Below are positions 1 through 64,000 of a stretch of 64,000 nt of DNA, in pieces. The position numbers and the translations under genes are program-made. Source of the DNA: Roseibium marinum (GTDB lineage: Bacteria; Pseudomonadota; Alphaproteobacteria; Rhizobiales; Stappiaceae); NCBI RefSeq assembly GCF_002906165.1, contig NZ_PPCN01000001.1:186001-250000 (forward strand), given 5' to 3'. Position 1 is the first letter of the stretch. The number at the start of each line of letters is the position of its first letter. Below the pieces are notes generated by a model, which ran no database searches, was not told the origin of the DNA, and saw nothing but the letters and a program-made list of their open reading frames with translations.

Positions 1-1182
1 CCCCTGCGCCCGTGTATTTTGTGGAATGACGGCCGGTCCGGCAAACAATGCGCCGAACTGCAGGCGGCCGAACCGAAGTTTCTGACGCTGGGGGGCAATC
101 TGGTGATGCCCGGCTTCACCGCGCCGAAGTTGCAGTGGGTGCGGGAAAACGAGCCGGACATCTTTGCCAGGACGGCGATGGTCCTGCTGCCGAAAGACTA
201 TGTCCGCTTCAAGCTCACCGGTGAATATGCGGGTGATATGTCCGACAGCGCCGGTACGCTCTGGATGGATGTCGCGAAGCGGGACTGGAGCGACGAACTG
301 CTGGCCGCAACGGGGCTCACGCGCAAGCACATGCCGCGCCTTGTGGAAGGCTCGGAAAGTTCCGGCATTCTGAAACCGGGCCTGTGTGCCCGTTGGGGTG
401 TCGATGGCGCTCCCGTCGTTGCCGGCGGCGGCGGCGACAACGCCGCCTCGGCCTGCGGCGTCGGTGCGGTTGACCCCGGTTCGGCCTTCGTGTCGCTCGG
501 CACGTCCGGCGTTCTGTTTGTCACCAACGACAGATTCTCCCCGAATGTGGAGGGCGCCGTGCATGCCTTCTGCCATGCCGTGCCGGATACATGGCACCAG
601 ATGGGCGTCATCCTGTCGGCGACCGACAGCCTGAACTGGCTGGCCGGGACCTTGAAAAAATCTCCGGCGGAACTGACAGGGCTGCTGGACAAGGTGTCCG
701 GCCCATCGGCGGTTTCCTTCCTGCCGTATCTCGGCGGAGAGCGCACGCCGCATAACGATGTCGATATCCGCGCCGGCTTCATGGGTATTTCGCATGAAAC
801 CGACGACGCGGAATTGACCCATGCGGTGCTCGACGGCGTCGCCTTCGCACTGAAGGACTGCCTGCAAGCCTTGAGTGTTGCGGGTACGAAAATCGACCGG
901 GTGCTTGCCGTCGGCGGTGGATCGCGGTCGCAACTCTGGCTGGAGATCATTGCCAGCCTTCTCAACGTCACTGTGGATGTGCCGGTGGATGGCGATTTCG
1001 GAGCATCGCTCGGCGCCGCCCGGCTCGGTCACGCCGCGGCGCTCGGCACGACGGAAGGGATTTTTTCCAGGCCGCGGCTCAAGGCCAGCATCGATCCCGT
1101 TCCGGCCCTGACTGAAACCTACGCCGAAGCCTATGGCCAATGGCGGAAACTGTATCCGGCGCTCAAACATGCCGGTTTTTGA
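1..1182 (+). CDS. xylB: Xylulokinase, 5'-truncated by window edge
   Basis: The enzyme phosphorylates D-xylulose with ATP to D-xylulose 5-phosphate, the second cytoplasmic step of xylose catabolism. The frame is open from base 1 and reads RPCILWNDGRS at once, the conserved sugar-binding segment of FGGY kinases normally found about 80-90 residues into a protein of about 480 residues, so the N-terminus lies outside the window. Visible FGGY features are the GGGDNAA segment, the LGTSG turn and the C-terminal GGGSRSQLWLEIIA nucleotide-binding stretch. A gene for xylose isomerase follows after 12 bases with its own GAGGAG ribosome-binding site, so the two form an operon. The identification rests on both motifs and this neighbour. 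A TTG at base 19 is an internal codon and not a start. Confidence 0.93.
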   Translation, partial: PLRPCILWNDGRSGKQCAELQAAEPKFLTLGGNLVMPGFTAPKLQWVRENEPDIFARTAMVLLPKDYVRFKLTGEYAGDMSDSAGTLWMDVAKRDWSDELLAATGLTRKHMPRLVEGSESSGILKPGLCARWGVDGAPVVAGGGGDNAASACGVGAVDPGSAFVSLGTSGVLFVTNDRFSPNVEGAVHAFCHAVPDTWHQMGVILSATDSLNWLAGTLKKSPAELTGLLDKVSGPSAVSFLPYLGGERTPHNDVDIRAGFMGISHETDDAELTHAVLDGVAFALKDCLQALSVAGTKIDRVLAVGGGSRSQLWLEIIASLLNVTVDVPVDGDFGASLGAARLGHAAALGTTEGIFSRPRLKASIDPVPALTETYAEAYGQWRKLYPALKHAGF

Positions 1183-1194
1183 GGAGACAAAAAG

Positions 1195-2514
1195 ATGAGC
1201 ACTGGGTTCTTCGGCGATCTGCAGCCGATTCCTTTCGCCGGTCCCGATAGCCGCGATCCCCTGACCTACCGCCACTACAACAAGGACGAGATCGTTCTCG
1301 GCAAGCGCATGGAAGACCATCTGCGCCTGGCCGTCTGCTACTGGCACAGTTTCTGCTGGCCGGGCACCGATCCCTTCGGCGGCGAAACCTTCAACCGCTC
1401 CTGGATGGCCGCCGGCGGCGACCCGATGGAACAGGCGAAACTGAAGGCGGATGTCGCCTTCGAAATGTTCCAGATCCTGGGGATGCCGTTCTTCACCTTC
1501 CACGATCGCGATATCGCGCCGGAGGGCGGCACCCTGGCGGAAAGCAACGCCAATGTGAACGCCATTGCCGATATCTTCGAAAGGAAGATGGACGATACCG
1601 GCATCAAGCTGCTCTGGGGCACGGCGAACATGTTCTCCAACCGCCGGTTCATGAGCGGCGCGGCGACCAATCCGGACCCGGACGTTTTCGCCTATGCCGC
1701 GGCGCAGGTGAAAAACGCCATGGACGTCACCTACCGCCTGAAAGGCCAGAATTATGTCCTGTGGGGCGGCCGGGAAGGCTATGAGACCCTGCTCAACACC
1801 AGCATGAAGCACGAGCTGGACCAGCTCGGCCGTTTCCTCAACATGGTGGTCGAGTACAAGCACAAGATCGGGTTCAAGGGAACGATCCTGATCGAACCCA
1901 AGCCGCAGGAACCGAGCAAGCACCAGTATGATTTCGATGTCGGCACCGTCTTTGGTTTCCTGAAGGCCTATGGTCTGGAAAACGAAGTCAAGATGAACAT
2001 CGAACAGGGACACGCGATCCTGGCGGGCCATTCCTTCGAGCACGAACTGCACCACGCCCGTTCGCTGGGTATTCTCGGTTCCGTCGACATGAACCGTAAC
2101 GACTATCAATGCGGTTGGGACACGGATCATTTCGCCATGAACGTGCCGGAACTCGCGCTGGCCTACTACGAGATCCTGATGGACGGCGGCTTCACGACCG
2201 GCGGCACCAATTTCGACGCCAAGCTGCGCCGCCAGTCCATCGATCCGGTCGATCTGATCCATGGTCATGTAGGCTCGGCGGACGCCCTTGCCCAGGGTCT
2301 CAAGGCCGCCGCCGCGATCATCGAGGACGGCCGCCTGAAGGGATTTGTCGATGAACGCTATGCTGGCTGGTCCCGGCCGGAAAACGCTGAAATCCTGAAC
2401 GGCGGCTCCTCGCTCGAAGCACTGGCTGACCGGGTTCATGCAAGCGATCTGGAACCGCAGCCGAAATCCGGCAAGCAGGAATATCTGGAAAGTCTGGTGA
2501 ACCTGTTCGTCTGA
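1195..2514 (+). CDS. xylA: Xylose isomerase
   Basis: This metal-dependent cytoplasmic enzyme interconverts D-xylose and D-xylulose. The 439-residue length matches class II xylose isomerases. Recognisable pieces are the N-terminal [15 protein letters not shown] segment, [10 protein letters not shown] (catalytic His and Asp pair), [37 protein letters not shown], the metal-ligand region [17 protein letters not shown] and the C-terminal [11 protein letters not shown]. The ATG at 1195 has GAGGAG eight bases upstream. It is the second gene of the xylB-xylA operon; no xylose transporter or regulator is visible here, so they presumably lie to the left of the window. Confidence 0.98.
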
Positions 2515-2583
2515 ACCGGCGCGTGTTCCGCCTGGCCCGGATGACCCGGTTACCTGGCGAAAACGCAACTATACCCCCGTGCT

Positions 2584-2635
2584 GTCCCGGCCTTGAGCCG
2601 GGACCTGAGATGCGGCCCCGGCTCAAGGCCGGGGC
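2584..2635. repeat. Pair of hairpins in opposite orientation after xylA
   Basis: Two palindromes stand side by side: GTCCCGGC-CTTGA-GCCGGGAC at 2584-2604 and G-CCCCGGC-TCAAG-GCCGGGG-C at 2615-2635. The second is nearly the reverse complement of the first, including the loop, so this is one repeat unit present twice in inverted orientation. Such short GC-rich palindromes are dispersed between genes in many alphaproteobacteria. It lies between the xylA stop and the mmcB stop (convergent genes) and may also stop transcription from both sides, although no T-tract follows. Confidence 0.7.
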
Positions 2636-2730
2636 GGTGAGCCGTCAGTGGTTCGTCTGAAGCAGGAAGACTTGGGGTGAAGACGCCCTGAAGGGTCGCC
2701 CATAATTGAGAGCAACTGGCGGCCGACACG

Positions 2731-3240
2731 TCAAACTCGGTCGAAGAACCGCAGGCCATCTGGATCGGACAGGTCATGCAGCCGGTTTGCGGCATTGCGG
2801 GCGAACCGCAGGGTCACCGATTTGCGGGTTGCGGCGGCGAGTTTGTGTTCCGGGGCCTCCCTGAGGATTTCCGCACCGAATCCATCGGCAAGAATGAGCC
2901 CGGCGTCGTCGGGGAAAATGTCGGCCGGCACATCCGGATGGGTGGCGAAATAAAGCCGGTCGCAATGCAGGCGGTAGTCCGGCCACTTCGTGTCCGCCCT
3001 GAAATCGGCGATCGAGGATTTGACCTCGATAATCCAGAGCTCGTGCTTCGGTCCGAGCGCCAGAAGGTCCGCCCGGCGGGCGGAGGCAAGCGTCACTTCC
3101 GGCATGCACGCGAAATCGAGCTGGCGCAGCAGCCGGGCGGTGCCGCGCCAGACCTTGAGCGCGGTTTCCGATTGCCGGCCGTCTTTCAAAGGATCGTCCA
3201 ACTGAAGACGGCCGGAAGGCTGCTGGATCCTGTTGGTCAT
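2731..3240 (-). CDS. mmcB: MmcB family DNA repair protein
   Basis: This 169-residue protein resembles MmcB, a PD-(D/E)XK-like nuclease-fold protein that is part of the SOS response to mitomycin-type damage in Caulobacter. The nuclease-like core is visible as ADLLALGPKHELWIIEVKSS (Asp and E-V-K), followed by ADTKWPDY and the typical CDRLYFA segment. The frame is open to 3480, but the homology begins at the ATG at 3240. A LexA-type box lies 10 bases upstream (3250-3264), so a longer protein would be translated through its own operator. It is convergent with xylA and divergent from the small secreted protein at 3411. Function is taken from the family and not proven here. Confidence 0.85.
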   Translation of the reverse strand: MTNRIQQPSGRLQLDDPLKDGRQSETALKVWRGTARLLRQLDFACMPEVTLASARRADLLALGPKHELWIIEVKSSIADFRADTKWPDYRLHCDRLYFATHPDVPADIFPDDAGLILADGFGAEILREAPEHKLAAATRKSVTLRFARNAANRLHDLSDPDGLRFFDRV

Positions 3241-3249
3241 CGGAATTTT

Positions 3250-3264
3250 GTTCCACATTTGTTC
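3250..3264. promoter_or_regulatory. LexA (SOS) box upstream of mmcB
   Basis: The sequence GTTC at 3250-3253, seven bases, then GTTC at 3261-3264 is an exact match to the direct-repeat LexA operator of alphaproteobacteria (GTTC-N7-GTTC). It lies 10-24 bases in front of the mmcB start, where bound LexA would block transcription or its start. In related bacteria mmcB belongs to the SOS regulon, which agrees. The site could also influence the divergent gene at 3411. Confidence 0.85.
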
Positions 3265-3410
3265 GTTATTGACAAGTCGCTCAATGCAAAAGTTGACGCC
3301 GGGCCGGAAATTGCGTGTTCTATCGGAAGCGATTGAACATCCAGAAGTTGATCGATCCGAAAGTGGTTGAGCAACGCTGGAAAACGGACCGGGCAATCCG
3401 GGAGGGGTGA

Positions 3411-3896
3411 ATGAGGCTGGAATTGTTGAGGGGATACGTCTTGCTGGCCGCACTGTGTGCTGTCGCCGGTGGGCCTGCATATGCGGAAAAGGGGGATCTT
3501 AAATTCCAGGTTCCCAAGTCCGCACCACTCCTGCAGGGAAAAACGCTCGATCTGAGATTCGCCAAATTCGCGCAAGGGATCTGGGTGACGGATCTCGACT
3601 ATTGTCCGGCGCCGAGTATCGACCGGAGCGTTCCGGGCACAACGCTCGCGATTTACCGCGGTCTGCTCGAAACGCCTGGCCGGATCTGCCAGGTCTATGG
3701 CGCTGAACAAAGCGACGGCAGAACCCAGCGTGCCGCGATCAACTGCCTGCTCACCGACGGCGGAGAAGCGATCGAACTGGTGACGGTTCAGCCCCGCGGG
3801 ACGAATGTGCTGATGGTGCAGGAGGGGGAAGATCCCCCTGTCCAGTTTCGCTTCTGCCGGAAGATAATCCCGATTCTGCAGGCGGCCAGCAACTGA
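3411..3896 (+). CDS. Hypothetical secreted protein
   Basis: I do not recognise a family. The 161-residue product begins with a clear Sec signal peptide: positive MRLELLRG, a hydrophobic core VLLAALCAVAG and a probable cleavage after AYA near residue 25. The mature part is small, about 136 residues, with four cysteines (in LDYCPAP, GRICQVYG, AINCLLTD and RFCRKI) that could form two disulfides in the periplasm. The start is preceded by GGGAGGGG, a strong ribosome-binding site. It is divergent from mmcB and ends 14 bases before the end of the sulP gene on the other strand. Confidence 0.75.
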   Translation: MRLELLRGYVLLAALCAVAGGPAYAEKGDLKFQVPKSAPLLQGKTLDLRFAKFAQGIWVTDLDYCPAPSIDRSVPGTTLAIYRGLLETPGRICQVYGAEQSDGRTQRAAINCLLTDGGEAIELVTVQPRGTNVLMVQEGEDPPVQFRFCRKIIPILQAASN

Positions 3897-3910
3897 TCGG
3901 AAAATGTTCT

Positions 3911-5695
3911 CTAGATTTCCGGGCCGGACCACATGTTGGATCGGGCCGGTTTTTTTGGTGTCCGTGATTCCGAAATATGCGTGGTCTCCGGGTCCAGCGT
4001 ACACAGGGCTTCATACTGGCTGAGGAAGATACGGCCGGTCAGGTGTTTCAGGAAATCCGTTTTCTTCAGCCGGTCCATCACCGGACCCTTGATCTCCGAC
4101 AGGTGGAAGGTCACGCCGGAATCCGACAGACGGTGATTGATTTCCTCAAGGCTTTCCAGCGCGCTGGCGTCGATCTCGTTCACCGCTGTGCACATCAGCA
4201 CCACATGTTCGATATTTTCGCGTTCCGCCACAAGCGCATAGATGCGGTCTTCCAGAAACCGGGAATTGGCGAAGAACAGGCTTTCATCCACGCGAAGGGA
4301 AAGCACGCGCTCGCCCGTCACCACGGTGTGCCTGTCGATATTGCGGAAATGCTCGCTCCCCGGCACGATGCCGACGATTGCCATATGCGGGCGGCTGCTG
4401 CGGTAGAGATAAAGCGCGATGGAAAGCGCGACTCCGGAGACCACGCCCTGTTCGACACCGAAAAACAGAGTGATCAGGATCGTCGCCGCCATGGCGGCGA
4501 AATCGCTTTTCGAATAGAGGAAGGTGCGCTTGACCGCGCCGAGATCCACCAGCGACAGCACCGCGACGATAATCGTCGCGGCAAGCGTTGCCTGCGGAAG
4601 ATGTGTCAGAAGCGGGGTCAGGAAAAGCGTGGCCAGAGCGATGCCGACGGCCGTGAACGCGCCGGCCGCCGGGGTGGCGGCACCGGCGTCGAAATTGACG
4701 ACCGAACGCGCGAAACCGCCGGTGACGGGATAGCCACCGGAAATGGCCGAGGCGATATTCGACGCCCCGAGGCCGATCAGTTCCTGATCGGGTTCGATCC
4801 GCTGGCGCTTCTTGGCGGCCAGGGTCTGGGCGACGGAAACGGATTCCACGAAACCGATAACGGAGATCAGCAGCGCGGGACCGGCCAGCGCCAGCCACAG
4901 CTCGCTGTCGAAGGAGGGCAATTGCGGCATCGGCAGGCCGGAGGGGATGTCACCGACGATCCGCACGCCCTTTGCGCCCAGATCAAAAAACGCGGCGATG
5001 AGAGTGGTGACGGCAACGGCCGCCACGGGACCGGCCTTGGTCAGGATATCCGCGAGGAAAGGTTTGAAACCGAGGCTCAGCAGCAGCTTTTTCAGGCCCT
5101 TGCGCACCCAGAATAAAAACACCGTCGCGGAGCCCCCGATGGCGAAGGTGATCCAGTTTATCTCCGCCAGATTGCCGCCGATCGATACCAGGATGTCGTA
5201 AAGCGTGTGCCCCTGCGCGGGAACGCCGAGAATATGCTTGAGCTGACTGGAGGCGATCAGCAGGCCCGACGCGGTGATGAAGCCGGATATCACCGGATGG
5301 CTGAGAAGGCTGGCGAGAAAGCCGAGCCGGAACAGCCCCATGGCGACCAGCATCAGGCCGGACAGGAAGGCCAGCACGATCGCCGCGCCCAGATATTCCG
5401 GGGTGCCCTGCTGGGCGAATTCGCCCACGGCGGAGGCCGTCAGCAGCGACACGACCGCCACCGGACCGACCGCCAGCGCCCGGCTGGTGCCGAAGATCGT
5501 GTAGGCTACAAGCGGCAGGATGGAGGCGTAAAGCCCGACTTCCGGCGGCAATCCGGCCAGCAGCGCATAGGCGAGCGATTGCGGGATCAGCATGATGGTG
5601 ACGATGATCGCGGCGACCAGATCGCTGGTCGCCGTTTCCTTGTCGTACTGCTTCCCCCAGGCAAGAATGGGCAGATAGCGCTGAAGCCGGATCAT
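3911..5695 (-). CDS. SulP family anion permease with STAS domain
   Basis: This 594-residue inner-membrane protein belongs to the SulP/SLC26 family, which moves sulfate, bicarbonate or related anions by symport or exchange. The family signature is near the N-terminus (AIIVTIMLIPQSLAYALLAG followed by GLYASILPLVAYTIFGTSRALAVGP). Many hydrophobic segments follow to about residue 420, and a STAS regulatory domain occupies about residues 450-560 (VDESLFFANSRFLED, VLMCTAVNEIDASALESLEEI). It is the last gene in the same direction as the sulfide oxidation genes but is separated from the SQR gene by 301 bases holding an inverted-repeat element, so co-transcription is uncertain. Context suggests traffic of sulfate or sulfite produced by sulfide oxidation; bicarbonate is the alternative. 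Confidence 0.93.
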   Translation of the reverse strand: MIRLQRYLPILAWGKQYDKETATSDLVAAIIVTIMLIPQSLAYALLAGLPPEVGLYASILPLVAYTIFGTSRALAVGPVAVVSLLTASAVGEFAQQGTPEYLGAAIVLAFLSGLMLVAMGLFRLGFLASLLSHPVISGFITASGLLIASSQLKHILGVPAQGHTLYDILVSIGGNLAEINWITFAIGGSATVFLFWVRKGLKKLLLSLGFKPFLADILTKAGPVAAVAVTTLIAAFFDLGAKGVRIVGDIPSGLPMPQLPSFDSELWLALAGPALLISVIGFVESVSVAQTLAAKKRQRIEPDQELIGLGASNIASAISGGYPVTGGFARSVVNFDAGAATPAAGAFTAVGIALATLFLTPLLTHLPQATLAATIIVAVLSLVDLGAVKRTFLYSKSDFAAMAATILITLFFGVEQGVVSGVALSIALYLYRSSRPHMAIVGIVPGSEHFRNIDRHTVVTGERVLSLRVDESLFFANSRFLEDRIYALVAERENIEHVVLMCTAVNEIDASALESLEEINHRLSDSGVTFHLSEIKGPVMDRLKKTDFLKHLTGRIFLSQYEALCTLDPETTHISESRTPKKPARSNMWSGPEI

Positions 5696-5774
5696 TGCAT
5701 GACCTTTGTCTTGTTTGACGAATTACGAGCCGGGAAGCCGCTTCGACAGATCGGGATCATTTGATCTCTCTATC

Positions 5775-5901
5775 GTCATCCCGGTCAAGCGTAGCGCGAA
5801 CCGGGATCGGAGAGCCCCACACCTTGCCGTTAAATCGAATTGCGGCAGAGAAGCCTCGGCTCACCGGTCCCGGATCTCCGCGTAGCGTCGTCCGGGATGA
5901 C
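5775..5901. repeat. 127-bp imperfect palindromic intergenic element
   Basis: The ends are GTCATCCCGG (5775-5784) and its exact reverse complement CCGGGATGAC (5892-5901). Between them are further partly matching arms: CAAGCGTAGCGCGAACCGGGATC near the left and GGTCCCGGATCTCCGCGTAGCG near the right. This is the structure of the dispersed intergenic repeats of alphaproteobacterial genomes. It fills most of the 301-base gap 5696-5996 between sulP and the SQR gene; I see no gene in that gap. It could act as RNA stem-loop reducing read-through to sulP. Confidence 0.75.
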
Positions 5902-5996
5902 CGATGGAGGGTCTGTCGGTTGCCCAAGCCGGTCGCCCGGCTTGGGGATTTTGTCTTGGTGTCCGTGTGTTCGGGCCGTCCAGATCATCTGGCGAT

Positions 5997-7673
5997 TTAG
6001 GACGCCGAGATTTTTTCAGGTTTCGCCAGCCATTCCTTGCCGCGCAGCATGGCGCGCCAATAGATGGGGGGCAGGATGCGTTCCTTCAGGAGCCATGCGG
6101 CCCGCGTTGGCCTGGTCCCGTCCACCAGCCAACGCGGGAAGCTCGGCAACAGCGTTCCGCCATAGCCGAATTCAGCAAGAACGATCTTTCCGCGCTCGAC
6201 GGTGAGCGGGCAGGACCCGTAGCCGTCATACTGCGCCGTCGCACTGTGGCCGCGAATGTCGGAAACAATATTTTGAGCGACGACAGGCGCCTGCTTGCGC
6301 GCGGCGGCGGCGGTTTTGGCATTGGGTGCGTTCATCACGTCGCCCAGCGACCAGATGTTGTCATAGGTCGTGTGGCGCAGCGTCGACTGGTCCACATCGA
6401 CCCAGCCGGCGGGGTCGGCAAGCGGCGAGACACGGATGAAATCCGGTGCGGTCTGGGGCGGCGTCACATGGATCATGTCGAAATCGACCTCCATCCGACG
6501 GATGTCCTTGTCCGGTTCCTTGACTTCAAACACCGCTTTCTTCGCGGGCCCGTCGATGGAAATCAGATTGTGGAAGAAGTTCAGGTCGATGCCGTAGCGC
6601 TCCACATATTCCATCAGCGCCGGGACATAATCCTTCACCCCGAAGAGGACTCCACCCGCATTCATGAACTGGATGTCGATATTGCCGAGGCTGCCGGTTC
6701 TCGTCCAGTGATCGGCCGAAAGATACATGGCTTTCTGAGGTGCGCCGGCGCATTTGATCGGCATCGGCGGCTGGGTGAACAGCGCCCGCCCGCCCTGCAT
6801 CTCCTGAACGAGCTGCCAGGTATAAGGCGCCAGGTCGTAACGGTAGTTGGATGTCACGCCGTTCTTGCCGAGGGTCTCGACGAGTCCCTCGACGCGGTGC
6901 CAGTCCAGCTTCAGCCCGGGGCACACCACCAGACGTCCGTATTTGACCACTCGGCAGCCGTCCAGAATGACGGCATTGTCCTTCGGCTCGAACGCGGCGA
7001 CCGCCGACTTCAGCCAGTGCACGCCCTTGGGGATGAGCGATCCCATTGTCTTGGCGGTGTCCGCGGCGTTGAAGATGCCGCCACCGACCATGGTCCAGCC
7101 GGGCTGGTAGTAGTGCACGTCCGCCGGGTCGATGATGGCGATGTTCAGATCGGTCTTGCGCGCCAGAAGACTGGAGGCGACCGAAATGCCGGCTGCGCCG
7201 CCGCCGACGATGACCACGTCGTAGCGGGCGTCTTCGGCCGTTTCCGTCGGTGTACGCCCGCCATTGGCGATGCGGCGCACCACGCCCGCCATGTCGTAGC
7301 CGGCGGCTTTGGTCTGTGACAGGATATCCGCCAGAGGCTGCTTTTCCGCCTGGGAGAGGGACCAAAGCGTCGCCGAGCGCGTTCCTGTCCTGCAGTAGGC
7401 CAGAACAGGTTTCGGCAGCGTCTCCATAAGCGCGCCGAAGTCCGTTGCGTCCTCGTCCCGGACCTTGCCGGCGACAATGGGCAGATACCGGATTTCAAGG
7501 TCGAATTTCTTGGCCGCCGCTTCGATTTCCTCGAACGTGGGCTGGTCCGCGCCTTCCCCGTCCGGCCGGTTGCAGATGATGGAGCGGAACCCCTGCTGGG
7601 CTATCTCCGCCAGGTCCTGCGGGTGGATCTGCGGAGACACGAATATCTGTGTGTTGATTGGCTTCATATTCAC
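5997..7673 (-). CDS. Rhodanese-like domain fused to sulfide:quinone oxidoreductase
   Basis: A 558-residue fusion. Residues about 5-115 form a TIGR01244/DUF442-type domain (phosphatase-rhodanese fold) with a six-residue active loop C94-RTGT-R99. Residues about 150-550 are a flavoprotein disulfide reductase of the sulfide:quinone oxidoreductase type: FAD motif VVIVGGGAAGIS at 153-164 and the two cysteines of eukaryote-like SQR in KCAGAPQK (C308) and YGSCPLTVE (C488). The stretch VTPPQTAPDFIRVSPLADPAGWVDV is close to mitochondrial SQOR. It would oxidise sulfide to persulfide, pass electrons to quinone at the membrane and, through the N-terminal domain, may handle the sulfane sulfur. The persulfide dioxygenase gene is 124 bases upstream in the same direction. 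The fusion order differs from bacteria that fuse the rhodanese-like domain to the dioxygenase. Confidence 0.93.
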   Translation of the reverse strand: MNMKPINTQIFVSPQIHPQDLAEIAQQGFRSIICNRPDGEGADQPTFEEIEAAAKKFDLEIRYLPIVAGKVRDEDATDFGALMETLPKPVLAYCRTGTRSATLWSLSQAEKQPLADILSQTKAAGYDMAGVVRRIANGGRTPTETAEDARYDVVIVGGGAAGISVASSLLARKTDLNIAIIDPADVHYYQPGWTMVGGGIFNAADTAKTMGSLIPKGVHWLKSAVAAFEPKDNAVILDGCRVVKYGRLVVCPGLKLDWHRVEGLVETLGKNGVTSNYRYDLAPYTWQLVQEMQGGRALFTQPPMPIKCAGAPQKAMYLSADHWTRTGSLGNIDIQFMNAGGVLFGVKDYVPALMEYVERYGIDLNFFHNLISIDGPAKKAVFEVKEPDKDIRRMEVDFDMIHVTPPQTAPDFIRVSPLADPAGWVDVDQSTLRHTTYDNIWSLGDVMNAPNAKTAAAARKQAPVVAQNIVSDIRGHSATAQYDGYGSCPLTVERGKIVLAEFGYGGTLLPSFPRWLVDGTRPTRAAWLLKERILPPIYWRAMLRGKEWLAKPEKISAS

Positions 7674-7797
7674 AGCCGTTTCCTCCCGGCGGGTTCAATT
7701 TCCGGATCGCTTGTTGGGCTGACCCGCTCCCGCGTCTTGCGGCGTGGGGCGGGTCAGTCTTCCTCCCGATCCTGCTATGTTTTGGGGAACGTTTACG

Positions 7798-8691
7798 TCA
7801 GAGGGTGTTTACCGGCACCTTCAGGAAGGTCTTGCCGTTTTCGTCGGCAGGCGGCATCTTGCCGCCGCGCATGTTCACCTGCAGCGAGGGAATGATCAGC
7901 TTCGGCATATCAAGCTGAGCGTCTCGCTCTGTGCGGAACTTGACGAAGTCTTCCTTCGTCTTGCCGCCGCCAACGTGGATATTATGCTCCTTCTCGGCGC
8001 CTACCGTGGTCTCCCAGGCGATGTCTCGGCCGTTGGGGCCATAGTCGTGGCACATGAACAGGCGCATCTCGTCCGGCAGGGCGAGCACCTTCTGGATGGA
8101 ATCGTAAAGCGTGGCGGCGTCGCCGCCCGGGAAGTCGGCGCGGGCCGAACCGCCATCCGGCATGAACAGGGTGTCGCCGACAAAGGCGGCATTGCCGATC
8201 ACATGCACCATGCAGGCGGGCGTGTGCCCGGGGGTATACATGGCAAAGGCCGTCATTCCCCCGACCTGGTAGGTGTCGCCGTCCTTGAACAGCCGGTCGA
8301 ACTGGCTGCCGTCACGCTGGAACTCGGTGCCTTCGTTGAAGACCTTTCCGAACGTATCCTGAACGACGGTGATCTTGTCGCCGATGCCCAGTTTGCCACC
8401 GAGTTTCTGCTGGATATAGGGCGCGGCGGACAGATGGTCGGCATGAACATGCGTTTCGATCAGCCATTCCACCTCAAGGCCCTTGTCCCGGACATGGGCG
8501 ATGATGGCATCGGCATGGTCATAGGTGATGCGGCCGGCCGCATAGTCGATGTCCATGACACTGTCGACAACGGCGCAGGAATTGGACGCCGGGTCCTTGA
8601 CCACATAACTGATCGTGTTGGTCGCCGGGTCGAAGAATGCTTTGACATCCGGCTTGACGGTCATATCGACCGGGTAATTCGAACTGCTCAT
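7798..8691 (-). CDS. ETHE1-type persulfide dioxygenase (MBL fold)
   Basis: A 297-residue metallo-beta-lactamase-fold protein of the ETHE1/Blh group, which oxidises glutathione persulfide to sulfite. The metal ligands are all visible: H81-V-H83-A-D85-H86 in ETHVHADHLSAA, H156 in YTPGHTPA, D173 in VGDTLFM and H215 in FMCHDYG. The frame is open back to 8757, but the ATG at 8691 has AGGGAGAG at the right distance and matches the family N-terminus. It lies between the YeeE/YedE pair and the SQR fusion, in the arrangement of bigR-type operons. Confidence in the dioxygenase reaction is good but not complete, since the family has side branches. Confidence 0.9.
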   Translation of the reverse strand: MSSSNYPVDMTVKPDVKAFFDPATNTISYVVKDPASNSCAVVDSVMDIDYAAGRITYDHADAIIAHVRDKGLEVEWLIETHVHADHLSAAPYIQQKLGGKLGIGDKITVVQDTFGKVFNEGTEFQRDGSQFDRLFKDGDTYQVGGMTAFAMYTPGHTPACMVHVIGNAAFVGDTLFMPDGGSARADFPGGDAATLYDSIQKVLALPDEMRLFMCHDYGPNGRDIAWETTVGAEKEHNIHVGGGKTKEDFVKFRTERDAQLDMPKLIIPSLQVNMRGGKMPPADENGKTFLKVPVNTL

Positions 8692-8753
8692 TCGTCTCTC
8701 CCTGGTTTCAGTTGGTGCCTGAAAGTACAATTTTATGTGTCCGTACCCTAGTC

Positions 8754-9188
8754 TCAAGCTTCAGCAGCTGTCTTGCGATAACTCAATTGGATCATCCATC
8801 TGGCCGCCAGAATGCCGGCCAGAATGGCGGCGCCGGTCATGAGGGGGGCCGTTCCCAGACCGAGGACCGGGACGAGCCCGCCCGGGCAGAAACCGGTCAG
8901 CGCCCAGCCAATCCCGAAAACGGCGGAACCGCCGATCAGCCTGATATCCAGATCCTGTTTCGTGGGCAGGCTGAAGGAGCTTGCAAGCAGCGGCCGGCCC
9001 ATCCGGAAGGCGAGGCGGTAGCCGATGGCGGTCACCAGTAGGGCGCCGCCCATCACGAAGGCAAGGCTCGGGTCCCATGTACCGGCGATGTCGAAGAAAT
9101 TCAGGACCTTGGCCGGGTTGCCCATGCCGGAGATCAGGATGCCGCATCCGAACACAAGGCCGAAGGCGAATGCGAGAAGAGGTTTCAT
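8754..9188 (-). CDS. YeeE/YedE family sulfur-transport protein (short type, second of pair)
   Basis: A 144-residue integral membrane protein with about four hydrophobic segments. The glycine-rich motif GFGLVFGCGILISGMGNPAKVLNF-type start (here LVFGCGILISGMGNP) and GWALTGFCPGGLVPVLGLG, with a conserved cysteine in each, identify the short YeeE/YedE (DUF6691) proteins that work in pairs. They are thought to carry thiosulfate or another small sulfur species across the inner membrane. Its start is 4 bases after the stop of the partner gene, so the two are translated together, and it precedes the persulfide dioxygenase by 62 bases. Confidence 0.9.
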   Translation of the reverse strand: MKPLLAFAFGLVFGCGILISGMGNPAKVLNFFDIAGTWDPSLAFVMGGALLVTAIGYRLAFRMGRPLLASSFSLPTKQDLDIRLIGGSAVFGIGWALTGFCPGGLVPVLGLGTAPLMTGAAILAGILAARWMIQLSYRKTAAEA

Positions 9189-9192
9189 GCGA

Positions 9193-9621
9193 TCAGCCTC
9201 CGAAAACGTGACGGGTCAGGAAAACGGTCGCTATGGCCGTCGTCATGAAAGTGAGAGTGGCGACGATCGAGCGAGCCGACAGGCGCGATATTCCGCACAC
9301 CCCGTGGCCGCTTGTGCAGCCCGAGGCGTATGTGGTGCCGATCCCCGTCAGAAATCCACCGATCAGAAGAAGGGGAGCGGGCGAGGGGACGGAGATTTCG
9401 GGCATCTGGCCGCTCAGCACGAGCAGGACCAGCGGGCTGGCGATCATTCCGCCGAGAAAGGCGGCGCGCCAGGCCCAGTCCTGATTGAACTGCGTGGTCA
9501 GGAAGCCGCTCAAAATACCGTTGATACCGGCGATCCGTCCGTGCACGGCCATCAGGGCGACAGTGGCAAGTCCGATCACCATTCCGCCTGCGAAACTGAG
9601 TAGAGGTGTGAATTCAGTCAT
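9193..9621 (-). CDS. YeeE/YedE family sulfur-transport protein (short type, first of pair)
   Basis: A 142-residue membrane protein, first gene of the sulfide operon. It shows the family half-motif GIGTTYASGCTSGHGVCGISRLS (split here as TYASGCTSGHGVCGISR) with two cysteines, flanked by hydrophobic helices, and an N-terminal hairpin. Together with the next gene it corresponds to a complete YeeE/YedE channel cut into two halves. A 16-base ATTC-N8-GAAT operator is centred about 30 bases in front of the start, which places the whole set under a sulfide-sensing repressor. The regulator gene itself is not in the window. Confidence 0.9.
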   Translation of the reverse strand: MTEFTPLLSFAGGMVIGLATVALMAVHGRIAGINGILSGFLTTQFNQDWAWRAAFLGGMIASPLVLLVLSGQMPEISVPSPAPLLLIGGFLTGIGTTYASGCTSGHGVCGISRLSARSIVATLTFMTTAIATVFLTRHVFGG

Positions 9622-9643
9622 GATAGGCCTCTTGTTACTATAT

Positions 9644-9659
9644 ATTCGAATATATGAAT
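9644..9659. promoter_or_regulatory. Candidate SqrR/BigR operator of the sulfide operon
   Basis: ATTC at 9644-9647, eight bases, GAAT at 9656-9659. This equals the ATTC-N8-GAAT pattern reported for the persulfide-sensing ArsR-family repressor SqrR, a relative of BigR. It overlaps a perfect 16-base palindrome ATATATTCGAATATAT at 9640-9655 in a strikingly AT-rich island (9635-9676) within GC-rich DNA. It sits 23-38 bases upstream of the first gene, where the promoter should be. The regulator gene is not nearby. Confidence 0.75.
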
Positions 9660-9764
9660 ATAAAAGAAAATATCAAGGGTGATCTGCTCGAACCATGCGC
9701 GAAAATCTTCTGGTCGGACCGGGAGAAAATATTTGGGAAAGACTCCCGGCCGGCGCGGCCGTTT

Positions 9765-11861
9765 CTATCGGCTCCGCGAGGCGGCGGCGCCGGTCTCAGG
9801 GCCGGCGGGCGCGGGAGCGCCGGGTCCGGAACCGAGCACAACTTCGGTGCCGTCAGCGCGTTTTCGGGTCACTGCCCCCGCCATCAGCAAGCCGGGATTG
9901 TCCGACGGGCCGGGGACATCGACATTTGTTCTCGGACCTGAAAACTCGCCCATCGGCCGCAGGATGTTTTCATGAACCACGCTGCCGAGATATAACGCCT
10001 GCAGCTTTCCGTCCTGCACGATCTCGTAGCGGCTGGGCCAGAGGCGCAACACCCATCGGCCGCCTTCGCTGCCATCCGGGTCCTGGCGGATCAGCACCAG
10101 GGCAGGCTGGCGCCCGTTCTGGGTGCGCGGCAGGATGGGCAACGAGCCCGGGGATGTCTTGCCTTCCACGAATCCGGTTGCTGTCGACAGCGACCATTTC
10201 GGAGGCTGCTGCCATCCGGCCTTGCCGGCAGTGTCCGCGAACCGGTTCAGTGCCCCGGCATACTGGATGACAAGCGGTTCTTCGATGTCGCCGTTGAGCT
10301 CGATCCGCCGCGCGGGCAGCAGCCGCCAGCTCCCTTCCTTCCATCCCGAAGCCGTCAGGACTTCCTTGCTAGAGCGGGGTTCGTAGGTCTTGAGCGCCTG
10401 CTGATAGGTTTCCGAAAGATGCCAGCCGCCGAAAAAGGTGAGCGTCAGGACGGCAATGGCCGCAACTGTCGCCCGCCCGATTTTCTCGTTGTGAATGGGA
10501 CCGAAGACGAAGGCGAAGGCGGAGACCATAGCCGTTCCGAAGAATAGTCCCGCCAGAACATCCGACATCCAGTGAGCGCCCAGATAAACACGGGAAAAGC
10601 CGATGGCGATCACCAGCGTCGTGGTGACAGTAAAGATGCTCGCCTTGGCCCATCGGCTGAGGTCGTGGGCAATCAGCACAGCGCAGATACCGAAGAGGAC
10701 GGCATTCAGCGTCGCATGGCCGCTCGGGAAACTGTAGGCGTCCGCTCCGGCATAAAGCTCGATCGGCCGCGACCGGTGCAGAACCAGCTTGAACAGCGGC
10801 ACGAAAAGCGCCGTCCCGGCCATGGCGATGACAAAACCCGTCCCCCGCCTCCAGGCCTTGCGCAGGAACAGATAGGCGGCAACCGCCACTGTTACGGCCG
10901 TCACGACGATCCCGTCGCCCAGCGTGGTCAGGAAGACCATGATCCTGTCCCCAAGCGGGGTGCGCAGGCTGTCGAACATGTTGAGGATGGCGAGATCCGC
11001 CCGCACCATCGGCTCGCCCGGCGCGACCTCGCCGACAATCCAGAAAAAGGCAGGCATGGAGATCAGCAGCAGCAGGGCGGAGGCAAGCATGCCGACGGAG
11101 CGGGGATGGGCCGGATCGAAATTGCGTGCGATCCATTGCGAGATCCGGTCCGGACGTTTGACGAACCAGGAGACGATGGCCGCATGCGCATTGGGAAACA
11201 GCGGCAGGATGATCACGATCAGCCACCGCCCCAGCATAACCGTCAGGAAGACGATGAGCAGCAGGGCGCCGAGGACCAGCGCCAGGCGTCCGCTGATCTG
11301 GCCGATGGCACCGAGGGCCGATCCGGCGAGGATGCCGGGCCCCAGATGGGCAATTGTCCAGGCGAAGGCGGAAGTGATGTTTACGACCGAGAAGCGGGAG
11401 AAATTCATGCCCGCCATGCCGGCGATTCCGGGAACGACGGATTTGACCCCCGGTACGAAGCGGCCGAAGAAAACGCTCTTGCCGCCGTGTTTGGCGAAGA
11501 ATCTCTCACCACTTTCGATCATGTGGGCATATTTGCTGAGCGGCCACATGTTCTTGATTTTGTCCTTGAACGTGTAGCCGATCCAATAGGAGACCGCATC
11601 GCCCGCCGTCGCGCCGAGTGTTGTCCAGATGAAGATCGGCGCAAGATCGAGTTTGCCGAGACCAACCAGCGTTCCCGCGCCCACCAGGACCACCGTGGAC
11701 GGCACGAACAGGCCGATGAGGAACAGCGCTTCGCCCATGGCGGCCAGGAAACAGATCAGGCCTGCCAGCGACGGGTTATCTGCGATGAAAGTCAGGACAG
11801 GGTCAAAATATTCGGTCACGGATATCGGTCGGTTGATGAAAAAAGGCGTTTCCACGGTCAA
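9765..11861 (-). CDS. DedA - PAP2 phosphatase - LssY C-terminal fusion
   Basis: A 698-residue inner-membrane protein with three parts. About residues 30-215 are a DedA/SNARE-associated domain (flippase-type; GRFVPGVKSVVPGIAGM motif). About 255-480 are a PAP2 lipid phosphatase with all three acid-phosphatase motifs: K-LVLHRS-RP, PSGH in YSFPSGHATLNA, and SR-VYLGA-H. About 520-690 resemble the LssY C-terminal domain. It probably dephosphorylates a lipid pyrophosphate or phosphatidic acid species and may flip the lipid. The start is uncertain: the longest frame begins with TTG at 11861 and lacks a good ribosome-binding site; no ATG occurs near it. It is divergent from the PPK2 gene. Confidence 0.9.
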   Translation of the reverse strand: MTVETPFFINRPISVTEYFDPVLTFIADNPSLAGLICFLAAMGEALFLIGLFVPSTVVLVGAGTLVGLGKLDLAPIFIWTTLGATAGDAVSYWIGYTFKDKIKNMWPLSKYAHMIESGERFFAKHGGKSVFFGRFVPGVKSVVPGIAGMAGMNFSRFSVVNITSAFAWTIAHLGPGILAGSALGAIGQISGRLALVLGALLLIVFLTVMLGRWLIVIILPLFPNAHAAIVSWFVKRPDRISQWIARNFDPAHPRSVGMLASALLLLISMPAFFWIVGEVAPGEPMVRADLAILNMFDSLRTPLGDRIMVFLTTLGDGIVVTAVTVAVAAYLFLRKAWRRGTGFVIAMAGTALFVPLFKLVLHRSRPIELYAGADAYSFPSGHATLNAVLFGICAVLIAHDLSRWAKASIFTVTTTLVIAIGFSRVYLGAHWMSDVLAGLFFGTAMVSAFAFVFGPIHNEKIGRATVAAIAVLTLTFFGGWHLSETYQQALKTYEPRSSKEVLTASGWKEGSWRLLPARRIELNGDIEEPLVIQYAGALNRFADTAGKAGWQQPPKWSLSTATGFVEGKTSPGSLPILPRTQNGRQPALVLIRQDPDGSEGGRWVLRLWPSRYEIVQDGKLQALYLGSVVHENILRPMGEFSGPRTNVDVPGPSDNPGLLMAGAVTRKRADGTEVVLGSGPGAPAPAGPETGAAASRSR

Positions 11862-12004
11862 TTGCCGGGCGGTTCGATCACCCGATTTATTTGATTACCG
11901 CTTCATATAGGCGTGCATCCTTCCATCCAATAGCGAAAAAACGGTTTCTCCGGGCCTTAAGCTGTTTCACAATGAGAGAGGCATTGCGTCTCATGGAGGT
12001 TTTT

Positions 12005-13471
12005 ATGTTTGAATCGGCCCGGTTGCCGCAGAAAATGAACAAGAAGACCTTCAAGAAGCTCGAACCGGAACTCAGGGAAGCCTTGTTGGCGGCGCAACTG
12101 CCAGTGATCGAGAAGCAGCCGTTTTCAACGCTGATCCTGGTGGACGGTCTCGACGGCGCCGGCAAGGGCGAGGCCGTTGCCCGGCTTTACGGATGGATGG
12201 ATGCGCGCCATCTCGTCTGCAACGCCTATGGCGAGCCGTTGGACGAGGCGCGCCGGCGGCCGCCGCTGTGGCGCTACTGGCGGGACCTGCCCGCCAAAGG
12301 CGATACGGCGATCGTCTTCGGCAGCTGGTATCAGTCGGTCCTCAGGGACTGGATCTACAAGAAGATCGATGAAGACGCCTTCGAAAAGGCGCTTGTCCGC
12401 ATCCGCCGCTTCGAGGAAATGCTGGCCAATGAAGACGTGCTGATCCTGAAATTCTGGTTCGTTCTGCCGAAGGAGGTCCAGGAGGAACGGCTGAAGCACA
12501 TCGAGAAAAAACACGCGGCCCGTCACGTGCTTGCGGACTGGGCCGCCTTGAAACATCACAAGAAGGCCAGTGAGGCGGGCGAGAAGATCATTCTGGAAAC
12601 CAGCAAGGGATCTGCGCCCTGGTTCGTCATACCCTCTCAGGACCCGGAGTACCGCGACGCCGCGCTCGCCCAGACGGTGGCGGGCGCCATGAAGCTGAAA
12701 CTGGAAGACGGAGAGACGCATTCCGTTTCCGCTCCGCCCGTTGTCGGCGGCCTGAAACGGGAAACCGCGGTCGATATGATCGATCTCACCGAAAAACTGG
12801 GCAAAGCCGAATATGAAGAGCAGCGGGACAGATACCAGAAGATACTGTCCGACCTTTCCGACCGCAAATCCATGTCGAAATCCGGTGTTGTGCTGGTGTT
12901 CCAGGGCAATGACGCAGCCGGAAAGGGTGGGGCAATCCGGCGGGTGATCCGGCCGCTTGATCCGCGCATCTACAAGGTCCATCCGATTTCGGCGCCGACC
13001 GACGAGGAGAAGGCGCGGCCCTATCTGTGGAGGTTCTGGCGCCGGGTCCCGGCCAAGGGGCATATCGCGATTTTCGACCGGTCCTGGTATGAGCGCGTGC
13101 TGGTCGAACGGGTGGAAGGTTATGCCGGGCATGAAGACTGGCTGCGGGCCTATAACGAGATCAACGAGTTCGAACAGGAGCTGACGGATTTCGGCTATAT
13201 CGTCTGCAAGTTCTGGCTGGCGATTTCCGAGAAAGAGCAGCTGCGCCGGTTCAAGGCCCGGGAAGACACCGCCTACAAGCAGCACAAGATCACCGACGAC
13301 GACTGGCGCAACCGGCTGAAATGGGATCAATACGCCATTGCCGCGGGCGACATGATTGACCGGACCTCGACCCATTACGCTCCCTGGACGCTGGTTTCCG
13401 CCGAAAACAAGCGCCATGCCCGCATCAAGGTTCTCAGGACACTTTGCGACAACCTTGAGGAAAGGCTCTAA
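12005..13471 (+). CDS. pap: Two-domain PPK2: polyphosphate:AMP phosphotransferase
   Basis: A 488-residue class II PPK2-family enzyme that transfers phosphate from polyphosphate to AMP (giving ADP). There are two PPK2 domains. The first has Walker A DGLDGAGKGE at about 48-57 but reads FGSWYQSVL where the catalytic DRSWY motif should be. The second has QGNDAAGKGG at about 299-308, the lid APTDEEKARPYLWRFWRRVP and an intact FDRSWYERVLVERV. So only the C-terminal domain looks active, as known for this class. The frame opens at 11891, but the ATG at 12005 follows GGAGG by five bases and fits the family length. It is divergent from the DedA-PAP2 gene. Confidence 0.93.
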   Translation: MFESARLPQKMNKKTFKKLEPELREALLAAQLPVIEKQPFSTLILVDGLDGAGKGEAVARLYGWMDARHLVCNAYGEPLDEARRRPPLWRYWRDLPAKGDTAIVFGSWYQSVLRDWIYKKIDEDAFEKALVRIRRFEEMLANEDVLILKFWFVLPKEVQEERLKHIEKKHAARHVLADWAALKHHKKASEAGEKIILETSKGSAPWFVIPSQDPEYRDAALAQTVAGAMKLKLEDGETHSVSAPPVVGGLKRETAVDMIDLTEKLGKAEYEEQRDRYQKILSDLSDRKSMSKSGVVLVFQGNDAAGKGGAIRRVIRPLDPRIYKVHPISAPTDEEKARPYLWRFWRRVPAKGHIAIFDRSWYERVLVERVEGYAGHEDWLRAYNEINEFEQELTDFGYIVCKFWLAISEKEQLRRFKAREDTAYKQHKITDDDWRNRLKWDQYAIAAGDMIDRTSTHYAPWTLVSAENKRHARIKVLRTLCDNLEERL

Positions 13472-13491
13472 ACGCGATTGGCTGCGGGCCG

Positions 13492-15216
13492 TCAGGCCGG
13501 GATGCTGTGAAAATCGCTGTAGAGTGTACGGGCGGTCTTCACCAGATCGCGCGACATATGTTTACAGATGGAGCTCGCGTTGATGAGCGTTGCGCCTTCC
13601 GCGGGCGTGATCTTCCGGCTGCGGATCAGCTCGTCCGCTTCACGGAAGATTTTCCCGTCAAGGAATCGCGCATCCCGCCGCAGCGCCTTGAATGCCTCCC
13701 GGGTCCGCAATTCCGGATCCTGGCTGAACAGCTCGAAAAGCGAGCGCAGCAGCTTTGCGATCATCAGACGGATCGAATCCATTTCCTGACGAAATTCCGG
13801 GCTCCTTTCTTCCGTTGCCCGGGTCGCGATCATGTTGAGAACGGCGCTGTTCTTGACGATGTCCAGCATCCGGCGGTCGGCGAGCCGGATGGCCTGGATC
13901 TGGTGATCCTGATCCTCCGACAGATCGTGATTGGCCAGAATTTCCGACGAATAACGCAGCATCTCCTCAAAAAGCGGCTCGATCCGGCTCAGGAAATGCG
14001 CTTGCGTGTCATAGGGCTGGATGGGGCCTGCCTGCCTGAGCCAGGGCTCGAAGGGGTCCTTTGACTGTATCTGCCGCCGCGACAGGGACAGACTGTGCGC
14101 GACGCTCTCAAAGAGGGCGTTGTTGAAGAGCCGCCGGGATTCCTTCAAAAAGGCATCCACGGCTGTTTCAGGATATTTGATCGCGGAAGCGGTGAGATAT
14201 TTCGGAACCACGAACTCCAGTCCCGGCTGGGGCTTTTCCTGAATGATCCGCGTTACCAGGTCTGCGAGCCGGGTGACGAACCCGATCTGCAGCGAGACGT
14301 TCAGTATATTGAAAATGCTGTGAAACAGGGCGAGACCGAGCGGAATGGCCGCCGGGTCATGGAGGGGCGACCCGCCGCCGCCCCAGATCACCATCTCGTT
14401 CACTAGGCCGATCAGCGGCCGCAGCAGCAGCAGCGCCCAGGTCACGCCGATGACATTGACGAAAAAATGCGCAAGAGCGGCCCGTCTGGCATTTGCGTTG
14501 GCGACCAGTGCGGCAAGATTTGCGGTGATGGTGGTGCCGATATTTTCGCCCAGGATGATCGCGGCGGCTGCCTCGAAGGGCAACCAGCCCTGGCTCGCCG
14601 CGACGATGGTGATCGCCATCGTCGCGCTGGAGGATTGAAGACCGACGGTCAGTGCCGTTCCGATCAGGAGAAACAGCAGCGTCGAGAAGAAGCCGTAGCC
14701 GGAGACGGTTTCGATGAACGCATAGACGGCGGGATTGTTCTGCAGATCCGGCACCGCGTCCTTCATGAATTCAAGGCCGATGAACAGCAGGCCGAAGCCG
14801 ATGATGATGCCGCCCCATTTGCGCGCCTGGCCGGCCGGCGTTGAAAACAGCGCGAAGCCAAGCGCCATCAGCGGGATGGCAATGGCGGTCATGGACACAC
14901 CGAAGCCCAGAAGGGCGATCAGCCAGGCGGTGAAGGTGGTGCCGATGTTGGCGCCCATGATGACCGGGATCGCCCCCGTCAGCGGCAGCAGTCCCGCATT
15001 GACGAAGCTGACGACCATCACGGTCGTCGCCGACGAGGACTGGATGACGCAGGTGATGAAGACGCCGATGGAGAGCGCCTTGAAGCGGTTGGAGGTCAGT
15101 TCGCCGAGTGTGGTCCTGAGGCCCCGGCCCGCAAGCTCCGACAAGGCGTCGCTCATGACCTTCATTCCATAAAGGAACAGTCCGAGCGCGCCGGCCAGGT
15201 TCAGCAGTACAGTCAT
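13492..15216 (-). CDS. Na+/phosphate cotransporter family protein (NptA-like) with PhoU domain
   Basis: A 574-residue inner-membrane protein of the NptA/SLC34-like family (Na/Pi cotransporter II-related). Two inverted transport repeats are seen, each with the hallmark serine-rich motif: VIQSSSATTVMVVSF near residue 58 and LQSSSATMAITIVAASQG near 198, plus GANIGTT and GENIGTT. After residue about 340 a cytoplasmic helical PhoU-like region follows (SLSLSRRQ, MLRYSSEIL, RLADRRMLDIV). It probably imports or exports phosphate. It is convergent with the PPK2 gene with only 20 bases between stops. A role in phosphate balance with PPK2 is possible, but the two are on opposite strands. Confidence 0.92.
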   Translation of the reverse strand: MTVLLNLAGALGLFLYGMKVMSDALSELAGRGLRTTLGELTSNRFKALSIGVFITCVIQSSSATTVMVVSFVNAGLLPLTGAIPVIMGANIGTTFTAWLIALLGFGVSMTAIAIPLMALGFALFSTPAGQARKWGGIIIGFGLLFIGLEFMKDAVPDLQNNPAVYAFIETVSGYGFFSTLLFLLIGTALTVGLQSSSATMAITIVAASQGWLPFEAAAAIILGENIGTTITANLAALVANANARRAALAHFFVNVIGVTWALLLLRPLIGLVNEMVIWGGGGSPLHDPAAIPLGLALFHSIFNILNVSLQIGFVTRLADLVTRIIQEKPQPGLEFVVPKYLTASAIKYPETAVDAFLKESRRLFNNALFESVAHSLSLSRRQIQSKDPFEPWLRQAGPIQPYDTQAHFLSRIEPLFEEMLRYSSEILANHDLSEDQDHQIQAIRLADRRMLDIVKNSAVLNMIATRATEERSPEFRQEMDSIRLMIAKLLRSLFELFSQDPELRTREAFKALRRDARFLDGKIFREADELIRSRKITPAEGATLINASSICKHMSRDLVKTARTLYSDFHSIPA

Positions 15217-15274
15217 GTCTCACCCGGGTTCAAGGGACATGCCCTTCTAGCACGGTTAGGCGTTCCGTTTGTTG

Positions 15275-16453
15275 TCAAACGGCTTCTGCCAGGTAATCCA
15301 TGGCGGCCTGAACGCCGCCCCGGCCATGCGGGATGTGCAGCTTGGTCAGCCCGAGTTCGATGGCGGCAAGCGTGCCGAGCAGCATGACCGCGTTCACATG
15401 GCCCATATGGGCGATCCGGATGCCCTTGCCGGACAATTCGCCGATGGTGCCGCCGATGGTGACGCCGCAGACTTCCTTTGTGAAGCTGCGCAGCGCCGCG
15501 ACGTCGCCCTGGTCGATGCGCACCACGCTTACGCTGTTGGAGCGGGCATGCGGTTCGCTGATGCTGAAGTGAATAGCGCCGTCCCGGGACCACTCGGCCA
15601 CGGCCCGGCGGGTGGCTTCGGCCAGCAGCGCGTGCCGGTGCCAGACCTTCTCCAGTCCTTCCTCGAACAGCAGTTCCAGCGCCCTGCGAAAGGCGAACAG
15701 CAGGTGCTCGGGAGGCGTGCCGCAGTATTTCTGGTAATGCTCGGGGCCCTGACGGAAGGTCCAGTCGGTGTAATTGGTTCTCAGGTCGGCGGTTTCATGG
15801 GCCTTGTCGGCCTTGGGTCCTGCCGCGACGAAGGAAAGACCGGGAGGGCACATCAGCCCCTTCTGCGAGCCGGTCAGGGCGACGTCGACACCCCATGCAT
15901 CCATCTCAAAGGGCATGCAGCCGAGCGATGCGATCGTGTCGACCATGTAGAGTGCCGGATGACCGGCGGCGTCGATCGCCTTGCGAAGCGCGGCGATATC
16001 GTTCCAGACACCGGACGCCGTGTCGACCTGGACGACGAGGATCGCGGCAATCTCGTGGGCGGTGTCCTGTTTGAGCCGCGCTTCCAGGCGGGCGGGGTCG
16101 ACACCCTTGTCCCATTGGCCGGGCAGGACCTCGACGTTGAGACCGGCGATGCCGCCGGCCTCGCCCCAGCCGAGCGCGAAGCGGCCCGATTCCAGCACCA
16201 GGATCCTGTCACCCCGTTTCAACGTGTTGCACAGCGCCGCGTCCCAGGCGCCGTGGCCGTTCGCTGCGTAGATGTAGGTTTTGCCTTCCGTGCGAAACAG
16301 CCGCCTGAGGCTGCCGATGCAAAAATCGGTGGTTTCGAGAAGCGGCCCCTCGTAAATGTCGACAGCGGGCCGGTGCATCGCCCTGAGGACTTCGTCGGGG
16401 ACATTGGTCGGCCCCGGAATCATCAAAAACTCTTTGCCATTGCGAAGGGACAT
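15275..16453 (-). CDS. Class V aminotransferase, serine--glyoxylate type
   Basis: A 392-residue PLP enzyme of fold type I. The N-terminal IPGPTNVPDEVLRAM and ANGHGAWDAALCNTL are typical of the serine-glyoxylate/alanine-glyoxylate aminotransferase family. The PLP lysine is K198 in ALTGSQKGLMCPPG, and VDTIASLGCMPFEMD holds the cofactor-binding Asp. Family members transfer the amino group of serine (or alanine, or other amino acids) to glyoxylate. The start at 16453 has AAGGA six bases upstream; an in-frame ATG 18 bases earlier is less well placed. It stands alone. Substrate cannot be fixed from sequence. Confidence 0.88.
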   Translation of the reverse strand: MSLRNGKEFLMIPGPTNVPDEVLRAMHRPAVDIYEGPLLETTDFCIGSLRRLFRTEGKTYIYAANGHGAWDAALCNTLKRGDRILVLESGRFALGWGEAGGIAGLNVEVLPGQWDKGVDPARLEARLKQDTAHEIAAILVVQVDTASGVWNDIAALRKAIDAAGHPALYMVDTIASLGCMPFEMDAWGVDVALTGSQKGLMCPPGLSFVAAGPKADKAHETADLRTNYTDWTFRQGPEHYQKYCGTPPEHLLFAFRRALELLFEEGLEKVWHRHALLAEATRRAVAEWSRDGAIHFSISEPHARSNSVSVVRIDQGDVAALRSFTKEVCGVTIGGTIGELSGKGIRIAHMGHVNAVMLLGTLAAIELGLTKLHIPHGRGGVQAAMDYLAEAV

Positions 16454-16844
16454 GGCGGGTTCCTTGTTCAAAGTGCGTATCTGGGGCTGGAAGGATGGTT
16501 CGGCACTGCCTGCCGCAAGAGGGGTTCAACCGGAAAATTGCCTGCTATGCCATTTCCGTCAAGCAGGGAAGGTGAATTCTCCGGCATTGGCGGGTCGCCC
16601 GCCGTCTCCGACACTGCGGTGGCCGGGACAATAATTAACGTTGCGGCAGAAAAATCGGTGGTTGCAGGCGCGATTGCAGCCTAGGGTTAATTTCGATAGT
16701 GTGTTGATTTATATGGTAAAAATTATCCTTATCGATTACAGTATGCATTGTTGTGTCACTCAAAGAATCAGAAAATGTCTTGTTTCCGTTAAGTAATTTC
16801 GCCAAGTTAGCCGTCAATCGCTATCGTCGGTTAGGCGTCGTAAC
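16454..16844. other. 391-base intergenic region, AT-rich right half
   Basis: This gap lies between the divergent aminotransferase and N-formylglutamate amidohydrolase genes. The part from about 16630 to 16810 is much richer in A and T than its surroundings, as expected for promoters. A 60-codon frame on the minus strand (16635-16817) starts with TTG, has no ribosome-binding site and no recognisable sequence, so I do not call it a gene. No RNA structure was recognised. Confidence 0.5.
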
Positions 16845-17867
16845 ATGATCCTGGTTGAAGAAGGACAAAGTCCGCTCATTCTGTGCCTGCCTCACAGCGG
16901 GACAGAAATCCCGAATGCTGTGCTCAACCGGCTGAACGCAACGGGGCGGCTCCAGACCGATTTGTCCTGGCGGCTCGAGCGCGTCTTCGGGTTTCACAAG
17001 GATCTGGATGCGACGCTGCTGCGCTCCTCGATTTCCCGGTATGTCATTGACGTCGACAAGGATCCCCAGACGCCGGTCAGCGCGGCTCGGGACCCGGCGG
17101 TTGCCCTGTGCCCTGTCACCACTCTCGACGGCAAGAGGATCTACCAGCCAGGCGAGGAACCCGGCCCGACGGAGATCGAACAGCGCTCGCTGCTGTTTTG
17201 CATGCCGTTTCACCGGGCCTTGCGCAAACAGATCGACCGGCTGCTGCGCAAACACCGCAAGATCGTCATCATCAACTGCCAGTCCATGCGCTCCCACATC
17301 AAGGGCGTGACGGACACGGGATTGCCCCTGATCAGCATCGGCAGCGCCCACGGAACGTCCTGCGATCCGGACCTCCGCAATCAGCTTGTCGGCACCTTCA
17401 GGGGGCTTGAGGACTATTCTGTCGGTGTGGACGGATTTGCCGGTGGCGGCTTTATCGAACGCTCTTACGGCCGGCCGGACCGGGGCATTCATGTGGTGAC
17501 CCTGCTTCTGGCGCAGCGGGCCTATCTGCGCCATGAATCCCCGCCTTTCGAGCCGGACAAGACTAGGATAGCCCGATTGAGCGCGGTTCTCGCGGAAACG
17601 ATGTCCGGCGTTGTCGACTGGACCGGGCGTCCGGGAACGGCCGGTGCGACGCCTGCGTCCTTGCGGCCGGAAATGGCTCCGGACACGGCGCTGGATACCG
17701 GTGGGCCGGAGAAGACCGTTCAGCATGAGGCCGGCGCGAGCGGCGTCCCTGCGGACCGCAAGGCGGAGATCATACCCGTCGATCCCATGACGCTGCCGAA
17801 GGTTGCCGGCCTGCGGCTCGCGGATGTGAACGAAGGTCCGGTTACACCGCTTCTTGTCGCTGAATAA
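16845..17867 (+). CDS. N-formylglutamate amidohydrolase family protein
   Basis: A 340-residue member of the N-formylglutamate amidohydrolase family, zinc-dependent enzymes that release formate from N-formyl-glutamate in histidine breakdown, or act on similar N-acyl amino acids. The features visible are LPHSGTEIP near the start, the DVDKDP-type acidic segment in YVIDVDKDP, CMPFHRALRKQIDRLL, NCQSMRS and IGSAHGTSCDP, then GGFIERSYGRP and HVVTLLLAQRAYL. After residue about 265 the sequence becomes a low-complexity Pro/Ala-rich tail not needed for the fold. No hut genes are adjacent, so the exact substrate is open. Confidence 0.82.
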   Translation: MILVEEGQSPLILCLPHSGTEIPNAVLNRLNATGRLQTDLSWRLERVFGFHKDLDATLLRSSISRYVIDVDKDPQTPVSAARDPAVALCPVTTLDGKRIYQPGEEPGPTEIEQRSLLFCMPFHRALRKQIDRLLRKHRKIVIINCQSMRSHIKGVTDTGLPLISIGSAHGTSCDPDLRNQLVGTFRGLEDYSVGVDGFAGGGFIERSYGRPDRGIHVVTLLLAQRAYLRHESPPFEPDKTRIARLSAVLAETMSGVVDWTGRPGTAGATPASLRPEMAPDTALDTGGPEKTVQHEAGASGVPADRKAEIIPVDPMTLPKVAGLRLADVNEGPVTPLLVAE

Positions 17868-17892
17868 AGCGCAAATCTCTTCGAGACGCGGC

Positions 17893-17978
17893 GGATTTCG
17901 GTCCCGACTGCGTCGGAAAGTCCTTGTGGTGGGCGGCACCACTGCGGACTTTCCTCCTGTTCGGATACCGAAATCCGG
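17893..17978. terminator. Nested three-stem hairpin between convergent genes
   Basis: Three perfect stems lie inside one another: CGGATTTCGGT (17893-17903) with ACCGAAATCCG (17968-17978); GGAAAGTCC (17916-17924) with GGACTTTCC (17947-17955); GTGGTG (17927-17932) with CACCAC (17938-17943) around a GGCGG loop. It sits in the 154-base gap between the stop of the amidohydrolase gene and that of the FAD oxidoreductase. There is no T-tract, so it is either a bidirectional terminator by read or a dispersed repeat element. Confidence 0.65.
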
Positions 17979-18021
17979 CTCGCGCCGCGACCCAAACCTA
18001 ATTGTCCCCAGACCCTAGTGA

Positions 18022-19203
18022 TCAGACGACATTTCTTTCAATGATCGGCCTTCGCGCCGCAAGCCGCTCGATTGACAGGGGCGACAGATCCAGGCTCTGG
18101 TAGCCGCCGGTCGCGATAAGTTCCGCCAGACCCCGGCCGACGGCCGGTGACTGCTGCAATCCGTGACCGGAAAATCCAAGCGCCAGATAAAAGCCCCCCA
18201 GGCCAGGTACCGCACCGATGAAGGCATTGTGGTCGAAGAGGTTCATGTCATAGCTGCCCGCCCAGGCCGGGCCTGGACGGATGGCCTCGAAAGCGGGGAC
18301 CCGCGCGGCAAGAACAGGCCAGATATGCTCTTCGAACAGGACATGGTCGACCTCGAAATCGGAACAGTCCGGATCCCGGTCTGCGGGTGGAGCCGACCCG
18401 CAGATATAGCCCGTTCCTTCCGGACGCACATAGGTGCCGGACGGGTCGATCAGCAGCGGGAAATTTTCCAGCTTCTCGCGGCAGTCGAAGGTGAAGACGC
18501 AGCGTTTGCGCGGTACGACCGGAACCTTCAGTCCCGCCTGTCTGCAGATCTCCGCGCCGCCCGACGCCCCGGCGCAATTCACGACCACCGGAGCCGATAG
18601 GGTTTCTCCGTTCGACAACCTTATGCGCCAGCCCCCGGCCCCGCCGGCTTCCACCGAGGCTTGCGCCGCGACATATTCTGCTCCGAGGGCGCGCGCCTTC
18701 TTCCGGAAGGCCTGCATCAGGCCGTAGCCGTCGAACCAGCCTTCCCCGGTCAGTCCGTGACAGCCGGCGGCAAGGTCGGAGACTTCCAGCCACGGGAATT
18801 TCCGCTTGAGCCCGGCTGGATCGTAAAAACCGATATCCGCACCGAGGTCCTGCTGCAGCCGGTGGTTCTCTTCAAGGATGCGGATTTTCTCCGGCGTTGC
18901 CAGGAACAGATAGCCGCCCTCGTGCAGGTCGATTGCAGGGCGCTCCGCGTTCACCTCGAGCGTCGAGCCGATCTCCCTCAGGAAACGGATGCCATACAGC
19001 GAGATTTCGATATTAATTGCCGTGGAGAACTGCTGCCGGATGGACGCCGCGGACCGGGCGGAGGCGCAGGTCTCATAGGCTGGATCGGCTTCAACGACGA
19101 TTATGCGGCCGGTGAAATCATCGCGCCCGGCAAGGTGGCAGGCAACGGAGGAGCCCATGACGGCTCCGCCAATGACGACGACATCCGCAGTCCGCTCTGC
19201 CAT
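18022..19203 (-). CDS. FAD-dependent amine/amino-acid oxidoreductase (DAO family)
   Basis: A 393-residue flavoprotein of the D-amino-acid-oxidase/sarcosine-oxidase-beta superfamily. The FAD-binding strand is VVVIGGAVMGSSVACHLAG at residues 8-26; the third glycine of the usual GGG is alanine here. Further family features are the acidic end IVVEADPAYETCASARS, GLTGEGWFDGYGLMQAFRKKA, VVNCAGASG and, at the C-terminus, ALGFSGHGLQQSPAVGRGLAELI, which closes over the flavin. It probably oxidises a secondary amine or amino acid. A sarcosine oxidase role would connect to the creatinase at 47.4 kb, but distance and general family membership make this a guess. GGAGG stands before the start. Confidence 0.85.
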   Translation of the reverse strand: MAERTADVVVIGGAVMGSSVACHLAGRDDFTGRIIVVEADPAYETCASARSAASIRQQFSTAINIEISLYGIRFLREIGSTLEVNAERPAIDLHEGGYLFLATPEKIRILEENHRLQQDLGADIGFYDPAGLKRKFPWLEVSDLAAGCHGLTGEGWFDGYGLMQAFRKKARALGAEYVAAQASVEAGGAGGWRIRLSNGETLSAPVVVNCAGASGGAEICRQAGLKVPVVPRKRCVFTFDCREKLENFPLLIDPSGTYVRPEGTGYICGSAPPADRDPDCSDFEVDHVLFEEHIWPVLAARVPAFEAIRPGPAWAGSYDMNLFDHNAFIGAVPGLGGFYLALGFSGHGLQQSPAVGRGLAELIATGGYQSLDLSPLSIERLAARRPIIERNVV

Positions 19204-19301
19204 GCAGCCTCCGTGGGCATCCCGCGTTCAGGACAACGCTGAAAAGGTGGGGCGGACGGGAACCTGGCCCGTCCGCCGGGTTTTCCGGATCGGAAGCCCG
19301 A

Positions 19302-20519
19302 TCAGAAGAAAGCCTGCAGGCCGGTCTGGGCGCGCCCGAGGATCAGCGCATGAACGTCATGCGTGCCTTCATAGGTGTTGACCGTTTCCAGGTTCTGGGA
19401 GTGGCGCATGACATGATATTCCTCCTGGATGCCGTTGCCGCCATGCATGTCGCGCGCCTGGCGGGCGATATCCAGCGCCTTGCCGCAATTGTTGCGCTTG
19501 ATCAGCGAGATCATTTCCGGCGAGGCCTGACCGGCGTCGAAGAGCTGGCCGACCCGCAGGGCGGCCTGAAGCCCGAGCGTGATCTCGGTCTGCATGTCGG
19601 CGAGCTTTTTCTGGAAAAGCTGCGTCTGCGCCAGCGGGCGCCCGAATTGTTCGCGGTCGAGGCCATACTGGCGGGCCCGCATCCAGCAATCCTCCGCCGC
19701 ACCCATCGAACCCCAGGCAATGCCGTAGCGGGCGCGGTTGAGGCAGCCGAACGGCCCCTTGAGGCCGGAGACATTCGGCAGCAGCGCGTCCTCGCCGACC
19801 TCGACGCGGTCCATGACGATTTCGCCGGTGATCGAGGCGCGCAGAGAAAGCTTGCCGCCGATCTTCGGTGCGCTGAGGCCCTTCGTGCCCTTCTCCAGCA
19901 CGAAGCCGCGAATGGCGCCGTCATGGGCTTCAGACTTCGCCCAGACCACGAAGACATCTGCGATCGGCGAATTGGAGATCCACATTTTCGAACCGGTCAG
20001 CCTGTAGCCGCCGTCGATTCTCTCCGCGCGGGTACGCATCCCGGCCGGGTCGGAGCCCGCGTCCGGTTCGGTCAGGCCGAAACAGCCGACGAATTCGCCG
20101 GAGGCCAGTTTGGGCAGGAATTTCTGACGCTGTTCCTCCGACCCGTAAGCATATATCGGATACATGACCAGCGAGGACTGCACACTCATCATCGAGCGGT
20201 AGCCGCTGTCGACGCGTTCGATTTCACGGGCAACCACGCCATAGGCGACATAGGAGGCGCCCGCACAGCCGTAATCCTCCGGCAGGGTGACGCCCAGCAG
20301 GCCGAGCGCGCCCATTTCGTTGAAGATCGACCGGTCGGTCTTCTCTTCCCTGTAGGCCTCGACAACGCGCGGCTGCAGCTTTTCCTGCGCATAGGCCCGG
20401 GCGGTGTCCTGGATGAGCTGTTCGTCTTCCTTGAGCTGGTCGCGCAGGTGGAACGGATCCTGCCAGTCGAATGTTCCGCCGCCGGAGGGCGAGGATTCTA
20501 TATGTGCCGGAGCGTTCAT
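19302..20519 (-). CDS. gcdH: Glutaryl-CoA dehydrogenase-type acyl-CoA dehydrogenase
   Basis: A 405-residue FAD enzyme that dehydrogenates and decarboxylates glutaryl-CoA to crotonyl-CoA in lysine and tryptophan breakdown. The sequence has the family stretches [26 protein letters not shown] (split: [13 protein letters not shown]), [48 protein letters not shown] and the catalytic glutamate E384 in [19 protein letters not shown]. These match glutaryl-CoA dehydrogenase better than short-chain dehydrogenases. It is divergent from a LysR-type gene and shares a promoter region (20520-20676) with it, so that regulator probably controls it. Confidence 0.93.
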
Positions 20520-20601
20520 GAGTTCTCTCCCGGGCCCGTCGCTTCAGCCCATGTCTGTCGGCCTGTCACCAGCCTGGGTCATTCTGTATTCTCCAATCTT
20601 G

Positions 20602-20619
20602 CCGCAATTTCAATTGCGG
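20602..20619. promoter_or_regulatory. Palindrome, candidate LysR-type operator
   Basis: CCGCAATT-TC-AATTGCGG is a perfect 8-base inverted repeat around two bases, in the 157-base gap between the divergent gcdH and lysR-type genes. A second, looser inverted repeat, CATTC then GAATG, lies closer to the regulator start (20641-20661). LysR regulators bind such dyads near the shared promoter of the gene they control. Confidence 0.6.
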
Positions 20620-20676
20620 AAAAGCGAAAGCTGCTCCATCATTCATGACAAAATGGAATGAAGTGGAGGAGAATTC

Positions 20677-21600
20677 GTGCGACGCGCCTTCGTCCCGCCG
20701 GCGGACACCCTGATCGCTTTCGAGTGCGCTGCCCGGCACTTGAGTTTCACCCGCGCGGCGGAGGAACTTCATCTGACGCAAGGGGCGGTGTCCAAACAGG
20801 TCCGCCATCTGGAGGACCGGCTCGGCGTTGAGCTGTTCCGCCGTGTGCGCCAGCGCATCGTCCTGACCGATGCCGGCCGGATCTATCTGCATGACATCCG
20901 CGGCGCGCTGGAGCAGATGACCGCCGCGACACGGCAGGTGATGTCTTATGCCGGTAGCGCCGATGTTCTGAACCTGGCCGTCCTGCCGACGTTCGGGACC
21001 CGTTGGCTGGCGCCGCGCCTGGCGGATTTCGCCCGCCGCCATCCGGATGCGGGCCTGAACCTGAGTGTCCGTCTGCAGCCCTTCGATTTCGAGGAGGAGC
21101 CGTTCGACGGGGCCATTCATCACGGCGATCCGGTCTGGGCCGGAGCCATCGCGGAACGATTGTTCGACGAAGAGGTTATTCCAGTATCCTCGCGCGCTTT
21201 CCGCGACAGGCACGAGATCCGGGCGCCGGCCGATCTGGCGCGCGTTCCGCGCCTGCAGTTGGCAACCCGGCCGCTCGCCTGGCGGCAATGGTTCGATCTG
21301 GCGGGTGTTGAAACGGACACGGCATTCCAGGGAGCGCGGTTTGAGCAGTTTGTCATGATCTCCGAAGCGGCCATCCATCACGCCGGCGCGGCGCTGATCC
21401 CGAGGTTCTTTGTCGAAACCGAACTGGCCTCGGGACGTCTGGTGCGTCTGTTTGATCTGTCGCTGGATCAGCAGACGGCCTATTATTTCGTTTATCCGGA
21501 GGGACGGACCATCCGGCCCGTGGTGGCGGCCTTCCGAAAGTGGCTGATGGAAGAAGCCAGAACGGCCCGGGCAGGCCGCGAAGCCATGCTGCCGGGTTGA
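20677..21600 (+). CDS. LysR family transcriptional regulator, GcvA-like
   Basis: A 307-residue DNA-binding regulator. The N-terminal winged helix is clear: LIAFECAARHLSFTRAAEELHLTQGAVSKQVRHLEDRLGVELF at about residues 10-52, given in pieces, with the typical SFTRAAEELHLTQGAVSKQV. The rest is the effector-binding domain with DIRGALEQM, FGTRWLAPRL and DFEEEPFDGAIHHG, which resembles the GcvA group. The start is GTG at 20677, preceded by GTGGAGGAG. It is divergent from gcdH; the likely effector is a product of lysine/glutarate metabolism, but this is inference from position only. Confidence 0.92.
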   Translation: MRRAFVPPADTLIAFECAARHLSFTRAAEELHLTQGAVSKQVRHLEDRLGVELFRRVRQRIVLTDAGRIYLHDIRGALEQMTAATRQVMSYAGSADVLNLAVLPTFGTRWLAPRLADFARRHPDAGLNLSVRLQPFDFEEEPFDGAIHHGDPVWAGAIAERLFDEEVIPVSSRAFRDRHEIRAPADLARVPRLQLATRPLAWRQWFDLAGVETDTAFQGARFEQFVMISEAAIHHAGAALIPRFFVETELASGRLVRLFDLSLDQQTAYYFVYPEGRTIRPVVAAFRKWLMEEARTARAGREAMLPG

Positions 21601-21664
21601 GCGATTTGAAAGTGGTAGAACGTCCGCTGTTCATCCGAGCACGGGACTTTCCAGGGAGAAGCAA

Positions 21665-22573
21665 TTGGACAAGCAGCATTTGCGCCTGATCCTCAACGGC
21701 AAGTCGGCGGGCCGGAACGATGTGCGTGAGGCCGTCGATGCGGTGCGGTCCATGGGACACGAAGTGTCCGTGCGGACGACCTATGAGCCGGGGGACATTC
21801 CCCGTCTTGTCAGGGAGGCGTTGCGCGATCACGCAAGCGAGCGGATCGACACGCTTGTGAGCGGTGGCGGCGACGGCACCTTGAACGAGGTGGTGGATGC
21901 GACGCTGCATGAATTGGGCGAGGGCGAAAAACCGCCCTTCGCCTTTGCGGTGCTTCCCCTCGGCACGGCCAATGATTTCGCCGGCCAGATAGATCTGGAT
22001 GCCGACGACATTCTGTCCTGCCTGCGCTTTGCCGCGCGTGCGGACGCCAAGCCGACGGATATCGGCGAGGTGAACGGCTGCGTGTTCGTCAATATGGCCA
22101 CCGGCGGTTTTGGGACACGCGTCACATCAGAGACCGATCCGAGTCTCAAGAAGGTTCTGGGTGGGGCCGCCTATCTGTTCACCGGCCTGCAGCGCTTTTC
22201 CGAACTGGCGGCCTGTGAAGCCCGGATCGAGACTGAGGATTTCACCTGGGAAGGCGCTTTCCTGGCGCTGGCCGTCGGCAATGGCCAGCGTGCGGGCGGC
22301 GGCATCCGGCTGTGTCCCCGCGCCAAGCTCGACGACGGCTTCCTGGACCTGACCATCCTGCCGTTCCCCACCTCGGGCCGGGCGATCGACCTGCTGACCA
22401 TGTTGCTGGACAGCGGCGCGGAGGGCCTGAACAACGCCCTTATTCAAAAGAAGGTGCGCAAACTGACCATCCAGACCCAGGAAAGCGTGCAGTTCAACCT
22501 GGACGGCGAGCCGATGAACGGCCAGTCCTGGGAAATCGGCATCAGGCACCACCAGATCGACCTGCGGCGCTGA
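21665..22573 (+). CDS. yegS: YegS-like lipid kinase (diacylglycerol kinase family)
   Basis: A 302-residue kinase of the DAGK catalytic family, length usual for YegS. It starts with LRLILNGKSAGRNDVREAV and has the nucleotide-binding signature SGGGDGTLNEV at about residues 66-76, then AVLPLGTANDFAG and, at the C-terminus, NLDGEPMNGQSWEI. It would phosphorylate a lipid such as phosphatidylglycerol or diacylglycerol. The start is TTG at 21665 with GGGAGAAG in front, as no ATG fits the family N-terminus. Adjacent polysaccharide genes are on the other strand and likely separate. Confidence 0.92.
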   Translation: MDKQHLRLILNGKSAGRNDVREAVDAVRSMGHEVSVRTTYEPGDIPRLVREALRDHASERIDTLVSGGGDGTLNEVVDATLHELGEGEKPPFAFAVLPLGTANDFAGQIDLDADDILSCLRFAARADAKPTDIGEVNGCVFVNMATGGFGTRVTSETDPSLKKVLGGAAYLFTGLQRFSELAACEARIETEDFTWEGAFLALAVGNGQRAGGGIRLCPRAKLDDGFLDLTILPFPTSGRAIDLLTMLLDSGAEGLNNALIQKKVRKLTIQTQESVQFNLDGEPMNGQSWEIGIRHHQIDLRR

Positions 22574-22601
22574 CGCGGATCCCTCTGTCTGTTTCGCCCG
22601 T

Positions 22602-23393
22602 CTATTTCACCCGTTTCAGCCAGCCGTCGGGAGCCGCCGAGATCAGCAGCTTGTTGTTGATGCTCTGGTCGATTGAAAATTCCGGATGCGATTTCAGGAA
22701 TTCGTGAACGGCTGTCTTGGCATTGTTGCCCGGCGCCCACGGCCGGTCCGGAAAAGTCCCTGCCGGCAGATCCTCGATCACCGTATCGAAGACGAGACAA
22801 TAGCTGTCTTTCGTGGCCAGTCCGGCATAGGCATTCATTTCGGCCAGCACATGCTCATGGGTGTGATTGCTGTCGAGGCACACCAGGACGCGCTCGTAGT
22901 CTCCGGCATATTTGGCCACCCGCTGGATCATCGCGTCTTCAATGGAGGATCCTTCGAACATGTCGATCTTGGACGACATGGGATGTGCCTCGATCGCTTC
23001 CCTGTTATGCGGCCTGATGTCGATATCAATCCCGAGTACGCGCCTTTTGGCGGCTTTGGGATCGACGACACCACCGGTTTCAACCGCCTCGCAATAATCC
23101 AGCATCGCCAGCAGCGAGGCACTCATGATCAGCGAACCGCCATGTGCGATCCCTGTCTCGATGATCAGATCCGGTTTTGTCGCCCAGACGATTTCCTGGA
23201 AGACGACCATGTCCGTCGGAAGCTGTATGATTGGCCGCCCGCCCCAGGCGAAATTGTACATGTATTTTTCGTCGAAGGCGGTCTTCATCCAGTCGCGGGA
23301 AAGGGTCTTCCACTCTTCCTGTCCGGCATAGCCGGAAATCCGGTTTTCCCGCTCGCTCTCGAATTCTGTGACCGGATTGTTGTCGTTGTTCAT
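22602..23393 (-). CDS. CmcI-type (cephalosporin hydroxylase family) methyltransferase
   Basis: A 263-residue protein of the CmcI/rhamnosyl O-methyltransferase family, which despite the name consists of SAM-dependent O-methyltransferases. The SAM region is LIIETGIAHGGSLIMSASLLAML, followed by VLGIDIDIRPHNREAI and VLVCLDSNHTHEHVLAEM, with the metal-type D-S-N-H motif. WGGRPIIQLPTDMVVFQEI precedes it. As last gene of the sugar operon on the minus strand, it probably O-methylates the finished deoxysugar or a residue of the glycan. Its start overlaps the stop of the epimerase gene by four bases (ATGA). Confidence 0.85.
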   Translation of the reverse strand: MNNDNNPVTEFESERENRISGYAGQEEWKTLSRDWMKTAFDEKYMYNFAWGGRPIIQLPTDMVVFQEIVWATKPDLIIETGIAHGGSLIMSASLLAMLDYCEAVETGGVVDPKAAKRRVLGIDIDIRPHNREAIEAHPMSSKIDMFEGSSIEDAMIQRVAKYAGDYERVLVCLDSNHTHEHVLAEMNAYAGLATKDSYCLVFDTVIEDLPAGTFPDRPWAPGNNAKTAVHEFLKSHPEFSIDQSINNKLLISAAPDGWLKRVK

Positions 23394-24217
23394 TGTTCAA
23401 CTCCTGAATAGGTCGGGCCGTTGCCCGCCGCGCGCAGCAGCGAAGGCAGGTCCTCGATGAGTTTTCTTGGCGAGAAATCAAACTCGCTCTGAAGTCTGGC
23501 GATGTTGATCGCGGGAAAGGCTCTGCATTCGCCGCCGTGCCGGAAGGAGCAGGAATAGCCTTCCTGCTTGAGTGTGCGGGCAATGTCGCCGTGACGGGTC
23601 TGCGTGCCGCTGGCGATATTGTAGATCCGCTGCCGGCCCGATTGCGCGATCCTCTCGGCCATCGCCACGACGTCTTCGACGGAAACATAGTCCTTTGAAG
23701 ATCCGGCGGATTCCAGAATCTCCGCACGTCCCGCCGTTACAAGATCCCGCAGAAGGGATCCGAGGAAAGTGCTTTTGCTCTGGTCCGGTCCGTAGACATT
23801 CGACAGACGGACAACGCGAACCCCCGGCGTGGCAAGGCAAAGTGCCTCGCCCAGCATTTTCGAAAGGTCATAGGTCGTATCGGCCGACGGCGTCACGCCG
23901 ATCGGGGCGTCTTCCGCGGTCTCTTCGCATCCGCTGGCCTGGCCGTAGATCCGGGTGCTCGAAAAATAAAGGAACGACTCAAACGACGTCGTTTCCAGCA
24001 GCCTTGCCAGAAGACCCGCGTGGGCCTCCACCGTTGCGAGAGGGTATTTCCTGAAATTGCCGGTCATGCCGATGCAGTAAAAGACATGGCCCAGATCGCC
24101 TGTGAGCGTTGCCAGCTCCGCCCGTCCCGGCATTGTCACGTCATAGCTCTTCCCCCGAAGATGCCGGACGATATTTCGGCCGATGAATCCGCTCGCGCCT
24201 AAAACAGTGGCCTTCAT
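23390..24217 (-). CDS. NAD-dependent epimerase/dehydratase family protein
   Basis: A 275-residue extended SDR. The Rossmann start is MKATVLGASGFIGRNIVRHL with GxxGxxG, and YDLSKMLGEALCLA gives the catalytic Tyr and Lys (YxxxK-like Y-D-L-S-K). VVRLSNVYGPDQS is the substrate-pocket segment. It is shorter than most sugar-nucleotide epimerases. In this operon it probably reduces or epimerises the 4-keto-6-deoxyhexose made by RfbG. The frame is open to 24361, but the ATG at 24217 overlaps the previous gene by ATGA and fits the fold start. Confidence 0.88.
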   Translation of the reverse strand: MKATVLGASGFIGRNIVRHLRGKSYDVTMPGRAELATLTGDLGHVFYCIGMTGNFRKYPLATVEAHAGLLARLLETTSFESFLYFSSTRIYGQASGCEETAEDAPIGVTPSADTTYDLSKMLGEALCLATPGVRVVRLSNVYGPDQSKSTFLGSLLRDLVTAGRAEILESAGSSKDYVSVEDVVAMAERIAQSGRQRIYNIASGTQTRHGDIARTLKQEGYSCSFRHGGECRAFPAINIARLQSEFDFSPRKLIEDLPSLLRAAGNGPTYSGVEQ

Positions 24218-24705
24218 GTCCTCGTTCCGATTGTGCGCATCGGATTGCCGGTAACGATCGTATAGGCCGCAACGGTGCCCCTGACGACGGTTCCCGCCCC
24301 AATGACACATCCGCTGTTGACGACCGCGCCGTCGAGAAAGACGCAGTTCGCACCGATCCACACGTCGTCGCCGATCGTGATGCCGCCACGGCTCGGCTGA
24401 AAGCCCTGCTCGACAATCAGCCGGCTGCGGTCCGCAAAGGCATGATTGACCGGTGCGAACGTGCAGTTGGCCGCGATGGCGACATTGTCGCCGATCTTGA
24501 GGCCATGGCCGGTATAAATCACACAGCCGGAATTGAGGGTGACATTCTCGCCGATCTCGACGTCGCCGGAGCCTCCGGCTGGTTTGATCTTCACGAAACT
24601 GTCAACTGTGGAACGGGCGCCGATCCGTATGACCGAGCCGCGCACGCTGTCTTCGATATCGGCCAGTTTCGATATTCGGGCTGTCGGGTCGATCTCTAGG
24701 GTCAT
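24214..24705 (-). CDS. Left-handed beta-helix (hexapeptide) acyltransferase
   Basis: A 163-residue hexapeptide-repeat protein of the WbbJ/NodL type that adds an acetyl group to a sugar. The isoleucine/valine-led repeats run from about residue 10 to 150 (ARISKLADIEDS, VIRIGARSTVDSF, DVEIGENVTLNSGCVI, LKIGDNVAIAANCTFAP, ITIGDDVWIGANCVF, AVVNSGCVIGAGTVV). The His in PVNHAFADRS is the usual catalytic position. The ATG at 24705 fits the domain start; the upstream open frame has no homology. It stands between the methyltransferase and epimerase genes of the sugar operon and probably acetylates the same sugar. Confidence 0.9.
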   Translation of the reverse strand: MTLEIDPTARISKLADIEDSVRGSVIRIGARSTVDSFVKIKPAGGSGDVEIGENVTLNSGCVIYTGHGLKIGDNVAIAANCTFAPVNHAFADRSRLIVEQGFQPSRGGITIGDDVWIGANCVFLDGAVVNSGCVIGAGTVVRGTVAAYTIVTGNPMRTIGTRT

Positions 24706-24806
24706 GGAACGGTGTCGCAAGCTTCTTTCAGGAGGTCTGTGTCTGTCGCAGCAGCATGCCGGAAGTCCGCGCCCTGTCAAAGGCGCGTTTGCCGCGAACC
24801 GGTGCG

Positions 24807-26048
24807 TCAGGGGCTGCCTTCAAGCACCCGCACTTCGGGAATGAAGGTGACGAACCTGGTGCCGGATACGGCGAGATCCGCGTTCTGCTTTCTGATTTCC
24901 TCCGCGATGTTCCACGGCAGTATGATCAGATAGTCCGGCCGCCGGTCTTTCAGCGCCTCCGGCGGCAGGACCGGAATGTGGCTGCCCGGCAGGAACTTTC
25001 CCTGTTTTGCCGGTGCCCCGTCGCAGACGAAGGGCAGCAGATCAGGTCTGACGCCCGCAAAGTTCAAAAGCGTGTTGCCTTTGGCGGCCGCTCCGTAACC
25101 GGCCACGGTCCTGCCGTCCCGTTTGGCGTCCAGCAGAAAACCCAGGAACCCGTTTTTCACCTGTTCCGCGCGCTGCTGGAAAGAGGCGTAGAATTCCGGT
25201 GTCTCCATGCCCCGCCGCCTTTCTTCCGACAGCAGGTTCGCAACCGCGCCGCTTTCCGCATGCGGGGCGTCCTCGAGGCAACCATAGACCCTCAGGCTGC
25301 CGCCGTGGGTCGGTAACTCCTCGACATCGAAGACCCTGAGGCCCGCGGTGGCAAAGATGCGGGAGACGGTTCCTAGGGCCAGATAGGAGAAATGCTCGTG
25401 ATAGACCGTGTCGAACTGGCAGAACTCCACCAGGCGCATGAGATGCGGAAATTCCAGTGTCACGACACCGGAAGGTTTCAGCAGCCGGGCGAGGCCAAGT
25501 GTGAAATCATTGATATCCGGGACATGGGCATAGACATTGTTGCCGATAATGAGATCGGCCTGCTTTCCGGAAGCCGCGAGCTCTTCTGCCAGAGCCGCAC
25601 CGAAGAATTCGCGCATCACCGGAACGCCGAGAGCTTCCGCCGCCGCGGCAGTGGAATCTGTCGGCTCGATGCCGAGACAGGGGATTCCGGCCGCGACGAA
25701 ATTCTTCAGGAGATAGCCGTCATTCGAGGCGGTCTCAACCACGAAGCTGTTGTCGTCGAGGCCCAGCCGCGCGGTAATCTTGCGGCAATAGTCGGCCGCG
25801 TGCACCAGCCAGCTTTTCGATGTCGACGAGAAATAGGCATAGTCCTTGTCGAACAGGCTGCCGGCGTCGGTATAGTCCTGTGTCTGCACCAGAAAACATC
25901 CGTCGCAGACCATCAGGCGCAGCGGATAGGTCAGTTCCGGAGCCGAGAGATCCTCTTCCGCAAGATAGGCGTTCGACGGCGGTGCATAGCCGAGGTCGAG
26001 GAATTGCCGGGTCAGGTCGCGTCCGCAATGACGGCAGGTCTGGCTCAT
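24807..26048 (-). CDS. Sugar C-methyltransferase (TylCIII-like) with zinc-binding N-terminus
   Basis: A 413-residue SAM-dependent methyltransferase in three parts: an N-terminal zinc knuckle with CRHCG and CDGC cysteines, a central SAM domain (VVETASNDGYLLKNFVAAG, VPCLGIEPTDSTAAAAEALG) and a C-terminal domain with AGYGAAAKGNTLLNFAGV. This layout is that of NDP-hexose 3-C-methyltransferases and their relatives. With rfbF and rfbG just upstream, the substrate is likely a CDP-4-keto-6-deoxyhexose, giving a branched sugar. Its ATG overlaps the stop of the 3,5-epimerase gene by one base (TAATG). Confidence 0.88.
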   Translation of the reverse strand: MSQTCRHCGRDLTRQFLDLGYAPPSNAYLAEEDLSAPELTYPLRLMVCDGCFLVQTQDYTDAGSLFDKDYAYFSSTSKSWLVHAADYCRKITARLGLDDNSFVVETASNDGYLLKNFVAAGIPCLGIEPTDSTAAAAEALGVPVMREFFGAALAEELAASGKQADLIIGNNVYAHVPDINDFTLGLARLLKPSGVVTLEFPHLMRLVEFCQFDTVYHEHFSYLALGTVSRIFATAGLRVFDVEELPTHGGSLRVYGCLEDAPHAESGAVANLLSEERRRGMETPEFYASFQQRAEQVKNGFLGFLLDAKRDGRTVAGYGAAAKGNTLLNFAGVRPDLLPFVCDGAPAKQGKFLPGSHIPVLPPEALKDRRPDYLIILPWNIAEEIRKQNADLAVSGTRFVTFIPEVRVLEGSP

Positions 26049-26590
26049 TAAATCGGGTCCACATTCTTCAGGGGCGGCAGGGTTCGGTCACGTTCGGAAA
26101 GCGTGCCGATTTCCAGAGGCCAGGCGATGGCGACGTCCGGATCTGCGTGATGCAATCCGCCTTCATGTTCGGGGCTGTAGCTGTCGGAGTGGAAATAAAG
26201 CAGCTCCGCATCTGGCGTCAGCGTCTGGAAGCCATGCGCGAACCCGGCGGGGATGTAGATCATCTCTCCGCCATTGGCCGTGAGCGTCACCGAAGCCCAT
26301 TGCCCGAAGGTCTCCGATCCCCTGCGAAGATCGACGATCACGTCGAAGACAGTGCCGCGCATGCATTTCACCAGCTTGGCGTCCGCTTTCGGCGGCCGCT
26401 GAAAATGCATGCCGCGCAGGGTGCCTTTTTCCGCGCTATAGGACACGTTGCACTGGGACCAGGCCTCGGACAGGCCGAGCTGGCGGAACTCATCGCGGCA
26501 GAACAATCGCGCGAAAAACCCCCGGCTGTCGCCCCTGCGCTCCAGGTCGACGCGATAAGCGCCGTCAAGGGTAAGCGGCGTGAACTTCAT
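26048..26590 (-). CDS. dTDP-4-dehydrorhamnose 3,5-epimerase family protein
   Basis: A 180-residue cupin-fold sugar-nucleotide epimerase of the RfbC type. Family stretches seen are DSRGFFARLFCRDEF, QCNVSYSAEKGTLRGMHFQ (catalytic His in RGMHFQ), CMRGTVFDVIVDLRRGS and IYIPAGFAHGFQTL. Since CDP-sugar genes surround it, it probably acts at C3 and/or C5 of the CDP-4-keto-6-deoxyhexose and not on dTDP-rhamnose. It overlaps rfbG by four bases (ATGA). Confidence 0.9.
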   Translation of the reverse strand: MKFTPLTLDGAYRVDLERRGDSRGFFARLFCRDEFRQLGLSEAWSQCNVSYSAEKGTLRGMHFQRPPKADAKLVKCMRGTVFDVIVDLRRGSETFGQWASVTLTANGGEMIYIPAGFAHGFQTLTPDAELLYFHSDSYSPEHEGGLHHADPDVAIAWPLEIGTLSERDRTLPPLKNVDPI

Positions 26591-27639
26591 CTGTCGGCCT
26601 CGAACGCGGCGATCTGGTCGCGGGTAACCTGAAGCGGATCGGCGCCTTCCGCGACCTGGCGGTACCAGGTAACTGTTTTTTCAATCGCGTCCGCGAACCG
26701 CCAGACAGGTGCCCAGCCGAGGTCGCAGCGCGCCTTGTCGATCGACAGCGACAGGCGTCCGGCCTCGTGGACGGCACCGGTTTCCGACGCGCCGGTCCAG
26801 TCTCCGGGCCAGTGCTTCAGGATGGTATCGGCCAGGTCCCGGACGGAAAAGACATCGGCCAGTTCGGGGCCGAAATTATAGCCGCTCTGGAACCGCGCAT
26901 CCGCCGCCAAGTGCACGCGCTCGGCCAGCGTGAGATAGCCTTCAAGCGGATCGAGAACATGCTGCCAGGGACGGATTGAGGCGGGATTGCGGATTTCCGC
27001 CGGCTTTCCGGCTTGCAAGGACCGGATGATATCCGGAACCAGACGATCCTCCGCCCAGTCTCCGCCACCGATGACATTGCCAGCCCGGGCCGTCGCGATC
27101 TTCAAACCAGCGCCGCCGAAGGACCGGCGCCAGCTTGAGGACACGAGTTCGGCGGCCGCCTTGGAGGCCGAATAGGGATCGTAACCGCCCAGAGGGTCGT
27201 TCTCCCGGTAGGCATACGCCCATTCGTGATTTTCGTAGACCTTGTCGGTGGTCACGACGATGGCCGTCACCTGCCGGTCAAGCCTGTGCAGCGCGTCCAG
27301 AAGATGGACGGTGCCCATGACATTGGTCGCCCAGTTGCCGACTGGATCCTTGTAGGAGCGCCGGACCAGGGATTGGGCGGCAAGATGGAGAACGATGTCC
27401 GGGGCAATCGCGGCGACTTCCTTCCGCAACGCATCCGCATCGCGGATGTCGAGAAGGGTGCTTCTCATCCGGGTGTCAAGTTTCAGATCGGCGTAAAGGC
27501 TGCTTTCTCCTTCCGGGGGAAGCGCGATGCCGGAAACCTCGGCGCCCCGTCCGACCAGCAGTTCGCTCAGCCAGGCTCCCTTGAAACCCGTATGCCCGGT
27601 CAGGAGAACTTTTCTGTCTTGCCAGAAGCTCATCGCCAT
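26587..27639 (-). CDS. rfbG: CDP-glucose 4,6-dehydratase
   Basis: A 350-residue extended SDR that converts CDP-glucose to CDP-4-keto-6-deoxyglucose with bound NAD. It begins with FWQDRKVLLTGHTGFKGAWL (the TGHTGFKGAWL form is typical of RfbG), has VLHLAAQSLVRRSY, VTTDKVYEN and GGYDPYSASKAAAELV, with the catalytic Tyr and Lys in YSASK. Its start follows the stop of rfbF directly. Together with rfbF it marks a CDP-deoxyhexose pathway. Confidence 0.95.
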   Translation of the reverse strand: MAMSFWQDRKVLLTGHTGFKGAWLSELLVGRGAEVSGIALPPEGESSLYADLKLDTRMRSTLLDIRDADALRKEVAAIAPDIVLHLAAQSLVRRSYKDPVGNWATNVMGTVHLLDALHRLDRQVTAIVVTTDKVYENHEWAYAYRENDPLGGYDPYSASKAAAELVSSSWRRSFGGAGLKIATARAGNVIGGGDWAEDRLVPDIIRSLQAGKPAEIRNPASIRPWQHVLDPLEGYLTLAERVHLAADARFQSGYNFGPELADVFSVRDLADTILKHWPGDWTGASETGAVHEAGRLSLSIDKARCDLGWAPVWRFADAIEKTVTWYRQVAEGADPLQVTRDQIAAFEADR

Positions 27640-28404
27640 CTACCAGATCTTCCAGGGCGCTGTTCCGGACTGCCACAGCTTTTCAAGCTGGTTCTTGTCC
27701 CTGAGCGTGTCCATGGCGGCCCAGTAGCCGTCGTGACGGAAGACGCCCAGTTGGCCGTCTTTCGCAAGACTTTCCAGAGGGCTCGCCTCCCAGGGGGTGT
27801 CGTCGTCGTCGATACGCGAGAGAACGGAAGGCTCGCAGACAAAATAGCCACCATTGATCCACTGGCCGTCGCCAAGGGGCTTTTCAAGGAAGTTGACCAC
27901 ACGGCCATCCGATATTTCCAGAGATCCGTAGCGTCCCGGCGGCTGAATGGCGGTCACGGTCGCCTCAAGGCCGCTGGTCTTGTGTTGCGCGACCAGCCGG
28001 TCGACCCGGATATCGGCGACGCCGTCCCCGTAGGTGAGGCAGAACGTGTCATCGATATAATCCGCCACCCGCTTGATGCGCCCGCCCGTCATCGTGCTTT
28101 CGCCGGTATCGACCAGCGTGACCTTCCAGGGTTCCGCCTGACGGCGATGCACTTCCATGCGGTTCTCGTCCATGTGGAAGGTGACGTCCGACATATGCAG
28201 GAAGTAGTTGGCGAAATACTCCTTGATCACATAGCCCTTGTAGCCGCAGCAGATGACGAATTCGGTGATCCCGTTGGCCGCGTAGATCTTCATGATGTGC
28301 CAGAGAATGGGCCGTCCGCCGATCTCGATCATGGGTTTGGGTTTGAGATGCGATTCCTCGCTGATGCGGGTTCCCAATCCACCGGCCAGAATAACTGCTT
28401 TCAT
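27640..28404 (-). CDS. rfbF: Glucose-1-phosphate cytidylyltransferase
   Basis: A 254-residue nucleotidyltransferase that joins CTP and glucose 1-phosphate to CDP-glucose. It has the N-terminal [20 protein letters not shown] signature, [22 protein letters not shown], and later [14 protein letters not shown] with the metal-binding Asp residues. The length equals that of RfbF. It is the first sugar-nucleotide gene of the operon, 97 bases after the glycosyltransferase gene at 28502-29380, and directly adjoins rfbG. Confidence 0.96.
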
Positions 28405-28501
28405 TTTTATACACCGTCAAAGGACTGAAATAAGCACGCCGGCCCGGTTATTGTTTGCGACGTATCTATCAAGGTCGGGACCGGCTGCAAACAGGTTTGG
28501 C

Positions 28502-29380
28502 TTACTTTCTGAGTCTCATGGCTTTCAGAAAATGATCTTCCAGATCGTAGCGGGTCTTTATCCTCGAGTCGCGCCAGAGCCTCCGGAACAGTTTTATCCG
28601 GGTGCGCAGCGAGACGCCCGGCAGCTTGTGGACGACCTTGTAGCAGCCAATCGTGTAGTTCAGCCGCTGCTGCAGTTTGCCAAGGAAGGTTTTCGCGCCG
28701 TATTTTTCGAACGATCCCGAGCCTTCGACAAAGATGAACTCGGCATCCTCGGCCCAGACAGCCAGATCGCGCATCACGAATTCCGCAACCACATAGGATG
28801 CGACGCACCAGGCATGCGGATATTCACTCCAGCGCCGGATGAGTATATCCGCGCCGCCCTCGGCACGGCAGAGCCCGTAGCACCATTCCGAAGGATAGGC
28901 GAGGCTGCGCGGCACAACGCCTCCAGCGAGTGACTCGGTATATCCGAAAATGATCGGGTCGGGCCGCAGAACGCGTTCGACGTCTCCATTGACCCTTCTG
29001 ACTGTCGTCGCCGCAAGCAGCTTGTCCGGATTGTCATCCAGCGCTTTCACCAGCTCGGACAGGAAGTTCGCGCTCGACAGGTCGTCGCAGGCACGCAGGC
29101 AGAAATAATCCGCGTGCTCCTTGCCGTATTTCATGCAGAAAATGAAATTGTCCACCGCGGAAAGATGCTCGTCCTGCGTCAGCACCTCGAAGCGGGGATC
29201 CTTTTCGCAATAGGCCCGCGCAATCTCCGCGGTTCCGTCCGTCGACTTGTTATCGACGATGACTGCCCGGAAGTCCGTGAAGTCCTGATTGGCGATGCAA
29301 TCGAGGCTTTCCCGCATGGTTTTTTCGCCATTATAGATGGGAAACAGGACTAGGACTTTGGGTTTGCTCAACGGTTCCAT
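28502..29380 (-). CDS. Glycosyltransferase family 2
   Basis: A 292-residue GT-A fold inverting glycosyltransferase. The N-terminus shows VLVLFPIYNGEKTMRESLD, AVIVDNKSTDGTAEIARAY and the metal/nucleotide site LRACDDLSSANFL around residue 100. The C-terminal third is basic and amphipathic (RTRIKLFRRLWRDSRIKTRY), probably for the membrane surface. It lies first in the minus-strand sugar operon and is divergent from the sulfotransferase gene. Acceptor and donor are unknown; the CDP-deoxysugar made downstream is a plausible donor. Confidence 0.88.
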   Translation of the reverse strand: MEPLSKPKVLVLFPIYNGEKTMRESLDCIANQDFTDFRAVIVDNKSTDGTAEIARAYCEKDPRFEVLTQDEHLSAVDNFIFCMKYGKEHADYFCLRACDDLSSANFLSELVKALDDNPDKLLAATTVRRVNGDVERVLRPDPIIFGYTESLAGGVVPRSLAYPSEWCYGLCRAEGGADILIRRWSEYPHAWCVASYVVAEFVMRDLAVWAEDAEFIFVEGSGSFEKYGAKTFLGKLQQRLNYTIGCYKVVHKLPGVSLRTRIKLFRRLWRDSRIKTRYDLEDHFLKAMRLRK

Positions 29381-29646
29381 CCGTAATTCGTCGTCTGGCG
29401 ATACAGCCGCAGCGATCCCGATTCAGGAAAAGCGTGCTGTTAATTAGACTCGCTGACTTGTGCGGTCAACGAAACGCGAAATAGCGCGGCCGAGCTGACC
29501 CGGCTTCCCGCTTGAAAATTGGACAGGCTCTGCGCTTTCCGATAAGGCACCACCGGGTCGGCCGCCGCGATGAGATCCTCGAGTTAAAGTGTTCCGGATT
29601 TGCAGTCGCGTTCCGGCAGGCGGGGCCAAGTGGTAGCACGGAAAGC

Positions 29647-30387
29647 ATGGACGAATATCAGCTCAGGAATTTTCTCAAGTTCGCACCCGCGCGGCTGGGG
29701 CTGACGCCCAGGAAACACCTCTTCATCCATATTCCCAAAAATGGCGGGATGGCCATTCGCGAAGCTCCCCAGCTCCAGGGAAAACTGGTGCTCGCCAACC
29801 GCAGGCGTCTCAAGAGCAAGGCCTATGCGGATGGGCTCAAGAGCCACATGGAGCAAAAAGGCGCCAACCCGGGATACGAACACGCCAGGTTGAGGGATGT
29901 CGATCTTTCGGTCCGCAGGGCAACGAAAGCCTTTGCAATTGTGCGTAATCCGTGGTCTCGCACAGTTTCAAGGTTCAAGTTCGCGCTGCAGACGCGGGAA
30001 TATTCCGGCGTGGCGCCGGAGTTTTCGAAAGATGAATTCGAAACATTTCTGGAGGAGCGCCACCAATGGGGCGCTGAGCCGTATTTCTGGCACCGTGCGG
30101 TCGGAGGCTGGTATCCGCAGGAGGACTATGTGCTGGACGAGCGCAATGAAGTTGCCGTCGATGTCCTGCGGCAGGAGCGGCTCGGCGTGGAACTGAAAGA
30201 CTATTTGAACTTCGAAAGCGAGCTGGAGAGACGCAACATCAGCAAGGCCTCCCGCGCGGACTACCGGGACATCTATAACCCCCGCACGATCCGCATCGTC
30301 GCCGACTGGTACGCGGCGGATATCGATCGCTTCGGATTCGATTTCGACACACCGGCGTCGAAGAACACGTATTTTTCAGACACTTGA
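29647..30387 (+). CDS. Sulfotransferase family protein
   Basis: A 246-residue member of the carbohydrate sulfotransferase group. The PAPS-binding loop is HLFIHIPKNGGMAIREA near residues 25-41 (5'-phosphosulfate loop) and the 3'-phosphate loop is AFAIVRNPWSRTVSRFKF near 96-113. It would transfer sulfate from PAPS to the surface glycan. The frame is open from 29512, but the ATG at 29647 gives the usual short N-terminus. It is followed within a few bases by a glycosyltransferase gene and a FkbM methyltransferase gene on the same strand. Confidence 0.82.
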   Translation: MDEYQLRNFLKFAPARLGLTPRKHLFIHIPKNGGMAIREAPQLQGKLVLANRRRLKSKAYADGLKSHMEQKGANPGYEHARLRDVDLSVRRATKAFAIVRNPWSRTVSRFKFALQTREYSGVAPEFSKDEFETFLEERHQWGAEPYFWHRAVGGWYPQEDYVLDERNEVAVDVLRQERLGVELKDYLNFESELERRNISKASRADYRDIYNPRTIRIVADWYAADIDRFGFDFDTPASKNTYFSDT

Positions 30388-30410
30388 AACCAGGTGAAGG
30401 CAGGACGGTG

Positions 30411-31562
30411 GTGAACCAGATCAGCGACCGGTTGATGGAAGCGTTCGGCACGCCGATCGCGGACAGTTTGAAGCTGCCCGCGGATGGCGTGATCGCCGTG
30501 ATCCTCGCCTACAACGAAGCGCTCCGGTTTCCGTATTTCCTGGAGCACTACCGGGCGCTGGGCGTTCGTCATTTCATCGTCATCGACAACAATTCAACGG
30601 ACGGAACGGGCGTTTTGCTGGCGAACCAGTCCGATGTCAGCGTCATCCCGACGGAAAAGCCCTACAAGGACCACAAGTCCGAATGGCGGCAATTGCTCTG
30701 CGACCGGTACCTTGAGGATCGCTGGGTTCTATTTCCCGATGTGGACGAGCTTTTCGTCTATCCGGGATGGCCGGATCTTCCGGTCGGAAGTCTCGCGGCC
30801 TATCTGGATGAAGGCGGCTACAGGGCGCTCTTCTGTCCGATGGTGGACATGTATCCGCAAGGCCCGCTGAAGGAGCTTTCCTACCGGGCGGGCGAGAGTT
30901 TCCTGAAAACATGCCCCTGGTTCGATGCCGAGGGTTACCGTTACAATCCGCTGAAGGGCAGTCACGCCAAGCGCTACAGGACGCCTGAAAGGCACGTCTT
31001 CGGCGGCACGCGCGAGCGGCTGTTCCATCAGGCCGCCAAACGGCCGAAGACCCTTCTCGACAAGCTGCTGCTGTCGACGTTCTTCTCGCTTCGCGCCACC
31101 GCGCCTCAAGGAGGGGCAGGCAGGAAGCTCGACCACCTGCTGTTCAAGCCGGTCAAGAACGCTCTCCCGAGCCCGGCGGCCGTACAGAGCAAGATCCCTC
31201 TGCTCAAATGGGAGAAAGGTTACAGGTTCTCCGGCGGCGTCCACGGCATCGACAGACAGATCGCGGTAGCCCCCGATTGGGGCGCCCTGTTGCACTTCAA
31301 GTATCTCGACGACTTCGAAAGCAAGGTTTCAGAAGCCCTGGAGCGCAAGCAGCACACCGACAATGCCGGGCATTATCTCGACTACAACGCCCAGATGAGC
31401 AGGTTGCTCACCGAAGGGCTGCATTATTCCGGCAGTGCCTTGTTTTCCGGCGATCAATCCCTTATCGGCTGTGGTCTGATGCGCGAAAGCGACGCCCTCA
31501 GACGCTGGCGGTCCGAAAACTCTTCGGCCTCTGACCAAGACCCGGACATTGAAAATCTTTGA
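30411..31562 (+). CDS. Glycosyltransferase family 2 (Glyco_tranf_2_4 type)
   Basis: A glycosyltransferase of about 383 residues. It shows AVILAYNEALRFPYFLEHY, FIVIDNNSTDGTGVLL and the metal-binding VLFPDVDELFVYPG, the set found in GT2-like/GT92-like enzymes. Start is uncertain: GTG at 30411 follows AGGACGG, while an in-frame TTG at 30384 overlaps the previous stop but lacks a ribosome-binding site. It stands between the sulfotransferase and FkbM genes and is probably cotranscribed with both. The product is likely part of the same polysaccharide locus. Confidence 0.85.
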   Translation: MNQISDRLMEAFGTPIADSLKLPADGVIAVILAYNEALRFPYFLEHYRALGVRHFIVIDNNSTDGTGVLLANQSDVSVIPTEKPYKDHKSEWRQLLCDRYLEDRWVLFPDVDELFVYPGWPDLPVGSLAAYLDEGGYRALFCPMVDMYPQGPLKELSYRAGESFLKTCPWFDAEGYRYNPLKGSHAKRYRTPERHVFGGTRERLFHQAAKRPKTLLDKLLLSTFFSLRATAPQGGAGRKLDHLLFKPVKNALPSPAAVQSKIPLLKWEKGYRFSGGVHGIDRQIAVAPDWGALLHFKYLDDFESKVSEALERKQHTDNAGHYLDYNAQMSRLLTEGLHYSGSALFSGDQSLIGCGLMRESDALRRWRSENSSASDQDPDIENL

Positions 31563-31570
31563 AACAGGTA

Positions 31571-32278
31571 ATGACCCACATGCTCGGACATTTCGGACGT
31601 CGGCTCGCCTACAAGATCAGGCGGAAACTCGCGCCAAAAACGATCAAGCTGCACGGTATTACGCTGACAGCTGACCTGCAGGACGTTCCCAAGGGCATCC
31701 GCAAGCAGCTCTACCAGAAAAACTACGAGCATCAGGAGTTCCTTCTTGTCCGCGAGGCCTTGATGCCGGCAGACCGGGTTCTGGAAGTTGGGGCCGGGAT
31801 CGGCTTTATCGGCATTGCCTGCGCCCGCATATGCGGTCAGGACAACATCCTGTCCTACGAACCCAACCCGGCCATGAAGCCGGTGATCGAAAAGAACTAT
31901 GCCCTCAACGGCATGCGGCCGAATTTGCGCAACAAGGTTCTCGCGACGAAGCCGGGCGAAGTCGAATTCTTCTTTGACGAAGGGGTGCTGTCATCCTCGC
32001 TGATCGACCGCAAGCATGGCGGCGCGACACGGGTTGCCGCCGACGCGATTTCCGAAGTGGTTGAAAGCTACGGCCCTTCGGCTCTTGTCATGGATGTCGA
32101 AGGGGCGGAGGTCGATCTGCTCAGAAACTGCAATCTGCGCAAGATAAACAAGATCATCATAGAGATGCATCCGCACGTCGTGGGCGCGGACAAGATCGAG
32201 GATCTTTGCAATTATCTGTCCGGGAACGGTTTTTCGATCGTAAGGCGCATCGGCAAGAGCTACTATTTTTCAAAGTGA
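31571..32278 (+). CDS. FkbM family methyltransferase
   Basis: A SAM-dependent O-methyltransferase of about 235 residues. The SAM site is VLEVGAGIGFIGIACARICG, followed by ILSYEPNPAMKPVIEKNYALNG (split) and, near the end, ALVMDVEGAEVDLLRNCNL, the acidic signature of FkbM proteins. Such enzymes often methylate sugars in surface glycans. The start may be ATG 31571 or ATG 31580; the open frame extends to TTG 31559, overlapping the glycosyltransferase stop. It is the last gene of this plus-strand trio. Confidence 0.88.
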   Translation: MTHMLGHFGRRLAYKIRRKLAPKTIKLHGITLTADLQDVPKGIRKQLYQKNYEHQEFLLVREALMPADRVLEVGAGIGFIGIACARICGQDNILSYEPNPAMKPVIEKNYALNGMRPNLRNKVLATKPGEVEFFFDEGVLSSSLIDRKHGGATRVAADAISEVVESYGPSALVMDVEGAEVDLLRNCNLRKINKIIIEMHPHVVGADKIEDLCNYLSGNGFSIVRRIGKSYYFSK

Positions 32279-32318
32279 AGGCCTGGGTCCGTACCCTGGG
32301 CCGGTCGGTCTTGGGCCG

Positions 32319-33383
32319 CTAGCGCGAAACGCCCTGCCTGAATAAATTCAGGTACGAATCCACGATGGCGTCCTCGGAATAATTTTCTTGAAGAAACGCG
32401 CGCGCGTTCGCCGCAAGATCGTTTCGAAGGTTCCCCGCCTCCAGGATACTGAGAACGGAAGCGGCCAGTTCCTCGGCATCCCCGCACGGCGACAAAAGCC
32501 CCGTTTTTCCGTCTTCTATCAGCCAGCTCGGGCCGGGGGAAGCTGTTGCGACAACGGGCAGGCCTGCGTTCCAGCCTTCCAGGACGACATTGCCGAGCGG
32601 CTCCGCGTCGGTCGGGCACAGCAGAATGTCGGCGGCCTTCAGAAAAGGCGCGGGATCGCGCTGCCAGCCGAGAAAATGAACGCGTCTTTCGACACCTTCG
32701 GTTTTCGCGAGCGCCTTCATGTCGTCCAGAAGATCTCCGTCACCGATCAGCCAGGCGTGCACATGCTCCGGCAGGCGCGCCACCGCATGGATGGCCAGAT
32801 CGAAGCGCTTGCGCTCGACAAAGCGGCCCAGGTGAATCAGCACGGTGGCGTCTTCCGGCGTGTTGTAATTCGCGCGTGTCACCGGTTTGAGATCTTCCGG
32901 CAGCGGATCGACGAAATTGCTGATCACGTGTGCCCGGGTCTCGGGCCAGCCCATCTCGACCGCCTGCCGGATGATTTCCGGCGTGTTGCCGATCAGGTCC
33001 TCGACATTGCCGTAGGTGTGAAAGCCGTCCGGCCAATCGCCGAGACGCAGGAAGGTGCGCATCGAGGGGCCGGGTTTCGGCATCCATTTGCTGGCCGGGC
33101 TCATCCAGCCCAGGGTGGCGGTGGCGCCGAAGGCGCGGATCTGCCGGGAAATGCTCCAGCGGACGAAATGGCGCTTCAGATGTGAGCGGCTGAAGCGGAT
33201 CTCGCGGACGTCGCAATGCCGCGCCAGCTCGTCCCGCCAGGGCCGGTCCTTGCGGACGAAGGCGACCTGCTCGACCCCCCGGCGCGCCAGGGCGGCTGAA
33301 AGGCGCACGAAAAAACGTTCCGCGCCGCCGTCGACACCCAGATGGATATGCGCGAGTTTTCCGGGCTTGCCGTCAGTGGCCAT
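32319..33383 (-). CDS. Glycosyltransferase family 4
   Basis: A 354-residue GT-B retaining glycosyltransferase. The N-terminal domain begins with GKLAHIHLGVDGGAERFFVRLSAAL (split), a pattern of group 1 enzymes. The C-terminal domain carries VLIHLGRFVERKRFDLAI, VHFLGWQRDPAPFLKAADILLCPTDAEPLGNVVLEGWNAG with the EX7E-like donor site (given in part). It is convergent with the FkbM gene and its start overlaps the stop of the GT2 gene upstream by 11 bases, so those two are coupled. Confidence 0.92.
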   Translation of the reverse strand: MATDGKPGKLAHIHLGVDGGAERFFVRLSAALARRGVEQVAFVRKDRPWRDELARHCDVREIRFSRSHLKRHFVRWSISRQIRAFGATATLGWMSPASKWMPKPGPSMRTFLRLGDWPDGFHTYGNVEDLIGNTPEIIRQAVEMGWPETRAHVISNFVDPLPEDLKPVTRANYNTPEDATVLIHLGRFVERKRFDLAIHAVARLPEHVHAWLIGDGDLLDDMKALAKTEGVERRVHFLGWQRDPAPFLKAADILLCPTDAEPLGNVVLEGWNAGLPVVATASPGPSWLIEDGKTGLLSPCGDAEELAASVLSILEAGNLRNDLAANARAFLQENYSEDAIVDSYLNLFRQGVSR

Positions 33384-34320
33384 CGATCACATCGTAGTAA
33401 TTATGCGCCCGGCCGAAGAGGCCGCGCAGGTTGCCTGAACCCTTCATCAGCCGGATCAGGCCGTAATAAAAAAGTTTCTCTCCCCGCTTGCGGGCGAAAG
33501 GTCTCACAACGAAGCCGATGACGGTCGCCAGCAGGCCGAAGACCATCCGCCGTGTGCTCTTGGGGATGAAATGCAGCGCCGACTGCAGCCGGCCCTCGCG
33601 CAGCACCATGTTGAAGGCGCCCGATGTCGCCGCCATGTGCATGCGGCTCAACAGCCTGCCGGTGGTGACGCGGGAGGCGGGGATATCCTCTTCCACGAAA
33701 GCGTCGTCCACCCAGATCATCTTTGCGCCGGCCGCATGGGTGCGGCGGAAGAAGTCGATGTCTTCGCTGCCGAAGGTCAGCCGCTCGTCGAAACGCAGGC
33801 CCAGCCCGTCCTTCGAGACGATCCGGGCACTCATCAGAATATTGTTGGTCGGGGCCTCGGTGATCACCGTGCCGGTTGGGCGGGATTTCAGAAGCTGGGA
33901 TTTCCACCAGTGGGGCGCGGGCTTTTCATAGATCCGCCGTACGGGGCCGTTGGCGACTTCAGCATTATGTTCGGTGCAGGCCGTCAGAAGCTTTTCGATC
34001 CAGTCGGGTTCGGCGCGCTCGTCGTCGTCGATCAGCGCGACCCAGTCCGGATCGTGCTCAAGCGCCGCCTCCAGGGCGGTGTTGCGGGCAAAGGGAATGC
34101 CCTTGCGCCTTTCATGATGGAAGAACACCGGCAGCGACAGCCGGGTTTTCACCTCATCGGCGGCCTTGCCGGCAAAATGCGGTTCCGGATCGTTCTCGAC
34201 AACGACGATGGACAGCTCGGTGTTTTCCGGCTGGTTCAGATTGTCGAGGCTTTCAAGGCAGGACTGCAGCATTTTCGGCCGCTGCGCCGTGCAAACGGCA
34301 ATGACCAGTTTCTGGGTCAT
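33373..34320 (-). CDS. Glycosyltransferase family 2
   Basis: A 315-residue GT-A glycosyltransferase. KLVIAVCTAQRPKMLQSCL, LSIVVVENDPEPHFAGKA, PFARNTALEAALEHDPDWVALIDDDERAEPDWI (split) include the D-D-D metal site, and SEDIDFFRRTHAAGAKMIWV shows the ED acceptor-site motif. A basic, partly hydrophobic C-terminus suggests membrane contact. Either ATG 34323 or 34320 may start it; the second is used here. It forms a two-gene unit with the GT4 gene and closes the polysaccharide locus. Confidence 0.9.
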   Translation of the reverse strand: MTQKLVIAVCTAQRPKMLQSCLESLDNLNQPENTELSIVVVENDPEPHFAGKAADEVKTRLSLPVFFHHERRKGIPFARNTALEAALEHDPDWVALIDDDERAEPDWIEKLLTACTEHNAEVANGPVRRIYEKPAPHWWKSQLLKSRPTGTVITEAPTNNILMSARIVSKDGLGLRFDERLTFGSEDIDFFRRTHAAGAKMIWVDDAFVEEDIPASRVTTGRLLSRMHMAATSGAFNMVLREGRLQSALHFIPKSTRRMVFGLLATVIGFVVRPFARKRGEKLFYYGLIRLMKGSGNLRGLFGRAHNYYDVIDGH

Positions 34321-34405
34321 CAAGGGGTCTCGGTCTCTTCATTCTGCGGCGGATCGGATCCGGCAGGGTTTGGCGCAAGTCCGCTGCGCTGTCAAAGGGT
34401 TTCGC

Positions 34406-34472
34406 GGAAAGGGGCCTTTCCTCGCCTTGTCAGCCGCGCTACGGTTTACCGCTAACCCTTTGAAGGGCTAGC
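34406..34472. promoter_or_regulatory. Two dyads upstream of the acyl-CoA gene cluster
   Basis: GGAAAGG-GG-CCTTTCC at 34406-34421 is a perfect 7-base inverted repeat. GCTA-A-CCCTT-TG-AAGGG-C-TAGC at 34451-34472 is a 22-base dyad with one mismatched pair, ending 20 bases before the ATG of the ligase gene. The second position is that of an operator overlapping promoter or early leader, for example for a TetR-type acyl-CoA regulator, which is not encoded nearby. The first could alternatively be an RNA stem. Confidence 0.5.
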
Positions 34473-34492
34473 CGTGTTCTGGGAGGAAACAC

Positions 34493-36115
34493 ATGAAGGG
34501 AATGATGATGCACCGTCCGCTGAAAATCGCGGACCTGATCACGTTCGCGGCAGAAAAATATCCCTCGGGCGAAATCGTCTCCGTGCGCACGGAAGGCGAT
34601 ATCCACCGCACCACATACCGGGAAACGGCCAGACGCATCGCCCGGCTCGCGCATGGGCTGAGGAAGCTTGGCGTGAAGGAAGGCGACAGGATCGCAACGC
34701 TTGCCTGGAACGGCTACCGGCATTTTGAACTCTACTACGCGATTTCCGGTATCGGCGCGGTCTGCCATACGATCAATCCCCGCCTGGCGGCGGCGGAAAT
34801 GACTTATATCGTCAATCATGCGGGAGACAGCCTGCTTTTCTGCGATCTCACCTTCGTTCCGCTCCTGGAAAAGCTGCGCCCTCAACTGCCGGAGAATCTT
34901 CGGATCGTCATCATGGCCGATCCGGGCCACATGCCGCAGACCTCCCTGGACGGTGTGCTGTGTTACGAAGATCTTCTGGAAGGCCAGCCGGAAGAGATCG
35001 ACTGGCCGGATCTGCCGGAAGATCAGGCGGCGGGGCTCTGTTACACCTCCGGTACGACCGGCCATCCCAAGGGTACGCTCTATTCGCACCGCTCCACGGT
35101 GCTGCATGCCCTCAGCATGTGCGTGACCATTCCCGATGCTCTGAGGGAAGGCAGGCGGATCCTGCCCGTGGTGCCGCTGTTTCATGTCAACGCCTGGGGC
35201 CTGCCCTACGGCGCGCCGCTTTCCGGCGCCAGCGTGATCTTTCCGGGCGGGGCGCTGGACGGCAAAAGCCTGTTCGAACTGATGGACAGCGAGAGGGTCT
35301 ATTCCGCCTGGGGGGTGCCGACCGTCTGGATCGGACTGATGGCGGAAATCAACCGGCGCGGCCGCTTGCCGGAAGGTTTCGGCGACGTTGTAATCGGCGG
35401 GTCCGCCGCCCCGCGCTCGCTGATCGAGGCTTTCGAGACGAAAGGGATCAATGTCTGCCATGCCTGGGGCATGACCGAGATGAGCCCGCTTGGAACCCAG
35501 TGCAACCTATCGCCGGATCTTGCCGGCCTTCCCCTTGAAAAGCGCATTGACCGCAAACAGTCGCAGGGCCGCCGGATATTCGGCGTCGAGATGAAAATCG
35601 TCGACGACGCCGGCAACCGTCTCCCGCATGACGGCAAGACACCCGGGCATCTCCATGTGCGCGGCAACACGGTGACGTCCGGCTATTACGAAAACACGGA
35701 AGCGTCGAAGCCGGCCTTTGACGGCGAAGGCTGGTTCTGTACCGGCGATATCGCGTCCATCGATCCCGATGGCTTTCTGATGATTACCGACCGGTCCAAG
35801 GATCTGATCAAGTCGGGGGGTGAATGGATCAGTTCGCTGGCTCTGGAAAACATCGTCATGTCCCATCCGGGCGTCGCCAATTGCGCGGTGATCGCCGTGC
35901 CTGACGCCAAATGGGATGAGCGTCCGCTGCTGGTCGTGCAGGCCAAGGACAGTGGGGAACCTCGTAAGGAGGACCTCCTGGATCTGCTGGCGGAGCACGT
36001 CGCCAAGTGGCAATTGCCCGATGACGTCGTCTATGTGGAAGCGCTGCCGCTGACGGCGACCGGCAAGGTGTCCAAACTGACCTTGAGAAAAGAATTTAAA
36101 GGGACGCCCGCATGA
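34493..36115 (+). CDS. Acyl-CoA synthetase (AMP-forming)
   Basis: A 540-residue ANL-superfamily ligase that activates a carboxylic acid to its CoA thioester via an acyl-adenylate. The P-loop is LCYTSGTTGHPKGTLYSHRS at about residues 182-201, the A5 motif is HAWGMTEMSPLG, the A7/A8 hinge is GEGWFCTGDIASIDPDGFLMITDRSKDLIKSGGEWIS (partly given) and the catalytic lysine is in TATGKVSKLTLRKEF near the end. It leads an operon with SDR, ACAD and APH-type genes. The start has GGGAGGAA eight bases before. Substrate unknown; the gene company suggests a short or medium keto/hydroxy acid. Confidence 0.92.
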   Translation: MKGMMMHRPLKIADLITFAAEKYPSGEIVSVRTEGDIHRTTYRETARRIARLAHGLRKLGVKEGDRIATLAWNGYRHFELYYAISGIGAVCHTINPRLAAAEMTYIVNHAGDSLLFCDLTFVPLLEKLRPQLPENLRIVIMADPGHMPQTSLDGVLCYEDLLEGQPEEIDWPDLPEDQAAGLCYTSGTTGHPKGTLYSHRSTVLHALSMCVTIPDALREGRRILPVVPLFHVNAWGLPYGAPLSGASVIFPGGALDGKSLFELMDSERVYSAWGVPTVWIGLMAEINRRGRLPEGFGDVVIGGSAAPRSLIEAFETKGINVCHAWGMTEMSPLGTQCNLSPDLAGLPLEKRIDRKQSQGRRIFGVEMKIVDDAGNRLPHDGKTPGHLHVRGNTVTSGYYENTEASKPAFDGEGWFCTGDIASIDPDGFLMITDRSKDLIKSGGEWISSLALENIVMSHPGVANCAVIAVPDAKWDERPLLVVQAKDSGEPRKEDLLDLLAEHVAKWQLPDDVVYVEALPLTATGKVSKLTLRKEFKGTPA

Positions 36116-36948
36116 CGACAGAAAGCATGAGACCGGACAGATTGTTCAGCCTTTCAAGCAAGACCGCTCTTGTGACCGGCGGCGCGACGGGCATCGGCAG
36201 GATGGCCGCCGAGGGCCTTATCGCCGCAGGGGCCCGGGTCCTGATCGCCAGCCGCAACGAAGACACCTGCAAAAGCGCCGCCGAAGAGCTGAATGCCCTG
36301 GGCTATGAGGGAAAGGCGGAAGGCTTCGGCGGCGATGTCGCCAGCGAGGAAGGAATTACCGCGCTGGTCGAGGGCGTCGGCGAACGCTGCAGTCGTCTCG
36401 ACATTCTGATGAACAACGCCGGGACAAGCTGGGGCATGCCGCTCGGCGAATTTCCCTATGCCGCCTGGGATCGCGTGATGCGTGTCAATGTCACCGGGCT
36501 ATTCCAGCTGACTCAGGGCCTGTTGCCGCTACTGGAACGGGCGGCGAGCGACGACGACCCCGCCCGGGTGGTCAATGTCGGCTCGGTGATGGGTGAAACG
36601 CCTCATGGTGACAGGGCCTACAGCTATGCGGCCTCCAAGGCCGCCGTGCATCATCTCACCCGGATACTCGCCGGCGAACTCGCGCAAAGACGCATCACGG
36701 TCAATGCGCTGGCGCCGGGACCGTTCGTCAGCAAGATGACCGCATTCGCCACCGCGGACGAGGAGGTCCGCTCCCGTGTCGGAGCGCAGGTGCCGCTCGG
36801 CCGTGTCGGCCGGCCGGAGGATATCGCCGCCGCGATGCAGTTTCTGTGCGGACGCGGCGGTGCCTATGTCACCGGCGCGATCCTGCCGCTCAGCGGCGGG
36901 ATCAATGTCGAAACGGGGCCGGATCTGTTCCAGGAAGCCTATGAGTGA
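36112..36948 (+). CDS. SDR family oxidoreductase
   Basis: A 278-residue classical short-chain dehydrogenase. Cofactor site TGGATGIG at 22-29, NNAG at about 101-104, catalytic Ser158, Tyr172 and Lys176 (YAASK) and the C-terminal GAILPLSGGINVETGPD. It overlaps the ligase gene by four bases (ATGA), so the two are translated as a unit. In the comparable lva pathway the SDR (LvaD) reduces the keto group of levulinyl-CoA to a 4-hydroxyacyl-CoA; a similar keto/hydroxyacyl-CoA step is likely here. Confidence 0.9.
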   Translation: MTTESMRPDRLFSLSSKTALVTGGATGIGRMAAEGLIAAGARVLIASRNEDTCKSAAEELNALGYEGKAEGFGGDVASEEGITALVEGVGERCSRLDILMNNAGTSWGMPLGEFPYAAWDRVMRVNVTGLFQLTQGLLPLLERAASDDDPARVVNVGSVMGETPHGDRAYSYAASKAAVHHLTRILAGELAQRRITVNALAPGPFVSKMTAFATADEEVRSRVGAQVPLGRVGRPEDIAAAMQFLCGRGGAYVTGAILPLSGGINVETGPDLFQEAYE

Positions 36949-37056
36949 GGGCTCATGCCGCAGTCCGGGCGCCCGGATTGCGTGAAAGCGTATACACGCC
37001 GGTATCCGGCGGATGCGCCGAAGAATTTTTGAAGGGACAAGCACTTGGGAGAAAAC

Positions 37057-38292
37057 ATGGATCTTGGTATTTCGGACAGGGTGCGCCCGCTTGTCGAAAA
37101 GGTCCGGCATATGGTCGAGACCGAGATCGCACCGCTGGACGTCGAATTTCACCGTGAGGTGGGCCGTCATCCCTCCGGGGACCGCTTTCAGCTGACAGAC
37201 AGGCAAGTGGAAATTCTCGATGGGTTGAAGGCGAAGGCCAGGGAACGCGGCCTTTGGAATTTCTGGCTGACCGGCAGCGAACGCGGCTACGGACTGACAA
37301 CCGTCGAATACGCCTATCTCGCGGAGGAAATGGGCAAGGTCGGCATCGCGGCGGAGATTTTCAACTGCAACGCGCCGGATACCGGCAACATGGAAGTGCT
37401 GGAACGCTACGGTACCGAGGCGCACAAGGAACGCTGGCTGAAGCCTCTGCTCGAAGGCGACATCCGCTCCGCCTATCTGATGACCGAACCCGACGTCGCC
37501 TCGTCCGACGCGACGAACATATCCCTGACCGCCGTCAGGAGAGGTGGCGACTGGGTTCTTAACGGCGAGAAGTGGTGGTCGAGCGGGGCGGGCGACCCGC
37601 GCTGCAAGCTCTATATCGTCATGGCTCTGACGGATCCGCAGGCGCACAAGCACAGCCGTCATTCCATGTTCCTGCTGCCGGCGGGCACGGAAGGGATAGA
37701 GGTTCTGCGGCCGATGCAGGTCTTCGGGTCGGACGATGCCCCGCACGGCCACATGCATATCCGCTTCACCGATGTCCGCGTGCCGCGGGAGGATCTGGTC
37801 CTGGGTGAAGGCCAGGGCTTTGAAGTGGCGCAGGGCCGGCTTGGCCCCGGCCGCATCCACCACTGTATGCGCGCCATCGGCCAGGCGGAAAAGGCGCTTG
37901 AGATCCTGTGCGCGCGGGCACTGAGCCGGGAAGCTTTCGGAAGGAAGCTTGCCGAGCTGGGGGGCAATTACGACATCATTGCCAATGCGCGTATGGAAAT
38001 CGAGATGGCTCGGCTGCTGTGTCTGAAAGCCGCCTGGGTGATGGACACGCAGGGAACCCGCGCGGCCCAGCCCTGGATCAGCCAGATCAAGGTGGTGGCG
38101 CCGCTGATGGCGTTGAAAATCGTTGACGAGGCGATGCAGCTTCACGGCGCGGGCGGCATCAGCCAGGACTTCCCGCTGGCGGCCATGTGGACGAATTTGC
38201 GCACGCTCCGCTTTGTGGACGGTCCGGATGCGGTGCACCGCCGCCAGGTGGCACGCATGGAGCTGCGCAAATATGCAAATACCGGGACCTGA
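37057..38292 (+). CDS. Acyl-CoA dehydrogenase, ACAD10/11-like
   Basis: A 411-residue FAD enzyme. It has the FAD/substrate segments YLMTEPDVASSDATNI, NGEKWWSSGAGDP, HGAGGISQDFPLAAMW and the C-terminal LRFVDGPDAVHRRQVARMELRKY region (given in part). DGPDAVH in place of the YEGT of standard dehydrogenases, and the next gene being an APH-type kinase, place it with the ACAD10/11/LvaC group, which removes phosphate from 4-phosphoacyl-CoA and rehydrates it to the 3-hydroxy form. The ATG at 37057 follows GGGAG by five bases; the TTG twelve bases earlier is less likely. Confidence 0.9.
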   Translation: MDLGISDRVRPLVEKVRHMVETEIAPLDVEFHREVGRHPSGDRFQLTDRQVEILDGLKAKARERGLWNFWLTGSERGYGLTTVEYAYLAEEMGKVGIAAEIFNCNAPDTGNMEVLERYGTEAHKERWLKPLLEGDIRSAYLMTEPDVASSDATNISLTAVRRGGDWVLNGEKWWSSGAGDPRCKLYIVMALTDPQAHKHSRHSMFLLPAGTEGIEVLRPMQVFGSDDAPHGHMHIRFTDVRVPREDLVLGEGQGFEVAQGRLGPGRIHHCMRAIGQAEKALEILCARALSREAFGRKLAELGGNYDIIANARMEIEMARLLCLKAAWVMDTQGTRAAQPWISQIKVVAPLMALKIVDEAMQLHGAGGISQDFPLAAMWTNLRTLRFVDGPDAVHRRQVARMELRKYANTGT

Positions 38293-38294
38293 CC

Positions 38295-39326
38295 ATGAAA
38301 GCAGGCGCGGCGGATCCGGACCTTGAGGCTCTCGATACCTGGCTCGAAGTGCACTTGCCCGGGTTCCGTGGCCCGCTGCGGGCGGAAAAATTCGACCGTG
38401 GCCAGTCCAATCCCACCTACAGGCTGCGCGCCGCATCCGGCGACTATGTCCTGCGCCGCAAGCCGCCCGGCGTGCTGCTGAAATCCGCCCACGCCGTCGA
38501 GCGGGAATTCCGGGTCCAAAAGGCGCTGGCCGGGTCGGACGTTCCTGTCGCCCGGATGCATGTCCTGTGCGAGGACGAAAGCGTCATCGGCTCCGCCTTT
38601 TACGTGATGGGCCTGGTTCGGGGCCGCAACTTCGACGATCCGCGTCTGCCGGAAACCGGTCTTGAGATGCGCGCGGCCATCTATGAGGAGATGAACCGCG
38701 TTCTGGCGGCCATTCACAGCGTGGATCTGCAGGCGCGCGGCCTGTCGGATTTCGGGCCGGCGGGCAACTACTACCGGCGGCAGATCGATCGCTGGACCAA
38801 ACAGTACCGGGCGAGTGAAACCGGAACGATTGCGGCCATGGAGGAATTGATCGCCTGGCTGGACGCCAACGTACCGGCGGAGGATGGCATGCGGACCCTG
38901 GTTCACGGCGATTACCGCATCGACAATCTGCTCTTTGCCGAAGATGGCCCAGCCTGCGTTGCCGTTCTCGACTGGGAACTTTCAACCATCGGCCATCCCT
39001 TCGCCGATCTCGCGGCGCTGATCATGCAGTGGCGGCTCCCGCCCGGTCCGGAGGGACGCGGCCTCGCCGGGGTCGACCGGAAAGCGCTGGGAATTCTGGA
39101 GGACGAAGCCTTCATCGACAGCTACTGCGCCCGCACGGGTCTTTCCGGTATTCCGGATTTCGGCTTCTATCTCGCCTTCTGTTTCTTCCGCATGGGCGCG
39201 ATCCTCCAGGGTGTTGGCAAGCGCGCGCTCGACGGCAATGCCTCCAATCCGGAGCAGGGCCTTCGCCTCGCGGCCGCCGTGCCGCGGTATGCAGCGGGGG
39301 GGCTGGAAGCTGCGAAAAAGGTTTAG
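38295..39326 (+). CDS. APH-family phosphotransferase, ACAD10/11 kinase-domain-like
   Basis: A 343-residue aminoglycoside-phosphotransferase-fold kinase. Visible are FDRGQSNPTYRLRAASGDYVLRRKPPG (ATP-site strand region, partly given), the catalytic loop LVHGDYRIDNLLF with D206, and the metal-binding VLDWELSTIGHPFADLA with D226. This is exactly the motif set of the kinase part of ACAD10/11 and of LvaA, which phosphorylates 4-hydroxyacyl-CoA. The real start is ATG 38295, two bases after the ACAD stop; the longer frame runs inside the ACAD gene. A LvaB-like small partner is not seen. Confidence 0.9.
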   Translation: MKAGAADPDLEALDTWLEVHLPGFRGPLRAEKFDRGQSNPTYRLRAASGDYVLRRKPPGVLLKSAHAVEREFRVQKALAGSDVPVARMHVLCEDESVIGSAFYVMGLVRGRNFDDPRLPETGLEMRAAIYEEMNRVLAAIHSVDLQARGLSDFGPAGNYYRRQIDRWTKQYRASETGTIAAMEELIAWLDANVPAEDGMRTLVHGDYRIDNLLFAEDGPACVAVLDWELSTIGHPFADLAALIMQWRLPPGPEGRGLAGVDRKALGILEDEAFIDSYCARTGLSGIPDFGFYLAFCFFRMGAILQGVGKRALDGNASNPEQGLRLAAAVPRYAAGGLEAAKKV

Positions 39327-39371
39327 CCGCGGGCATGCCTTTAAGAACAGCCGAGAAGGAATTTGCTCCCG

Positions 39372-41486
39372 TTACCCTCTGTCGTTCATATACGCGAAGC
39401 TCTCGCCGCTTTCGGCCATCTTGCGAAGCAGGTCCGGGACGCGCCAGTAGTAGGAATCTTCGGCCGCATAGTCCTCGATCCGCCTCACCAGCTCCCTGGC
39501 GCCGATAAGGTCGGCCACATGCATCGGCCCGCCGCGAAAGCGCGGGAAGCCGTAGCCGAAGAGGAACACTGCGTCGATATCGATGGGCCTCAGAGCAATG
39601 CCTTCTTCCAGCACGCGGGTCGCCTCCAGGATCATGGCGGTCATGAAACGGCTGACGATCTCGTCGGAGGTAAAACCGCGCGGCGCGATCCGGGCCCTGG
39701 CGCGTTCCTCTTCGATGATCTCGAGCGCAGCCGGGTTGGGGCGGCTGCCCTCGCTGTCATATAGATAAAATCCCTGACCGCTCTTGCGGCCGAACCAGCC
39801 ATTTTCACACAGCCGGTCGGCAATCGGAATATAGCGCTCCTGCGCCGGACGCGTGGCCGCGCGACGCTTGTTGGCGGCCCAGCTGATGTCGAGACCGGCA
39901 AGATCGGCCACCTGATAGGGGCCCATTGCAAAGCCGAAACCGGTCATCGCCCGGTCGATCTCTTCCGGTGATGCGCCGTCCATCATCATGTAGTCGGCGG
40001 ACTTCTTGTAGAAGGTCATGATGCGGTTGCCGATGAAGCCGTCGCAGACGCCGGAGCGAACGGCGATCTTCTTCAAGGCCTTGGCAAGCGCAAAGCCCGT
40101 CGCGACCGTCTCCGCGCTGGTCTTCTCCGCAACGACGACTTCCAGAAGCCGCATCACGTGGGCGGGGGAAAAGAAATGCAGGCCGATGACGTCTTCCGGC
40201 CGGTTCGTCATCGCCGCGATCTCGTTGATATCGAGATAGGATGTGTTGGATGCCAGCACGGCTCCGGGTTTGGCGATCCTGTCGAGGGTTTCGAAGATCT
40301 CGCGTTTGACGCTCATCTCCTCGAAAACCGCCTCGATGATCAGGTCCGCCTGTGACAGGGCGGCAAGATCGGTGGAAGTCACGAGTTTCGACGCGAGGAT
40401 CGCCTCGCGTCCTTCCGGCGAGAGTTTGCCGCGCTTCACGGCCCCGTCCAGATTGCGGCTGATAGCAGCCGTGCCGCGATCCAGCCCTGCCTGATCGCGT
40501 TCGCTCAATGTGACCGGAAAACCGGCCAGCAGCGCCGCGGTCGCGATGCCCGAGCCCATGGTTCCCCCGCCGATCACGCCGATGGACGCGATGTCCCTGG
40601 GTTTGGCGGCTGCTTCCGGGATCTTGGCGACGGCCCGTTCGGCGAAAAACGCATGGATCAGGCCCGCGCGCTGGGGGCTATCCATACACGCGTCGTAAAG
40701 ACGGCGTTCTTCCTTCAGACCCTCGGCGATGGGCAGCCTGCTCGCCTCGACGGCGTCCACGCATTTGTGCGGTGAATAAAGAAGAGGCTGGGATCTGGCG
40801 AGTTTCTCCCGCATGGCCTGACAGGCGGCATCGTCCGGCACGACGTCCAGGTCGCCGGTCTTGCGCACCGCCAGCTTGCCGTCGATCAGGTCCTGCGCCG
40901 CCTGCAGCGCAGACTCGCGCGGATTGTTCTCGCTCAGCCTGTCGACAAGGCCGTATTTCAGAGCCTCTTCCGCGCTGATCTGTCTGCCGCTGGTGATCAT
41001 GTCGAGGGCGGCGGGGATGCCCGCCAGCCGCGGTGCCCTCTGGGTTCCGCCGGCGCCGGGCAGAATGCCGAGGGTCACTTCCGGAAAGCCGGCTTTCGTC
41101 CCCTTGAGTGCGACACGGGCGTGGCAGGACAGCGCGACTTCCAGGCCGCCGCCAAGCGTTGTCCCGTGCAGAATGCAGGCAATGGGTTTGGCCGAGTTCT
41201 CCAGAAAATTGCAGACCTCGGGCAGCCAAGGGTCGAGCGGCGGCTTGCCGAATTCCCTTATGTCCGCACCGGCGATGAATGTCCGGCCCTTCGCGTAGAG
41301 CCCGATGGCCGCAATGTCCGGATCGTCCTGCAGGCGCTCGATCGCCTGACACAGGCCCGTGCGCAGGGCATGCGAAGCGGCGTTCACCGGCGGATTGTCA
41401 AGGGCGACGAGCGCGACCGGCCCGTGCCGTTCGATGGACACGACTTCATTGACACCGGTCTCGCCGGTTTCAGGATTTGTCTGCAT
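39372..41486 (-). CDS. FadB-like bifunctional enoyl-CoA hydratase / 3-hydroxyacyl-CoA dehydrogenase
   Basis: A 704-residue beta-oxidation enzyme. Residues about 15-200 are a crotonase domain with the oxyanion segment LHGTTLGGGLEVALSCHAR and FPEVTLGILPGAGGTQR with Glu136. Residues about 300-480 are the NAD-binding domain (IASIGVIGGGTMGSGIA; LHFFSPAHVMRLLEVV with the catalytic His). Two C-terminal dehydrogenase domains follow (FIGNRIMTFYKKSADYMMMD and FLFGYGFPRFRGGPMHVAD). It converts enoyl-CoA to 3-ketoacyl-CoA. It is convergent with the kinase gene of the operon before it, which makes 3-hydroxyacyl-CoA if the lva analogy holds. GGGAGA stands before the ATG at 41486. No thiolase is nearby. Confidence 0.93.
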   Translation of the reverse strand: MQTNPETGETGVNEVVSIERHGPVALVALDNPPVNAASHALRTGLCQAIERLQDDPDIAAIGLYAKGRTFIAGADIREFGKPPLDPWLPEVCNFLENSAKPIACILHGTTLGGGLEVALSCHARVALKGTKAGFPEVTLGILPGAGGTQRAPRLAGIPAALDMITSGRQISAEEALKYGLVDRLSENNPRESALQAAQDLIDGKLAVRKTGDLDVVPDDAACQAMREKLARSQPLLYSPHKCVDAVEASRLPIAEGLKEERRLYDACMDSPQRAGLIHAFFAERAVAKIPEAAAKPRDIASIGVIGGGTMGSGIATAALLAGFPVTLSERDQAGLDRGTAAISRNLDGAVKRGKLSPEGREAILASKLVTSTDLAALSQADLIIEAVFEEMSVKREIFETLDRIAKPGAVLASNTSYLDINEIAAMTNRPEDVIGLHFFSPAHVMRLLEVVVAEKTSAETVATGFALAKALKKIAVRSGVCDGFIGNRIMTFYKKSADYMMMDGASPEEIDRAMTGFGFAMGPYQVADLAGLDISWAANKRRAATRPAQERYIPIADRLCENGWFGRKSGQGFYLYDSEGSRPNPAALEIIEEERARARIAPRGFTSDEIVSRFMTAMILEATRVLEEGIALRPIDIDAVFLFGYGFPRFRGGPMHVADLIGARELVRRIEDYAAEDSYYWRVPDLLRKMAESGESFAYMNDRG

Positions 41487-41597
41487 GTAGGTCTCCCAGG
41501 GCCGCTTCGCACGAGCGGTTTCGCCGTCGAGTGTCATTTCCGCACCGGGCTTGTCAAGCGAACCTGCTTTCGCGATCCCGTCCCGGAGGTCGCACCG

Positions 41598-42062
41598 TCA
41601 GGAAGCAGGAGGTGTTTTGGGAGTAAAGGTGCAGCGGTCGGGTTTCAGGTCGATGAGCGGTGTCCCGTTCAGGCAATCGAGCCCGCGAACGATCAGGTTC
41701 GCTCCCTCGACCGAGACGAGCCTGGCGATAACGGTTCCGATCGGATTCGGCCGCACGGGAGAGCGCAGGGCGAAGGTGCCGGAGGTCCCCTCGCTATGAT
41801 CCGGATTCTGGATCACCAGGTCCCGCCGCGACTTGTCGAGCCAGTAGAGCACTTCGACACGCTCGAATTTTTCGATGCCCTCGAGCGCCTGGACCCAGGG
41901 CTCGAAAATCTCGATCCGGCATTCAGGGCCGTCGATCTTGCCCTGGTGCGGGCACTCTTTTCTGTCGTTCCAGGGCGTGTGGATGCGCCCGATGAAATGC
42001 AGACGGGCATCGTCGGGCTGGGGGGCCGGAACGGAAATCTCATGTGGACGGATATCGGTCAT
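41598..42062 (-). CDS. trmO: TrmO-type tRNA (t6A37) N6-methyltransferase
   Basis: A 154-residue protein of the YaeB/TrmO family, which methylates threonylcarbamoyladenosine 37 in tRNAs reading ACY codons. The family segments are LHFIGRIHTPWNDRKECPHQG, the central ALEGIEKFERVEVLYWLDKSRRD and SGTFALRSPVRPNPIGTVIARLVSV with the conserved R-S-P-x-R-P-N-P-I. It contains only the beta-barrel SAM domain. The ATG at 42062 is the only sensible start. It stands alone. Confidence 0.9.
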   Translation of the reverse strand: MTDIRPHEISVPAPQPDDARLHFIGRIHTPWNDRKECPHQGKIDGPECRIEIFEPWVQALEGIEKFERVEVLYWLDKSRRDLVIQNPDHSEGTSGTFALRSPVRPNPIGTVIARLVSVEGANLIVRGLDCLNGTPLIDLKPDRCTFTPKTPPAS

Positions 42063-42644
42063 GGTCGGATGTCCTGTGAGTGACTGTTGTTTGTCCGACT
42101 ATACGCTTGGGATCTGCGTTCACCAGAACCTGCTTCTTATTCAGGCAGATGCCAAGGCCGGGTTGCTGGGGGAGCTTTAATCGCAGAAAGGTGCCGCTCA
42201 GGAATCATTTTGTGACGTTCCCGGACAACTGAAACAAGAAATTATAAGGTATACTCCTCGTGAAGATCGCCGGTGGGCCGTGGCTGTTGAACCTTCGTTA
42301 CGCGGGCGAACGCAGATACAATGGCGCTGACGCTTCAAACCGGTCAATCTTACTGCTTTTCCCGGAAAGCAGGTTGATCTAGAGATACTTCCATCCGGAA
42401 GAAGATATTCCTTTCTCCGGGGGATTTGTCTTGAGTAAAAATTCCGCCAGGCCGCTTCAGTGCAAAATATTAATTCACCGGCTGATCAAAAAAAATCCAT
42501 TTTTTTTCAATGCCCCCTTTCAATGCGGCGGCAATTTTGTTTTTCTATGCAGGTTCGTGTCAATCGATAGCTCTAGGGGGATGATCGTCACCTGAGGGTT
42601 GTTGGCTACGCGCCTAATAATAATGAACCGGACTTGGGGACAAA
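42063..42644. promoter_or_regulatory. 582-base leader of the ABC transporter operon
   Basis: No gene is seen here. It lies between the divergent trmO and the ABC transporter operon and is clearly richer in A and T than the surroundings from about 42370 on. An A8 run (42488-42495) and a T8 run (42500-42507) form an inverted pair around TCCA, and CTTCC-ATCC-GGAAG at 42388-42401 is a small hairpin. Probably the promoter and a long 5' leader of the transporter operon. No riboswitch was recognised. Confidence 0.5.
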
Positions 42645-43739
42645 ATGGCGAACACAAGGGGCGCTGCTGTTAAGTATGACGGCGTTCAAAAGAGCTATGA
42701 CGGGGAAACCCTTGTCGTAAAGAACCTCAATCTCGACATCCCACCTGGCGAATTCCTGACCATGCTCGGGCCGTCGGGATCCGGAAAAACCACCTGCCTG
42801 ATGATGCTGGCGGGTTTCGAGCCGGCGACCCACGGTGAGATCTTTCTCAACGACCGGCCGATCAACAACGTTCCGCCGCACAAGCGCGGCATCGGCATGG
42901 TCTTTCAGAACTACGCTCTGTTTCCGCACATGACGGTGGCCGAAAACCTGGCGTTTCCGCTTCAGGTTCGCGGCGTTGGCAAGGCGGATCAGCGTGAGAA
43001 GGTGCAGCGGGCGCTTGAAATGGTCGAGCTCGGCGCATTCGGAAACCGCCGTCCGGCGCAACTGTCCGGCGGTCAGCAGCAGCGTGTCGCCGTGGCCCGC
43101 GCGCTGGTTTTCGACCCGGAACTTGTGCTGATGGACGAACCGCTCGGCGCGCTCGACAAGCAGCTGCGCGAGCAGATGCAGTATGAAATCAAGCACATTC
43201 ACGAGAATCTCGGCGTTACCGTGGTCTATGTCACGCACGACCAGACCGAGGCCCTGACCATGTCAGACCGGGTAGCCGTGTTCAATGACGGCATCATCCA
43301 GCAGCTGTCGACGCCGGACGACCTTTACGAGGAACCCCAGAACTCGTTCGTCGCCCAGTTCATCGGCGAAAACAACAAGCTGAACGGCAAGGTGATCGAG
43401 GTTCAGGGAGGCGAATGCCTCGTCGAACTCGATGACGGCAGCCAGCTCAAGGCGGACAGGGTCAACGTGTCCGCTGTGGGCGACAGGACGACCTTGTCGC
43501 TGCGGCCGGAACGGGTGGAGTTCGACACCAACACATCGATGGACAATCTGGTCAATGGCCGGATTGAGGAACTCATCTATCTCGGCGACCATATCCGCGT
43601 TCGCATGAACGTCGCCGGCAATAACGAGTTCATCGTCAAGGTTCGCAACCGCGGAGAGAAGCGCAAGCTGAATGTCGGTGAGACAGTCCAGGTGGGCTGG
43701 GCTCTGAACGACTGCAAGGCACTCGACGCTGTTGTCTGA
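42645..43739 (+). CDS. ABC transporter ATP-binding protein, PotA-type
   Basis: A 364-residue ATPase for a polyamine-type importer. Walker A GPSGSGKTT at 42-50, the Q-loop FQNYALFPHMTVAENLAFPL, the signature LSGGQQQRVAVARAL, Walker B LVLMDEPLGALD and the switch His in VYVTHDQTEALTMSDR. After residue about 240 the TOBE domain follows. It is the first gene of a four-gene operon with a binding protein and two permeases. Homology alone says spermidine/putrescine-like, but the creatinase gene downstream suggests creatine or a related guanidino compound. Confidence 0.95.
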   Translation: MANTRGAAVKYDGVQKSYDGETLVVKNLNLDIPPGEFLTMLGPSGSGKTTCLMMLAGFEPATHGEIFLNDRPINNVPPHKRGIGMVFQNYALFPHMTVAENLAFPLQVRGVGKADQREKVQRALEMVELGAFGNRRPAQLSGGQQQRVAVARALVFDPELVLMDEPLGALDKQLREQMQYEIKHIHENLGVTVVYVTHDQTEALTMSDRVAVFNDGIIQQLSTPDDLYEEPQNSFVAQFIGENNKLNGKVIEVQGGECLVELDDGSQLKADRVNVSAVGDRTTLSLRPERVEFDTNTSMDNLVNGRIEELIYLGDHIRVRMNVAGNNEFIVKVRNRGEKRKLNVGETVQVGWALNDCKALDAVV

Positions 43740-43749
43740 AATCGCCCGG

Positions 43750-43766
43750 CGGCCGGGTCCCGGCCG
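43750..43766. other. Stem-loop between ATPase and binding-protein genes
   Basis: CGGCCGGG-T-CCCGGCCG is an almost gapless inverted repeat 11 bases after the ATPase stop and 57 bases before the binding-protein start. Such hairpins in importer operons usually protect or uncouple the mRNA so that the binding protein is made in excess. The ribosome-binding site of the next gene (GAGGGAG) is well separate. Confidence 0.5.
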
Positions 43767-43823
43767 TCAGCGACCAAAACGGAAGAGCATCCGTTAAAAT
43801 CCTAAAAGAGGGAGCTAGAATCC

Positions 43824-44924
43824 ATGAAGCTCAAAACCGTAATTCTTGCAGGCACCGCTCTGGCTTTTGCCGGCGGCGCTGCCGTTGCTGAAGACATGAC
43901 CCTGGTCTCCTGGGGCGGCGCTTATCAGGCGTCCCAGAAGGCTGCCTACGCGGATCCCTATGTCGCGGACCATCCGGACATCAACGTGATCTGGGACGAG
44001 TCCTCCGCTGAAGCCGTTGCGAAACTGCGCGCAATGAACGAAGCCGGTAACGTCACCTGGGACCTGGTTGACGTTGTTGCGTCCGACGCCATTCGTCTGT
44101 GCGACGAAGGCCTGGCAATGGAAATCGATCCGGACACGGATCTTGCGGCAGCTCCGGACGGCACCTCTGCGGCGGACGATTTCGGCGACCTGCTGGTCTC
44201 CGAGTGCTTCATTCCGCAGATCGTCTATTCCACCACCTTCGGCTACCGCTCCGACGTTGCGGACTGGGGCGGCAAGGAGCCGGACGACATTTGCGACGTG
44301 TTCGATCTGGAAGCCTTCCCGGGCAAGCGCGCCCTGGAAAAGCGTCCGATCAACAACATGGAATGGGCACTGCTGTGTGACGGCGTTGCAAAGGACGACG
44401 TCTACGAGGTTCTGGAAACCGAAGAAGGTCAGGACCGTGCGTTCAAGAAGCTCGACACCATCAAGGACAGCGTCGTCTGGTGGTCCGCAGGTGCGGAAAC
44501 GCCGCAGCTTCTGGCTGACAGCGAAGTCGTGATCGGCTCCACCTACAACGGTCGCCTGTTTGCTCTGATCGAAGAGCAGAAGCAGCCGGTGAAGATGCTG
44601 TGGGACGCCCAGGTGTTCGACCTTGACGGCTGGATCATCCCGGCCGGACTTCCGGAAGACCGCCTTGCCCGGGTGAAGGACTTCCTCAAATTCGCCACGG
44701 ACACTCAGCGTCTGGCGGATCAGGCGAAGTACATCTCCTACGGCCCGGCCCGCAAGTCGTCCGCTCCGCTGGTCGGCAAGCATGCTGATCTCGGCATCGA
44801 CATGGCTCCGCATATGCCGACCGATCCGAACAACGCCAAGAACACCTTCCTCTATAACTATGAGTGGTGGGCGGATTACCGTGACGACATCGACGCCAAA
44901 TTCCAGGCGTGGCTGTCCCAGTAA
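43824..44924 (+). CDS. Periplasmic substrate-binding protein, PotD-type
   Basis: A 366-residue solute-binding protein. The signal peptide MKLKTVILAGTALAFAGGAA ends after AVA at about residue 22. The mature protein starts with DMTLVSWGGAYQASQKAAY, as in the extracellular solute-binding family 1/PotD-like group, and carries SSAEAVAKLRAMNEAGNVTWDLVDV and WWSAGAETPQLLADSEVVIG. It captures the ligand for the two permeases following. With the creatinase downstream, creatine or creatinine is a reasonable ligand, although polyamines cannot be excluded by sequence. Confidence 0.94.
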   Translation: MKLKTVILAGTALAFAGGAAVAEDMTLVSWGGAYQASQKAAYADPYVADHPDINVIWDESSAEAVAKLRAMNEAGNVTWDLVDVVASDAIRLCDEGLAMEIDPDTDLAAAPDGTSAADDFGDLLVSECFIPQIVYSTTFGYRSDVADWGGKEPDDICDVFDLEAFPGKRALEKRPINNMEWALLCDGVAKDDVYEVLETEEGQDRAFKKLDTIKDSVVWWSAGAETPQLLADSEVVIGSTYNGRLFALIEEQKQPVKMLWDAQVFDLDGWIIPAGLPEDRLARVKDFLKFATDTQRLADQAKYISYGPARKSSAPLVGKHADLGIDMAPHMPTDPNNAKNTFLYNYEWWADYRDDIDAKFQAWLSQ

Positions 44925-44996
44925 GCCATTGAGGCTCCGGTCCGGGTGGGTGAAGTCCCGCCCGGACCTTCAAATTGATTTGCGGAAGACTGTTTC

Positions 44997-46262
44997 ATGA
45001 GCGATACCACAGCCGGTCAGGTTCTCACCACGAAGGACGGAAAGCCGCTCAAGGCGGCCCTTGCCAGGGCGCTGCGCAGGGAAAAACTGCGTTCCCTCGC
45101 GCTGATCGCACCGTTGCTCATCTTCGTGCTGCTGACCTTTGTCGCACCGATCGTGGACATGCTCTTCCGGTCCGTTGAAAACGGCATCGTCGAGGAGACG
45201 CTTCCCAGAACCGTGGCCGCCCTGCGTGTTTGGGACCCGGAGTCCGCACAGGTGCCCGACGAAGCGGTCTTCGCCGCTCTTTACGGGGATCTGGCGGTCG
45301 CCGTCGAGGAAAAGAAACACACCCGCCTCGGCTCCCGGCTGAACTACGAGGAAAGCGGTATTTCCAGCCTGTTCCGCAAGACCGGACGGCGCGTCAACCG
45401 CATGGACGAGGCCGGCCCGTTCAAGGAACAGTTTCTTGATGCGGACGACAAATGGGGCGAAGTCGCCACCTGGCAGGTGCTGCGGCAATTCTCGCCGCGT
45501 TACACCGATGGCTATTTCCTGAACGCCTTCGACGCGCAGAGAACGGCCGATGGTATCCAGATGAAGCCGGAAGATGAGCGGATCTACATGCTCCTGTTCG
45601 GCAGAACCCTGTTCCTGTCGATCGTGATCACCGTTTCCTGCCTGCTGCTCGGCTATCCGATCGCGTTTCTGCTCGCGGCTTTGCCGCTGCGCAGTTCGAA
45701 TCTCCTGATGATCCTTGTGCTGCTGCCCTTCTGGACCAGTCTCCTGGTCCGCACATCGGCATGGAAAGTGCTTTTGCAGCAACAGGGGGTGATCAACGAC
45801 TTCCTGGTCTGGACCGGTCTGATCAGTGACGCGAGCCGTCTGGTGATGATCAACAACCAGACCGGCACGATCATCGCCATGACGCATATTCTTCTGCCCT
45901 TCATGATCCTGCCGCTCTATTCGGTGATGAAAACCATCTCGCCGACCTACGTGCGCGCGGCAAAGAGCCTTGGCGCCAATGACTGGACGGCGTTCTGGCG
46001 GGTCTATTTCCCGCAATCCGTACCGGGGATCGGCGCGGGCGCGGTGCTCGTCTTCATCCTGTCGATCGGCTATTACATCACACCGGAACTGGTGGGCGGC
46101 ACATCGGGCATCTTCATCTCGAACCGGATCGCCTATCACATTTCCTCGTCGCTGAACTGGGGGTTGGCAGCCGCTCTGGGTACCCTGCTCCTCGTCGCCG
46201 TGATGGTTCTCTTTGTTGTCTACGACAAGATCGTCGGCATCGATAACGTGAAACTGGGCTAG
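44997..46262 (+). CDS. ABC transporter permease, PotB-type
   Basis: A 421-residue inner-membrane permease. One hydrophobic helix (LIAPLLIFVLLTFVAPIVDM) lies near residue 40, then a periplasmic insertion of about 140 residues, unusual in length for PotB, which is about 280 residues. From residue about 195 five more helices follow with the typical LVLLPFWTSLLVRTSAWKVLL and the EAA-loop VRAAKSLGANDWTAFWRVYFPQS. The long periplasmic part is seen in a subgroup of these importers. It ends eight bases before the second permease. Confidence 0.93.
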   Translation: MSDTTAGQVLTTKDGKPLKAALARALRREKLRSLALIAPLLIFVLLTFVAPIVDMLFRSVENGIVEETLPRTVAALRVWDPESAQVPDEAVFAALYGDLAVAVEEKKHTRLGSRLNYEESGISSLFRKTGRRVNRMDEAGPFKEQFLDADDKWGEVATWQVLRQFSPRYTDGYFLNAFDAQRTADGIQMKPEDERIYMLLFGRTLFLSIVITVSCLLLGYPIAFLLAALPLRSSNLLMILVLLPFWTSLLVRTSAWKVLLQQQGVINDFLVWTGLISDASRLVMINNQTGTIIAMTHILLPFMILPLYSVMKTISPTYVRAAKSLGANDWTAFWRVYFPQSVPGIGAGAVLVFILSIGYYITPELVGGTSGIFISNRIAYHISSSLNWGLAAALGTLLLVAVMVLFVVYDKIVGIDNVKLG

Positions 46263-46270
46263 GCCAAGAT

Positions 46271-47125
46271 ATGAGCGCACTCCCCCCCTATGCGTCCCCC
46301 TTGCAGCGGACCTGGTACTACTCCTTCCGGGTGATCTGCGGACTGATCTTCTTCTTTCTGATCTTTCCGATCCTGGTGATCCTGCCGCTCAGCTTCAACG
46401 CCCAGGATTTCTTCACCTTCACCAAGGAAATGCTGGCGCTGAATCCTGCCGGCTATTCCTTCAAGCACTATCAGGACTTCTTCACCAACCCCGACTGGCA
46501 GCAGGCCCTCACCAATTCGGTGATGATCGCGCCTGTGGCAACGCTGCTGGCAACATCCTTCGGCACAATCGCCGCGGTTGGCCTGTCCCAGTCTCATGTG
46601 CCCTACAAGCCGGCCATCATGGCCGTGCTGATCTCGCCGATGATCGTGCCGCTGATCATCTCCGCTGCCGGCATGTATTTCTTCTATTCCCGTATCGGCC
46701 TGCAGGGCACCTACTGGGGCGTTGTGCTGGCCCATTCCGCACTCGGCACGCCCTTCGTGATCATCACGGTGACGGCGACGCTGGTCGGTTTCGACCGGTC
46801 CCTGGTGCGGGCATCGGCGAGCCTTGGCGCGAACCCGGTCACCACTTTCTTCAAGGTACAGATGCCGCTGATCATTCCTGGCGTCGTTTCCGGCGCCCTG
46901 TTCGCCTTCATCACCTCCTTCGACGAAGTGGTGGTGGTGCTGTTCCTGGGGTCGGCCGGTCAGAAGACCCTGCCCTGGCAGATGTTTACCGGGCTGCGCG
47001 AACAGATTTCTCCGACCATTCTGGCGGTGGCATCGCTGATGGTGGCAATTTCGATCGTTCTTCTGACCGTGCTGGAGATGCTGCGCCGCAGGTCGGAACG
47101 ACTGAGGGGACTTACGCCGGGTTGA
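46271..47125 (+). CDS. ABC transporter permease, PotC-type
   Basis: A 284-residue permease with six hydrophobic segments. The family features are ILPLSFNAQDFFTFTKEMLALNPAGYSFKHYQDFF (substrate-entry region, in part), TNSVMIAPVATLLATSFGTIAAVGL, and the EAA-loop VRASASLGANPVTTFFKVQMPLI that binds the ATPase. It forms the second half of the channel with the previous gene. It is followed by a row of hairpins and a terminator. Confidence 0.94.
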   Translation: MSALPPYASPLQRTWYYSFRVICGLIFFFLIFPILVILPLSFNAQDFFTFTKEMLALNPAGYSFKHYQDFFTNPDWQQALTNSVMIAPVATLLATSFGTIAAVGLSQSHVPYKPAIMAVLISPMIVPLIISAAGMYFFYSRIGLQGTYWGVVLAHSALGTPFVIITVTATLVGFDRSLVRASASLGANPVTTFFKVQMPLIIPGVVSGALFAFITSFDEVVVVLFLGSAGQKTLPWQMFTGLREQISPTILAVASLMVAISIVLLTVLEMLRRRSERLRGLTPG

Positions 47126-47133
47126 CCCGGTAA

Positions 47134-47192
47134 GGAGCCTTATCGGCTCCGCTGCATTCCACAGGAGCCGGTGGCGGAACGCCAGCCACCGG
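47134..47192. other. Two hairpins after the transporter operon
   Basis: GGAGCC-TTATC-GGCTCC occupies 47134-47150 and CCGGTGGC then GCCACCGG occupies 47168-47192 with a nine-base loop. They stand directly after the stop of the second permease. They probably protect the 3' end of the transcript or help termination together with the strong terminator 50 bases further. Confidence 0.5.
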
Positions 47193-47245
47193 GGGACGGG
47201 TCCGAAGGACTTTCCCGGCAGCAGACAATCTGATTACGGGCCTGG

Positions 47246-47280
47246 CGGGCCGGCTTCTTTTTCGGAAGCCGGCCCGTTTT
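47246..47280 (+). terminator. Rho-independent terminator of the transporter operon
   Basis: A perfect 12-base stem, CGGGCCGGCTTC (47246-47257) with GAAGCCGGCCCG (47265-47276), a seven-base T-rich loop and TTTT at 47277-47280. It ends the transporter transcript before the creatinase gene starts at 47363, so the creatinase either has its own promoter in 47281-47362 or is reached by read-through. Confidence 0.85.
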
Positions 47281-47362
47281 GCGTTTCAGGCCCAAAAACC
47301 GGAAACCTGCAACGGCCAAAGGCCATCCGGGTCGGGGACCCGAAGGGAAAAGGAGACATCCG

Positions 47363-48592
47363 ATGAGTGACGACATGATCCGTATCTACGAGATGAACAA
47401 CGGCGAAAAGGCCTTCTCGCCCTTCTCGCCCTCAGAGATGGACCGCAGGCAGAACGGGCTCAGAAAGCTCATGGCGGAGCGGCGGATCGACGCCTGCCTG
47501 TTCACCTCCTACCACAACATCTGTTATTACTCCGGCTTCCTCTACTGCTATTTCGGCCGAAAATACGGCTTCCTCGTTACCCAGGAAAAGGCGGTCACCA
47601 TTGCCGCGGGCATCGACGGTGGCCAGCCATGGCGCCGGACGCATGGCGATACGGTCATCTATACGGACTGGCGTCGCGATAATTATTTCCATGCCATCCA
47701 GTCGTTGCTGGAGATGCCGAACCCGTCGGTGAAACGGATCGGCATCGAGTTCGATCATGCCTCCCTCGATTTTCTGAAGCAGCTCGAAGCGGCCCTGCCG
47801 GGCGTCGAGTTCGTGGATATCGCCGCGGACGCCATGGCGCAGCGCACGATCAAGAGCGCGGAAGAACATGTGCTCATCCGCGAAGGCGCCAGAATCTGCG
47901 ATGTTGGTGGAGCCGCCCTTGTGGAGGTGGTCGCGGCCGGCGTTCCCGAGCACGAGGTAGCGATGGCTTCCACCAACGCCATGATCCGCGAGATCGCCGG
48001 GTCCTTCCCCTTCGTCGAACTGATGGACACCTGGACCTGGTTCCAGTCGGGCATCAACACGGACGGTGCGCACAATCCGGTCACCAACAAGCGGGTCGAG
48101 GCAGGCGACATTCTCAGCCTCAACTGCTTCCCGATGATCTTCGGCTATTACACCGCTCTGGAACGCACGCTCTTCTGCGAATACGTCCCCGACGCGCATC
48201 TGCGTCTCTGGGAAATCAACTGCCACGTTCACCGCGAAGGCCTGAAACTCATCAGGCCAGGCGCAAAGTGCTCTGATATCGCCGCCGAACTCAACGACAT
48301 CTACCGCGGCCATGATCTGCTCAAGTACCGCAGCTTTGGCTATGGCCATTCCTTCGGTGTCCTCAGCCACTACTACGGCCGCGAGGCCTCGGTGGAACTC
48401 AGAGAGGATGTCGAAACCGTGCTTGAGCCGGGCATGGTGGTCTCCATGGAACCGATGATCATGGTGCCTGAAGGCCGGGCCGGGGCGGGCGGTTACCGCG
48501 AACACGACATCCTGATCGTGACCGAGACCGGCGCGGAAAACATCACCTGTTTCCCCTTTGGACCCGAGCATAATGTCCTTCCGAAACGGTAA
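47363..48592 (+). CDS. Creatinase (creatine amidinohydrolase)
   Basis: This 409-residue enzyme splits creatine into sarcosine and urea. The protein fits creatinase over its whole length and not just the pita-bread fold in general: FTSYHNICYYSGFLYC, DGGQPWRR, VIYTDWRRDNYF, MDTWTWFQSGINTDGAHNPV and GYGHSFGVLSHYYGREA. All functional residues described for Pseudomonas creatinase are present at a constant shift of five: H237, E267, R340 and E363 (corresponding to His232, Glu262, Arg335, Glu358). Metal ligands of the related aminopeptidases are lacking, as in true creatinase. ATG 47363 has AAAGGAGA upstream; the longer frame to 47279 is not needed. The transporter encoded before it likely brings the substrate. 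Confidence 0.93.
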   Translation: MSDDMIRIYEMNNGEKAFSPFSPSEMDRRQNGLRKLMAERRIDACLFTSYHNICYYSGFLYCYFGRKYGFLVTQEKAVTIAAGIDGGQPWRRTHGDTVIYTDWRRDNYFHAIQSLLEMPNPSVKRIGIEFDHASLDFLKQLEAALPGVEFVDIAADAMAQRTIKSAEEHVLIREGARICDVGGAALVEVVAAGVPEHEVAMASTNAMIREIAGSFPFVELMDTWTWFQSGINTDGAHNPVTNKRVEAGDILSLNCFPMIFGYYTALERTLFCEYVPDAHLRLWEINCHVHREGLKLIRPGAKCSDIAAELNDIYRGHDLLKYRSFGYGHSFGVLSHYYGREASVELREDVETVLEPGMVVSMEPMIMVPEGRAGAGGYREHDILIVTETGAENITCFPFGPEHNVLPKR

Positions 48593-48699
48593 GAAAGCAT
48601 AGCTTTTCCGCGAGTTTTTCAGCTGTCGGGACAGATAAATAATGCCTTCACAAAAATGAAGACGAGAGGTGGTTAATTGGCTGAAAATAAGGTTCGCAT

Positions 48700-51600
48700 A
48701 TGCCCGACTTATATAAGCCTTTTCGCCTCTCGTGTATTCAGAACGTACAGCCGCTTGCCGACAAGCATGTTCTGTATGCAACGGTCTATTTCGGCTTCAG
48801 TCTGAGCGAGCCGGGGAGCCTGCTTTCCGAAGCTGAATATATGGAAAAGTCCACCGGACATTTCCCTGACGGCGGCTTCCTGGACATGGGGTTTCCGAAG
48901 GAATGCCCGGAACTTCTGATCGCCGGGGAGGCGAGGGCACCGTCGGGCACCAGCGTAAAGGCGCAGGATCTTCTTGTCCGCGTCGGTCCGATAGAAAAAA
49001 GAGCCACTGTTTTCGGCGACAGACACTGGGTGAAGGAAACCGACCGGATCGTACTGCGCGATGCCGAACCCTTCGAAGCTATGCCGCTGACCCCGGCGCA
49101 TGCTTATGGCAGTGAAACCCATCCCCTCAATCCGGACGGGCGGGGGCATGATCCGGCCTATATTCTCGACCATTTCGGACATGCCGCGCTACCCAATATC
49201 GAAAATCCGGACAAGCTGATCCTGCAGCCGGCCGACCGGCCTGAACCTGTTCTTTTTGGCCCGCTCGGCCACGAACATCCGCTGCGCAAATCGAAACTCG
49301 GCGACCCGCGGGCGCAGTGGCTGACCACGACCTTCCCCGGTATGCCGCCGGGCTTTGAAAATGCCTATTTCAACGTCGCACCACTCGATCAGCGCACGTC
49401 TGGCAGCCTGACCGGTGACGAGCCTGTCACTGTGGTGGGAATGTCCGGCACAGATCCGGTAATCAATTCCGCGCTTCCCGGTTTGCGTCCGAGGCTTGTG
49501 GCAATCCACGACAGGAAGGCGGAGCGTTTCACCGATCTGGACCTGCGTCTGGAAACGGTCTGGATTTTCGGAACAGGCGGATTTGGCGGCCTCTATTACC
49601 GGGCGGCCATCCGCGCGGATGACGACAAGGTTTCCAATGTCGTGGCGCTCGTCGTCGGAGCCGAACGCCTGAGCGACGCGCCCCGTCCGGCCGAATACTA
49701 CGCGGAAGTTTTCAGGCTGCGGTCCGATCCGGCGGAAGGCGCCCTGCATACGCTCAACGATACGCAGCTCATGCCGCCGATGTCCCAGGCCGAAGCAGAA
49801 GAGCTGAAACTGCGGTCTGACGCATACAGCGAGTCGATTGCCGCGAAATTCGACAAGCAGTTTCAATTTGCCGCCGACAAGATGATAAAGGACAGCAAAC
49901 TGCCTGCGATGTTCCTGCCGAAGGAAACCCTGCCGAAAGCGCCGCGCCTGCCTTTGCCGAACCCCAAGGATCTTGCCGCCGGCAAGATCGATCTTGCAAA
50001 AACGGTCAAGGATCTGCTTGCCGCCATGGGAGCGGCCCATGCCCAATTCGATGCGTTGCGCACAACGGAGTTTGCAAAACTTTCCGCCAAGGGCATTCCG
50101 GTTCCCAAGGATGCGACGGCAGTCATTCAAAAGGCGATTGAGACCAACGACCCGAACGCGAAACAGCTTATCGAGGCGGCCGCCAGGCTGGACGATCTGG
50201 GATCGAATTTCGGCAAGATCGGCAAGAAGCTGCTTAAGGACGAGGAGGCCAGGACAGCAACCTCGATCCAGCCGCTCGCCGAAATGGACCCGGAAGTGGA
50301 TCAGGCGGCGTTGGACAGCATCGACGAGATCCTGAAGACACTGCCGGGCAGCTCCGCAGGCGGCGAGGACGTGTTCCATCTCGCAAAGGCGCGTGCGCTT
50401 GCCTTGCCTGAAGCCGATCCGTTCTACGAGATGCAACAGCGCCTGAAGGAGTTTTCCCAACAGGCGAGCGACGCTCCGCTGGCTCCGCGAGGCGGCGAAC
50501 AGGTTGCGCCGGACGACGCTTTGTCCGATCCGAAATTTCTGGAGGCAAAACCTATCGATGTGGCGTCTATCGCTGCAGGCATGAAGGAAATGAGTGCGGC
50601 TGCCCAGAAGGGCGCTCAAAAGATCGATGCACTGCTGGCGGACATCCTGCCCTCCAGTGCCGGTGGTGAACTGCCCCCGGTGATGGAAGCGCTGAAAGCG
50701 CGCGCCAAAATGCCGGTGCCGAAACCCGATGTGAAATCGGTGGCCGATATTCTCAAAAAGGGCCAGGACGCGGCTGAAACCACGGAAGAGATCTTCTTTG
50801 CGGAGCTGGACGAAGAAGCGCGCGGATTTCTTTTGTCCGGCGATCACGAGCGTACCTACATTCCCGAACCGGTCTATCCGCTGGAGAACTATGCCCAATC
50901 GGTGCGGGACCGGCTGGGTCGATTGATTGTCGACCATGTTGCTGCCGGTACGTCCTTTGCCCGGCGCGACATCGCCAACGCCAATCTTGCCGGTGCGGAT
51001 TTGCAGGGTCTGGATCTTCAAGGCGTGCTGATGGAGCAATCCGATCTGACCTCTGCAAATATCCAGGGCTCGAATTTTTCCGGCGGTGCATTGACCGCGG
51101 TGGTGCTGGCCAACGCCAACGCGTCGGACTGCGACTTTTCAAGGACAAACTTGGCCAAGGCGAACGCGGTCAATGCGAAACTCGACCGCAGCCGGTTTTC
51201 CGACCGCCTTCTTCTTGAGGCGAATTTCGCTTCCGCCTCAATGAAACAGGCCAGCTTTTCCGGTCTTGTCGCACAGAATTGCAGCTTTTCGGATGCCGAT
51301 CTGAGCGGGGCGATATTTGAAAATTGCGTCTTCAACACCTGCAATCTGACCGATGCGCGGTTCGATGGGGCAAAATTCGTCAAATGCATGTTCATCGAAT
51401 GTGCAGCGGAAAACTCTTCCTGGGCCAAAGCAGGTTTCGACCGGCAATTGTTCGTCAAACTCTCCGCGCGGTCCTCCCGCTGGGACGAGGCGGTATTCGA
51501 CAGGTCCACATTCGTCGGAAAATCCCAACTGCCGGAAAGCAGCTTCAAGGGTATCAGAATGCTGGTGTCTTCGTTCCTCGAAGCAAACCTGAGCTTGTGC

Positions 51601-51894
51601 TGTTTCCGGAAATCGGATGTGCGCGACGGTCTGTTCCTGGGCTGCAACATGCAGTCGACGGACTTCAGGGTCTCGCGTGCCCGCAAGGCCGTCTTCAATG
51701 AATCGGATCTCAGGCATTCGGATTTCTTCGGCACCGACCTCATGGAGGCGCAGCTCAATTCGAGCGATGCCCGGTTCACGAGCTTTCGCGGTGCAAGCCT
51801 CTATTCGGCCAATCTGCGCGGCGCACAGGTTGCCTCCGCCGACCTGACCCATGCAAATCTGGGTCACACGCTTCTGGAGTTGCCCGCGTCATGA
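48700..51894 (+). CDS. DUF2169 domain - linker - pentapeptide-repeat protein
   Basis: A 1064-residue protein. Residues about 1-340 are a DUF2169 domain (PFRLSCIQNVQPLADKHVLYATVYFGF-type start, AYFNVAPLDQRT, GLRPRLVAIHDRKAERFTDLDLRLETVWIF in pieces). DUF2169 proteins act as adaptors that load effectors on the type VI secretion tip, shown for Agrobacterium. Residues about 340-740 are a helical, Lys/Ala/Pro-rich linker with PKAPRLPLPNPKDLAAGK. Residues about 757-1060 are pentapeptide repeats (ADLQGLDLQG, ANLAGADLQG, SDLTSANIQG) that form a right-handed beta-helix. The fusion is much longer than the usual adaptor. Ribosome-binding site AAGG in front of ATG 48700. It overlaps the next gene by four bases. 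Confidence 0.85.
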   Translation: MPDLYKPFRLSCIQNVQPLADKHVLYATVYFGFSLSEPGSLLSEAEYMEKSTGHFPDGGFLDMGFPKECPELLIAGEARAPSGTSVKAQDLLVRVGPIEKRATVFGDRHWVKETDRIVLRDAEPFEAMPLTPAHAYGSETHPLNPDGRGHDPAYILDHFGHAALPNIENPDKLILQPADRPEPVLFGPLGHEHPLRKSKLGDPRAQWLTTTFPGMPPGFENAYFNVAPLDQRTSGSLTGDEPVTVVGMSGTDPVINSALPGLRPRLVAIHDRKAERFTDLDLRLETVWIFGTGGFGGLYYRAAIRADDDKVSNVVALVVGAERLSDAPRPAEYYAEVFRLRSDPAEGALHTLNDTQLMPPMSQAEAEELKLRSDAYSESIAAKFDKQFQFAADKMIKDSKLPAMFLPKETLPKAPRLPLPNPKDLAAGKIDLAKTVKDLLAAMGAAHAQFDALRTTEFAKLSAKGIPVPKDATAVIQKAIETNDPNAKQLIEAAARLDDLGSNFGKIGKKLLKDEEARTATSIQPLAEMDPEVDQAALDSIDEILKTLPGSSAGGEDVFHLAKARALALPEADPFYEMQQRLKEFSQQASDAPLAPRGGEQVAPDDALSDPKFLEAKPIDVASIAAGMKEMSAAAQKGAQKIDALLADILPSSAGGELPPVMEALKARAKMPVPKPDVKSVADILKKGQDAAETTEEIFFAELDEEARGFLLSGDHERTYIPEPVYPLENYAQSVRDRLGRLIVDHVAAGTSFARRDIANANLAGADLQGLDLQGVLMEQSDLTSANIQGSNFSGGALTAVVLANANASDCDFSRTNLAKANAVNAKLDRSRFSDRLLLEANFASASMKQASFSGLVAQNCSFSDADLSGAIFENCVFNTCNLTDARFDGAKFVKCMFIECAAENSSWAKAGFDRQLFVKLSARSSRWDEAVFDRSTFVGKSQLPESSFKGIRMLVSSFLEANLSLCCFRKSDVRDGLFLGCNMQSTDFRVSRARKAVFNESDLRHSDFFGTDLMEAQLNSSDARFTSFRGASLYSANLRGAQVASADLTHANLGHTLLELPAS

Positions 51895-52964
51895 CCCTGG
51901 AGGAGCTGCTGATACAAATCGAGTTCGGCGTGTCCTTGAACAGGGAGGATTTCTCCCGGCGAACCTTTGAGGATGCCGAATTCACCGAAGCAAAGTTTGC
52001 GGACTGCAATTTCACCCGCTCCCGCTTCATGCGGTGCCGGTTCAACGAAAGCGTCCTGGCATCATGCGATTTTTCCGGCGCGGCGTTCCTCGAATGTGTG
52101 TTCGAAGAGAGCGAGTTTCTGATCGGCAAGGGCGAGCACGCGCAATTTCACGGCTGCAGTTTCAAATCGACCTACTTCATGAAAACAAATCTGGCGAATG
52201 CCCGGTTCCATGAGATCGGCATCGACGAAGGGGCTTTCATGTGCTGCGACCTGACCGACGCCTCTTTCAGGGGGGCAATGTTGGAACGGGCGTCATTCGC
52301 GGAAAGCACGATCGATCGGATCGATCTGGAAGGCGCAAGTCTTTTCAGGGGCGTCATCAGCGGTGCGGACCTGCGGCAGGCAAATCTGACCGGCACATCC
52401 TTTCATCAGATCCTGATGACGGATGCGAACCTGAGCAACAAGGATCTGTCCGGACAGCGGTTTCGCGAATGCGCACTCGTCAATGCGCAGGTGGAAAACG
52501 TCAATTTTCAGGGCTGCGACCTGACGCAGACCTCGTTTGTGAACAGCAATGTGACTAGGTCGGATTTTCGCGATACGGAATTTCGTTTCGCCATGCTCGC
52601 AGGCTCGGATATTTCCGGGGCGCGTTTTGAAAAGGCGAACATGAACAATGCCGTTTTGGCGAACGCAACGGTCAAGGCAGCCAATTTCACCGGCACACAA
52701 CTGAATATGGCGGTGTTCGACAGTGCCGACTGCCAGGCTGTGATGTTCGAAAAGGCGAAACTGGATTTTGCCGATTTTTCCAATGCGGACTGCAGCGCGG
52801 CGAATTTCGCGGCGGCGCAATTCAGCATGACCAAGTTGCACGCGACCGATTTGTCCGGAGCTTTGCTGTCCGGCGTCACCGGCAGCACCGTACCCACGCT
52901 GGAGCCCCGGCTGATCGCGCAGGCTTATCGTCCGGATCAGGTCAGGCTGGAAGGCGAAATGTAA
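51891..52964 (+). CDS. Pentapeptide-repeat protein
   Basis: A 357-residue protein that is almost entirely pentapeptide repeats (about residues 15-330; for instance AEFTEAKFADCNFTRSRFMR, ANLTGTSFHQILMTDANLSN). The middle residue is mostly Phe, Leu or Met, so a long square beta-helix is expected. It has no signal peptide or membrane segment. It overlaps the previous gene by four bases (ATGA), so the two are coupled and probably bind each other. Pentapeptide proteins accompany DUF2169 adaptors in tip loci. DNA mimicry, as in Qnr/MfpA, is not suggested by the neighbourhood. Confidence 0.88.
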   Translation: MTLEELLIQIEFGVSLNREDFSRRTFEDAEFTEAKFADCNFTRSRFMRCRFNESVLASCDFSGAAFLECVFEESEFLIGKGEHAQFHGCSFKSTYFMKTNLANARFHEIGIDEGAFMCCDLTDASFRGAMLERASFAESTIDRIDLEGASLFRGVISGADLRQANLTGTSFHQILMTDANLSNKDLSGQRFRECALVNAQVENVNFQGCDLTQTSFVNSNVTRSDFRDTEFRFAMLAGSDISGARFEKANMNNAVLANATVKAANFTGTQLNMAVFDSADCQAVMFEKAKLDFADFSNADCSAANFAAAQFSMTKLHATDLSGALLSGVTGSTVPTLEPRLIAQAYRPDQVRLEGEM

Positions 52965-53040
52965 TCTGCAGCACACTTTGCCTGCGCGCGCGCTGGTTGG
53001 GTTGAAGCAACTCCTTGATTTGAATTGAAAGGAACAGGCC

Positions 53041-53442
53041 GTGCCGTTTTTGAATAGCTCCGGACCGATCCCCTCGGTGGATTTGTCGCCGGTTGACCCA
53101 TATCTTCAGGTAACGCCTGTGGGCCCGGTGCCGATGGTTGTTCCGGCAGCGGGATTTCGCGCTTCCACCATTCCATCGCAATTCGCGTTTTATTACATCG
53201 CGTTTTTCATTCACACGATGCTTTCCATTATTCCCGCCTGCATCGCAGGTCCCGGCCCGGGCCTGATCTCCGGCCTGCCGATGAGTGCGAGCCGGTCCGG
53301 CAAGGGATCTATACGGCTGCTTGTCCAGGGCCAACCGGCGGGAAGGTCGCTGATGGATATGCCATTTGAAAACGGACTGACCGTGAATTCGGTCGGCATA
53401 ACGTCTCCAGGTCAGCCGACCGTCTTGAATCCGACGGGCTGA
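53041..53442 (+). CDS. PAAR-like protein (DUF4150 type)
   Basis: A 133-residue protein of the DUF4150/PAAR-like class, which forms the sharp tip on a VgrG spike. The order of the family is visible: MPFLNSSG-type start, VDLSPVDPYLQVTPVGPVPMVVP, the ASTIPSQF segment, then IIPACIAGPGPGLISGLPMSASRS, VLVQGQPAGRSLMD-like LLVQGQPAGRSLMD, and the C-terminal VTSPGQPTVLN-type ITSPGQPTVLNP. The middle FYYIAFFIHTMLSI is more hydrophobic than usual. The start is GTG at 53041 with GGAACAGG in front. It follows the pentapeptide genes and precedes three unknown beta-rich genes. Confidence 0.75.
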   Translation: MPFLNSSGPIPSVDLSPVDPYLQVTPVGPVPMVVPAAGFRASTIPSQFAFYYIAFFIHTMLSIIPACIAGPGPGLISGLPMSASRSGKGSIRLLVQGQPAGRSLMDMPFENGLTVNSVGITSPGQPTVLNPTG

Positions 53443-53462
53443 CTGAAGCGGGAGGGGCAGTG

Positions 53463-54338
53463 ATGAGCAGCAATGTCAATACGCGGTCTTCGGACTGGAC
53501 GTCCAAGCATATCTATATCGCCGTTCCCCGGAATGGCGGTTCCGATCCTTTCAGCGGGCAGTATCTGCGTTTGGAAGAATATGTCGGCGGCGACGAGGAC
53601 AGCCATCTGCCGAACGGCGTTGCAACCTCCGGCCTGACGGGTATTTCCATTTCCTCCACCGGCCATTTCCTTCTGAAATCCGGCCTGGGCGTTTACGAGA
53701 CATTCGCCAAGGGACTGAGGGAAACGGTGAGTGGTGCCGGTCACACGATCACCATCGACAAAGGCGACTGGAAGCTTGTCGCCGACAATGGCTCGGTCAC
53801 GATCACGACCGGCAATACCGGTGTCGGCGTCGGAACGATGAAGTTCAAATCGACCGGCTCGGACATTGAGATCAAGGCGCTGAAGGGGATGTACTACTCC
53901 TCCGACAAGCGGGACATCAAGACAAGCGAATCCGACTCGGTCAAGTTCATCGCGGGCTATGAATATTCAGGCGTTCTCGGTCACACCAGAAAGATCAACA
54001 GCGGCTTCGCGATGAGCATCAACGTCATCGGCGACCTCTATATCAAGACGTCCGACGTCAAATTCACCGGAATTGCGTTGAAGATGACGGCCTTCTCCCA
54101 CTCGTTCGTCGTTGCGTCCATCAAAGGTGTGATCGTCAATTTCAAGATCGGCGTCATCATGGGCAAGAAGATGATCGTCTACAACAAGCTGACTGCCTGG
54201 CAGGTCTATTTCGAGATGGCGAAGGACGAGAAAAAGGCCTTCCAGGTCGATGCAGAACTGAACGGAATGGAAACGGCGGTCGCCCATGCGGAGTCGGCGG
54301 CGATGAATGTCAGCATGTGGCAATTGATCAAGATGTAG
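53463..54338 (+). CDS. Unknown beta-rich protein, paralogue A of a tandem triplet
   Basis: Not recognised. A 291-residue protein without signal peptide or clear membrane helix. It shares with its two neighbours GQYLRLEEY (32-40) and GISISSTGHFL (60-70). A beta-strand-rich middle follows, rich in Gly, Thr and Ser (TITIDKGDWKLVADNGSVTI, about 93-112), reminiscent of the repeats at the end of VgrG spikes. The rest has alternating hydrophobic strands (SGFAMSINVIGDLYIKTSDV, VASIKGVIVNFKIGVIMG). It could be a spike-like trimer, a baseplate-tip adaptor or a cargo. GGAGGGGCAGTG stands directly before ATG 53463. Function is unknown. Confidence 0.75.
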   Translation: MSSNVNTRSSDWTSKHIYIAVPRNGGSDPFSGQYLRLEEYVGGDEDSHLPNGVATSGLTGISISSTGHFLLKSGLGVYETFAKGLRETVSGAGHTITIDKGDWKLVADNGSVTITTGNTGVGVGTMKFKSTGSDIEIKALKGMYYSSDKRDIKTSESDSVKFIAGYEYSGVLGHTRKINSGFAMSINVIGDLYIKTSDVKFTGIALKMTAFSHSFVVASIKGVIVNFKIGVIMGKKMIVYNKLTAWQVYFEMAKDEKKAFQVDAELNGMETAVAHAESAAMNVSMWQLIKM

Positions 54339-54359
54339 TCCGGCTCAGGGGAGCGTAGC

Positions 54360-55265
54360 ATGGCATATACCTATTTGGGCGTTCCGCCCCGGTCGGGCCA
54401 GTCAGCGGCAATTGAAACAGGTGTCTATCTGCGCATGGGCACCTATGTCGACGATGCGTCCGTGAACGAAGCCGGCGAATTTCCGGGCCACTTCTATACG
54501 GCGCCCGACACGAACGACGCGGCGGTGATGGCAACCGCCGAAAACGCCGCGCTTTCCACCAGCGAAGGCATCTTCATCACAACGGTCGGCACCTATGTCG
54601 TTCAGGCCAGAGACGCGGCCACGGTGGAAATCCAGAATGGCGTGAACCAGGACCTCACCGGCGATGCAGGGACCTGGTCGACCACGGTCGAGAGCGGCGA
54701 CATTGCAATCGACATCCGGAACGGTGCCTTCAATGTTACGGGCAAGACGTCCTATCTGATCGAATCCGATACGTCCGACGTCAAGTTTACCGCGTCGAAC
54801 GGCAAGATCTCGACATCCGGCAATTACATCTACAATCACACTTACGGCAGCTACATAAAGTGGGTCGACGCCAATTCGACGTCCGGGGTTCAAGGCACAA
54901 AGACCAATGTCAGCATTGCCCTGGTGATGAGTTTCTACGGCGCGCTGGTCCTGTCGGCGAAAGTTTCCAGCTTGTCGATGAAGGTTGAAAGCGCCAGCGC
55001 GACGGGTGTGAAGATCGGCGGAGGCGGTATCTCGCTCGGTATGACCTGGTACGCCCATGACATCGTCGCAAACGATATCAAGGTGGCCTGGATGTACATC
55101 AAATATCGCGGAGTGCAGTTGGAAAGCACCGCCGCGCAGACCGACACCACCGGCCTGATGAGTATTGACGGGCACACGGTGTCTTTGAACAAGGCCGCGG
55201 CGATCGCGAACACCTCAACCTTGAAGGGGGCGTTCGGCATCACATCCACGCTTCCGGGCAGCTAA
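54360..55265 (+). CDS. Unknown beta-rich protein, paralogue B of a tandem triplet
   Basis: Not recognised. A 301-residue protein similar in layout to both neighbours: GVYLRMGTY (21-29) and GIFITTVGTYV (70-80), then TVESGDIAIDIRNGAFNVTG with regular alternation of polar and hydrophobic residues as in a beta-prism or triple beta-helix. TSDVKFTASNGKISTSG follows, matching TSDVKFTG of paralogue A. The C-terminal half holds VSIALVMSFYGALVLSAKVS, the same place as hydrophobic strands in A and C. No signal peptide. GGGGAGCGTAGC precedes the ATG. It stands 21 bases after A and 12 before C. Confidence 0.75.
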   Translation: MAYTYLGVPPRSGQSAAIETGVYLRMGTYVDDASVNEAGEFPGHFYTAPDTNDAAVMATAENAALSTSEGIFITTVGTYVVQARDAATVEIQNGVNQDLTGDAGTWSTTVESGDIAIDIRNGAFNVTGKTSYLIESDTSDVKFTASNGKISTSGNYIYNHTYGSYIKWVDANSTSGVQGTKTNVSIALVMSFYGALVLSAKVSSLSMKVESASATGVKIGGGGISLGMTWYAHDIVANDIKVAWMYIKYRGVQLESTAAQTDTTGLMSIDGHTVSLNKAAAIANTSTLKGAFGITSTLPGS

Positions 55266-55277
55266 GGAGACCGTCTG

Positions 55278-56126
55278 ATGTCTTACGTATTCTATTGGGC
55301 TCCCGGCAATAGCGACAATTATTTCCACCAGGGCCACTACCTGCGGCTTGGCGCTTTTGAAGGGCAGTGGGAACCGGACAGCGTCAATATCGAGGATGGC
55401 TCCGGCAATGCCCAGGGCATCTATTTCCATACGGCCGGCCAATACACCCAAAAAGCCACCGGCTGCTATTATCAGGCCGTCAACGGACCGGTGAAACGCA
55501 CTATCGAGAGTGAAGACTACACCTATACCAATACCGGCGGTGACTACGACGCAACCACCCAGGGCGGCGTGAAGATACGGGCCAGGAATTCGGTCAGCGT
55601 ATCTTCCTCGGAAGTGACACCCGACGATGAGACCCACACGTCCATCAAGATCGATGCCGGCGACAAGGACGTTTATTACAAGCAGGGCAAATACAACAAG
55701 GAAACCACGACTTACAAAAAGAAGATCGTGAAAGCCCATTCCCACAAAACCAATATCGGCCCGGTCGTAAAGACACATGGCGGCACCGGCGTGCACACCT
55801 ATGTCAGCTTCGAGCTCGGCTACAAGACGATGAGCGTCGGCATCAAGGTTTCCGAAGTCAGTTTCAAAGGGTTGTCGCTATCCATGGGTGGCACCAAGAA
55901 CGGCATGACCCTGTACACCTCGGTGGGATTTTACGTCATCGACAGCAAGAAAGTCTGGCTCGATGAAGAATTCAGCTGCGTGAAGAACGAAGTCAAAACC
56001 TTTCGCTTTACCGGAGGCATCGCGCAAGCCTGGAAATATCTGGGCGCGGTTCGAAGCGAAATCGCAAGCGGCACAAGCGCCAAGAATATCGAAATCACAT
56101 CAAACGGGATGCAGATCAACCTGTAG
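55278..56126 (+). CDS. Unknown beta-rich protein, paralogue C of a tandem triplet
   Basis: Not recognised. A 282-residue protein with the same two N-terminal motifs, GHYLRLGAF (19-27) and GIYFHTAGQYT (47-57), then TIESEDYTYTNTGGDYDATT, and KVSEVSFKGLSLSMGGTKNG, which lines up with SDVKFTGIALKM of A and KVSSLSMKVESA of B. The middle is lysine-rich (YYKQGKYNKETTTYKKK). It has no signal peptide or membrane helix. AAGGAGACCG precedes the ATG. It ends 49 bases before the DUF3540 gene, so the triplet lies inside a tip operon. Confidence 0.75.
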   Translation: MSYVFYWAPGNSDNYFHQGHYLRLGAFEGQWEPDSVNIEDGSGNAQGIYFHTAGQYTQKATGCYYQAVNGPVKRTIESEDYTYTNTGGDYDATTQGGVKIRARNSVSVSSSEVTPDDETHTSIKIDAGDKDVYYKQGKYNKETTTYKKKIVKAHSHKTNIGPVVKTHGGTGVHTYVSFELGYKTMSVGIKVSEVSFKGLSLSMGGTKNGMTLYTSVGFYVIDSKKVWLDEEFSCVKNEVKTFRFTGGIAQAWKYLGAVRSEIASGTSAKNIEITSNGMQINL

Positions 56127-56175
56127 CCTCGTGCCGGGGCTGAATACTTTCCAGGCTTGGTCAGGGGGACCTAAA

Positions 56176-56787
56176 ATGAGTGAAAACAAAATAACGGGCG
56201 AACCGTCTGCACTTCCCGGCGTGGCCGCCGCAATGCCTGCCATCGCCGGGGCCGGCTCCGTGGAGCAAATTGTTGCAGGCAAAAAAGGCGGTCTGGTCCT
56301 TCGGGACCAGGGTGGCGGGGAAAGGACATTCCGCAAGGCTGTCAGCTGTCTCGTCACGCCGCAGGTCAATGACCGGGTTCTGACGGCCGGCATCGGCGGC
56401 CAGACTTATGTGCTTGCAATTCTCGAGCGTGAGGCAGGCGAAACACTGAAAATCGAAAGCTCGGGCGCTCTCGAATTCTCCGCAAAACGGATCGCGTTCA
56501 AGACCGGCTTTCTGGATATTCTGGCGGAAACGGTGACCATGGCCGGCAACGCCATTCATTCGCTGTTCCGCCGTTCCAGACGGATTGTCGGTCATGATGA
56601 AACGATGGCCAATTCCTCTTCGCTCAAGGCGAATGACCGCGCCGTTGTCATTGCGCAAGCAGATGTTTCCCATGCAGGTCTCGTGAGCCAGAAGGTCGAC
56701 GGTCCGTTGGCTGTCAAATCCAGGACCGCCATCTTGAGTTCCGATGGCGATATCCGCCTGAACGGCGAACGTGTGAATGTGGGGTAG
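56176..56787 (+). CDS. DUF3540-like protein
   Basis: A 203-residue protein with the DUF3540 layout found next to DUF2169 and DUF4150 genes: LVTPQVNDRVLTAGIGGQTYVLAILERE (given in part), a beta-rich segment LKIESSGALEFSAKRIAFKT and a C-terminal ILSSDGDIRLNGERVNVG that looks like VgrG-type beta strands. It may connect the tip proteins to the spike. ATG 56176 has AGGGGGA in front; the longer frame to 56131 is not supported. I rate the family assignment as likely, its mechanism as unknown. Confidence 0.65.
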   Translation: MSENKITGEPSALPGVAAAMPAIAGAGSVEQIVAGKKGGLVLRDQGGGERTFRKAVSCLVTPQVNDRVLTAGIGGQTYVLAILEREAGETLKIESSGALEFSAKRIAFKTGFLDILAETVTMAGNAIHSLFRRSRRIVGHDETMANSSSLKANDRAVVIAQADVSHAGLVSQKVDGPLAVKSRTAILSSDGDIRLNGERVNVG

Positions 56788-56826
56788 GTCCCCTCTTGGG
56801 ACCGGAGTGGGGAAAAGTTCCGACTG

Positions 56827-58677
56827 ATGGCAAGTGTGAATGAATTGCTCCAGGCAGCGGGAAACCTGCTTGACGAAGGTGAAGTTGAAAGCGCGCTGGA
56901 ACTGACGCGTCAGGCCGGAGCGAAGGCGCCGAATTCAGCGCGTGTCGCCAAGGCGCACGGCGCCTGTCTGATTGCGAACGGCGACTTCGAAAACGCGGCG
57001 AATTGTTTCGAACTCGCCTTGAGCATCGATCCGGATGACACGGCGGCTTGCCATGATCTTGGTGTGGCCAATCAGGCAACCGGCAACAGGGAAACAGCGC
57101 GGCTTCATTTCGAAAGGGCCCTGACGCTCAACCCGGAGAACATGTCCACCCATGAAGCGCTTGCCGCCATCCTGGTGGAGGACGGTGAGTTTGACGATGC
57201 CATCCGCCATCTGCAGATCGCGCTCAATGCCAATCCGGAAGACGCAAACACGATTGCCAATTTCGCCGCCATCCTGATGCGTGTCGGCGCTCTTTACGAT
57301 GCACGTGTTCATTTCGAAAAAGCCTATGGAATCGCGCCGGACAACCCGAACATCACCGTGCCGCTGATCCACATTCTTCAGGAGCTGGGTGAGCTGGGTG
57401 AAGCGCATATGCTGGCGGAAAAACTCTATCTGCGCCGGCCGCGTGATCCGGTCGCTCTTGCGCCGTTTGCAAGTGCACTCGCCCAGACCGGCGATCTGGA
57501 CCAGGCGAGAAGACACGCGGAAACCTGCCTCAAACTCGCTCCCGACTTCGTTCCGGCACTGGATGCCTTTGCTCTGGTGACGGCCTACCAGGGCGAGCCG
57601 GAACTCGGCATTGCCAGACTTTCCGAAGCCTTGAAAAAGGCTCGCTCCAATCCGCATCTCTATCTTTCCATGGCCGCTGCCCTGTTGCGGATCGGGCGGT
57701 TCGATCAGGCTGTGGCGATGGCTGGCGAGGCGCTCAAGGACGGCACGGCGCGGGCCAGTGCCTATCTTCTTCTGCGGCAGTGCCTGAGCGTCAGCGGCAA
57801 CCTGGAGCAGATGGTGGAGTTGAGCCGCGAATTGGCCTCCGATCAGGCGCTTGGCGGGGCAAAGGAGTTGCTGAAAGGCGATCTTGTCATACCCTTCGAA
57901 ACCAAACCGCTCGAGGCTGTGCTGCTGTCCCGCTTCGCCTCAAGGCCTTACCGGGTAAACGGCGAAGTAGCTGCCAATGTCAGCGCACCCGAACCGTTGT
58001 TACCGCTTTTGAAGCGAATGCCTCTGGCAGGGGAGCTCCGCCAGATCCAGGCTGAGGATCTGGCGAAAGCCTCCGTGAACGAAGATGCGCATTTCATCAC
58101 GCAGCTCGCGCTGAACCAGAGGCTGTTGACCTATTCTCCGGACAAGTTTCAGCCTTACCTTTTTGGCGATCCGCAGAACGATGATTTCTGGCGAGGCTCC
58201 CTTGCGCCGCTCAAGCCTCCCTTCGCCGGGGTCGTCTGGTCGAAATATCCGCCGGCGGCCCGTTTGCAGGATATCGACGTGGCGCTGGCCGATTGGCCGG
58301 GTACGATCGTCAGCCTTGTCTGGGACGACCAGCGGATGGAGCTTGAAGGCAACAGGCGGATCATCGACGCCGGCCGTCACCTCGCCTCGCTTGAGGCGCT
58401 TGTCGATCTCATCGGCAAGATGGACCTGGTCGTGGGTACGGACAGCCTGGCGTTGCACATTGCGGGCGCCATGGGCGTTCCCGGCGCGGCCTTGGTCACA
58501 CAGGAGAAGTCCTGGTACTGGTATCACAGGGAAGGAAAGTCCTTTTGGTATCCGAGTTTCCAGGTTGTCGAACGGCTGTGGCAGGAAACGGACGAGGCCT
58601 ATCGCGACAGGGTTTCAAAGGTTGCGTCAACCTGCCTGAAAGATGCCGGGCCTGTAGAAAATTCCGCCTCGGCCTAG
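56827..58677 (+). CDS. TPR protein with glycosyltransferase-9-like C-terminus
   Basis: A 616-residue protein. Residues about 1-340 are tetratricopeptide repeats (ARVAKAHGACLIANGDFENAANCFELALSIDPDD and similar, given in part). Residues about 420-600 are like the GT-B C-terminal half of heptosyltransferase/OGT-type proteins: GVVWSKYPPAARLQDIDVAL, LVWDDQRMELEGNRRIIDAG and MDLVVGTDSLALHIAGAMGVPGAALV, the donor-site signature. A complete N-terminal GT half is missing. Proteins of this type occur in flagellar, adhesin and type VI loci and may glycosylate or simply hold partner proteins. It follows DUF3540 by 39 bases on the same strand. Confidence 0.8.
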   Translation: MASVNELLQAAGNLLDEGEVESALELTRQAGAKAPNSARVAKAHGACLIANGDFENAANCFELALSIDPDDTAACHDLGVANQATGNRETARLHFERALTLNPENMSTHEALAAILVEDGEFDDAIRHLQIALNANPEDANTIANFAAILMRVGALYDARVHFEKAYGIAPDNPNITVPLIHILQELGELGEAHMLAEKLYLRRPRDPVALAPFASALAQTGDLDQARRHAETCLKLAPDFVPALDAFALVTAYQGEPELGIARLSEALKKARSNPHLYLSMAAALLRIGRFDQAVAMAGEALKDGTARASAYLLLRQCLSVSGNLEQMVELSRELASDQALGGAKELLKGDLVIPFETKPLEAVLLSRFASRPYRVNGEVAANVSAPEPLLPLLKRMPLAGELRQIQAEDLAKASVNEDAHFITQLALNQRLLTYSPDKFQPYLFGDPQNDDFWRGSLAPLKPPFAGVVWSKYPPAARLQDIDVALADWPGTIVSLVWDDQRMELEGNRRIIDAGRHLASLEALVDLIGKMDLVVGTDSLALHIAGAMGVPGAALVTQEKSWYWYHREGKSFWYPSFQVVERLWQETDEAYRDRVSKVASTCLKDAGPVENSASA

Positions 58678-58753
58678 CTGCTGGCGGGGCTTGTTTCCGT
58701 TGGGCGGGAACTTTGCCGGGATCACGGAAACGAACAACCTAGTCGGGCGCGAG

Positions 58754-59149
58754 ATGCCAAGATTTCTTCCTTATGTGATTGTGGTCGGGCTGTTTCTCGC
58801 GGCTCTGATGATCATTCAGATCCGCGACCGCTCCTATCTGGAGGAGGCGGCGCGCGCGGCCTATCCGCCTCCGCCTGTCTCACGGGTCATTTTTCCGCCG
58901 TCCCCGGAGCCCTCGGAGCCTCGGGGCCCGCTTCTGTTCATAGCCGGCGACCGTGTCGCGTTCCGCTCCGGTCCGGGATTGCGGGAACCCGTCATAGAAC
59001 GCTTCAACAAGGGCAGGAACGTCCGCCAGACCGAGGTGGAGGGCGACTGGGTCCATGCCCGCGATGTCGATACCGGCCGGGAGGGCTGGATAGCAGGCAA
59101 GTACCTGACGCCGACAAATCCCCTGCAGACGGCGGCTTCGGACGAATGA
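58754..59149 (+). CDS. Membrane-anchored SH3-domain protein
   Basis: A protein of about 131 residues. One N-terminal hydrophobic helix (FLPYVIVVGLFLAALMIIQI) anchors it, then a Pro-rich spacer (YPPPPVSRVIFPPSPEPSEP) and a bacterial SH3-type domain, about residues 60-120 (GDRVAFRSGPGLREPVIERF, GDWVHARDVDTGREGWIAG). Such domains usually bind cell wall in the periplasm. The frame is open to 58691 but the ATG at 58754 gives the proper N-terminal helix. It may belong to the operon before it or to the control genes after it. Confidence 0.72.
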   Translation: MPRFLPYVIVVGLFLAALMIIQIRDRSYLEEAARAAYPPPPVSRVIFPPSPEPSEPRGPLLFIAGDRVAFRSGPGLREPVIERFNKGRNVRQTEVEGDWVHARDVDTGREGWIAGKYLTPTNPLQTAASDE

Positions 59150-59297
59150 CGGGCGTGGCAGGCACCGGACCGGATAACCGCCTTGGCTTGTCTGCCGCCG
59201 TATTCACTCATGCGGACGCCGACCGCTTGAAACATTTCCGCTTTGCCATGATCGGCGGAAAGCCATTGGATCATTGTCCTGACATTGGAGGCCGCGC

Positions 59298-59717
59298 ATG
59301 AGCTCGCCAGATACCATGAAACCGGCCCTCGCCAGCCTGGCGCGCACCTGCGAGGCCATCGCCAATGGCCGGTTTGACGACGTCGAGGATCTTTACGGGG
59401 TCATCACCGATGATGCGGTGGAAGAGGACATTCGCGCGCTTGCGGAAACCTTTTCCGGCATGGTGGTTCAGGTGGAGGCCCGCGAGTTTCATTCAAGCCA
59501 GCTGATCGCCGAACTGACGGAGACCAAGCGCCGGCTGGAAGCGGCGGAAGCCAGGCTCCGCAAGGAAAACGCCGACCTGAAAACCCGGCTCGACAAGTTC
59601 GAGGTCACCTATGACCAGGAACAGGCAGAGATGGAAATACGCGAGGTCAGCGACACGGATTATTTCCGCTCCCTGCAGTCCCGCGCCAAGGATCTCAGAT
59701 CCAGATACAAGCCCTGA
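59298..59717 (+). CDS. Small coiled-coil protein
   Basis: Not recognised. A 139-residue, mainly helical acidic protein. LARTCEAIANGRFDDVEDLY and VITDDAVEEDIRALAETFSG make a first helical part, and residues about 65-110 (ELTETKRRLEAAEARLRKEN) form a coiled coil. TTGGAGG stands before the ATG. It is 59 bases in front of the ParA-like gene and could be its partner, as many ParA-like ATPases have coiled-coil partners. The 148 bases before it hold no gene. Confidence 0.7.
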   Translation: MSSPDTMKPALASLARTCEAIANGRFDDVEDLYGVITDDAVEEDIRALAETFSGMVVQVEAREFHSSQLIAELTETKRRLEAAEARLRKENADLKTRLDKFEVTYDQEQAEMEIREVSDTDYFRSLQSRAKDLRSRYKP

Positions 59718-59776
59718 CCCGAAGCCTTGCACCCCGGTTTTTCTTCAAGTCCCACCAGTCCAATTCGAGTTGATCC

Positions 59777-60550
59777 GTGACCAAAATCATTTCCACTCAT
59801 TCCTACCGGGGCGGGACGGGCAAATCCAACGTCACCGCCAATATCGCCGCGGCCCTGGCCCTGCGTGGTCACCGGGTCGGCATCGTCGATACCGACATTC
59901 AGTCGCCGGGGATCCATACGCTGTTCAAGGTGGACCTGAACGCTGTCACCCATACGCTGAACAATTACCTCTGGGGACATTGCAGCGTGACCGACACCGC
60001 CATCGACGTCACGCAGAGCGTGATCGACGGGGAGGGACAGCCGGTAGTGCCGGAGGGCGGGCGGGTGTTTCTCGTCCCCTCCTCCATCAAGACCGGAGAG
60101 ATCGCGCGGATCCTGAAGGAAAAATACGATGTGGAGGATCTCAACCGCGGTTTCGTCGATTTGTGCGGCGGCCTGGAACTGGATTATCTGCTGATCGATA
60201 CCCATCCGGGCGTGAACGAGGAAACGCTCCTGTCGATCGCGATCTCCGATACGCTACTGCTGATCCTGCGGCCCGACATTCAGGACTATCAGGGGACGGC
60301 GGTGACGCTGGAGCTGGCGCGCAAGCTCGAGGTGCCGCAACTGTTCCTGTTGGTGAACAAGGCACTGGAAACGTTCGACTTCAGCGAACTGGCGCAGCGG
60401 ATCTTCTCCAACTACCGCACGCCGGTGGCGGCCGTCCTGCCGCTCTCCACGGACCTCATCCAGATCGGCAGCACCGGCCTGATCCGCACGCTGCATCCGG
60501 ACCACCTGTTCACCAGGGCCATCGAAACCGTCGTGGACGCCATAGAATAA
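59777..60550 (+). CDS. MinD/ParA-like ATPase with unusual Walker A
   Basis: A 257-residue cytoplasmic P-loop ATPase of the MinD/ParA class that dimerises on ATP. Deviant Walker A is STHSYRGGTGKSNVTANIAA: Arg11 replaces the signature lysine while K16 of the P-loop is kept. Switch I is VGIVDTDIQSPG (Asp38, Asp40), and LDYLLIDTHPGVNEETLL is the Walker B with a His in place of the usual PPG stretch. The start is GTG 59777. It follows the coiled-coil gene and is convergent with a Ser/Thr kinase gene. It could place or regulate the secretion machine, or act as a flagellar-type MinD relative. Confidence 0.85.
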   Translation: MTKIISTHSYRGGTGKSNVTANIAAALALRGHRVGIVDTDIQSPGIHTLFKVDLNAVTHTLNNYLWGHCSVTDTAIDVTQSVIDGEGQPVVPEGGRVFLVPSSIKTGEIARILKEKYDVEDLNRGFVDLCGGLELDYLLIDTHPGVNEETLLSIAISDTLLLILRPDIQDYQGTAVTLELARKLEVPQLFLLVNKALETFDFSELAQRIFSNYRTPVAAVLPLSTDLIQIGSTGLIRTLHPDHLFTRAIETVVDAIE

Positions 60551-60575
60551 CCGGCAACCGAAACGCCTTGGAGCA

Positions 60576-60676
60576 TGTTGCGTTAAATTGAATTCAGGAA
60601 ATCGCCCGAACGCGTTTGCAAAGCAAACGCTGCCTCGGGCGTCTTTCTGAAACCATGAATCCGCTTGAACGCAACA
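60576..60676. repeat. Long inverted-repeat element between convergent genes
   Basis: The outer arms are TGTTGCGTT (60576-60584) and AACGCAACA (60668-60676). Inside are CGCCCGA (60603-60609) with TCGGGCG (60635-60641), and GCGTTTGC (60612-60619) with GCAAACGC (60623-60630) around AAA. Partial pairing TTCAGGAAA/TTTCTGAAA joins the arms. The whole makes a cruciform-like, MITE-like palindrome of 101 bases exactly filling the gap between the ParA-like and kinase genes. It may end both transcripts, and it is likely a dispersed repeat of the genome. Confidence 0.75.
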
Positions 60677-60680
60677 CGCG

Positions 60681-62249
60681 CTAATCGCTGGTTTCCTCGA
60701 ATATGCCGGTCAGAAAGCTGGCGACATCGGGCAGGCGCTTGTCCCGATCGAAGCAGAGCGCCTTCTGGAGCGTGTCCCAGGCCTGCGGGTCGAGACCGTC
60801 GATCGGGTGGGCGGCCAGTCCCTCCCGGGCGACATCCGAGATCGGTCTCGAGCTGAACGGATGGCCGCCTGTCAGAACCTGATAGGTAATGCAGCCGAGC
60901 GCGAAAACATCATCCCTCGGGTCGCGCGGAGCCCGTTCGAATTGCTCCGGGCTGGCATAGGCCGCCGTGAGGCTGTCTTGAATGGGGTGATCGGCGCTGG
61001 CGCTTGCGGCGGCGGCCAGACCGAAATCCAGAAGCTTGACGGTGCCGTCTTCCAGCAGATGGATATTGCCGGGTTTCAGGTCGGAATGGACCACGCCGCG
61101 GCTGTGGGCGTAGCCAAGCCCGGCGCACATGCCGCGTAAAATACGGGCGCATTCGCCCGTGGGCAGCGGCTGGCCCATCGAGCGCCCCAGACGCCGGTCG
61201 AGACCTGTGCCTTTCAGCAGTTCCATCACGATGAAGACATCCGCCTTGTCCCGGTCGAAGTCATGGACGGTGGTAATGTTGGGATGGGCGAGTATCTGCG
61301 ACTTGCGGGCTTCGGCTTCAAGCAGGCGAAGCGCCTCGGAATCGTTGTGAAAGTTCTCGTTCAGGAGCTTGACCGCCACATAGGGCTGATCGTGACCTGC
61401 TTCCAGGCGCCGCCTGTCGACGGCCGAATAGACATATCCCATGCCGCCGCGGCCGATTTCCGTGTCGAGGATGAACCGGTCCCGCAAGATGGAGCCGACA
61501 CCCGCGCGCTTGATCCGAGGCGTTGCCAGCTTGTTGAAATCGAGGCCTTCGCCCTGCCGGCCGCCGGCGGCGCGCCGTGCATCGGACCGGAACCGGGCGC
61601 TTCTGAAATTCGTGAGGAACTTGTCGAGCTTGCCGCTGTCTTCCTGACCGGCCTGCGGCTCCCCGGTGACCGCCCGCTTCTGGCGATAGTCCGCGTATCC
61701 GGACACCAGAGACGTCAGAATGGCGTCGTCCACCTTGCCGCGCATGTCGCCGCCGTCCTGCTCGGTCGTTTGCGTGAGAAAGGGCAAGGGTGGCAATTGC
61801 GGCGAAACCGGCTGACCGGCCGGGGGAACGCCTTCTTCGGGACCTGGATCAGCCGGCTCCTTATGCGCGACGGGCAGTTCCGGCGCCGGACCGGAAAGTG
61901 CATGCGGCAGGGTGGGCTCGTCGAACTCCTCGTCCGTTCGCCGCGGCGATGCGGCGGGAGACGTCGGAGCCGTAATCTCGCTGTCCGTCCGCTGGGTGGC
62001 GTCTTCAACAGGGGCCTGGGGCTGGTCGGGAAGCTGGTTCAGCAGGATCTGTCCGAGATCTTGCGGAAGACGGCCCTCTTCGACAAAGGTCCGGATGGTC
62101 TGACGCGCGTCCGGCAGGGAGCCCGGCGAGGAGCCGGCCAGCGTCCGGAGCTGCCTGGACAGCTTGTCGTAAGACAGCCGGCCGGACACGAAACCGTTAA
62201 TCAGGGCGGCAAAGGACGTTTCTGTCGGCAAAGTTGCGGTGCCCTTCAC
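60681..62249 (-). CDS. Serine/threonine protein kinase, PpkA-like, non-RD
   Basis: A 522-residue protein. Residues 1-250 are not kinase and mainly low-complexity (Pro/Glu-rich 80-160). The kinase domain spans about 258-515: glycine loop IGRGGMGYVYSA (265-276), Lys294 in VAVKLLNE, catalytic loop VVHSDLKPGN (387-396; His388 then Ser389, so the RD arginine is missing), DFG 408-410 and YASPEQF. No membrane helix is seen. In type VI loci, such kinases (PpkA) phosphorylate Fha proteins to trigger assembly; here no Fha gene is seen. It lies downstream of the sigma-54 activator in the same direction. Confidence 0.88.
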   Translation of the reverse strand: MKGTATLPTETSFAALINGFVSGRLSYDKLSRQLRTLAGSSPGSLPDARQTIRTFVEEGRLPQDLGQILLNQLPDQPQAPVEDATQRTDSEITAPTSPAASPRRTDEEFDEPTLPHALSGPAPELPVAHKEPADPGPEEGVPPAGQPVSPQLPPLPFLTQTTEQDGGDMRGKVDDAILTSLVSGYADYRQKRAVTGEPQAGQEDSGKLDKFLTNFRSARFRSDARRAAGGRQGEGLDFNKLATPRIKRAGVGSILRDRFILDTEIGRGGMGYVYSAVDRRRLEAGHDQPYVAVKLLNENFHNDSEALRLLEAEARKSQILAHPNITTVHDFDRDKADVFIVMELLKGTGLDRRLGRSMGQPLPTGECARILRGMCAGLGYAHSRGVVHSDLKPGNIHLLEDGTVKLLDFGLAAAASASADHPIQDSLTAAYASPEQFERAPRDPRDDVFALGCITYQVLTGGHPFSSRPISDVAREGLAAHPIDGLDPQAWDTLQKALCFDRDKRLPDVASFLTGIFEETSD

Positions 62250-62338
62250 TTTCTTGTCGGCCGATGGTGCGCGTGACCTCGTTCAGCCTGCTTTCATGAA
62301 AGCAGAAAACTCGATCGGCCCCAAGCTGCTCTTGCGGT

Positions 62339-63964
62339 TCATGAACGCTCAAAACCCTCGGGCCGGGTGATGTTGTAGCGGTTGAGCTTGTCGATGATCG
62401 TGCGGCGGCTGACATTCAGGACGCGGGCGGCATTGGTCTTGTTCCAGTTGACCTCGCGCATCTTCGCTTCAATGACCATCGCCTCGTACTGGCCGACAAT
62501 GGTTTTCAGGTCCCCGTCGGGAATGAGCACCGGCACGCGGTTGCCGGCCTCATACCGGGCACCGGCCAGTTCCGGCGGCAGATGGGCGAGCCCGATCGGG
62601 AAGCCCGGTCCCGCCATGAGCCTTGCCCGGTCGAGGATATTCTTCAGCTCGCGGACATTTCCCGGATAGCCCCAGCACAAAAGCGCCTCGAGAGCTTCGG
62701 ACGCCAGAACGGGGACGGGGTGCCCGGCCTTTTGCGCCGCCGAGCGCAGGAAGTGGTCGATCAGCAGCGGAATGTCCGACGGGCGCTCGCGCAGGGGCGG
62801 CAGAAGGATCGGAAAGACATTCAGCCGGTAATATAGATCCTGGCGGAATTCTCCGGCGGCGATCTGTTCTTCCAGATTGATGTTCGTCGCGCCGACGATG
62901 CGCACATCGACCTTTTCCGTCTTGGTCGAGCCCACCCGCCGGACTTCTCCTTCTTGAAGCAGGCGCAGCACCTTGGCCTGCAGCGCCAGCGGCATGTCGC
63001 CGATCTCGTCCAGGAAAAGTGTGCCACCATGTGCTTCGTGGGCAAGACCCAGCTTGCTGGTATTGGCCCCGGTGAATGCGCCCCTGACATGGCCGAAGAG
63101 TTCGCTTTCCAGAAGCGCTTCGGGCAGGGCGGCGCAATTCTGCACCACAAAGGCCTTGCCGGTCCGGTCGCTGGATTGGTGGATGAAGCTCGCCATCAGT
63201 TCCTTGCCGGTCCCGGTCTCGCCGCGCACGAGGATCGGGACCGTTGAGCAGGCGGCCTTGCCGACCAGCTCGATGGCATGTTCGATCGGCGGGCTCTCGC
63301 CGATCAACCCCTTCGGCCGGAGCGGCGCGGGGGATTTTCGCCCCGGGGGTTTACGGATCTGTTTGGGAAGCTCGGCCAGATGCCGGTCGAACTGACGTTT
63401 CAAACGGGAGGTGTCTTCCAGGAGCCGGGCATTCCACATATAGAGCGCCGCCAGGCCGGCGAGGCTGTGCAACTGCCGCAGGCAGGTTTCGGACACCGCG
63501 GAGACAGTCTGATGTGAAGCCCCCGGATTGACGACCTGCAGGATGCCGATCGTCCGGTTGGACTGGATGGTCAGGGGCAGGATCACCAGCGCGCGGGTCC
63601 GCAGCCCGCCGAACTTGTCGTCTTCGCGGATACGCTCGAAATCGTAGCCGATGACCTTGTCGATGTCCGGGAGATTGAGCGTGGTGCCGGTGGAAACCAC
63701 AAAGGCCGCCGGTTCCTTCAGGTTCGGCATCTGGTCCGCACCGTAGAGCGTGACCTGTTTGCCCGCGGGCATGGCCTTGATATAGCCGCGGTGCCGCGAA
63801 CAGGCTCTGTGCAGGGTCTGGCCGAACGCGTCGAGAATGAAAATCGACGCTTCTTCGGCTCCGGTCAGGTTCAGAGCGGACTCTATGACCTGATCCATGA
63901 CGGCCTCGACCTTGACGCCTGCTGTCATGGCGACGGTCAACTCAATCAGATCTCCCAGAACCAT
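62339..63964 (-). CDS. Sigma-54-dependent transcriptional activator with GAF domain
   Basis: A 541-residue enhancer-binding protein. Residues about 15-180 are a GAF-type sensory domain (LNLTGAEEASIFILDAF; ILPLTIQSNRTIGILQVVNPG). The AAA+ domain has Walker A RGETGTGKE at 248-255, the sigma-54 contact loop GAFTGA at 295-300 and Walker B GGTLFLDEIGDM. A C-terminal Fis-type helix-turn-helix (NWNKTNAARVLNVSRRTIID) ends it. There is no receiver domain, so it senses a small ligand or partner. Activators of this class often drive type VI operons (VasH). The start ATG 63964 follows an in-frame stop at 63983-63985, so the gene is complete. No clear -24/-12 promoter was found before 48700. Confidence 0.9.
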   Translation of the reverse strand: MVLGDLIELTVAMTAGVKVEAVMDQVIESALNLTGAEEASIFILDAFGQTLHRACSRHRGYIKAMPAGKQVTLYGADQMPNLKEPAAFVVSTGTTLNLPDIDKVIGYDFERIREDDKFGGLRTRALVILPLTIQSNRTIGILQVVNPGASHQTVSAVSETCLRQLHSLAGLAALYMWNARLLEDTSRLKRQFDRHLAELPKQIRKPPGRKSPAPLRPKGLIGESPPIEHAIELVGKAACSTVPILVRGETGTGKELMASFIHQSSDRTGKAFVVQNCAALPEALLESELFGHVRGAFTGANTSKLGLAHEAHGGTLFLDEIGDMPLALQAKVLRLLQEGEVRRVGSTKTEKVDVRIVGATNINLEEQIAAGEFRQDLYYRLNVFPILLPPLRERPSDIPLLIDHFLRSAAQKAGHPVPVLASEALEALLCWGYPGNVRELKNILDRARLMAGPGFPIGLAHLPPELAGARYEAGNRVPVLIPDGDLKTIVGQYEAMVIEAKMREVNWNKTNAARVLNVSRRTIIDKLNRYNITRPEGFERS

Positions 63965-64000
63965 AGCGTCAGAAACCGTCTTTCATGGACGTCTCCCGGT

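Follow-up and report, generated by a model that had tools for sequence, protein, structure and literature searches.

Gene organization of the A-B-C locus

The window analyzed here, which is the whole stretch of 64,000 nucleotides from Roseibium marinum, contains three tandem genes on the forward strand between positions 53463 and 56126: A (53463-54335, with the stop codon to 54338), B (54360-55262, with the stop to 55265) and C (55278-56123, with the stop to 56126), coding for proteins of 291, 301 and 282 amino acids, respectively. An alternative GTG start of A at 53460 would give a protein of 292 amino acids. The initial annotation had claimed three open reading frames with mutually similar products in this region. 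Each frame was confirmed and ends at a stop codon, and single-pair BLASTP comparisons gave similarities above chance for A-B (2e-6), A-C (2e-5) and B-C (6e-4), in alignments that were collinear from the N-terminus and covered most of the length.

The two N-terminal motifs described previously were found in all three products: GxYLR[ML]xx[YF] in A (GQYLRLEEY), B (GVYLRMGTY) and C (GHYLRLGAF), followed by GI[SFY][IF]x[ST]xGx[FY], again in A (GISISSTGHF), B (GIFITTVGTY) and C (GIYFHTAGQY). The C-terminal motif that had been attributed to the trio occupies equivalent places in A (SDVKFTGIALKM) and C (SEVSFKGLSLSM) and does not extend to B, in which SDVKFT lies about 60 residues earlier than the corresponding place in the other two. 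The greatest divergence among the three proteins was found in their C-terminal halves, which are partly hydrophobic. Judged by their sequences, the three products are genuine homologues of one another that align collinearly.

The neighboring genes from 48700 to 58677 are all on the forward strand, like the trio. Upstream are located a gene for a TvpAB-like chaperone with DUF2169 and pentapeptide repeats (48700-51894; PF09937, E 1.3e-60; Pentapeptide, E 9.7e-35), a gene for a TvpB-like pentapeptide-repeat protein (51891-52964; Pfam, E 3.3e-39) and a gene for a PAAR-like protein, the probable spike tip (53041-53442; Pfam Tox-PAAR-like, E 0.012, below the cut-off). The PAAR-like protein reached 16.1 bits against a DUF4150/PAAR-like cut-off of 31; of four homologues, two were above this value (60.8 and 87.7 bits) and two below (22.4 and 23.4 bits). 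Downstream, a DUF3540 protein (56131-56787; PF12059, E 8.4e-24), TvpC-like according to the role given in PMC13373197, is encoded from 4 bases past the end of C; a first scan of the genome contigs with this protein alone yielded no relative. It is followed by a TPR protein with a weak glycosyltransferase-9 match (56827-58677), a conserved neighbor. Genes for Hcp, TagF, TssM (IcmF), TssK, TssB and TssC, identified by Pfam, adjoin the window. On these family assignments, the trio lies within a type VI secretion (T6SS) locus carrying a "Class III Tvp" spike-loading set.

Comparison of A, B and C with Pfam and NCBIfam gave nothing above the curated cut-offs, and no Phage_GPD or Phage_base_V domain (gp27-like hub, OB) was found in them by Pfam at E values up to 1. 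The lowest E value in PHROGs, a collection without cut-offs in this analysis, was 0.0059, for B against a family whose function is unknown. Relatives gave scattered single matches, including "baseplate hub subunit and tail lysozyme" (0.0046), "baseplate assembly protein" (0.003), a methyltransferase and others, and were given no weight. A sequence search of solved structures gave no match for A and, for the A/B/C profile, two irrelevant matches only (E 0.25 and 0.41). AlphaFold2 returned a mean pLDDT of 32.9 for C, as a lone chain with a nine-row alignment, and of 43.1 for the PAAR-like protein with a three-row alignment, values too low for either model to count as evidence.

A VgrG without a needle and its fused counterparts

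The VgrG gene of the locus (G000:C1:253975-255501) is located about 12 kb downstream from C, outside the window. Its product of 509 amino acids contains, by Pfam, Phage_GPD (residues 30-346) and an OB domain (422-474), has no Pfam match past the OB domain and ends 35 residues after it. The VgrGs of seven genomes with the split arrangement share an alignment end point; two intact VgrGs of genome G121 continue past this point into an A/B/C-like domain, a VgrG of G156 carries a fused domain likewise (ABC profile, E 6e-17), and the fusion in a third intact VgrG of G121 (L104) was recognized by eye. On these alignments, two genomes of the order carry a domain of the A/B/C type fused to VgrG past its OB fold. 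The open frames measure 504-567 amino acids in the split-type genomes and 838-1406 in the intact, fused VgrGs. The search covered nine of the ten split-type genomes, all but R. sediminicola, and in each of the nine it found exactly one VgrG of this lineage, which ends shortly past the OB fold.

Profile-profile comparison was performed with hhalign, using permuted controls, which reached at most 0.2%. The ABC trio scored 93.4% and 94.3% against the G121 and G156 fusions, and the trio denoted xyz scored 72.8% against the G121 fusion. Trios and single-gene members matched five other VgrG tails, taken from loci collected by DUF3540, at 42-73% (E 2.6e-4 to 3.0e-5); these tails are no blind sample, since they were chosen by their look after weak matches of a wider profile in L073, L076 and L077. 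Lower scores were given by the tail of L078 (8.9%), the f83 pair L080/L081 (0.4-15%) and the own second VgrG (0.3%), in a comparison that did not extend to the other VgrG of L076 or to those of L079, L082 and L083. The profile link to VgrG tails, the fusions apart, is of moderate strength. The wider needle profile also weakly matched the DUF3540 genes of L075, L080 and L081 (E 4e-3 to 4e-5). Matches at the level of the phylum, assessed by eye on translations, fell in VgrG in 7 of 9 genomes besides the own one and in repetitive beta-proteins in 2 of 9.

Turn residues recur every 8-9 positions (z 7.8 and 6.5), and DUF2345, the C-terminal family of VgrG, matched 2 of 13 and 4 of 26 relatives (6 of 39), with no match in A, B or C themselves. 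The trio resembles the VgrG beta-prism (DUF2345) in its detectable profile similarity, its place after the OB fold in the fusions and its period, and differs from it in being encoded by separate genes in threes and in its N-terminal YLRLG region. This region was not seen in the translations of ordinary VgrGs that were read, apart from a similar YFRLG/GIF-like motif noticed by eye in the two f83 VgrGs L080 and L081, which were left out of the fusion count. Taken together, the needle-less VgrG, the natural fusions, the profile comparison and the turn period make A, B and C look like the detached C-terminal beta-prism, or needle, of VgrG. The initial annotation had proposed that a triplication produced either a heterotrimer (spike, needle or sheath-end) or three alternative extensions of the tip; the fusions and the needle-less VgrG point to the needle. 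A role at the sheath end was rejected: TssB and TssC, which form the sheath, have genes of their own, and in the fusions the partner of the domain is VgrG.

Copy number and origin of the trios

Tandem arrays were read in eight genomes, and all 11 contain three genes, none two or four. The expected constancy of three copies applies to these arrays and not to other clusters, which have one gene (G036:C32, G220:C22, G108:C48 and G023:C2) or a VgrG fusion. The x members of the arrays were missed by the first profile and spotted by eye in gaps; a held-out profile then detected them at 2.4e-12 to 1.1e-17 (database size 1000), with reversed decoys at 3.3 or worse.

In a tree of 38 rows, constructed without the L084 trio, the third fused domain of G121 (L104) and the G156 fusion, the A, B and C proteins of five genomes formed three separate, well supported groups, and x, y and z likewise formed one clade each. 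AU tests disfavored a single ancestral triplication shared by all arrays: 9 of 9 cross-pairings were rejected (p 0.0022-0.0453, uncorrected, three of them marginal at 0.037-0.045), for groups that were named after inspection of the tree and with S108 and S220 as long branches. This favors two independent triplications. The gene order A, B, C is kept across the genus. The prism lengths are near-equal in four of the six ABC trios (permutation P 0.023 for the six), and length equality fails in the f18 trios, where y exceeds x by up to 36 residues. Matched lengths within a trio lend the heterotrimer weak support.

A proposed needle encoded in trans

We consider it probable that A, B and C are three versions of a VgrG needle encoded in trans, forming the shaft together as an A-B-C heterotrimer. 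The hub of the T6SS would be a homotrimer of the VgrG that ends soon after the OB fold. A, B and C would contribute one chain each and intertwine into a pseudo-three-fold beta-prism, which would dock on VgrG, prolong its axis and bear the PAAR-like tip. A point against such an arrangement is that a homotrimeric VgrG must accept three different chains. The finding of three genes in every array read fits a shaft of this composition placed between the VgrG homotrimer and the tip. The DUF3540 (TvpC), DUF2169 (TvpAB) and pentapeptide-repeat (TvpB) proteins would load the tip as in Class III Tvp systems, for which PMC13373197 describes a two-step assembly with a TvpC pre-complex, and the A-B-C needle with VgrG would take the place of TvpC.

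The Class III system described there is VgrG1-Paar1 of Serratia marcescens with TvpAB, TvpB and TvpC/DUF3540 (PMC13373197). Our locus shares with it the DUF2169-pentapeptide, pentapeptide, DUF3540 and VgrG genes and, probably, the gene for a PAAR-like tip, beside a T6SS; it differs in that VgrG there has its own very long beta-prism and here has none, the prism seemingly residing on three separate genes, or on one in other clusters, and in having the TPR protein as an extra conserved neighbor. A spike made of different chains is also the idea behind the heterotrimeric VgrGs proposed in Vibrio cholerae and Aeromonas dhakensis, where, according to PMC8668125, whole VgrGs would mix and the requirement in A. 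dhakensis was linked to the loading of effectors; in our locus a single VgrG hub would combine with three different prism chains.

In the phage spikes of T4 (gp27/gp5) and P2 (gpD/gpV), hub and needle are also located on different chains. These spikes are split before the OB fold and their needle is homotrimeric, whereas the split observed here is after the OB fold.

The three genes could instead encode alternative homotrimeric needles, A3, B3 or C3 being mounted on VgrG in different machines to give different spikes. The single-gene clusters indicate that one gene can probably suffice, so that a homotrimeric needle probably works somewhere, and the divergent C-terminal halves and the presence of several cassettes with a common VgrG in one genome are in line with this reading. 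We regard this explanation as unlikely, given arrays that hold three genes and never two or four, no more than one PAAR-like gene in any cassette (assessed partly by eye), the A-B-C order kept in the genus and the near-equal prism lengths of four of six ABC trios. The heterotrimer is accordingly favored over three alternative tips, a preference that would follow from the copy number, the apparent recurrence of triplication and, weakly, the matched lengths.

It is more doubtful still that the trio acts as needle and VgrG-linked effector in one, its partly hydrophobic C-terminal halves damaging the target membrane, although this role could hold alongside that of a needle. A precedent exists in VgrG1 of Serratia marcescens, which has a long prism, lacks a separate effector domain and is reported to make target cells lose their membrane potential (PMC13373197). 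The strong divergence of the C-terminal halves would suit an effector and also fits coadaptation with the tip; A, B and C matched no effector family in Pfam or NCBIfam, and no immunity gene was noticed in passing. Least probable is a long shaft of A3, B3 and C3 homotrimers stacked end to end, which the longer mean prism reported for Class III VgrGs than for VgrGs working without Tvp proteins (PMC13373197) would make plausible, but for which specialization for different neighbors would be expected, and A, B and C are collinear and carry the same N-terminal motifs.

Several genomes contain more than one needle cassette, yet a single needle-less VgrG, which suggests that the shafts are exchangeable and may be exchanged between cassettes. 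We lean, with some reserve, towards a modular spike: a needle-less VgrG hub with interchangeable, obligately heterotrimeric shafts, several shaft-tip cassettes per machine, and at least two origins of such shafts from one-chain shafts.

No description of a three-gene, detached T6SS spike shaft was found in the literature searched. A function is hereby proposed for three genes that have no curated family match, and a VgrG ending after the OB fold provides a search rule for more cases. If the needle is indeed separate, T6SS spikes could be rearmed by a swap of cassettes, the hub remaining unchanged. The general question for contractile injection is one of symmetry breaking, namely how a three-fold VgrG spike bears one asymmetric tip and a chosen cargo; a three-gene heterotrimeric shaft, if true, would assign a separate chain to each face and open this question to tests chain by chain.

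The A, B and C genes and their surroundings

The three ORFs were found where the initial annotation had placed them: A (53463-54335), B (54360-55262) and C (55278-56123) follow each other with stop-to-start gaps of 21 bases (A to B) and 12 bases (B to C) only. The products are related over a common layout, with pairwise BLASTP E values of 2e-6 (A-B), 2e-5 (A-C) and 6e-4 (B-C) and alignments collinear from the N-terminus. Both N-terminal motifs matched their earlier description; the C-terminal motif, proposed to be common to all three, lies at an equivalent place in A and C only. No match at curated cut-off was obtained for A, B or C in Pfam and NCBIfam, and the best PHROGs match was weak (B, E 0.0059), to a family of unknown function. 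Modelled with AlphaFold2 as a lone chain, C gave a mean pLDDT of 32.9.

Genes for a DUF2169+pentapeptide protein, a pentapeptide protein and a PAAR-like protein are located upstream from A, and genes for a DUF3540 protein and a TPR protein downstream from C. Directly beyond the window end, Pfam identified the T6SS genes Hcp, TagF, TssM, TssK, TssC and TssB; an AAA ATPase among them is presumably ClpV, and two further ORFs without Pfam match were taken for TssE and TssA. A VgrG of 509 aa is encoded on the same contig (G000:C1:253975-255501), of which the window spans 186001-250000.

The gene set agrees with the Class III Tvp set described by Monlezun et al. 2026, in which a DUF4150/PAAR tip is loaded by DUF2169, pentapeptide and VgrG-like DUF3540 proteins (PMC13373197). 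Sachar et al. 2025 identify DUF2169 as a chaperone of DUF4150 tips and mention DUF3540 as unstudied (PMC11883445).

The TPR protein (56827-58677) showed a weak glycosyltransferase-9 match. A TPR protein occurs near the DUF3540 gene in clusters of the order with separate needle genes as well as in those with fused ones; the main text of the Tvp paper does not contain the word TPR (PMC13373197). This protein could be an extra Tvp component.

VgrG proteins with and without a needle part

Alignment of VgrGs showed that those of seven genomes (G000, the window's own, G034, G036, G108, G167, G053 and G220) end soon after the OB fold; in the window's own VgrG, the hub domain (30-346) and the OB domain (422-474) are followed by 35 residues. 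Two intact VgrGs of genome G121 run on past that end point, through a linker into an A/B/C-like domain with YLRMG and the motif that follows it. The needle profile matched these two whole VgrGs with E values of 1e-44 and 9e-52, both sequences being included in that profile, and a held-out profile built from trios only matched them with 3e-12 and 2.8e-11. A third intact G121 VgrG showed the same fusion by eye. In G156, a genome from outside the profile-building set, the fusion was matched with an E value of 6e-17.

The search for VgrGs of this lineage, made with the window's own VgrG, covered 11 genomes with A/B/C-like domains, Roseibium sediminicola, also of the split type, not being among them. 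Each of the nine genomes with separate needle genes had exactly one such VgrG, whose open frame measured 504-567 aa; intact fused frames were of 838, 840 and 847 aa in G121, where two broken copies were also found, and of 1406 aa in G156. Judged from these sequences, VgrG lacks the needle, which seems to be encoded separately as A, B and C.

In two G121 VgrGs beside the intact ones (G121:C1, locus L065, 4382-7002 and 7596-10147), the needle part is in another reading frame: one is an ORF pair with a stop/start overlap (ATGA), perhaps a natural split, and the other is broken in a G-rich linker. Four members of the genus carry an additional VgrG (615-671 aa) that is more distantly related. The second VgrG of the window's genome lies in its second T6SS cluster (L071, G000:C9:30000-49900), where a VgrG of 609 aa has, by eye, its own needle.

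DUF2345, the VgrG C-terminal family, was the only Pfam family to match more than one of the A/B/C relatives (2/13 and 4/26 at E <=0.01; best 6.8e-5). Five VgrG tails from DUF3540 clusters in other parts of the phylum, compared with the trio and single-gene profiles, gave collinear alignments of 163-222 columns with probabilities of 42-73% (E 2.6e-4 to 3.0e-5) against <=0.2% for permuted-column controls; these tails came from DUF3540-collected loci and were chosen by eye once weak needle-profile matches in three were known, so that the sample was not blind. Other tails aligned poorly (L078 8.9%, the f83 pair 0.4-15%, the window genome's second VgrG 0.3%). Turn residues (G, D, N) recurred with spacings of 8 (z 7.8), 9 (z 6.5) and 17 (z 4.6) positions, counted over 110 residues from the GI motif onward in 23 of 38 sequences, with the rows of the f18 trios (members x, y and z, from G167 and G053) excluded.

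No description of a separate VgrG needle was found in titles and abstract openings of the papers searched on DUF3540/T6SS, DUF2169/DUF4150, heterotrimeric VgrG spikes, VgrG prisms, contractile spikes and Roseibium/Labrenzia, or in the available text of PMC13373197, PMC11883445 and PMC8668125; the main text of the first contains neither 'needle' nor 'heterotrimer'. Mixed VgrG trimers have been proposed for Vibrio cholerae, and in Aeromonas dhakensis a mixed-VgrG requirement was tied to effector loading (PMC8668125). In Class III Tvp, the VgrG that receives the tip has a very long beta-prism (PMC13373197), whereas here VgrG is needle-less and A, B and C are separate.

Distribution with DUF3540

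Single-protein searches with C or A found relatives in 4/61 genomes, all of one genus and including the window's own. The other three (G034, G023 and G032) show the A-B-C order of the window, flanked by the PAAR-like and DUF3540 genes, and the same trio is present in R. sediminicola CAU 1639 (L084). The first needle profile, built from 13 sequences, matched 8/297 genomes of the order and 10/398 of the phylum sample, the window's own included in both; the phylum matches outside the window's genome were weak and, by eye, fell in VgrG in seven of the nine genomes and in repetitive beta-proteins in two.

DUF3540 was present in 8/297 genomes of the order, and all eight contain the A/B/C-like domain, separate or fused, found by the first profile in seven and by the later needle profile in G156. 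By eye, the one remaining first-profile match in the order (G254) was an ordinary VgrG. DUF3540 occurred in 12/398 genomes of the phylum sample, 10 of them over cut-off. With the two below-cut-off genomes and the window's own left aside, no separate needle gene was found in 11 DUF3540 loci from 9 genomes; beyond VgrG, the needle profile gave weak matches in three loci, each to the DUF3540 protein itself. One DUF3540 cluster in another part of the phylum (G608:C12, L079) has a short VgrG-like protein (571 aa) with a TPR protein alongside, and no separate needle was found in it; this could be another solution.

Copy number and a putative three-chain shaft

A copy number of three in other genomes, which the initial annotation had suggested checking, holds for tandem arrays: all 11 read, from 8 genomes, contain three genes (one array each in G000, G034, G023, G032, G108 and R. 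sediminicola, three in G167, two in G053), and no array of two or four was seen in the loci read. Where two trios share a region, other genes lie between them, in G167 a PAAR-like gene and in G053 a DUF2169 cassette. In these two genomes the third members were noticed by eye at first; a profile from which they had been left out then recovered them (2.4e-12 to 1.1e-17, against 3.3 or worse for reversed decoys). Single genes occur in four clusters (G036:C32, G220:C22, G108:C48 and G023:C2), and G036 has two lone needle genes elsewhere.

The G036 matches are scattered (C31:73376-74248, C32:31736-32626, C12:623433-624224), with a T6SS cluster only at C32. The A orthologue at G108:C129 (L059, 14820-16940) is an ORF of 706 aa; its long N-terminal extension closes with GTDTGTDTD-like repeats.

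In a tree of 38 rows, A, B and C each formed one clade (support 99-100), as did x, y and z (100), with the joint groups A+B+C (89/80) and x+y+z (88/92). A single ancient triplication would pair each of A, B and C with one of x, y and z. Each of the nine possible pairings was rejected (p 0.0022-0.0453, uncorrected, those of C being marginal), and therefore genes were probably triplicated to exactly three on two occasions.

Lengths between the GI motif and the C-terminus (A/B/C) were 232/232/236 in G000, 232/232/234 in G034, 232/233/234 in L084, 234/233/234 in G032, 227/232/237 in G108 and 234/258/241 in G023, matching within these six trios slightly more closely than when shuffled (P 0.023). 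In the f18 trios (226-227/241-262/238-241) the lengths do not match.

A VgrG needle consists of three chains; a gene set that provides it in trans has to provide all three. Arrays of three, where other clusters hold a single gene, are as expected from heterotrimer formation by paralogues. In the mechanism that we favour, and consider fairly likely, the A, B and C chains would assemble on the VgrG trimer into a single three-fold shaft. Since several cassettes but one needle-less VgrG are present in each of G167, G053, G023 and G108, the shafts may be exchangeable between cassettes.
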